This document shows positions 1 to 34,488 of a stretch of 34,488 bases of DNA, piece after piece (the first letter of the stretch is position 1; each line of letters starts with the position of its first letter). The DNA is from Perkinsus chesapeaki. Taxonomy: Eukaryota > Perkinsozoa > Perkinsida > Perkinsidae. The position numbers were made by a program, and so were the translations under genes. Location: NCBI GenBank assembly GCA_013115145.1, contig JAAPAO010000380.1:1-34488 (forward strand). Direction: 5' to 3'. Below the pieces are notes generated by a model, which ran no database searches, was not told the origin of the DNA, and saw only the letters and a program-made list of their open reading frames with translations.

Positions 1-73
1 TTTGCGATTTTGGTGAAGTGAAAAGTGGAATAGGGTTTTCACTAGCGGTTCTCATATCACGGGTGCATCTCCA

Positions 74-852
74 ATGAGCTATAACGAAATGATATTGCAG
101 ACGAAGGCGGTGTTTGGTGAACTGCCTGATGACGTTCTTCCATCTTTGGAACAAGTCATTGTCTTGAGGTCTCGTGTAGAAGACCATGCTATCCCTTTTG
201 CTGACTTCAGTGTGTGGACAGGTAAGCAGCGCATTCGCCTAAGACAGATGAAGCTCAAGCGTTGGACATTCGGCGAAGACGGCACTGCGGAACGTATTAG
301 TGCCCCTTCTCTAACCACCTTCCATGACTGGTGCAAGTCTTCCACCATTTATAAGTACGCTCTGGCTATGATCGGTGCTTCTACAATAACTGATCTGGAA
401 GCGTACCGTGCTCAAATCGAGCACCTCTATTCTATCTACGGTGATCATTACGGGTCCTTCGTCACCGGCGCTGACGAGCTCTTGAGATCCTCTCGGATAT
501 CAAAATTCTGGCCGGTTGGCGACAAGACCAAGTGGGGCGTAGCCTTCAGAGCTGCAGCTGCGGATTACAGTTTCTTGAATGCTCAGGTGAATTGCAATGT
601 CTTCCAGGTGACGCGTGACAATAATACTTCACAGCCTGGTGCTAAGTCTTCGCTCCACTCCACTCCACACTCCACCTGGTGGAGCAACTGTGGACCACAG
701 TTAACCCTCGGGCTTCGCCGTCTTCGAGAACGAGCCATCAGTTCTGCTTTTCCTACCAAACCGGTGCACCTGGCCATACTGGTGGCACCTGCCCTAATGG
801 TAGGAAGCACCTGTGCATGAAGTGCAAAAGACGTCATCCTCTTCGACGGTAA
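74..852 (+). pseudogene. gag-like retroelement protein, frameshifted
   Basis: A 248-codon frame opens at the ATG at 74 and reads as ordinary soluble protein (for example FHDWCKSSTIYKYALAMIGA). Near 740 the meaningful reading moves to another frame, where 742-852 encodes a Cys/His-rich tail: CFSYQTG, then TCPNGRKHLCMKCKRRHPL, ending at a TAA at 850. The spacing C-x14-C-x6-H-x-C-x2-C-x4-H-P resembles the zinc-binding tail of gag-like proteins in DIRS-type and other protist retroelements. It lies on the same strand as the tyrosine recombinase remnant at 2.0-2.8 kb, so both may come from one YR retroelement interrupted by the opposite-strand LINE piece. That link is inference. The frame change marks it as decayed or as needing programmed frameshifting; decay is more likely given its surroundings. 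Confidence 0.45.
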
Positions 853-1072
853 TTGAAACGGTCCTTAATAACGAACAAATACATGATACAGCAATCACGT
901 CTTCCTGCTCTAAGCCTACTGGCCTTAATCATCATCATCTGCTCCTTCTTCCTCGGGCCTCGAAACACTCGGCGAGTCTTGACGGCTCGAGAACTTGGAC
1001 CTTCTTATCTGCTGCTGCTGCTGTTGTTTTTTTTCTCAACAGCGGCATGCAGAATACAAATATACAGAACTG

Positions 1073-1152
1073 GCCCTCGCGGGCAGATATACTAAGCCCT
1101 CGCGGGCCGATATACTAAGCCCTTGCGGGCATACGAAAAAGCCCTTGCGGGC
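1073..1152. repeat. Four tandem 22-23-bp units, each a small hairpin
   Basis: Four copies start at 1073, 1096, 1119 and 1141. Each carries GCCC-TCGC-GGGC or GCCC-TTGC-GGGC, a 4-bp stem with a 4-nt loop; the first two spacers are AGATATACTAA and CGATATACTAA. The array sits immediately downstream (on the minus strand) of the LINE RNase H remnant, where the 3' tail of such an element would lie. It is probably the 3' terminal repeat of that LINE. Confidence 0.75.
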
Positions 1153-1159
1153 AAACCAA

Positions 1160-1969
1160 ATTACAGAAGGCCCCGACGAGCATCAAGATGCTGCATCAGG
1201 GCCGCGAAGAGTCGATTGAAGGCCTTGCGGCGCTTCAAATCGACGACCATTTTATAAAAGTGATAGGGGACACCACCCTTAACGCGCTTCCTGGCATGCT
1301 CTAAGAGCGGGCAGGAACGCAGGAGGTGCCTTAGGTACCCTATCGGGGCTCCGCATCACACTCCGGAGAGTCGATTACCCCACAACTGTGAAGATGAGCT
1401 GGGGTTGGAGCCCTACCGAACACTACAGCACTACCTGCTGGGGTAACTTCCCCACGACTCCACAGCCTCGCATGCGAGGCACAGTAGAAGAAGTCGTTGC
1501 AGGCAGTGCCAAGACCAGCCCGTTTCTCTGACCACCACTTGCGCAGTGACAGAAGCCCGGCTTCGGCTTGATACCGCCGAAGGGTCCTCACACTGATTTC
1601 CGTCTCCGAGGAGACTTCCGTCATGAAGGCACCCTTGGCTGCCAGTTCATCAGCTCGGTCGTTGGCAGGCATGCCGCTGTGACCAGGTACCCAATGAAAG
1701 GTGACCTTGTCCGGGAGTCCAGCCAAGAGCAGAGTAATCTGCCTGGCTTTATCCCTTCGACGGCTATTACAGCCAGGAAAACGAGGTTGCGCTCCAGAGG
1801 GCAAAAGATGTGCTGAGAGGAAATGAGTTCGCTGTCTCAACAAGGGGCCCGATGAGCTCTCGCGTGAAGCTCTAGATAGAGATCTGTGAGAGCCAAGGAC
1901 TGCCGGCTTTTCCGGTGACGAGACAAGCATTGGAAAGTTTCCAATGGAAACAGCAGCCGCCGTCCTCAA
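1160..1969 (-). pseudogene. LINE (non-LTR retrotransposon) RNase H and C-terminal remnant
   Basis: On the minus strand the frame carries VTFHWVPGHSGMPANDRADE followed by LAAKGA, the conserved C-terminal part of the RNase H domain of non-LTR retrotransposons (HWVPGHSG, then N-x-x-AD). The product continues for about 100 residues to GVIDSPECDAEPR. The reading then shifts frame and goes on as GYLRHLLRSCPLLEHARKR and DLKRRKAFNRLFAALMQHL, which resembles the Cys/His tail region of LINE ORF2 (CP...EHAR). The 5' part upstream of the RNase H is scrambled by further shifts, and no reverse transcriptase is present, so this is a 5'-truncated dead copy. It is opposite in orientation to its YR/gag-like neighbours and ends in the 23-bp hairpin repeat. 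Confidence 0.8.
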
Positions 1970-2042
1970 GAGCGCCGGTTACCGAAGCGCTCACTGCTAC
2001 TAAGATGCTGCCTGTTCAGCTAATAGTGTAAGAGGGTTTGTT

Positions 2043-2763
2043 TTGTCTAAAGTGGATCGAGAAGCCCTACGTCGGATCAAGCGAGCTCTCAAGAGAGGTC
2101 TCGGCCCACCGAGGCGAGCCAAGCCGGTCTCCCCGGGTGATTTACTGGCGATATACAGAGCATCCAAGCGACCACAGGAGAAGATGAGAGCCAATGCCTA
2201 TATACTTGCTGGCACCAAGTTGGTGTCTGGTTCCTACTTGGAAAAGAAGTTTGCGATGTGGCAACTGTTGATGTGACCATTGACAACAGTGGCGACAGAT
2301 GCGGACGAGCATTAATACTGGTCAGCGAGAGTAAGGTTGATATTCAGGATGTCGGACAAGAGAGGGAGCACGGCTGCTTTTGTTCGAGGTATGCCGGTCA
2401 GCTGGGGACGGATTTGTGTCCTGTCAGAGCGGCAAAAAAGACCTCCTAGCCTACAGACGGGAGCAGGGAGCTCAGGATAGAGATCCCCTGGTCGGGGACC
2501 TTTTCGGTACAGAGGCGGACAAGGCTGGTCTGAGAGAGGTTCTCCGCTGCGACTTGGTGAAGGCTGGTGTTCCGGAATCTCAAGCCTACTCGATGCATAG
2601 CCTCAGACGCGGCGGTTGCCAAATCCTGACTCGTGCTGGCCTGGACCTATCCCAGATCCGAGCCTTCGGAAGATGGTCGAAGACCTCACAGTGTGTGGAC
2701 ATCTACATCGAGGACGCCCTAATTTCTAATAGTACCGCATATGCGGAAGGGGGTATATCATAT
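2043..2763 (+). pseudogene. Tyrosine recombinase (YR) of a DIRS- or Crypton-like element, frameshifted
   Basis: Three reading frames on the plus strand join into one recombinase-like protein. 2043-2276 is a basic N-terminal stretch (DREALRRIKRALKRG, SPGDLLAIYRASKRP). 2258-2449 carries GRALILVSESKVD and LGTDLCPVRAAKK, the region before the catalytic box in eukaryotic YRs. 2380-2763 carries YSMHSLRRGGCQILTRAGL and AFGRWSKTSQCVDIYIED. HSLRRGG is the H-x-x-R motif, GRW the third conserved block, and the Y in VDIYIED the likely nucleophile. At least two frame changes (near 2270 and 2440) make it a pseudogene. Its 3' end runs directly into the 15-bp repeat array of the foldback structure. DIRS/Ngaro versus Crypton origin cannot be decided without a reverse transcriptase. 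Confidence 0.75.
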
Positions 2764-3020
2764 CTCGTACACCGAAACTCGTACACTTTCACCTCGTTCA
2801 CCACCCGTACACTGAATATCCGTACACCCCTCGGATCCGTACATCGTCAATTCGTAGTACGAATTTCGTACACCCCAGACTCATACACATGAAACCCGTA
2901 CACACAAAGACCGTACACATAACAATCGTACACATAAAATTCGTACACCAAAAACCCGTATACCGAAAACCCGTACATCGTCAATTCGTACACAACGAGA
3001 ACTCGTACACTTCGCAGTCA
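2764..3020 (+). repeat. 15-bp tandem array 1, forward
   Basis: About 16 degenerate units of CGTACAC plus 8 variable bases, with a 15-bp period (for example CGTACACATAACAAT, CGTACACATAAAATT, CGTACACCAAAAACC). Confidence 0.85.
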
Positions 3021-3061
3021 TGCAACCTTCATCTTGAGTTTCCTAGCTTGTACAGATTCTA

Positions 3062-3144
3062 AGGTTTCGCGGCTGTTATGGTGGCGGTGTTAGAATGTGG
3101 TGTAGCTTCACGAAAGGTCGTGAGTTCAACCCTCAGGGAAACTA
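3062..3144 (+). pseudogene. tRNA-like sequence with long variable arm (degenerate)
   Basis: A T-arm/B-box-like segment GTGAGTTCAACCCTCAG lies at 3120-3136. Acceptor arms AGGTTTC (3062) and GGAAACT (3137) pair at 6 of 7 positions. A hairpin-like CACGAAAGGTCGTG before it would be a class II (Leu/Ser) variable arm. I could not fold a convincing anticodon stem, so this is called a relic. Confidence 0.35.
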
Positions 3145-3321
3145 AATTAAATCATTTAAGTCGAACATCGATTTCCGGTCCAACACGTTACGTAGTTTGA
3201 TCGGCATTGCCATGTCGAATTTCCATTCCGAAGTAGCATACCTGGAATACTATTTCATGTGCCGCGTTTGAGTGTTGCATGCTGGTAAACTCGGCAGATC
3301 GGCTGTGGTTCTTCTATATTG

Positions 3322-3396
3322 CAGATGTAGCGTAGAAGTTAGTGTCCAAGGCCGTCAACCGTGAGGTCGCGGGTACAATTCCCGCAGAGACCGTGG
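3322..3396 (+). pseudogene. tRNA-like sequence (degenerate)
   Basis: A perfect T-arm, GCGGG-TACAATT-CCCGC, is enclosed by GGTC...GACC. An A-box-like stretch TAGAAGTTAGTG lies about 30 nt upstream. No acceptor partner or anticodon stem is convincing. Confidence 0.35.
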
Positions 3397-3438
3397 TAAT
3401 TGGCTTCTCACCCGGCGGGTAGGAAGACTTCCGGCTGT

Positions 3439-3497
3439 GCGAAATTTTTCAAGGCAAGTCGCGGAGTGGCTCCGCGACCTGCCTTAAAAATTTTCGC
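3439..3497. repeat. Hairpin 1 (28-bp arms, 3-nt loop)
   Basis: Arms of 28 nt match at 25 positions around loop TGG. The inner part is GTCGCGGAG / CTCCGCGAC and the outer part starts GCGAAA and ends TTTCGC. It separates the forward and reverse 15-bp arrays of the left half. Outer-arm words (CGAAA, ATTTTT, AAGGCA) are shared with hairpin 2 at 4277-4334. Confidence 0.9.
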
Positions 3498-3511
3498 GAA
3501 GTATACGAGAT

Positions 3512-3770
3512 GACGGTGTACGGGTTAAAAGTGGGGGTGTGAACGAAATGAAAGAGTACGGGTTTTCGGTACGAGCTTAAAGTGTACTGGTATTATGTGT
3601 ATGAGTATTCGATGTACGAGTATTATGTGTATGAGTGTTCGATGTATGAGTATTTAATGTACGAGTTGAAAGTGTACGGCCCTTCGGTGTACGGGCTGTA
3701 AGTGTACGAGTATTCGAGACATGAGTCGAAGATGTACGAGTTCTCAGTGTACGAGACGTGAACACCCCGC
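3512..3770 (-). repeat. 15-bp tandem array 2, reverse
   Basis: Units of GTGTACGAG plus 6 variable bases with a 15-bp period (for example GTGTACGAGTATTCG). Read on the minus strand, 3577-3786 stays open and gives pentapeptide-like repeats such as NTHTSNTHTHNTRTSN. Confidence 0.85.
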
Positions 3771-3979
3771 GGAAGGAGCAGTACATGCAGAGCTACTGAG
3801 ACCCCAGATTGGAGTTACGTGGTGGACTCCGTACACGCACAGTCAGATGTACGGCATGGGAAACCCGGACGCTGCGGTGGATAACGAAGTAATACTGGAG
3901 TTTCTTGAGACACCAGCTGCTGAGAGTTACCTGCGACGACCTATCAAAGCAAGAGGGCATCCTGAAGGGATGTTAACGA

Positions 3980-4274
3980 GTGGTACACATAAAACACGTA
4001 CACTTAATGTTTAATCTCCATAAATCACGTTCATGCTCAACTCGATTGCTTCAAACACTTACACAGTCAGCTCGTTCGCTCCTATTCAGATCATCGGCAG
4101 TTCGACTACCAAAAATACGTTCACTATTATCTCGTATTCATAAACTCGGTACACTTGCATTCAGTACACTAAAAGTTCGTACACTTTCATTCCGTTCACC
4201 CCCATTCCATACACCAAAATCTCAATCCACACTTTTCTCATACACGCATATCTCGTACACTTTCATTTCGTACA
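3980..4274 (+). repeat. 15-bp tandem array 3, forward, more degenerate
   Basis: CGTACAC-type units reappear in forward orientation (GGTACACATAAAACACGTAC, AGTTCGTACACTTTCATTC, CTCGTACACTTTCATTT). Many units have TTC in place of TAC. The array runs directly into hairpin 2. Confidence 0.75.
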
Positions 4275-4276
4275 CT

Positions 4277-4334
4277 CGAAAATTTTTAAAAGGCAGTTGT
4301 TGCTGCCGCATCAACTGCCTTTTAAAATTTTTCG
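4277..4334. repeat. Hairpin 2 (23-bp arms, 12-nt loop)
   Basis: Arms 4277-4299 and 4312-4334 match at 22 of 23 positions (inner AAAAGGCAGTTG / CAACTGCCTTTT). It is the mirror counterpart of hairpin 1. Confidence 0.9.
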
Positions 4335-4401
4335 CGCCTTCAACTCCCAGCATGGTTACCCCAGGCTTTCACCTTCTCACACTCCCATGAACTGAAAATA
4401 C

Positions 4402-4472
4402 CCCGGGTTAGATTCGAACCTAAAACCATGCCCATGTGAGATAGCCCTTATACCACTAGAGCAATCCGACTA
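4402..4472 (-). pseudogene. tRNA-like sequence (degenerate)
   Basis: On the minus strand there is an A-box-like TGCTCTAGTGGTATAAGG and a B-box TTAGGTTCGAATCTAA. TCGGATT at the 5' end pairs imperfectly with AACCCGG at the 3' end. The T-stem is one base off a normal 5+7+5 geometry. I consider it a tRNA relic. Confidence 0.4.
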
Positions 4473-4546
4473 CACAGTTTAATGCCGCATTGACTCAACA
4501 TTGATCCCCCAAAAGTGCTAACTGCTCCGCCGGACAGACAAAGTTT

Positions 4547-4622
4547 GCCAGTTATGTCGCCTCTGGGGATTGAACGCTCAGCCTTTGGATTAGCAAACTA
4601 GTGATCTCCCTACTGAACTGAA
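4547..4622 (-). pseudogene. tRNA-like sequence (degenerate)
   Basis: On the minus strand there is an A-box-like CAGTTCAGTAGGGAG and a B-box GAGCGTTCAATCCCC about 40 nt later. No acceptor pairing was found. It is the fourth tRNA-like piece of the foldback structure. Confidence 0.3.
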
Positions 4623-4633
4623 AAAATTCGCAT

Positions 4634-4871
4634 AAGTGTACGAGCTATCGGGTGCACGAGTTCGAGGAGTACGAAATCAAACTGAACCAAATCTGAGTGT
4701 ACGACACTCATATGAACGGAATTTTTGTGTACTACTTGGCCCTGAACCCTGAACCTTTGGTGTATCACATTTTGTCGATAGAGATTTGAGTGTAAGGGAA
4801 TTTGGTGTAACAGTTAAAAGTCAAAAATTCCATGTACGAGTTTCAAGTGTACGTAATTTATGTGTACCAAG
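4634..4871 (-). repeat. 15-bp tandem array 4, reverse, degenerate
   Basis: Scattered GTGTACGA/GTGTACTA units (AGTGTACGAGC, GAGTGTACGACACTC, CAAGTGTACGTAATT, TATGTGTACC) mark the right arm. The last recognisable unit ends near 4871. Confidence 0.65.
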
Positions 4872-7800
4872 CGTTATACACCCGTCAGCGTTGCCTGCCA
4901 TGCCAAATTCACACCTGTATAGTCCTGTGACTATTGTGATGTACACTGGCAGCACCTGGCACATGATGAGCAAGCGATGCGTCACCCGGTGACTTACACC
5001 ACTTGTCTCATCTTCTCCCACAGTCCTCGGAAAAGAAGCATTGCTTCAAACCCTTTCTGTCCGAGGTAGGGTATTCGGGTATTTGAGCTTTATTCGTCAT
5101 GTGAAGTGTGCTCCGTTCCTGGCTCGGTCACGGGACCCGGCCAGCGCGCGGCCTGGCATTAAGTGAGGGCTTATTGAGCAAGGGTAGGTACTATTAGTAC
5201 CGTACTAAGTGAGTAATGCATCCTAGTCTAGGATTCCTAGACAGTGAGGCATGATCGCCAAGTTCCCCAACTGTGGCTGAACGCAACACGAGTTTCAAAC
5301 TCAGAGTTTGTTTGTTCATACTGAATAACCGTACCGGAACTATTCTGCAAACAGTTCTACTAGCATATAGTGTACATTGTACAATATTACTATACAAGAT
5401 GAAGTGTACATACATATAGTCGTGATTTGAACTCGGCGAATTCGCAGCAATTCATCCTCCCAATGGGACGAGGTCCAATGTGGAACACAAGCACGCAAGA
5501 AGCTGTCTTTTCTGATATGCTCCCTTTTTGACCCATTGCACCTGTCCTTGCTCCCTCTTGCTGTGAGTACTACACGCTGAGCGGGACTGCACGCACCATT
5601 TCCAGGGCCCATATCGACACCGAGGCCCTTTCATCAGATAACTGACTGAGCTTCAGGCCCTCAGACTGAGGGCCTAAGTGACGAAGGCTTCTCAATATCG
5701 TAAAATCTTGCGAATGTCACTCTTTGATCTCCCCCTCAAACCCGCAATAGGGTCACAGGCTGTGACTCAAAGCAATGTGCTGAACGGAGCCCTGCTGGTA
5801 TTCACGTTTTTTTGTTGGAATAACCTATTCCTAGTTGTAGTTGAACTCACCGAATCACGGCCCGCTGCCCGTGATTCACGGGCATAGACGATGTATCAAG
5901 TATCAAGTTCCTCATCACCCACTCTTTGTGCACTGTACCAGCGCAAGTGAGATGCCTGCACAGTGTGTGCCTCAGATAGGTCACTGTGCACTCTGCATAG
6001 TACCTAGTCTATGCGAGCCGTTACTCGGTCGGTATGTCATTCAATTTATGCTAGCCCCGCACGTCCTGCGCAGTATCTGGCGCCCATATCCTGGCCTATA
6101 TGAACCACTTCGTTGGTGTAGCCCTTTGAGCATGCAGCGTAGTACTCTGAGAGTACTGACTGACCTCTCTGAGAAGCGCTCTTAGTTTGAGATCAAATTA
6201 ATGCTATCAATCATGAGCTGTGTTACACAGCCTGTATATCAGTCCCTCTGCAGTGTAAAGTATGCACTCAGCCACTACGTGACGCAGTCTGCGTCGCAAC
6301 TGTATTTAGGCCCGAATCATGCATGGTCACAATTTGTGACTCACAAAGTTTGTGACTAACTCCGTTCAATCGTTAAACTCTAAAGGAGATTCAATCTTGT
6401 GGCAAAACTGCATCTGGTCTCAATCTGTCTGTATACAGAGGTCCGTACTGACTCTGCCACCCCGCAGATCTATTCGGGCTCATCGACACTTAGGCATTCG
6501 GGCCTCCTCAAGCTGAGGGAGCGCCACTGCCGTTTCACCGTCGGACTCGCGGTCCTGCTCATCGGCGTGAGTTGCGCAGTCTGAGCGCATAAAACTGATA
6601 CTCTTGACTCAAATAAACAGGTTCCGACCGCTAGATGCATGTTATTCACAAGGTCGATCCGAGGTCTATGCGGCCTCTCATTGGAAGAATTATCAGTAAT
6701 AAATGCACGAATCAATTGCCTCAGTTGAGCTAAGCCATCATTAGCCTATCGTGACTACTAGTCACTGACTAGCTGCCGGTCAAACGTCAGCTCGAACCAG
6801 TTTGATCCTCCACCTTCGAGACTCTGGAAGCTTATTGTTAATGAGTCATTTAGAAGACAGTAGCAAAGTCTTCGAATAGCGTTAGGTTAAGCGCTACTGT
6901 AACAGTAGCATGCAATATCTTCTATTCAACTCTCAGTAGGAAGTTTCAACGCAGAGAAAGTACCGTAGGGCAAATCACCGCATGTGATCGGCGCTGGTTA
7001 AGGTTGTTATTACTCAGGTTAGACCATCATGGCCATACTGCTATACTCGCATTACTACAACTTTTTAAATTCCCATCTCAAACAGTGCGAGACGATCTCT
7101 TGGCGACTAGATATTGTTTGTATAAATTGTCGGGAACCCGTGAGTCAGATATCAGCACTCTCTTTTGCTCGGGAGTTTAATATTTCAATCACTCTGGTGA
7201 TTGTATGACGCAACCTGCGACGCAGGTCCTGCGTCTGGTGGCAGTCTTCGCCACATCCTGTACGACGTCTGGCGACCAGCTCAGATCATACACAGATCCG
7301 TGCCGGTTCTCGCCAATTGCTCTCTTTTTGAGCCATAAAACATCGATTTTTGTATCGATTCCCATCGCACAGGAGGCAAGTCTGTAACGGTTTCGGTCGC
7401 GTGCGTACAACGGCTATTGTCACTCAGTATATAACTACCAGTTTTAAGCAACCCATAGATTATAAGTTGTTGTGGTGTAGTGGTAGAGCAGGTTCCTCTA
7501 AATCTGAAGGTCCCAAGTTTGATACCTGGCTCTATTACTCTTGTGTTACTCTGTGTCGTACTGTCCCAGTCTGGCCGAGCTATAGTAATAGGCTAGTACT
7601 ATTAGCTATGATCGATATTGTCGAACCCTTGTTCTTTATTATCTCCTTATTCTTCCCAAGTTACTCTTCTTGAGTTATAGTAGTATGACAGAAGCAATTG
7701 ACAATGATGCAGAGCCGGAGTCCCAACAAGTCCTTCTCGGCTCATTGCAGAGCCGTTACTGCCGTGCGGGCACCCATTCACCACTCAAGATCTAATTAGT

Positions 7801-8893
7801 GAATGCCAAGACCAAATTAGTATAGTCTAGAACAAATTTGTTAGAAGTTTGCCACAAATTTGCCCGGAGGCTCCGGGCCGGAGCAAAATAATCTTACCCA
7901 GAACAATTTAGTAGAAGCACAGAAAAGTTAATATAACCCAGAACAGATTTGCACTATATAACCCACTGTGGGTTACTCTCACAATTCCTGTCTATCGCAC
8001 AATTGTCGTACCACGCTATTACTAGCTTTATTTACTCGTGATACCCTACACATTACTCACTCTGTTTACTGCTCTACGTCCCTTCGGATATACCTGATCC
8101 TTGTGGTGTTCGAAACACTGCATATTTGTAAAAGCCCAGAACAATTTCATGATCAGAGTGAACGGAGGCTCAATACACCATCAGGTATCTATCCTGCGGT
8201 GAATGCTTGATGCGCCTCCCCTGTCATGGTTTGCGTCAGTCGATTCTCATCACTGCACGCGTGACGATGGAGGTGAGTAACATACATAATCCCCTCAGTA
8301 ACCTCATCTTACCCCTTCGAAAACAATAGGTTGATCACAATCATGATCCACAACCGGCGAAGGTGGTCACAAGAAGGTTGCAGTCTGCACCCATTCACGT
8401 GATGCACATGTGCGTGAAATGGTATCTGCGGCTTTATCGACGTCATGGTGAGCAGGTTCAACCTGCCAGCTTGCTAGATTGATCTAGGAAAGTATTAACT
8501 TGTTCCGGGTTTCAACTGATTTGGTTTTAACTTTTACTAATTAGATCCTGAAATGATGTGATAGGCCGAAGTTGCGCGCTTTTGCACAAGTCGCACAACG
8601 AGACTGCGCTCAACGCAACTCGTCAGTTTTGCCAATGTATCATTCTAGAGGCACGGTGCTACTAGAATCACACGAGTTCACTATGATTTTGGGTCCATAA
8701 AGAGAGTCCTACTTTCAGTAGGCTACTTATCCAAGCGATGCCAACTTTGAGCTCCCGCTGATGGTGCTCCGTATGCAGTGAACGTAGCCAGGTTGTGCGT
8801 TCCATCGTGAAGATCCCGCCGGATCGATGGAGAAACCCGAGCGGGACCTCATAGTCTGGGTTCAATTTCCAAGTAATACTGAAATACTGATGA
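4872..8893. other. Gene-free interval rich in single-base-centre palindromes
   Basis: No frame in this 4-kb stretch reads as a recognisable protein. It holds about 15 perfect inverted repeats with arms of 7-10 bp around exactly one base (for example 5655-5675, 5867-5883, 6141-6157, 6893-6909, 7219-7235), often in overlapping chains. It also holds one tRNA-like sequence near 7466 and a loose repeat AGAACAAATTTG/AGAACAATTTAG at about 7830, 7901, 7940 and 8138. It may contain the promoter and 5' leader of the protease gene at its right end; no motif for them was found. Confidence 0.6.
7466..7540 (+). pseudogene. tRNA-like sequence, possibly tRNA-Arg(UCU)-derived
   Basis: GTTGTGGTGTAGTGGTAGAG resembles a tRNA acceptor, A-box and D-arm. 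CAGGT...ATCTG form a 5-bp anticodon stem around TCCTCTAA, one base too long. The T-arm CCAAG-TTTGATA-CCTGG has one mismatch and a B-box T where C is expected. It is probably a decayed tRNA or tRNA-derived repeat. Confidence 0.4.
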
Positions 8894-9928
8894 ATGAAGT
8901 TTCTTAGGTTTGACCCCTTCTCATACATGTTGCTCCGCTGCCTCGTGCTAGGTTACATCACTGCCTTGAACATCGCTATACTAGGCAGAGGAGAGGGTAT
9001 CGCTGGTACAGCACGCGGCTCTCCTGTGAACGACCCTCTCTATCCGCGACAGAACTCATATCTGGAAGCAATTAATGTTCCGGGAGCCTGGAAACGCCTC
9101 GCCTCTACAAGAGTTGTCAGAAAGAGGGTCACGGTAGCCCTTATCGATACCGGAGTCAAGCCTGATCATCCTGACTTGGTTTCCAATCTTGTAGAGGGTT
9201 ATAATGTTCTAAGTGGTGGTCATGATACCCATGATCGAGAGGGGCATGGTACTGAAATGGCCGGGATACTTGGTGCTACTATCAACAATACCGAGGGTAT
9301 AGCGGGTGTTATGGACCTCGTTAACATTATGCCGATTTTCGAAGGCAATACAGAGTACCAGATTCTTTTGGATGCTGCTTTGGACTATGTTATTACCGCA
9401 AGGGAAGCGAGAGATATAAAGTTTATATTGATGGCTTGTTCAGATGATAAGATTTATGACTACTTCAAGGACAGGATCAAGCAAGCAGACCAAGCTGGGA
9501 TTCTTATGATCGTCACTGCCGGGAATATGGGCAAGAACATCACTACAGAGAAGAGGTACCCCTGTGCTCTCTCCGAACAACTCGATGGAGTTTTGTGCGT
9601 CGGTGCGACAGAACAGTCGAGAATGAAGTTGGCTTCTTTCTCCAACTTTGCCAGTTACGTGGACGTTGCTGCACCGGGCGTTAACATCATGACAACGGGA
9701 AATGATGTTAACTATAAAACGATGCCGGGCACGTCTCCAGCGTCCGCCATCGTTGCAGGTGTGGTCGCCATGCTCTACAGTCTCGCTCCAGATCTAACTC
9801 CTGGTGATGTGAAGAAGATCATCAAGGGCACTTCCAAGAAAGGCCTCAAAGATTCCACTGGGAAGGTTGTCCTTCCATTCGGACGAATCGACGCAGACAA
9901 AGCTTTGGCGAAACTGATACCAAGATAG
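8894..9928 (+). CDS. Subtilisin-like serine endopeptidase (family S8), secreted
   Basis: Intronless frame of 344 residues. The N-terminus is hydrophobic (MLLRCLVLGYITALNIAI) and fits a signal peptide; the ATG at 8927 (residue 12), just downstream of a TTTCTTAG acceptor-like site, is an equally good start. Catalytic elements are in order: Asp85 in VALIDTGVKPDHPDL, His118 in EGHGTEMAGILGA, the oxyanion-hole Asn211 in TAGN, and Ser281 in GTSPASAIVAGVVA. The usual Ser motif is GTSMATPHVAG, so this one keeps the nucleophile but departs in the following residues. The chain starts peptidase-like at about residue 55 (YLEAINVPGAWK), so a long propeptide is absent. N-glycosylation sequons NNT (131) and NIT (215) fit secretion. 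No neighbour suggests a pathway. A palindrome CACCTCA-A-TGAGGTG follows the stop. Confidence 0.93.
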   Translation: MKFLRFDPFSYMLLRCLVLGYITALNIAILGRGEGIAGTARGSPVNDPLYPRQNSYLEAINVPGAWKRLASTRVVRKRVTVALIDTGVKPDHPDLVSNLVEGYNVLSGGHDTHDREGHGTEMAGILGATINNTEGIAGVMDLVNIMPIFEGNTEYQILLDAALDYVITAREARDIKFILMACSDDKIYDYFKDRIKQADQAGILMIVTAGNMGKNITTEKRYPCALSEQLDGVLCVGATEQSRMKLASFSNFASYVDVAAPGVNIMTTGNDVNYKTMPGTSPASAIVAGVVAMLYSLAPDLTPGDVKKIIKGTSKKGLKDSTGKVVLPFGRIDADKALAKLIPR

Positions 9929-10639
9929 GCCACCTCAATGAGGTGACTTCATTACGGTATAACGCGTCCTGTCCGTCTTTTATCGACGCAACATTTTAGT
10001 AAATCTAAAGTAATCAACCCCTTTTAGTCGTATATCTAGCTTGTTCGCGTCAAGGTTCCCTGAAGGGGAGCTTTCAATGAGATCGTCCGTCAAGAGTAAT
10101 AAGTCGCCTATGCCGTTTTATGCTTCAACGTGCAGACGCGCATGCGTGTTTTGCTCGGGCCGAGCTAAGGCCGTTATTCATCAGCATATGTATCAGGGTC
10201 GTAGGTAGGCCCCCGTAACGAGGTTTAAGTGCTTTGGTTTGTTGAACTCCATCACATATTGGGCTCATTTTCCTATTGAGACCTTTGTGGTTTAGAGTTT
10301 AGTCCAGGGGGGCAGTTCTCATTGAGAACTTACTGAGCAAGTCTCTCAAGGTACTTTCGGATATCTTTCCTTCCCATCCTTGAGGTACCTCCGGAGGAGT
10401 CCTTCGGGAATCGCAGAGTCGAGGTGCGGTTTTGGGATAAACTGTGCTGGGTACACCCGGTCATCAGCATGCCTGACTCAGCACGTCGTGACACTAATCA
10501 GAAGCCTCTAGCGCTCTGGAAAACGTTTCAGTAGTTTGTAGCGCGCCAAATAGAGATCATTTTCAGTCTTCCTGGAAGTCTTTCAGTTGAGAAACCGGAC
10601 GGACTGCTTCTGAAATTTATTTCGTCCCATGTTATGAAA

Positions 10640-10712
10640 AGTATAGTATGTGGGGATCGAACCTGTGCCCTTGTACATAAGGAGACAGTTTAGCTCAAAG
10701 CGAAAATGGTAA
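10640..10712 (-). pseudogene. tRNA-like 3' half (degenerate)
   Basis: On the minus strand, GCACAGGTTCGATCCCCAC forms a B-box/T-arm, preceded by CCTT-ATGTACA-AGGG, which could be an anticodon stem-loop with GTA (Tyr) in position. No acceptor pairing or normal D-arm was found. It is probably a relic. Confidence 0.3.
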
Positions 10713-10927
10713 ACAAAAGTTGCTTCGCTCCGCTCAAAAATCCGCCGTGCTCCAAATGCAGCCACGGAGCTAGTGGTAAGTATCTAGCCTTTGTGATGGT
10801 ATGTGCTGATGTTGAATAAATCTTTCTATAAATACGAGGCACCCTCTCAGTGGAGTACAATCGCTCCTCTCAACTTGCTAGTTTAATTCGCATTTACTTC
10901 CTGTCCGAGAGGTTCAATGCAACGGGT

Positions 10928-11064
10928 ATCTTCTGAGGTTGAATTTTCGAAATATCTTCGAGGTCGAAGTGAGGGCGTATCTTTAAGGTTGAAATGAGGA
11001 CGTATCTTCGAAGTTGAAATACGGCCGTATCTTTGAGGTCGGCTGTGAACCCAGTAGTATCTTT
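10928..11064 (+). repeat. 25-bp tandem repeat upstream of the reticulon-like gene
   Basis: Units of the form ATCTTCGAGGTYGAARTGAG plus a few bases start at 10954, 10979, 11004 and 11029 (period exactly 25), with degenerate units at 10928 and 11059. The array ends about 95 bp before the ATG at 11156, so it lies in the promoter or 5' leader. Confidence 0.85.
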
Positions 11065-11155
11065 CTGCCGACTGAAGCTTTTGTGTTACTTCATAATCAT
11101 CGTTGTCCCTCTCTAGTTTAGATTTGTTCATTTTCCTTTTATAAGTTACTGGGAA

Positions 11156-12519
11156 ATGTCGACTCCATCAAAGACAACCGAGACTCCCGCCCCCAAGGCC
11201 GACAGTCCCGCCGAGGCCCCCAAGCCCGCCGTCGTTGAGGCGGCTCACAAGGTCGCCGAGCCCAAGGAAGAAGAGCCTGCCAGCTGCCCGTTGGGAAAGT
11301 TTTCCCTTTTCTCATGGGAAAACCCGCTTCCCTCTGGTAAGCTGCGTCAGTTTATTTTCATATAATTGCTTTCTCAGGTATGCTTTACACTTTGTCGAAT
11401 GTTGCAATTTTGATATCCACCACCGAGGACCCTGCCGGATGGGCGGTCGCCTTCGCTATGTGGGTTGCCATCCCCGCTGGCCTTCTTTTCAAATTTAACG
11501 TGGTGCCTATCCCGGCCTGCTGCCCTCTTCGTGCGATTGCCAACATCGACCCTAAAAAGTAACGGGAAGCTAGGACTTCATTATGTGTACGCCCCCTTCG
11601 TTCTCAGGACCGCTGTTAGCCTCCACGCCAAGATGACATCTGTGGCATCTCAGATTTCCGATATCTTCCGATGGGAGAACGCCATGAAGTCCGCCCAGGT
11701 AAGGTTCTTGCCAGTCTTCTGGTCCATACATATTTTCAGGTCTTCGCGCTCTACTTGTTGGCACTCAAAATGTCCCAACAGTTCGGCTTCCGTACCTTGG
11801 CCTTCGTCACCGTCCAGGTTCTATTCTTGACCGTCCCGATCAGGAAGTTCATCGCGAAGAGGTCCGCCAACGGCTGTGCTCTCAAGTCGTTCTGCAATGA
11901 TACTGTCAAGCCGAAGCTCTGCTGCGCCAAAACTCAGGTTAAGGAGGCCGCGTCTAAGGTCCCTAAGGCGTCGATGGCCGAGCTCCGATCATGGGAGAAC
12001 CCCCAGGCTTCGGGTGTCGCCCTTGTATTGGCCAATATTGCGGTTATCTCCGTCTCTGCTGCCCTCTGCATGGCCGGCCACGTCCTTGCTAAGGTTGTTG
12101 TATTGGCTTTCGTTGTTTCTTTTGCGGCCAAGTCCTTCGGTATTGAACTTCCGAAGTGCTGTGCTTGTAGCCAGTGCGACGATAAGGTGTGCGAGGCCAA
12201 GCTCACCAAGGCTGTGACCTGCTTCCAGACTGCTATGGGACATGTTCGCGAGATTATTTTCTGGGAAGTCCCCGCTAAGAACGTGAACGCTATTCTTATG
12301 CTTTACGTCCTTTCCTTCGCTCTCAGTATCTTCGGCGCCACTGGCCTGGTTCTTATTGCCCTCAACTGTTACTCTCTAGTCCCTCTCGTGAAGAAGCAGC
12401 CTGCATATAAGGATAAGGTGCAGCCTGCCCTGGCCAAGGTGACTGAGGCCCTTAAGAAGGCCGAGGCTAAGGTCGCTGATATGCTTGAGCGCAAGCCAAA
12501 GTCAACGAAGTCTGAGTAG
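11156..12519 (+). CDS. Reticulon-like ER membrane protein with four WENP-hairpin modules
   Basis: Four exons (11156-11336, 11378-11558, 11608-11698, 11740-12519) joined over introns of 41, 49 and 41 nt give 410 residues; all junctions keep phase. After an Ala/Pro/Glu-rich N-terminus come four related modules, each a W-E motif followed by a long hydrophobic hairpin: LFSWENPLPSG (W54), IFRWENAMKSA (W143), LRSWENPQASG (W236), IIFWEVPAKNV (W326). WENP followed by a membrane hairpin is the signature of the reticulon homology domain, which normally has two hydrophobic segments in all; here the half-unit is repeated. Cys-rich linkers (KLCCAKTQ, CCACSQC) and a Lys/Ala-rich coiled-coil-like tail follow. 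By family, the role is shaping tubular ER membrane. The TAA after DPKK at 11560 is inside intron 2, not a stop. Confidence 0.85.
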
Positions 12520-12672
12520 ATTGTTCTTGATAACATTCAAGTGTTAAGATTCCATCCCTGCTCATACTGTATATAAGACTTTACCCGCTGTTTTTATTGT
12601 TTGGTGTTTTCAATCGTCATGAGGACGTTCGGTTCCGCTCGGTGATGGATTGCCCGATTAGTTACGGTGCTC

Positions 12673-12870
12673 ATGTTGAGACTCTGCTTTGTATTCCTCC
12701 TTGCCTGCTCGGCTGCGGCGTGTGCAGATGGCGACCATTATTGCGAGTCCAAAAACGGCGCTGGCAGCCGATGCGTGCTTGGGTCACCCTGTATCGATCA
12801 TATCCAACAAGGTGGTTGCACTCCTGGCAAGACATCGTCGGAGACAGTTCATTGTGTTTGTTACTGTTGA
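12673..12870 (+). CDS. Small secreted cysteine-rich protein
   Basis: A 65-residue intronless frame starts at ATG 12673. Residues 1-20 (MLRLCFVFLLACSAAACADG) are a clear signal peptide. The mature part of about 45 residues has seven cysteines (YCESKNGAGSRC, GSPC, GGC, VHCVCYC), a pattern of small disulfide-stabilised extracellular proteins. TATATAAG at 12567, about 100 bp upstream, could be a TATA element. I do not recognise the family. It sits between the reticulon-like and CCCH genes with no evident link. The short length leaves some doubt that it is translated. Confidence 0.6.
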   Translation: MLRLCFVFLLACSAAACADGDHYCESKNGAGSRCVLGSPCIDHIQQGGCTPGKTSSETVHCVCYC

Positions 12871-13000
12871 ATCAACAGTGTTGGTGTCTTTTACTCCAAC
12901 TGATTTAACTATTCAATAGTACCTTCTCAATCTGAAAGTCTTCGGTTTGCGATGGCGTTCATCGATTGTGCATTCCGCAGGTTAAATCAAGTTTTATCGA

Positions 13001-14049
13001 ATGGCTTCTCACTTCAGTGCCATTCCGTCGAACGAAAACAACATCGACGACATGAAAACTCAGCCACCTGTTCACCTCCTCTCCTCCGAGCACTTCTACT
13101 ACAAGTCGGGGCTGCTGGAGACCCTTGCAAGCCTTTACGGCTTGCTCCCGTTGAATACGGTCATGCCTTCACCAGAGGCATCGGGCTTTTCCCGTGGACT
13201 TGAAGCGCGCATGTGGGATAGGAATCGTCTCTACAAAACCAAGGTAACTAACGTGCTTTTGCGTTTTAACCATATTATTGCTATCCACTATTATTGTCAT
13301 TTATTATTGCTATCCACTATTATTGTCATTTATTATTGTTATCCACTTANNNNNNNNNNNNNNNNNNNNNNNNNNNNNNNNNNNNNNNNNNNNNNNNNNN
13401 NNNNNNNNNNNNNNNNNNNNNNNNNNNNNNNNNNNNNNNNNNNNNNNNNNNNNNNNNNNNNNNNNNNNNNNNNNNNNNNNNNNNNNNNNNNNNNNNNNNN
13501 NNNNNNNNNNNNNNNNNNNNNNNNNNNNNNNNNNNNNNNNNNNNNNNNNNNNNNNNNNNNNNNNNNNNNNNNNNNNNNNNNNNNNNNNNNNNNNNNNNTC
13601 ATTTATTATTGTTATCCACTATTATTGTCATTTATTATTGTTATCCACTATTATTGTCATTTATTATTGTTATCCACTATTATTGTCATTTATTATTGTT
13701 CGTTATCATTGTTCTTTAGGTATGTCGCTACTTCCTTCGCGGTAAATGCAAGTTTGGTGAAAATTGTTCGTACGCGCATCGGACCACTGAACTCCAGGCA
13801 CGACCAGACTTCTATAAAACGAAGATGTGCAATAAGCCGAAATGCACGAACAAGGCCTGTCCATATGCCCACTCTATCTACGAGCTACGTGACCCTCCGG
13901 ATTCGGTTGATTATATTTTCTACCCAGAAGATTTGCAGCCCCATTGTAATGATGTTAACTACCCAGATGTTTTTAGTCGAACGATGACTAAGGAGCTGCA
14001 AAATATCGCTCGTTTCGAGCACCAACAACTTGGCCAATATTTTGCTTAA
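13001..14049 (+). CDS. CCCH-type zinc-finger protein, paralog 1
   Basis: Two exons, 13001-13243 and 13720-14049, give 190 residues; the intron donor is AAG|GTAACT and the acceptor TTCTTTAG|GT, phase 0. Exon 2 carries two tandem CCCH fingers: C83-x7-C91-x5-C97-x3-H101 (CRYFLRGKCKFGENCSYAH) and C118-x4-C123-x4-C128-x3-H132 (CNKPKCTNKACPYAH), joined by TTELQARPDFYKTKM. Tandem CCCH fingers bind single-stranded RNA and typically control mRNA stability or translation; that role is inferred from the family. The tail is acidic and unremarkable. The 476-nt intron is filled with a 29-bp minisatellite and contains the assembly gap. A second gene at 16154 shares the fingers, the linker and the intron position. 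Confidence 0.88.
13267..13705. repeat. 29-bp minisatellite in the intron of CCCH paralog 1, with assembly gap
   Basis: Units of TTATTGTCATTTATTATTG plus YTATCCACTA repeat every 29 bp on both sides of 249 N (13350-13598). Two to three units are visible on each side. The true array length is unknown because the gap is inside it. The period is not a multiple of three, and frames reading through it are artefacts. Confidence 0.92.
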
Positions 14050-16153
14050 TATCTTTCATTATTTCTTACTAAAGCGTGTCCTTAAAATAGCTTATTATAA
14101 GTTGTTTGTATTATTGTACCTCGTTTGTTGTTACCCTAATACAAAAGTTAATAATTGTGTACTGATGTTAGCACAGCTCATTTCGACAATAACGCTTTCT
14201 ATTGTCGAGACGCCATGGTTCTCTATGGTTTTTCCGAGTACGTGCTTTTCGCCTGCCGTACTTGATATTATCGCTTATTCCTTTCCAATGAATTGTTCTC
14301 ATGTTGCGGGGTTTATTGCTCATCAGTCTTTAGTTGTTAATGACATTAAGTCGTTAGTTATATAAGAGACAGCGCAACGCTACTTCTGCTACGAGCTCGG
14401 AGCCGCTGCGCGCGAACTAATTTTGAACGTTCGTCACATGGCTCTAAAATTTTGTATAGAAACTCCCTTACCATCGTTCATCATACATTACCATATGAAC
14501 AACATGGATGTATAATAGTTCAAGTCGAGTTGGCAGAAAGACCAATAGGGAACCTCTAGCGAAGACAAAGCGACGGATTGTACACTTAATAAGTCTGTCT
14601 GTTGTGGTGGATATCATGATGTCCCATAAGTTACACTACATAGTGTGATGTAAATGAAGTGCTGTCGTTTCTATTGTTGACTGATTCGAGTTTATAAAAG
14701 CTGAGCCAAGATTTGATGGTGTACAACGAGCAAATACAGCTAGTTCACCTGCACTTAACTTGTATCAAGCACTATCTGCCAAGACTGACTTGCTGAAGTG
14801 CCCTAAGGAGCCACTTGAATAACGAGAAAGATCTTGTTCGCATTACGTATGCGAATGCGCTACGCGCACCCTAAGATTCATATTGTATATCGCTCGCCCA
14901 CCGTTTTGTGATAATCCCTGCATGATGATAAGAATTTCTAAGAGTTATCATTGGCTCAGTCCTCTCTATTGAGTTAGTGATGTCTAATACCCGTGAACAG
15001 ATCTCTTGATCTCCCACCAACAGAGGGCTCCAGGAGAGAGCACCCTGTAATGGTAAGCAATTCTCAAAAATCATTTCACCTTTCCCAAACGGACTAACGG
15101 TCGATGCGCACGTTAAGTTGTGTAAAATACAACTGTTCTACAAGCACCCATGACAATACCGATCACAACGTAAAGGTTACTCATTTCACTTATCGGGAAA
15201 CGCCTTGTCATCAGGTGTTGTTCCCAGAGACATGACAGCCGTCGCGCCGTCACGCAAGGCATGGAGCCACCTCGGAAGCATGCAATAAACTTCTGCCTTG
15301 GACAGTTATTTTATAAAGTGTCGTACGGTACACTTATAGCCCAACATATAACCACCAAGTATCATTGATAATCTACCATTCTGATACCATCGCTGTTCCC
15401 AACCATCTCTGAACCGTCTGCGGTGATACAGCATTACGATGTCGGAGACGGTGACGTAGCATTACGTGGAGCCCTTCTGTATTCAGCAACTAGCCAGATA
15501 AATGAATGTCGTTATCCCACGCTACTCAGAACCAGTTGCTTGAGACGGAAAATCACAGTTTGCGAACGTATTTGGGTGCGTACTGTTACAACACCAGGGG
15601 TGTTCTTTCCACAGAAGGGCACTTCCGCAGCTCATGCAGATTTCTGTATCCGTGGCGCGTTCCGGAGATACACTGTCGGTATGTCACATACACTAAAGTA
15701 GTGCATAACCATGATTCGGGTTGAAAAGAATCTCCACTCAGCTTGATGTTCCGGTTTCTGGCAGTCTTGTTGGCAAATAGACTGCGGAGTGGGTGAATTC
15801 AGCAACGTTTTGTTTGCCGAAATGTCCCTAGCCTACCACTAGTGGTGGAGGACAGCTAAACCGTGTTGAGCCTGCCTTTTCGCCTTATACAGGCAACCGT
15901 GTTTGTGTCGGAAACGGTATGACGTTCGATACCAACGACATTCTTAGGGGATGTCGTAAAGCTGCTTCATTCCCATGAGTGAGGGACCTCCTCTACCCGA
16001 CAGAGTATGTTTGATCAATCATAGATCAATGCGGCTTTCTGGTTCGGTAATAGCATTTCTCACATAGATTCGTCTACCACGAAGTTGATACACATGTGTG
16101 GCAGTTGCTCGCTCAGGCCGATGCCTTGGTGAAGCATACCTGGTGCTTCCTGT
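14050..16153. other. Intergenic region without recognisable gene
   Basis: Short frames only (the longest about 90 codons at 15423-15701), none protein-like enough to call. Some inverted repeats are present (ACGACAT...ATGTCGT around 15940; ACCACTAGTGGT near 15835) but few with the single-base centre seen elsewhere. TATATAAG at 14361 is a possible TATA-like site with no gene assigned. Confidence 0.5.
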
Positions 16154-16768
16154 ATGAGTCTACGCCTATTTCTTTGGAAGGCTTTATCATTTGAAATGTT
16201 CTCCACCAGAAACACCTACAGCGCCCAACCCCACGCGTGGGGTTTCTTTCCACGGCCGCTCCCGCACCAGGTTCCCATGGCTCGGCTGCCGAAGGCCCCA
16301 GCGCCATACTATTCGAACACAGATCTTCCGGTATTTCAGCTACAACCACTGGTCCAGCAAGGAGGCGCTGAGCGAAATTCGTGGGATAAGGAACGTCTCC
16401 ATAAGACTAAGGTGAGAGTTGCTCTATTGTGGTTTCATCACTAGCAGCTCATCCTATTTCAGATGTGTACCTACTTCCTCCGTGGTAAATGTAAGTTCGG
16501 CAAGGAGTGTTCGTACGCTCACGGGAGCACTGAACTCCAGGCCAGACCCAACTTCTATAAGACCAAAATGTGCAATAAGCCCAAATGCAACAACTGGGCT
16601 TGCCCATATGCCCATTCTATCTACGAGCTGCGGGATCCTCCACCTTCCACTAATACTATTATCAAACCCGATAATCTGGGTCGTCGCTATGCTAACAAAT
16701 GTCCACTTGTCCATGTCCCATCAACTACTACCACTGGCGGGCTACCATTCATCGGCTCAAGCGTCTAA
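16154..16768 (+). CDS. CCCH-type zinc-finger protein, paralog 2
   Basis: Exon 1 ends at 16411 (AAG|GTGAGA), the intron is 51 nt (16412-16462, acceptor TATTTCAG), and exon 2 is 16463-16768. From ATG 16154 the product is 187 residues; ATG 16196 (residue 15, MFSTRNTYSAQPH) is an equally plausible start giving 173. The fingers are CTYFLRGKCKFGKECSYAH and CNKPKCNNWACPYAH, with linker STELQARPNFYKTKM; all eight zinc ligands are intact. The residues before the intron (WDKERLHKTK) match paralog 1 (WDRNRLYKTK), so the pair arose by tandem duplication after the intron was in place. N- and C-termini have diverged. The likely role is RNA binding, by family. Confidence 0.87.
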
Positions 16769-19036
16769 CACGATTTTTAGTCTTATGGCGAAGATTCCTG
16801 AGATTGCCGCCGGTTACCCCTACGGACTTTTACAAGACATGCTTTGTTGCTTGTAAGATTGCTTCTTTAACCTTACGATATAATATCACTATAAAAACCA
16901 ATTGTTACGCGTGTATAGGCTTGCTCTGTATACGTCGCTCAGCCGCTGGACGGCTCTTCCAGCATTTCGGTGGGTCTGAGCATGTTCGCTACCTTTGTAG
17001 GCACGTGCTAAACGTGTCGCCTCACTCACAACTGTCTGTCCGCTAGGCATGTGAGATTTTCTCTGAAGCTACAAGTTAATTTCCGTGCCCGCGGGCAGGT
17101 TGTCGCGTTAGTAACTGAAGTATGATCGAACGAGGATAGTTTGCACAGCTAAGCTGTGAACAAACCACGACCACGAGTCGTTGGCGTATCTGGATTGGTG
17201 GGATTCTATCTCAGAATCGGAGTTCCGGGCTCCAACCACAGTACTTCTCTTCCCACTTCCCTTACTAACACTACTTTCCTCAGAGGTTGTCATTGAAATA
17301 GTATAAGTCAATCACAGATCTCTAGTATCACACTAGACAGATAAGAGGCTACAAGAAGTAGGATAACAAAAGCTGAGCAATACTAGCGCACAAGTGAACA
17401 ATCGATCAAATGGGCGAGCGAGATATTGTCTGCGCAGATACACTATTAGTCACAGTATTAATACAATGTACAGGCGACATAGCAATTTTGCTTGCAGGAT
17501 GGACGCTAATGATGCCATTTGCTCCAAAATCAATCCTAGGAACTTTCAATACTCGTTCTTGGACAAGCCGGGGACCTCTGTTTGTACAAGTAATCCTTGC
17601 CAGCCGTAAAGCGTGGGCCTCGCCGTGCTGGCATCACTAATACCCGCATTACTCCTCAATGGGGGATACCCACATGGAAATTTCCGGAAAGAAAGAACAG
17701 CGTTTGCTAATAGGATCTCAGTAGATTTTTTACTAACTATCGAGTTGCCATGAGCGATATGCTCCTGCTCACCAATGTCGAAGAAATTATTTGAAATAAT
17801 CCGACCCGAATCTGCAGAAGTAGGAGCTGATTCACAGGGGCTGTGACACAGCTTCGCTGTGATACTGTCTAGCTGCTAAACCATAGCGATCGAGGTGCAG
17901 CCCGCGCTGTGCAGAGTCATGGTCAGCTCCGACCTGACCAGGTCGCACCATCGCAAGACTCTGGGGCTCGAAGTCTGCCATGGGCATTGAAGAACGGGGT
18001 CGTATGAGACATCCGCCTTCCGCAATCTCCCTGATATCCAACCGCATCTTCAATAGCTCTCTGGTTGCCTTGTACTGAAACCCCGGGTTTCTGTTTGACG
18101 CTATCAATGAGTCCCAGTAGATAGAAGCTTTTCATGTTGCCGAAACAAAACCGCCGATTCTGCTTGAGGTCCCGAGCGTCGGACCGCGCTGCGCGGCGCT
18201 CAAAGTGCCGGCGTGACGGTAATTGGTGGTCTACCAGCGGCCAGCAGAGTCTGCTGGGCAGACCAACAAGGCTTGCTGAGAAAGTCGGAAGAGAGAGAAC
18301 CTCTCTCAGATAGAGGGTAAAGAATTCTGTGTTGCCCCTGATACCTACCGCTGTTAGGCCAGGCGATGCGCCGTTGGTACCACTCTCTATGAGAGGGTCC
18401 CTAAGCCGCTTAGACTAAGCGCTAATGATCTTCCATCCCCGTGCTTAAGGTCATTAAGTCAAGAAGTACCTCGCTCTTCTCAGAGAGAATTCATATGCCA
18501 TCGATACCCTGGATCGTTTGCGTAGTGAGTATATCTGCGCTGGGGATGTCGACGACACAGCCTTACTCAGCCTTGCGCAGAAACCGATTTTACGGAAGTC
18601 CCAAAAGAATTTCTGGTCCCGAAATTCGGTGACATAGAATTTAACGAAATGGCGGCGTTGATATTCGCGGAAGCTGCACCGAATTTAATTAGGTGACAAT
18701 GTCACCGTGACATAATGACAGTGAATCAGTGCATAGGCGACAAAAAACAGTAAAACAAGGAGGCACCATCATCTCAACTTAATATAATGCCACGAAAGTG
18801 TAGTTATGAAAACATTACTAGGAAAATTTAACTTTCATCCATGCGGAAGTATCGCATTAATGAAAGTGCGAGAACTGGAGAATAAGCCTTCTGTCGTATC
18901 GAACGAGGCTAACAAACGCTAGTGACAGATTACTAGATGATTTCCTAGATCAGATTTCGAGAGTCTACTCGATGTCGAAAGGCATAATTTATGCCGCATA
19001 AAATTGCTCTTGCGAGCCTAATTCAGATCAGCTAAT
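16769..19036. other. Gene-free interval with palindromes
   Basis: No supported gene. Single-base-centre palindromes occur at 17144-17158, 18241-18257, 18407-18421, 18692-18706 and 18981-18995, with a shorter GC-rich one at 18184-18196. Frames of 60-115 codons here do not look protein-like. Confidence 0.5.
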
Positions 19037-19530
19037 TCATTCGCAATTTTCCTTAGGTCTATGCGATGCAAGTTGCATCAGCTGATGATGATCATGCAGC
19101 GTATCACGATGAAGGGGACACAACATCACGGACTTGACCCTATCCTGACGCATAGCGCTCTCCAGGCGGCCAATGGCACTCAAACTCCGCTCAGCCTCAC
19201 ACGAGGTTGGAGGAATAGTTACCAGACGCCACATGAAACTTTCATGATGAAAGACTGTGGGAAAGGTTCCGCGACTGACCGTTCTATTCTCTGATTGAGA
19301 CTTCGGGTGAGTCCCTCTCAACCAGTTATAAAAATCATGCACACACATAAGCTTGACGTCTCGATCACTTAGAACCTACGTCTTAGATGGTCGTGTAAGG
19401 ACGCAATCTCTCTTTCCAAACGCTTGACATTGATATCGTCTGACGATGATCGTCATCATACTGCTCGATGACTAACTTTTTGATAGATGAGAGTTCAAGA
19501 GCGCAGAAACAGTTCAACAGAAGGGTAGAA
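19037..19530 (-). pseudogene. hAT transposase C-terminal dimerisation domain remnant
   Basis: On the minus strand, 19348-19037 reads TIPPTSCEAERSLSAIGRLE followed by SAMRQDRVKSVMLCPLHRD. This matches the hallmark of the hAT C-terminal dimerisation region (P-x-S-C-E-A-E-R-S-F-S-x-L-R-R-L-K, then a helix with R-x-x-x-L-x-L-x-H-R). Upstream, in other frames, SSDDINVKRLEREIASLHDH (about 19430) and LELSSIKKLVIEQY (about 19490) look like the preceding segment, so at least two frameshifts have occurred. The catalytic domain is absent. The remnant contains several palindromes of the single-base-centre type. Terminal inverted repeats and an 8-bp target duplication were not found by eye. Confidence 0.7.
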
Positions 19531-20744
19531 CAGGGAGAAACCGTTGTGTTCGGCGAACGGGGGGCATGCGCCTCCTCTGCACCCTCATACTTGGTGCCTA
19601 TGATTCAGTGACAGGGTTTGAACGTCGGAATCTCTCATGGCTTACAAACACTACGAACCCAACAAGGATGACTATTCTCAAGGGGAGGAACAAGCGGAGT
19701 TTGTTCAGCCGTCCCATGTCGTGTAGACTGCGAGGAATACTTTGAGAGTCCCCACGATCCTGGGCCACGATCATGGAAACAAGCAAAGGCAGGCTGCCTT
19801 TGGCAGCGGTCATCGCTGGCACTTTTACATCAGGGATATATTTTCGAGTAATTGAATTACTCCGAATTACTGCGTTAGTGCTACTCTCGAAGTCCAATAC
19901 TATGTTGCCAATATCCAACCCGACTCCGAAGGGATACAAGCACTAACAGACAAGTAACTTACTTGAAGTAAGTACCAAAAGTTTTGTAAATTCTAGATGT
20001 TCCGTCTAGGAAACGTGAGATGATGTGGGATCCATAATTGTTGCTCTTGAAGTGTACCCCAGCGACCTGGGCGAATAAAGTGGGGCAAGTGCGAAACGTG
20101 CCGTCACAGTAAATTCTCGTTGATGTTTTCAAGGTCAGAGTTTTACCCGACCGAACTTACGGACCTAAGGCTGCGTAAGGTCTTCGACTTGAGGCAATGT
20201 GAGTTACCGGAACGGTTTGTTCGGGTGTACCGTGACCGCATAAATTGGGCGCCCAACCAAACGCACAGTTGAGCTGGCGAACTCTTCGGCGGCTACTAGC
20301 CGCAAACTCAACAAGAGATGATACCTAGTCAAATAATCCTATAATCATTCAGCTGGATGAACCAGGCTGGTTCACACCACGCAGCGTCACTGCCTCCGCC
20401 CGAAGTTCGTTGTAACACCTGACCTTACCAAATCACTTAGGAAGTAGCAAATTTACACTCAGTCTAAGTGTGTTTTTGTCTTCTACTGAGTGAGTAGAGC
20501 GGAAAGCTTTCAAATTAGAGGCTGATGATTAGAGTCTAATCACATGCCCTAACACTTTCTTGTTCGCAAGTTCAGAACTTGAAGTTCTGATGGCGAGGAC
20601 AATATGGTCTCCTCGATCCCCGCGGCCAACGGTGTAATCGGCACCATTAGGTACGTTTCCGGTAGGTGATTCACCGTTCTAATTAACACAACACGGTGGG
20701 CAAGGGAGTTTGACAAGAGCCATAGATGTATGTTCAGAAGCCAA
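19531..20744. other. Gene-free interval with palindromes
   Basis: No gene recognised. It holds palindromes at 19846-19862, the chained pair 19951-19965/19957-19973, and 20358-20374, 20526-20542 and 20572-20590 (9-bp arms). Confidence 0.5.
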
Positions 20745-21205
20745 CAGTTACCAACTCGAGCCACATCGTCCGCATTCCTCCTTGTTCAACAAAGTTTGTT
20801 AGTATCCTCGCCAACATCTCAAATCACCCCGGTGTCAACAATTAGTAGGGGATCTCTAATAGTCATGACTACAACGCAACGCACCGGAGAACCACTCGAC
20901 ATTGCCGCTCAGCCGAACCATGGGTCCAAGTGGACACAGGTAAGCCGGATTCACTCGGCCACATGCTTTTCTGCAGGGGTTGTGCCGAATGCGCTCCTTG
21001 TTGCGCAAATTATTTCCGCAATTCCACTATGCACAAATTGTGCACCACAATGTTTGTCGCTACTGCTAGTAGCAGTCTGCTACAGTCCATTCGTTCCCCC
21101 GATCAACATCCCTCGACATGGGATATTTTCTCTCTTACCTCGAAATGTATACAAACGCCCTCAACAGTTGAGGCTCAACTGAGCAACGCAACACATCCAA
21201 GCTGA
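20745..21205 (+). pseudogene. Possible pepsin-like (A1) aspartic protease fragment
   Basis: Pieces in different plus frames resemble the N-terminal part of an A1 protease: HIVRIPPCSTKFVSIL (about 20760), GEPLDIAAQP (about 20890), then WVQVDTGKPDSLG with FCRGCAECAPCCANYFRN (20925-21025), which parallels the active-site region V-D-T-G-S-x-D-L-W followed by a Cys-rich loop. The Asp-Thr-Gly is present but the next Ser is Lys and the frame is broken at least twice. The second catalytic motif is not seen. Palindromes lie inside it (21030-21044, 21062-21076, 21165-21181). The family call is inference from a short match. Confidence 0.4.
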
Positions 21206-21247
21206 TAACATGCAAATTACTTATAGTGGAAACAACATCAGCAGCCT

Positions 21248-24200
21248 CTACACGCACTTGTAGTGATCCTCATCGCCTGAGGCAAACGTTCGACAAATGG
21301 AATATACAAACTTCAACTCACCTGCATCGTAAACCAACCCGTCATCGCTGAACTCGCCCAGCAATTTACTAAAAAAGTGACCAATACTAATTATATCTTT
21401 CAGCCCAATAATGAATTTTTCACCGAATTGGCATCCAATATGTAAGAACCGACAATTAATTTCCTCCCTAGCCAAATGTAAGTCGGCATGCGATGATTGC
21501 ATACCCCTGCCTGGCTCTCGCATGGCACTTACCGGATCTCTGCTGTACCCATAACCCCCTGGAACTTCGCTGTCATGTCAGCTACCTGAAAATCGAGCAA
21601 TTGGTGTCAGACTGCTCACATGAAGATAAGAGATCGAATTCATCCCTCTGAGAACATCTGCCGTTACTCTTTGAGTTCCCACCTCAGTCACCAGAACGGT
21701 TGAATCCTCGGCGAGAATCTACCTCTCAACCGTTGGCAAACAAATGTATGTGTCCCATTTTGTGCACCCAATATTGACAAAAATCACAATCTGACATCGC
21801 TCTCCAGAGTTGGGACAATTCTCAAAATTTGGGGAGTTAACCTCCTCCGCGAGTCGCATTGCTCACCGAGTATCCGAAGTCTGTCGTGTCCGAGCCCGCT
21901 TTGATAAACTCGAGCAGCTTGTCACGCCTCTCAGTCTCCGTGTTACCCACTGATGCTTCGTTTTCATTAGCAGGGGACGCCATCGATGAGGGCGGATTGC
22001 TACGAACTCAAAACAATAGAGAATCTTTTCCCACTGTCAAAAGCAGGCTTGGAGATGGCCGCTACGATACGCTGAATATTGGACGCAAAAGGGAGATTGC
22101 CAGAGTGTGACACCGCGGGGGAGCACCTCGCTCGACAATTCGATATTCCAGCAAGTCTACAAAAGATTACTCATCCCCACTCCGACAAAATACGGGCGCG
22201 TTTTATAATATTCCGCTCCTCTCAAGCCAGGCCGTGATTATACGACCGATTCTCGCGATTCAACGCCAATATGAAACGAGCCTGGAACAAGTAAACTTTC
22301 CGAAAATCGGAATCAGTAATAGAAGATGTAGTTTTCTTGACATTCCCCTCCTACGTGCTAGCAGTCTCCATGGTGGGTTGAGAAATCCCGCCGAAAGACA
22401 GTCTTTTCCCATCCGCTGAACTAGGGGCCACATCGGCGCTGTTCATAATATAAGCATGGGCAATGGCTGCAATATGGCCTGAAAGTAACCTATGTTGTAT
22501 CTTGCACGCTTCAACCTAAGATATCTATCTACATGGGATCTCATTGAGGTTCTCTACAGGCAGCACTCTCTGCGCCGATAAGTAAGGATTGCTTCCTCCT
22601 CGAATTGCTCCGATCACTCTCACATAGCTCTGACCGTGCACGGCGAATCTGAAAAGATACCACTCAACAACTGCAGCGATTTTCCCACTGTCGTACACCT
22701 ACCAATAAACATTCAAAACAGCGTGATTCGGGAATTCCGAGCATCCGTAATTTTACTCATAATAGTCGTATAATCACTTCGCACCATCAAAACATTCCCG
22801 TGTTAGTAGGTGACACGCAGGTACATAGGCTACGATACTTCGCGGAATTCCTGGCCGATCCATCAAGGTGTCCCAAAGATACTCCGAAGCTTGGTCGTAC
22901 AAACCCAAGATTCTTACTTCCCATTTTTCAATATCTCATCCGCTTTATTGCGTCCCTCAGTATCCGATTCCTCTGACAGAAATAATCGAGAAAGGGCGGA
23001 GCGACGCACAAACTCACCGAGATACATTTTACATCTGAGACTGCCGGTGAAGTCATCTAAAGTCCACTGAATCGCCAAACCGTCGTGCTCGACCTCTCGG
23101 GCGTTTCCTGAAGAATTTTGGGTTCAAATAATACGTCATAACTTTCGGCACAATCTTGAAACAATATTCTCAAAATCAAACTTTTCGACCTGCACGAAGC
23201 TGCCGGAGAAAATCCGGGAAAACAGCTGTGTAACTAAGACTATCCTGTCTAGGATTTACTCTCCCACGAGAATTCAGTATTGTCTGAGACGACGTCTCCT
23301 CCGTTGATCACGAAAAAATTGATAATGAAAGCCCGGAAAGAGTTTCATTCTTGCAGTCTCTGCGAGAATAGAACTGAGCGAGCTTTAAGACTGATACATC
23401 TACATACTGAGGTGATATTTTTCTGATACTTTTTTTCCATAGGGATCACTGAATTAAGTCTATTTAAGATGATGATTAATAGTAGATTGAATGTGAAGAT
23501 ATAGTAGCATGCTTATACCGATATTGCTTGCTCTCAGCTTGCTTGTTGGTATTTCCACATATCTCACCACCTCCCCCCGACGGCGGTTGCGTTGACAGAA
23601 ACCCATCAAGCTCTAACTGTGACAACAAATGACAGATACTAATAATTTAATAATGCACAATATGTTTTCCGGTATTTTGGCCAGAAACTCAATAAAAATC
23701 ATCACGATTAAAGATGTCAATCTCACGTTCCCCAAATCACGCACTCGGAATTTCGGACACATATGGACCCACTGTTTAAACTAATTTCGACGATCCCCAA
23801 AATCTTACCGACGATTTCAACGGCCCTCGGTGCAGTTCCAAAGACTTCGATATCCTCTCCGCCTGAGAAAACTATTTTTCATCAAATCGATCACGAAACG
23901 GTTGATCGATTATTCTAGGGGAAATAAGTCCCGAGCCAAATATTTCAATGCCAATGAAAGTCAAAATAAACATCAGAAAAGTGTACAGAGAAAATCTTGT
24001 ATCTCCAAGGTTCCCTGGTTCGATAAATTTTCCGCCTTTACTTCGAATTCCACCGAAAGATTCCATAACCCATCAAACTGTTTAGAGGTGAGTAAAACGC
24101 GAGTAGTTCCCCACCATTAAGGTGGAGCGGTCGGCCTAGAGAATTCCCGCGCGCCAAGAAACTCACCGGAATGTTCCTTGATAGCATCAGTGAACACCTT

Positions 24201-24678
24201 TACATTGATTGGAATCAGTGGACGTCGGCGAGCTTTCCTGTCGCCTGAAAACTGGGGAATCTCGGAAATCCTTAAACGGCGAAGTTACCGGTCTCAGCGC
24301 CTCCTCCGAAGGACATCTAAGAAAAAGAGAAATATTGGTCACAAAAAAAGGATAATAGGGTAAAATGGGAATTATAACAACAATTGCGCTAACGTGGAAA
24401 AGTCATAAAATATCAGAAATAAATTATAGGAAATAAAAGACACCAAACACTAACCGGATAAAAATTCCGGAATTTTAGGAGAGAGAAAAACAGAGATTTC
24501 ATAGTTCTATATAAAAGAGGAGGAATTTTGCCAATTTTTGGCCACTAAATATTACCCTTCCGCCGCCCATCGACTGTCTCCCTCCAGATTGTGTACCGAA
24601 TCCCGGGGTACCACTCAGACCACCACTGGGAGTGTCGCTGCCGAAGCCACCAAAGCCGCCGAAACCTCCAAAGGACAT
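21248..24678 (-). CDS. RPA2: Replication protein A 32-kDa subunit (RPA2)
   Basis: Twelve exons: 24556-24678, 24289-24316, 24167-24244, 23809-23862, 23018-23107, 22918-22972, 22533-22648, 22355-22478, 21867-21999, 21533-21585, 21322-21368, 21248-21276. All phases agree; the product is 309 residues (human 270). The Gly/Phe/Ser-rich start (MSFGGFGGFGGFG) is the phosphorylatable N-terminus typical of RPA2. The OB fold follows: RRRPLIPINVKVFTDAI, EDIEVFGTAPRAVEIVGNAR, LAIQWTLDDFTGSLRCKMYL, SYVRVIGAIRGG, HIAAIAHAYIM. After a linker the C-terminal winged helix reads DKLLEFIKAGSDTTDFGYS, VADMTAKFQGVM, KLLGEFSDDGLVYDAGDEDH. RPA binds single-stranded DNA in replication and repair. Exon 2 begins with a second in-frame ATG (MSFGGGAET) echoing exon 1. 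One intron (22479-22532) has a near copy in the Mei2-type gene. Confidence 0.92.
22479..22532 (-). repeat. Intron repeat family A, copy 1 (RPA2 intron 7, 54 nt)
   Basis: The whole intron, starting GTAG and ending TTTCAG, contains TATCTTAG-G-TTGAAGCGTGCAAGAT-5 nt-ATAGGTTACT. The same three blocks in the same order form the intron at 33632-33670. Confidence 0.9.
24141..24166 (-). repeat. Intron motif B, RPA2 intron 3
   Basis: Directly at the donor: GTGAGTTTCTTGGCGCGCGG. Confidence 0.6.
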
Positions 24679-26253
24679 TATTAGGGAAAGCTATGAACTT
24701 ATAATATAAAAAGGTTCACTTCAGGTCAAAGAATACTGAAGCATTCATCACTAGAAGGATAAAATAGGAACATACACGACGACTTAAATGACATAAAAAG
24801 CCCAGGCCAACGCCCGGCAGTTTATCGGTTGAGCGTCAACACTGGCGACGTGGTCAATAGCCAATGAGAGTTTAAAGTTTATCAAGAATACAGATGCGCT
24901 CGAACGATTCTGAGGGCTTTGTGGCTGATCTATAATTGGAAAACAAAGGCGGAATTTGAAGATCCAAAAACACAACTCTAACGCATTCGATAGAAAATGA
25001 GTGTCTCAAAGAAGTGTGCTTCAAATCCTTTGTTCAGTTCAATAAGAGAATGGATAAGAAAGGCAGCATTTCCAAACCGACTGCTACCAGTGGAGCTGAT
25101 ATCGATGAACACACTTCACTCAACAATAAAGAGAAGGAATTATATCGCTGCGCAAGTTATATAATGTAAGTTATATCGGCCCTGCGCCCACAGAGCCATG
25201 ATAACAAGTAGGTAGGATGGCGAGTAGATATATACTCTCAATAGGATGGACTCAGATAGACAGCTTACCCCTCAGTTAATATGAGTTGTACATGAAGCCA
25301 TCAATATAAAGATACTCACCAAAATCTTCATAGTGCGCAAGCTAGAGGAAGTATCTTGCCCAGTTACTAAATAAGGGAAGATCGAAAAGTGTTTTATTCA
25401 TAGGAGCTATCACAAATTCCAAGTTAGTCCGCTAAAACGACTAAGTTACCCTCCCTCTTCATCGAAGAGTCTTTGGATGGACTTGTTCAGATTGATATGA
25501 TATGCTGCTCGGTAGTATATTGTAACTTATCAAGATACTCCTTGGAAAATAATTCTACAAATTATCCACAGCTACATGTTAGTAAATATCACTTTTCAAA
25601 ATTTTCCAAATTGGCATTCCGCAAAATGGTACATGTGGCTAAGGAATGAGCCTGTTATTACCAACTCATATATAGCAAATTATAATCAATACTTGAATAA
25701 CGCTGCCAAAGATGACAGATATCCAACTGGGATACGCTAACCTGGCCTGCCTAGTTGCTCCTAAACCGGGAGTCGTCTACCCTCACGGAAATGCGCTCCT
25801 CGGGGATCGAAATTGGTTCCCACTCCGAAGGAGATATATTAGAAATTTTCCAAAGGAATATTTTTCCTAGACCAAAAGGAAATGTCAAGCAAATTCCTTC
25901 TGAGCCAACCTGCTCCTGAATCCTGCTCAAAGAACACACAGGCGCTGACTAATTGCTGCGCCACAGTGCAGATAAAATCACATCCAGAGATAGGTGTGCC
26001 ACTTCTGATAGCGGTCTGTCATAATCACAACAGATTTATCATTTCCTACAATACCTTAGAAATTTCATAAGCTTCAATTGACAGCACTAACCCAACACTT
26101 GCACTTTTACAGTCATAAAACAGCTCAGAAAATTAAACTGATAGGAGAGCAATAGTCACTTGTACAGCCGAATCTATTTAACCGTAACGGTACAACCAGA
26201 TCGTTCCGATAAAAAACGATCTCTCTCTCTCGGCCTCTGTTCGCTCGCGCAAA
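24679..26253. other. Intergenic region between RPA2 and the USP-like gene
   Basis: A/T-rich, with frames of up to 63 codons only. A minus-strand ATG at about 25335 (MKILVSIFILMASC) looks like a signal peptide, but no continuation could be found. Confidence 0.45.
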
Positions 26254-27691
26254 TTACCACTCGGGCGCACGCGTGCAACTGTCACGAACGACAACAACAC
26301 TAGCACCGCGGACGGACCTGAGGAACGATGAGTTTCAAAAATAGAGGGAACAAAAAAAATTTGCGCCGCAATGAGCTCACCTGGCAAGCCACTGCCCCAT
26401 TCGACCGGTGTAATCGGGACTGGGTCCAACAACAACGTAGTTGGAAAGTGAGTCACGGACATACTGAACGAGCTCAACCTGACAAAAAATAGTCAGACTT
26501 TTTTTGCGAAAGATTCTCAAAGAAGCATTTTTCCTGGAAATCTTCGAAGCTCACCTTGACATTGTTGCTCGGAGGCCTGACCGTATACTCGGTACTGATG
26601 CCCTTAGTGTGGGCATCTTGATCGATGGCCTCCTTCACCGACTTCATTATACCTTCACTGGCATTCTCGGTGATATTTTTGAGCGACCTGACATAGTAGT
26701 AGATACTCAAAAATAATCGCCAAGCATAACGATAACCAAGGAAACCAGACAACCGACAGATGTGGAGAAGAATGAGGTAATAGAAAAGAAAGCTAATAAC
26801 AACAACAGGAAAACACCAATTCCAACGTTTAGCCATAAAAATCCTCAAAAGTTCATACCGATTTTTCATCAAAACGGTTGATGACAAACCACGTCGATAA
26901 TTCGAGCCACTAAATCGCAACCTATGTCGCTTTTTAAACATGCTAAGAAATTACAATTAATTAAACTATCAGATCTTATTAGGACTAAAACAGTTATAGA
27001 ATCAATGAATTTAGTAGATTTACGACTGCTTACTCAGCGGAAAACAACTGCTGTCCTTCGGCACTAATAGCACCGGGATCACTCATGCTTGATAGAAGTT
27101 GCTCAGGGAAGGGCCTGGGGATGTGAACGCACTCAACATTATCACCTGAATGAAGTAATATAAGATAGTCGCCATAATGCGATAACAGATATTTAGAGGC
27201 AGTGAGGGTTTTATAACGAATGAGAAAGATATAACGAAGTCCAAGTCAGTAATATAGAGAATGTGATGAACTTACCAGTGCAATGACCGAGAGACTTATC
27301 ACTGGAAACTAATCAGATATTAGTAATATTAAAGAATTATGTCATGCCAAATAAAATGCATCAGGCATGCCAAAACTACCACCACTAGCCCGCAAGAACA
27401 AGACTAACACAGGCACATAATCGATATATAACAATGAAAAAACAACGCGGTTACGTACTAGAATATACTTATACGAATTAAACCAATAAAATACAATGCA
27501 AACGACCACTAAGCGCACTACTAACCTGGATTAGCAAGGGAAACGGCCTTCTTAGCAGCCTCAATGCTGCCCTTCATATCAGAGCCACCAACAGCTACAA
27601 GGAACCTGCGGGGTGCTACTGAGGCAGCTGCGGCTGTGGCGAACGATCGGACAGCGTTGAAGGCAATCGGACGGAATAAAGACATCGACAT
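26254..27691 (-). CDS. Universal-stress-protein-like protein with mitochondrial-type leader
   Basis: Exons 27526-27691, (27276-27308), 27034-27145, 26555-26687, 26381-26478, 26254-26317, all in phase: 201 residues, or 190 if the 33-nt second exon is skipped. The start (MSMSLFRPIAFNAVRSFATA) is Arg/Ser/Ala-rich without acidic residues, as in mitochondrial leaders. RRFLVAVGGSDMKGSIEAAK and DNVECVHIPRPFP match strand 1, helix 1 and strand 2 of the UspA fold. KEAIDQDAHTKGISTEYTV, VELVQYVRDSLSNYVVVGPS and WLARSVRGASVVVVRD match the second half. The nucleotide-binding G-x2-G-x9-G-S motif of ATP-binding USPs is degenerate here (GPSPDYTGRMG). Skipping the small exon gives the more usual ANPGDNVECVHI spacing. 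The role (stress response) is by family only. Confidence 0.78.
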
Positions 27692-28394
27692 TTTATAGTA
27701 ATGAATAATTGAATGCTTTTGAGAAGGTCACAAAATTGACCTAGCTGGTATCTTAAGCTGCGTAGCTACAGTAACAGACTGTCGCATCCATGTGTATACT
27801 AGCTTGAGGCAACGCAAAAATGGTATTCGTGACACAAAAAACAGGCGGAGCGAAGCAGATCATTTCTTGCTGCGCCCATAAACTCTTAAACGGTCAGCAA
27901 AGCTCATTAAAAGTAGGCAATGATTATATCCTTCAATCTTCGAGAATCTCGAATCGAGATGCAATTATGAATCATAAACAGGATTCACGTGGTTAAGGAG
28001 AAATAAAAAGTAAATGGAGGGCTATCCAACCAAGTCGTCCACTTCGGCAGCAGTCATTATAGCCTAATGGTAAGTATTCATGGATAGAAAGCGAAAGGTC
28101 CCGGGTTGAAATCCTGGAGCTGGATTCTAATTCTTATCCTTCAATGCAGCAACCAGGAAAATGAAAGTATCATATCAAAGACGCTTAGCGTGTTTAGTTG
28201 CAGTCTAAAGTATCTTTATATTCAAGACTTGAATTTTAAGTCATGAAGAGAGGCGAATACAAATTAATCCATCGCTCTGACCGCAGCAGATCACTGCATT
28301 CTATTGAGGTATTAATGCTTCCGGTAATTAATAGCAGACATCAAAGAGCATTACTCACACTATAGAAACTCAACCCCTTTCGATTCCAACAAAT
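27692..28394. other. Intergenic region between the USP-like gene and RIB43A
   Basis: Holds only the tRNA-like relic at 28050 and a word GGCGGAGCGAAGCAGA (27844-27859) that recurs elsewhere in the window. No frame worth calling. Confidence 0.45.
28050..28128 (+). pseudogene. tRNA-like sequence (degenerate)
   Basis: A-box-like TTATAGCCTAATGGTAAGT and T-arm CCGGG-TTGAAAT-CCTGG (one wobble) are 40 nt apart. The 3' strand AGCTGGA has no matching 5' acceptor, and the anticodon arm is unclear. Probably a tRNA pseudogene. Confidence 0.4.
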
Positions 28395-30756
28395 CTAATG
28401 ACATGCGGACTTGGCAAACTGGGCAAAGAATGCCTCATCGATTGCCGGCGAATACTAAACATGAAAAAGATAACAGTTTCCGAAAACGAAGACTCACGAT
28501 CTCTTCGCTCCGCTTTTTTCCATTTCTCTGTGACTCTGCCAATTTCCTATTTTCCGCGACCAGTTCCTCGGCGGCTCTACGACGTTTAAGTTGCTCTTCG
28601 TCGTAGATCTGAAAAAGCGTATCTGACCTTCAAGCGCGCATTCAACTCACCCTGACAGCCTCTAATCTTCGAGCTTCGGCCTCTTGTGCTTCACGGGAAG
28701 CTTGTTCGTTCTCGGCCTGAATCCTTATCCTCTTCTCTTCGACCTGAAACAAATAATACAAATGTAATAAGGAAGTGGAGGCATGAAAATAATATATAAA
28801 TGCAATGAGATGGCCCCTACCTGCATCGCCTGTTCATCCACCACAGTCTGTTTGTTCTCCATAGAAATGCCTTTGAAATCATAACTAGTGCCGATGTCTC
28901 CATTAAGCAGTTTGCTAAATGCCACCAACTCTGCCTTCCACGAACCAGTTCAACTTGCCTTTCCTTCAAGTGGAAATCAACATCGGTTTTTTCTCTCTTT
29001 TTTTCGATTTCTCGTTCCTTTCTCTCTTTCAGTTCTCGTTCTCGTCCGAGCTCGCTGCTCACCATAATTTCGTGGCGCGCGAAATATCCTCCTACCCGTT
29101 CTGACTATCCAAGCGTTTTCTCTCGTTGCGTCGGTCATTTTCTTGGGACACGTCAAGTTCCAATCTCGTTTCGAAATCCAACTCCGCCAACTCCGCGTAA
29201 GCTCGTTCGATCGCCGCATTTCCTGCGCGCCACTTAATTCCCCGAACCCTGCTTCTTCTCTACTTTGCATGATTAACTTCTTTTCCGCGTTCTGGTCGGT
29301 GAGACCCCGCTGAAACGGAAAAGCACATCCTATGGAAATTTTCTTAGATTTTCCAGGTCGTATTTTTTATGTCAAAAACGCGCCAACTTTCCGCCGACGG
29401 TCTTCCGATTTTCGCGTCGATTTCGGGTAAAAGTGTAATTTCACACGAAAGTTTTGGCATAAGAAAAAACGACAAAATTTCCGCTCTTCATATTGGGACC
29501 CGAAACAGCTTAACTCCTTGGCCGGAGCTCCAGTCATTCCCGAGACGCATCTTGCACGCCCTGATTTTTTCCGGTATTTTTTTCGATTTTTTTCGGAATA
29601 TTCCTCATCGTGATTTAAGCGAGTTCTCACCACAAGCTCATTTTGCTTAGCTCTCTTATCCTCAACAAACTCTCCAGCGAACACCTAAACGACAATCACG
29701 ATGAAAAACCGCGCGCCACGAAATTCACCTGTGCGGAGCTTGGTCCCAAGTGACACGTATCGATTGACAGGTCCCTAAGGAGATGCACATCGAGCCAAAA
29801 GTACGAGTGCGTCTGGTAGGAGATTTCGGACTGGAAAAGTGGACTTTTTCCGTCAGGAAATTTCACTAAATTTTCAGTTGAACTTTTTGTGAATGGCAAA
29901 TCCTGAGGCAGGATATTCAAACACCGCGAGTCGGGTTTTTGGGTTTCGGGTTTTCCTTACCGTTTTGGGTCGCTCAAGATGAACTCTCGTCGAGCTTCCT
30001 TATGAAGATGGGCGAGAGAGAATTGCCGCGCATCTCTCTCGATATCGCGCAGGCTCTGTCGGCGCTCATTTTCAATTCTGACATAAAAAAAGTATATTTC
30101 TACAACAAATGCATTCCTCACTGTTCAGCGACCCTGTCAAACTCCTCAAGAGCTCGGCGGTCGTTCTCGGCGGTTTCCATCTCTGTTCTACACACTTGTT
30201 CTTTTTCGACGATCTGACGTTCCCACTCGTCGACCTGCAAACCGCTGAATTTCGTTCGTACAGACAGCAGAGAAATTTCACTAGATTTTTCTGGAAATTT
30301 TCATGAAATTTTACCAGAAAATAATCCACTTAATTCCTCAAGAATATTTTCATATATTATTCCAAAAGACTCTGTGTAACAAATGTAAGTCTCGCCATTA
30401 AGACGCGAATCGCCTGCCAAACTCTCACGTTTGCCCCAATCTGTCTAATCCGAGGGTCCAAAAGCCTCTCAGATCTTTCCGCACGCTCGTTCCGTTTGCG
30501 CTGGAGCTTGATTGCCAGATCGATCTGACAAAAAAACAGAAAAGAATCCCCTGACTATATCCGCGCTTGAGTTCAGTGATAAATAGCAAACGCTTCACGA
30601 GGGACTAATTCTCTAACGAACGATCCGCGCTAGAGGCTCATCAGCGCCCACGTGAGTTCCGCCAACATTGAACTCACACAAAGAGGAGAGGAGCGAACTC
30701 ACCTGACCACCATCAGCAATTTCACGAAGGTCGGGATCGACGATAGCGGTGCTCAT
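28395..30756 (-). CDS. RIB43A: RIB43A-family flagellar doublet-microtubule protein
   Basis: Thirteen exons: 30703-30756, 30429-30524, 30122-30234, 29961-30077, 29729-29774, 29631-29684, 29264-29309, 29096-29222, 28982-29054, 28821-28934, 28651-28743, 28498-28608, 28395-28454. All phases close, giving 367 residues, the normal family length. Family blocks appear in order: LQRKRNERAERSERLLDPRI with RQIGAN; VDEWERQIVEKEQ; HKEARREFILSDPKR; CHLGPSSAQ; AYAELAELDFETRLELD; a Glu/Lys coiled coil; FSKLLNGDIGTSYDF; and the C-terminus YSPAIDEAFFAQFAK. RIB43A lies in the protofilament ribbon inside doublet microtubules of cilia and flagella, so the organism has a flagellated stage. Two introns use GTTGAT/GTAGAG donors; three short ones carry the GTGGCGCG motif. 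The ATG at 30756 opens a short coding exon. Confidence 0.92.
29055..29095 (+). repeat. Intron motif B, inverted copy in RIB43A intron 8 (41 nt)
   Basis: On the plus strand AATTTCGTGGCGCGCGAAAT (29066-29085), opposite to the gene. It occupies half of the intron. Confidence 0.65.
29223..29246 (-). repeat. Intron motif B, RIB43A intron 7 (41 nt)
   Basis: GGGGAATTAAGTGGCGCGCA at the acceptor end. The 12-mer GGAATTAAGTGG recurs inside RIB43A intron 2 at 30326-30337. Confidence 0.6.
29705..29728 (-). repeat. Intron motif B, RIB43A intron 5 (44 nt)
   Basis: GTGAATTTCGTGGCGCGCGG directly at the donor. Confidence 0.65.
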
Positions 30757-30816
30757 GGTGAACGGGAATAAATAGGCTTCAAGAAGCAACCTCTCCAAAT
30801 CGCCTACTAATCCAGA

Positions 30817-30898
30817 GACATCGTGTCCGAGTGGTTAAGGAGTTGGACTTGAAATCCAATGGGCTCCGCCCGCGCAGGTTCGAATCCTGCCGATGTCG
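30817..30898 (+). tRNA. tRNA-Ser(UGA): tRNA-Ser(UGA)
   Basis: Complete 82-nt cloverleaf without intron. Acceptor arms GACATCG/CGATGTC pair perfectly with discriminator G. The A-box is TGTCCGAGTGGTTAAGG. The anticodon stem TTGGA/TCCAA encloses CTTGAAA, anticodon TGA. The long variable arm (GGGC...GCCC type) is characteristic of tRNA-Ser, and the T-arm GCAGG-TTCGAAT-CCTGC is perfect. It lies on the plus strand, 60 bp outside the RIB43A start, and is the only clearly functional tRNA in the window. Confidence 0.96.
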
Positions 30899-31933
30899 TT
30901 CTAAATGTTCCCACCACTGCTTCCACAACACAACTCTTCAGTGCCAATAAGCCTAGTAACGTCTTGTACGTTATACGCAACTTAACCAGCTTGACGGATT
31001 TCTATTGCACTAAGCACAGAGGGTCGCTCCACATTCGGGCGGTCCACTCCAGCAGTGCTACAATACAGTAATAATTACAGTCAAAGACAGCGACCATGAC
31101 AAACAGGACGCAGATGCCTTTCGGAGTCACCAATCACATTAGGCGGTCTCCCGGGGCATTTCAGACAGCAAGTCAAATTATATAAAATCGTAGCACTCTT
31201 GACTACAATACCTGGCCGAAGTCATTCCGCCCACACAGAAGCAGCAGCACTAGCTCACTCGAAACCTCGGCGCGTTGTCGCGACTTTCAACTTCGGTTTC
31301 AATGGTGACAGAGATCTTTGGCAGACTCTGCACCGACAAGTGGCATAGGCGAAGATGCCTAATAGCGACTCTCTCGGTAGAGCCTGAAACACCTTTCAAC
31401 ATCAATCAAATCATTTCCCAGATAAAAATTTCTGCTCTTCACTGTTAGTCGCAGCAGATTCTGTGCGGCTTCCTCGCATCGATATGCCGTCAGCCACAAA
31501 CACACACCCAGCACCTCTGGCAGAACAAGCGTGCTGGCTCGGCACGCCTGCACTAGACTTCACGTCAGATCGTCGTTTGCAATATTCCCCAGAAGACACT
31601 TACGTGAGCAAGGGTATGCGACCACGAGTCTGCTTCGCTCCGCTCAATATGGTGACACGAATTACCATTTTCGTATCTGCCCCTTCCCAAGGGACTATGT
31701 GGCAGCATGATTAAGTGAAACTATATACTAACAGCCCCCAACTGAATTAAGGAAATGCAAGATGCTGCAAGATTAGCAAGATAACTGGTCTCAGCTGCCC
31801 AGAATTGAATGTATGTGCACCACCACGTTCGGCCCATCAGTCTTGTAGAGACCAAAAAAGCGACCTCAACAAAGAAGTTAAAACGCGCTTTGTCGCGCTA
31901 TAGAATGGTACACGCAGTACCAGTGCCTGACTC
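30899..31933. other. Intergenic region; possible unrecognised minus-strand exons
   Basis: No gene supported with confidence. On the minus strand, 31660-31360 contains an ATG frame MVIRVTILSGAKQTRGRIP before a GTAAGT donor, and later frames such as LLRLTVKSRNFYLGNDLIDV that look partly protein-like. I could not join them into one product or name a family. The word TGCTTCGCTCCGCTCAA (31631-31647) recurs at 10721. Confidence 0.35.
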
Positions 31934-34302
31934 TCATTGTTGTGCCGCTGAGGTGGCCTCAGGCTGATGCTGCTGCTGCCCGCGACGAGCCGCTCGTGAT
32001 CGGCTGCCTCGCAGCTTGATGGGTTGAGGGGTGGCGTCTGGACTGGGAAATGGTATAGTCTGACCGAGCTCATTTGGCTTGGTGGGATCGCAACCAATGA
32101 TGATGGGCCGATACCTGAAAGAAATAATAAATAACGCACGCGAGGATTGAACCCACGGCCATGAGCATCAGAGCCTACGCTACTAACTACTAGACTAAAT
32201 TGCCACGTCCATAATTACTCTTCAACTGGGAGAGCACAAACAGGTGAGTTCTTGTAGTGCTGGACGTTCGCTTCCAATCCTTGAACTCTAGCAGTCGATA
32301 CATCACAAACCTGAAGAGCAGCGGAAATGCCACGAAGTAGAATATAACCAAGGATCTCACCTTTGTGGAGTTAAATCCTGTCAAATGCAAGCCTTGGAAC
32401 TTTTCTCGAAACCTTTGAGCGGTAAGCTCATCCGTAAAATTGATGAAAGCGTATCTTAGCAAGCTCGGATGATCCATGGTTCGATCCTCGGGTCCGCCAT
32501 TTTAACCTACCCGATATTGCAGCGATTTTTAAAATCGATCGGAAGATACAAAAAATCATAACCGTGTTTGAAGTCCTCGTCCAACGCACCTCGTAACATC
32601 GACTAAGAAAACATAACACTCCGTCACGCGCCACAAAATTCCCTGCTACCTGCGAGTACTTGTTAGGAATGTTTCGCAGCATTAGCGTCGTTATTGGTCC
32701 AGTGGGGTGAGGGGACGGTTCTCGTTCCTAAGGCCGTGGGTTCAAATCCACCTCAAGCTATTTTGTAATATCTCACCTTCGCAGCTGGCTTCTTGCCTTC
32801 TGTATTCTCCCCTAAAAAGACAAACAAATTTTTTTTCAGATCAGCTCCTGAGTTTCAACGTGTAAACCCTAATTTAGTAGCACTCTTGCTATCCTCATAA
32901 ATTCCTTCCTATTGCCCGAGGCTGCCCTAGAAAAGCGCCCCATTCGAGGATCGAACTCACGACCTTCCCCACACGAAACTCACCCTCGGCATCTTTGCTC
33001 TTCTTCCGCGATCTTCTCTTTTTTGGTTTCTTGGTTGACTCCAGAAACTCCATGCCATCTTGGGACTGCCTGTAACACAAGATGAGCTCGAAAGATACCT
33101 CAACGAGCGAGCTGCCCAACCAATGATCTTCAAATAGTCTTCGAGAAAAGAAATACACAATAATATCAAATAAATATTTTAGTAAACATAAAAAACACAT
33201 ATCCGGTTCAGAATTCAAAATACCAACTTTTGTGTGCCGCTTGTCCCCCTTGCACACCACCGTTGGCAAATTTGTCCAACTTGTTCCACTAACAAAATGT
33301 TCCTTTTCCATGCACATGACCTACCGTCATTCGCAATGCTACCATTTGCGATCCATGGCAACTTAAAATACGGACTCTCGCCCACTATTCCCAACTTGCC
33401 TTCGTTGGCCAGATAATAAACAAGCGCATCACCTCTATATAACATTCCATCTTACAGCAGTAAGAAAATTCTAGCAGCTCTCAAAAAAACGTCACCGCGC
33501 CACAAAATTGCCCAGTAATACCGTCGCGCAGCCGATGCCTCAATTTCGGCCGAAAGGTCCGAGAGGACATGAGAATTGCCTATCGTGCTGGAGTGAACCG
33601 TAGCAGCATCAGTATGGGCATCTTGAGTAACCTATACAGAATCTTGCACGCTTCAAGCTAAGATACCTACCTCCTCAATACACCGATCCAACACACTGCT
33701 AGCTCCTATCACACCCGGCCCCGAACCGTTTAAAAACCCGCAAATAGTGCAAGTCCACATCCCCCTCTCATAAAGCTCGCAGCCATCATTCGGACTTCCG
33801 CAATTCCCACAACATTCAAATTCATGCTCCTCCTCAAGTGGCGATGATGATTGATGAAAGCATCGGTTTAAAAGGCTATTCACACTGTATTCGCTGTTCC
33901 GGTGAAGCTGGGCAGCTGACTTGCTTTGGGATAAAGATAGTCGAGAAAGGGAGAGAGCTCGAGTGAAGCCATCGGCATCGGGAGTTAACTGAAGGATGAA
34001 AAGTAATGTCACCACTTCCTCATTACGTTCATAAAAAGTAATGTCACCACTTCCTCATTACGTTTATAAAAAGTAATGTCACCACTTCCTCATTACGTTT
34101 ATAAAAAGTAATGTCACCACTTCCTCATTACGTTCATAAAAAGTAATGTCACCACTTCCCCATCACATTTATATCCGCCCATCCCTATTATTACCCCCAA
34201 TAGCTCCTTCTTTATATTCTTCAATTTCTCCCTTAACGGTAGTGCTTGCGCGAAGCTCCCTCCCCCCTGAATCGGCACCGACACCGCCTTCCGTTCCGAC
34301 AT
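31934..34302 (-). CDS. Mei2-type RNA-binding protein (C-terminal RRM_2) with N-terminal zinc ribbon
   Basis: Twelve exons: 34132-34302, 33671-33988, 33496-33631, 33325-33450, 33228-33288, 32984-33069, 32777-32811, 32650-32727, 32511-32602, 32361-32454, 32219-32310, 31934-32114; phases agree, giving about 489 residues. The RRM of Mei2-like proteins is complete and highly conserved: TTLMLRNIPNKYSQ, DFKHGYDFLYLPIDFKNRC, NIGYAFINFTDELTAQRFR, FNSTKVCDV, ARVQGLEANVQHYKNSPV, then YRPIIIG. Upstream are a basic stretch (KKPKKRRSRKKSK), an aromatic segment DGMLYRGDALVYYLANEGK with a BAH-like look, and a Cys4 ribbon (CGNCGSPNDG, WTCTICGFLN). Mei2 proteins bind RNA and control meiotic or developmental switches in fungi and plants; the function here is inferred. 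The first exon and its donor in the 35-bp repeat are uncertain. Confidence 0.85.
32118..32214 (-). pseudogene. tRNA-like sequence inside a Mei2-type gene intron
   Basis: The 104-nt intron holds an A-box-like TTTAGTCTAGTAGTTAGTAG and a T-arm GTGGG-TTCAATC-CTCGC, about 45 nt apart, on the gene strand. The expected acceptor partner is missing, so this is a relic rather than a working tRNA gene. Confidence 0.4.
32621..32640 (-). repeat. Intron motif B, Mei2-type gene intron (47 nt)
   Basis: AATTTTGTGGCGCGTGACGG, nine bases after the donor GTAGCAGGG. Confidence 0.65.
32684..32760 (+). pseudogene. tRNA-Pro-like sequence antisense to the Mei2-type gene
   Basis: On the plus strand, TTATTGGTCCAGTGGGGTGA (A-box-like) overlaps the exon encoding the start of the RRM, and GTGGG-TTCAAAT-CCACC (T-arm) lies in the adjacent 49-nt intron. 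Only AGC...GCT of the acceptor pairs well. Confidence 0.35.
33491..33510 (-). repeat. Intron motif B spanning an exon-intron border in the Mei2-type gene
   Basis: CAATTTTGTGGCGCGGTGAC. The frame of the next exon requires the donor at GTGACG, so most of the motif is coding (AILWR). Confidence 0.6.
33632..33670 (-). repeat. Intron repeat family A, copy 2 (Mei2-type gene, 39 nt)
   Basis: GTAG-GTATCTTAG-C-TTGAAGCGTGCAAGAT-TCTGT-ATAG, followed by GGTTACT, which here is the start of the next exon. 34 of 40 aligned positions match copy 1. Confidence 0.9.
34001..34175. repeat. Five tandem 35-bp units in the first intron of the Mei2-type gene
   Basis: AAGTAATGTCACCACTTCCT starts at 34001, 34036, 34071, 34106 and 34141 (period 35). 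The units are nearly identical; the last decays at about 34165. Each unit contains GTAATG...CATTAC, a 6-bp inverted repeat, and on the minus strand repeats the candidate splice donor AAC|GTAATG. Confidence 0.95.
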
Positions 34303-34409
34303 GGCAGCATCTATGTCATCGTAGCTCCGAACCTGATCCAACTTTCAGCCCGCATTTCTCCAGTTCAGTTAAAGATGAATATTATAAACTATTAAGTATA
34401 ATGGGAACC

Positions 34410-34488
34410 ATCAAGCTCCTTTCTATTATATCTCCTCCTCCGTATCACTAGTAACATATTTCCTATCAAACTCCTTTCTATTATATCT
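34410..34488. repeat. Direct repeat at the window edge (period 55)
   Basis: ATCAAGCTCCTTTCTATTAT at 34410 and ATCAAACTCCTTTCTATTAT at 34465 match at 23 of 24 positions including the following ATCT. The second copy ends exactly at the window edge, so a longer tandem array may continue outside. Confidence 0.7.

Follow-up and report, generated by a model that had tools for sequence, protein, structure and literature searches.

A 34,488-nucleotide stretch of Perkinsus chesapeaki DNA (the window) contains two closely similar short sequences in unrelated genes, one encoding replication factor A protein 2 (RPA2), the other presumably a Mei2-type protein. The question raised by this locus is whether the two sequences belong to an introner family, as an earlier sequence-only reading had proposed. 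Both sequences were located on the minus strand at the positions first assigned to them (Table 1). Their likeness had been put at 34 of 40 positions; a recount of the common block by eye gave 35 of 41. The window holds exactly two copies of the shared 16-mer TTGAAGCGTGCAAGAT. When the window was shuffled, the same 16-mer at up to 3 mismatches produced a mean of 0.28 matches per window, and two or more matches in 3 of 100 shuffles.

Table 1. Positions of elements, related repeats and host genes in the window
Feature	Positions	Strand	Remarks
RPA2 intron	22479..22532	minus	54 nt, GTAGATAG...CTTTCAG; element sense; family profile E 1.6e-13
43-bp core within RPA2 intron	22482..22524	minus	position derived from 16-mer at 22499-22514
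RPA2 gene (replication factor A protein 2)	21251..24678	minus	tblastn pieces matching P0121
Proposed Mei2-type gene intron	33632..33670	minus	39 nt, putative boundaries; family profile E 7.7e-09; ORF on both sides
43-bp core in Mei2-type gene	33624..33666	minus	from 16-mer at 33641-33656; 8 bases past proposed acceptor
ORF with start of Mei2-type C-terminal RRM (TTLMLRNIPNKYS)	32428..32727	minus	ORF list; Mei2-type is the presumed family
Family H copy (GCGCACTATGAAGAATT)	25322..25338	minus	1 mismatch; candidate only as intron
Half-element module AAGATWC-N5-AGGTYRA	27736..27754	minus	
25-bp tandem array	10953..11041		unit like the element's TATCTT and AGGTCGA blocks; Tandem Repeats Finder

The copy in RPA2 is absent from the annotated protein. 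In tblastn, the NCBI entry "replication factor A protein 2 [Perkinsus chesapeaki]" (P0121) lacks exactly 18 codons (54 nt) at the element and reads NEIPC-HIAAIAHAYI over the junction. Read as a GT-AG intron, this gap corresponds to 22479-22532. The alignment with human RPA32 (2pi2) spans the same junction, and the element copy itself contains in-frame stop codons. The gene also has further introns of several hundred bases. Reading phase had been thought to fix the boundaries of both introns. For RPA2 the gap in P0121 bears this out, whereas the Mei2-type boundaries are open to other placements: judged by eye, other acceptors likewise keep the frame open for some 30 codons, and the proposed acceptor (TATAG/GTTACT) would make the conserved GGTTAC block exonic, whereas the equivalent block is intronic in five of five supported sense introns described below. 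No protein spanning 33632-33670, annotated or homologous, was retrieved, and Pfam gave no match for the ORF piece that we take to be Mei2-type.

Searches of the P. chesapeaki assembly (35.4 Mb, 884 contigs) exclude the possibility that the sequence is unique to these two sites. The 16-mer has 37 exact places genome-wide, which rise to 315 when as many as 2 mismatches are allowed, compared to 13 for the reversed pattern. A 28-mer at up to 3 mismatches gave 146 places against 0 for the reversed pattern, and a degenerate 26-mer at up to 3 mismatches gave 366 against 0. When a profile was trained on 81 copies and run on the 297-kb sample from which they came, it gave 109 matches at E 1e-3, and 0 in the reversed sample; since this sample was chosen for matches, it gives no copy density. 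From the column frequencies of the 81 selected copies, in which the 16-mer columns are biased by selection on the 16-mer, we delimited a 43-bp core, GTATCTTAGSTTGAAGCGTGCAAGATACAAAATAGGTCAACTT, that extends from -10 to +32 relative to the 16-mer. Copies selected by the 16-mer are on average 80% identical to the consensus and 70% identical pairwise, and the family passes gradually into diverged copies. At least two of the 81 (L005 and L027) look by eye like chance 16-mer matches from which the rest of the element is absent.

Among the sampled copies, the element is dispersed in unrelated flanks. One of the 12 most similar copy pairs is a tandem array, and the other 11 have a flank identity of 14-36%. 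A native 5.7-kb stretch of C196 has nine other genomic matches, each 33-59 bases long with 81-97% identity. By their place in the query, four of these are the 43-bp element (in C419, C313, C100 and C287), three are a separate family C, and the last two are other short repeats, one of them tRNA-like and one unassigned. Since the matches fall on several repeats, this one stretch shows several short dispersed repeats at once.

To what extent such copies behave as introns was addressed by joining the predicted exons around 18 copies and comparing the products with Pfam, PDB sequences or homologs. The copies were picked by eye from heuristic splice models, and the models used for joining required GT-AG. 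For 10 of the 18, an alignment with a conserved protein crosses the junction once the element is removed. The element is sense in five of these genes (RPA2, OLA1, prohibitin, an EF-hand protein and a mitochondrial carrier) and antisense in the other five (Sec62, an amino-acid permease, PP2A B'', a WD40 and a TPR protein), a split that, given this way of picking the copies, is not an unbiased estimate. Removal from the transcript is judged from the annotated protein for RPA2 and from homology junctions for the other nine. For OLA1 and prohibitin the junction is spanned by a PDB sequence; the Pfam match stops short of it in the former and begins right at it in the latter. For Sec62, eight homologs, none from Perkinsus, were found, and the seven of them that were aligned are ungapped through DFWIFPNL-DED-LGV-ESFQPLYS; the Pfam match also spans the junction. 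The PP2A B'' junction matches 4mew (E 4.5e-25), and the TPR copy belongs only weakly to the family (profile E 0.0018). For the remaining eight copies, either no family was matched, or the match stayed below threshold or broke off ahead of the junction: the protein match of COX11 (L041) ends before it, the L026 copy has a sub-threshold match only (E 0.054), and the copies in L011 (at 1488), L047, L052, L055 and L057 had no junction support. The gene with the L003 copy was considered as an FAD-dependent glycerol-3-phosphate dehydrogenase, and the comparisons gave no match.

Ten supported introns in ten unrelated genes therefore have the same core. They measure 46-81 nt, so that the 43-nt core makes up over half of each, and many other short predicted introns in the sample are similar in size or smaller (mostly 41-50 nt in OLA1 and reticulon, for example). 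These lengths suggest, short of proof, that the element created the intron rather than joined an older one. In the two longest supported introns (78 and 81 nt), the element may lie within an older intron. The proposal of an introner-like family is thus upheld by hundreds of copies and by element-free alignments in unrelated genes. The apparent splicing in both orientations, as well as the other short families described below, had been missed by the sequence-only reading.

GT and AG are found at or some bases outside the core at variable distances, and the intronic unit is therefore not the same over its whole length. Each of the ten supported introns is readable as GT-AG; non-canonical sites were not seen among them, with the models for nine requiring GT-AG. 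Sense copies have a branch-point-like AGGTYRAY near the acceptor, and antisense copies have CTNAG at the matching place. The heuristic splice models, which served only to choose candidates, covered 111 copies and leaned sense for 32 and antisense for 25 at a score difference of 4. We compared the signals between sets of copies called sense or antisense. At a score difference of 4, GTYR at +25 is present in 26/29 copies of the sense set and in 14/24 of the antisense set (p 0.011); for GT at -10 the figures are 18/29 and 6/24 (p 0.012). At a score difference of 2.5, GTYR changes to 29/37 and 19/33 (p 0.075) and GT gives p 0.030. CTNAG does not differ between the sets (18/29 sense and 13/24 antisense at a difference of 4), which argues against a simple orientation-specific branch point. 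As the orientation calls were partly built on splice signals, and six features were compared at two thresholds, the differences are weak support. Codon usage alone assigned an orientation to 15 of 105 copies (8 sense, 7 antisense), too few for a test of the splice signals.

The supported junctions revealed no target-site duplication of fixed length: direct repeats at the ten sites are 0, 0, 1, 1, 1, 2, 3, 3, 4 and 4 nt long, and consist of AGG or AGGT in three. Nor does the element have terminal inverted repeats; the only inverted repeat is internal and 7 nt long (GTATCTT/AAGATAC). A functional RNA hairpin formed by these arms was considered and rejected, as they pair no better than shuffled columns across the 81 copies. 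Likewise, the four introns tested for RNA structure fold no better than shuffles. A search for U1 snRNA gave no match, and since all 14 controls also gave none, the result is uninformative. In the window, Rfam at gathering thresholds reported only a tRNA.

Further short dispersed families were found by self-comparison of the sample. At up to 2 mismatches, family F (GGCGGAGCGAAGCGATTCA) has 254 genome-wide matches compared to 1 for the reversed pattern, family H 243 compared to 5, and family E (AAATCGATCACGTGATCGATTT), a perfect palindrome, 208 per strand, that is about 208 sites, compared to 0. The dyad AAGATWC-N5-AGGTYRA, which forms the 3' half of the 43-bp element, occurs 727 times exactly and once as the reversed pattern. 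Family D has 14 sample matches and 1 in the control. In Sec62, predicted introns 2, 3 and 4 contain F, H and the antisense element, respectively, and all three junctions lie within ungapped parts of the homolog alignment; of the four predicted introns in the stretch of this gene covered by homology, three thus each hold a different dispersed family. In the amino-acid permease, the intron that follows the element copy carries E, and the domain match extends across both junctions. With one supported intron apiece for E, F and H, P. chesapeaki may harbour more than one introner family; that number is too small to call E, F or H introner families with confidence. A peptide read across an F-family junction in L040 had no match. 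For family C no such claim is made: at least one of its 18 sample matches (L028, 495) lies by eye in permease coding sequence.

The same units also occur in tandem. Arrays with a period of 25-67 bp, built of the whole element or of its 3' half, lie at 4353-4668 in L032, 7905-8070 in L033 and 6374-6587 in L035, and L026 has arrays of the element or its 3' half at 1048-1154 and 2535-2714. Both C196 (L031-L034) and C83 (L035-L038) are far denser in copies than the other sampled stretches, with 37 profile matches per set at E up to 0.5. In a search of L034 that began after its first 2000 bases, an F copy at 2708-2754 (about 30708 in C196) is accompanied by an inverted copy some 20 bases away (AGCGGAGCGAAGC...GCTTCGCTCCGCT), an arrangement that resembles terminal inverted repeats.

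We consider it highly probable, on the strength of these comparisons, that both window sequences belong to an introner family, that is, to a set of short non-autonomous DNA elements which are inserted into exons either way and removed as GT-AG introns. Such an element would enter an exon in either orientation and would then be removed from the RNA. Each strand of the core would offer a branch-point-like block near its 3' end (AGGTYRAY or CTNAG), and GT and AG at or some bases outside the core would make either strand spliceable. Copies would be made from DNA, since reverse splicing into sense RNA does not account for antisense ones. Intron-sized GT-AG units in unrelated genes could also arise if introns were copied by reverse splicing into other RNAs and then reverse transcribed. 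As the only mechanism this is very improbable, given that 5 of the 10 supported copies are antisense to their gene. Even harder to credit is the idea that the elements are coding insertions which are translated or bypassed instead of spliced. Several reversed-orientation copies do read by eye as open frame, but the annotated RPA2 protein omits an element that contains in-frame stops, and for the ten conserved proteins an alignment over the junction requires removal of the element.

Two other explanations concern the origin of the shared sequence. The common blocks could be an intronic signal that was selected in many unrelated introns, rather than copied DNA. The dyad would suit such a splicing code, with its constant ends and variable 5-base spacer, and so would the better retention of GTYR at +25 in sense than in antisense copies (26/29 vs 14/24). 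A directional signal should not work both ways with the whole core conserved, however; other introns in the same genes lack the element, and the element also forms tandem arrays. We therefore regard selection for a signal as improbable. More weight is due to the possibility that units of minisatellite-like arrays were caught as filler when broken DNA in exons was repaired and proved spliceable by chance, with neither a transposase nor a dedicated mobile element. Free orientation, the lack of a consistent target-site duplication and the existence of arrays (25-26 bp for the element's 3' half, and 67 bp for the whole element in C196) all agree with this explanation. The selected copies nevertheless keep the same 43-bp boundaries instead of random array phases, and most of the sampled copies lie outside arrays, so that we judge repair filler to be unlikely. 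The introner reading can be extended in a way that we put forward as conjecture, possible but doubtful: many short introns of P. chesapeaki may derive from several largely orientation-independent introner families of about 20-45 bp (A with the dyad module, palindromic E, F and H) that share one trans-acting machinery, are amplified in tandem arrays and can supply most introns of a gene, with Sec62 as the example.

The window and the sample contain several other features. Fragments similar to tRNA T-arms and 3' ends are dispersed over 16 places in 12 sample loci (for example L008, 395-431 and 1774-1868), and by eye also near 32140, 32480, 32730 and 32945 in the window. One lies inside a predicted but unsupported intron of Sec62. 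Possibly these pieces represent a tRNA-derived introner or SINE family. A tRNA-Ser with anticodon TGA was found by ARAGORN at 30817-30898 and is also called a tRNA by Rfam. The minus strand at 1340-3635 has an RNase H match, and this region includes TCGTACAC repeats that are common to C196, together with an ORF at 2341-2892 that looks by eye like a tyrosine recombinase and for which Pfam gave no match; these features are possibly the remains of a retroelement. At the contig end (34407-34488) lies a tandem repeat of about 50 bp that is also found in L026, L033, L039 and L046. Two similar CCCH zinc-finger ORFs stand in tandem at 13720-14049 and 16445-16768. The subtilisin ORF at 8894-9928 belongs to a large expansion: of its 36 best matches, about 30 are P. 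chesapeaki relatives.

The bulk origin of introns is a long-standing question on which these Perkinsus units bear. A compact genome of a dinoflagellate relative, with very short repeats that form introns in both directions, would offer a route to the minimum sequence that makes an intron on either strand, and would allow introners to be compared among Perkinsus, Amoebophrya and dinoflagellates. On the practical side, Perkinsus gene models could be checked against these units. Among the open-access papers searched, introners and Perkinsus appear together only in PMC7789003, and the open-access papers that combine P. chesapeaki and introns are devoted to other topics according to their titles and abstract openings. 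The string "perkins" is absent from the main text of PMC9860276, whose supplement may list the genus. What these searches mark as new is the host lineage, together with splice sites that vary around a constant core, the unit's occurrence in tandem arrays and the mix of families.

Introners are known from about 5% of the species searched in a survey that describes 548 families with median lengths of 30-654 nt (Gozashti et al. 2022, PMC9860276). The notion that the small size of the Perkinsus introns would itself be notable does not survive this range. According to the same text, families occur with or without target-site duplications, and some have neither these nor terminal inverted repeats. 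Huff et al. (2016), as described in PMC10228655 and PMC7789003, treat the introners of Micromonas and Aureococcus, for which insertion in both orientations is reported. As far as these descriptions go, the Perkinsus family resembles the Micromonas, Aureococcus and PMC9860276 introners in consisting of similar short introns in many copies in unrelated genes, and departs from them in that its splice sites lie variably outside the core and its unit is also found in tandem arrays. Polarella and other dinoflagellates contain many introner families (Roy et al. 2023, as cited in PMC11453091). With these the likeness, which is one of description in a different lineage, lies in the presence of several families per genome. 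The introners of Amoebophrya A25 and A120 have inverted repeats of 8-20 nt, direct repeats of 3-5 nt that overlap the boundaries, and non-canonical splice sites, by the account in PMC7789003. In contrast to these, the supported Perkinsus introns are readable as GT-AG, their direct repeats measure 0-4 nt, and their 7-nt inverted repeat is internal and shows no covariation. What the two share, as far as that account describes it, is a set of repeated introns that spread in the genome of an early-diverging dinoflagellate relative.
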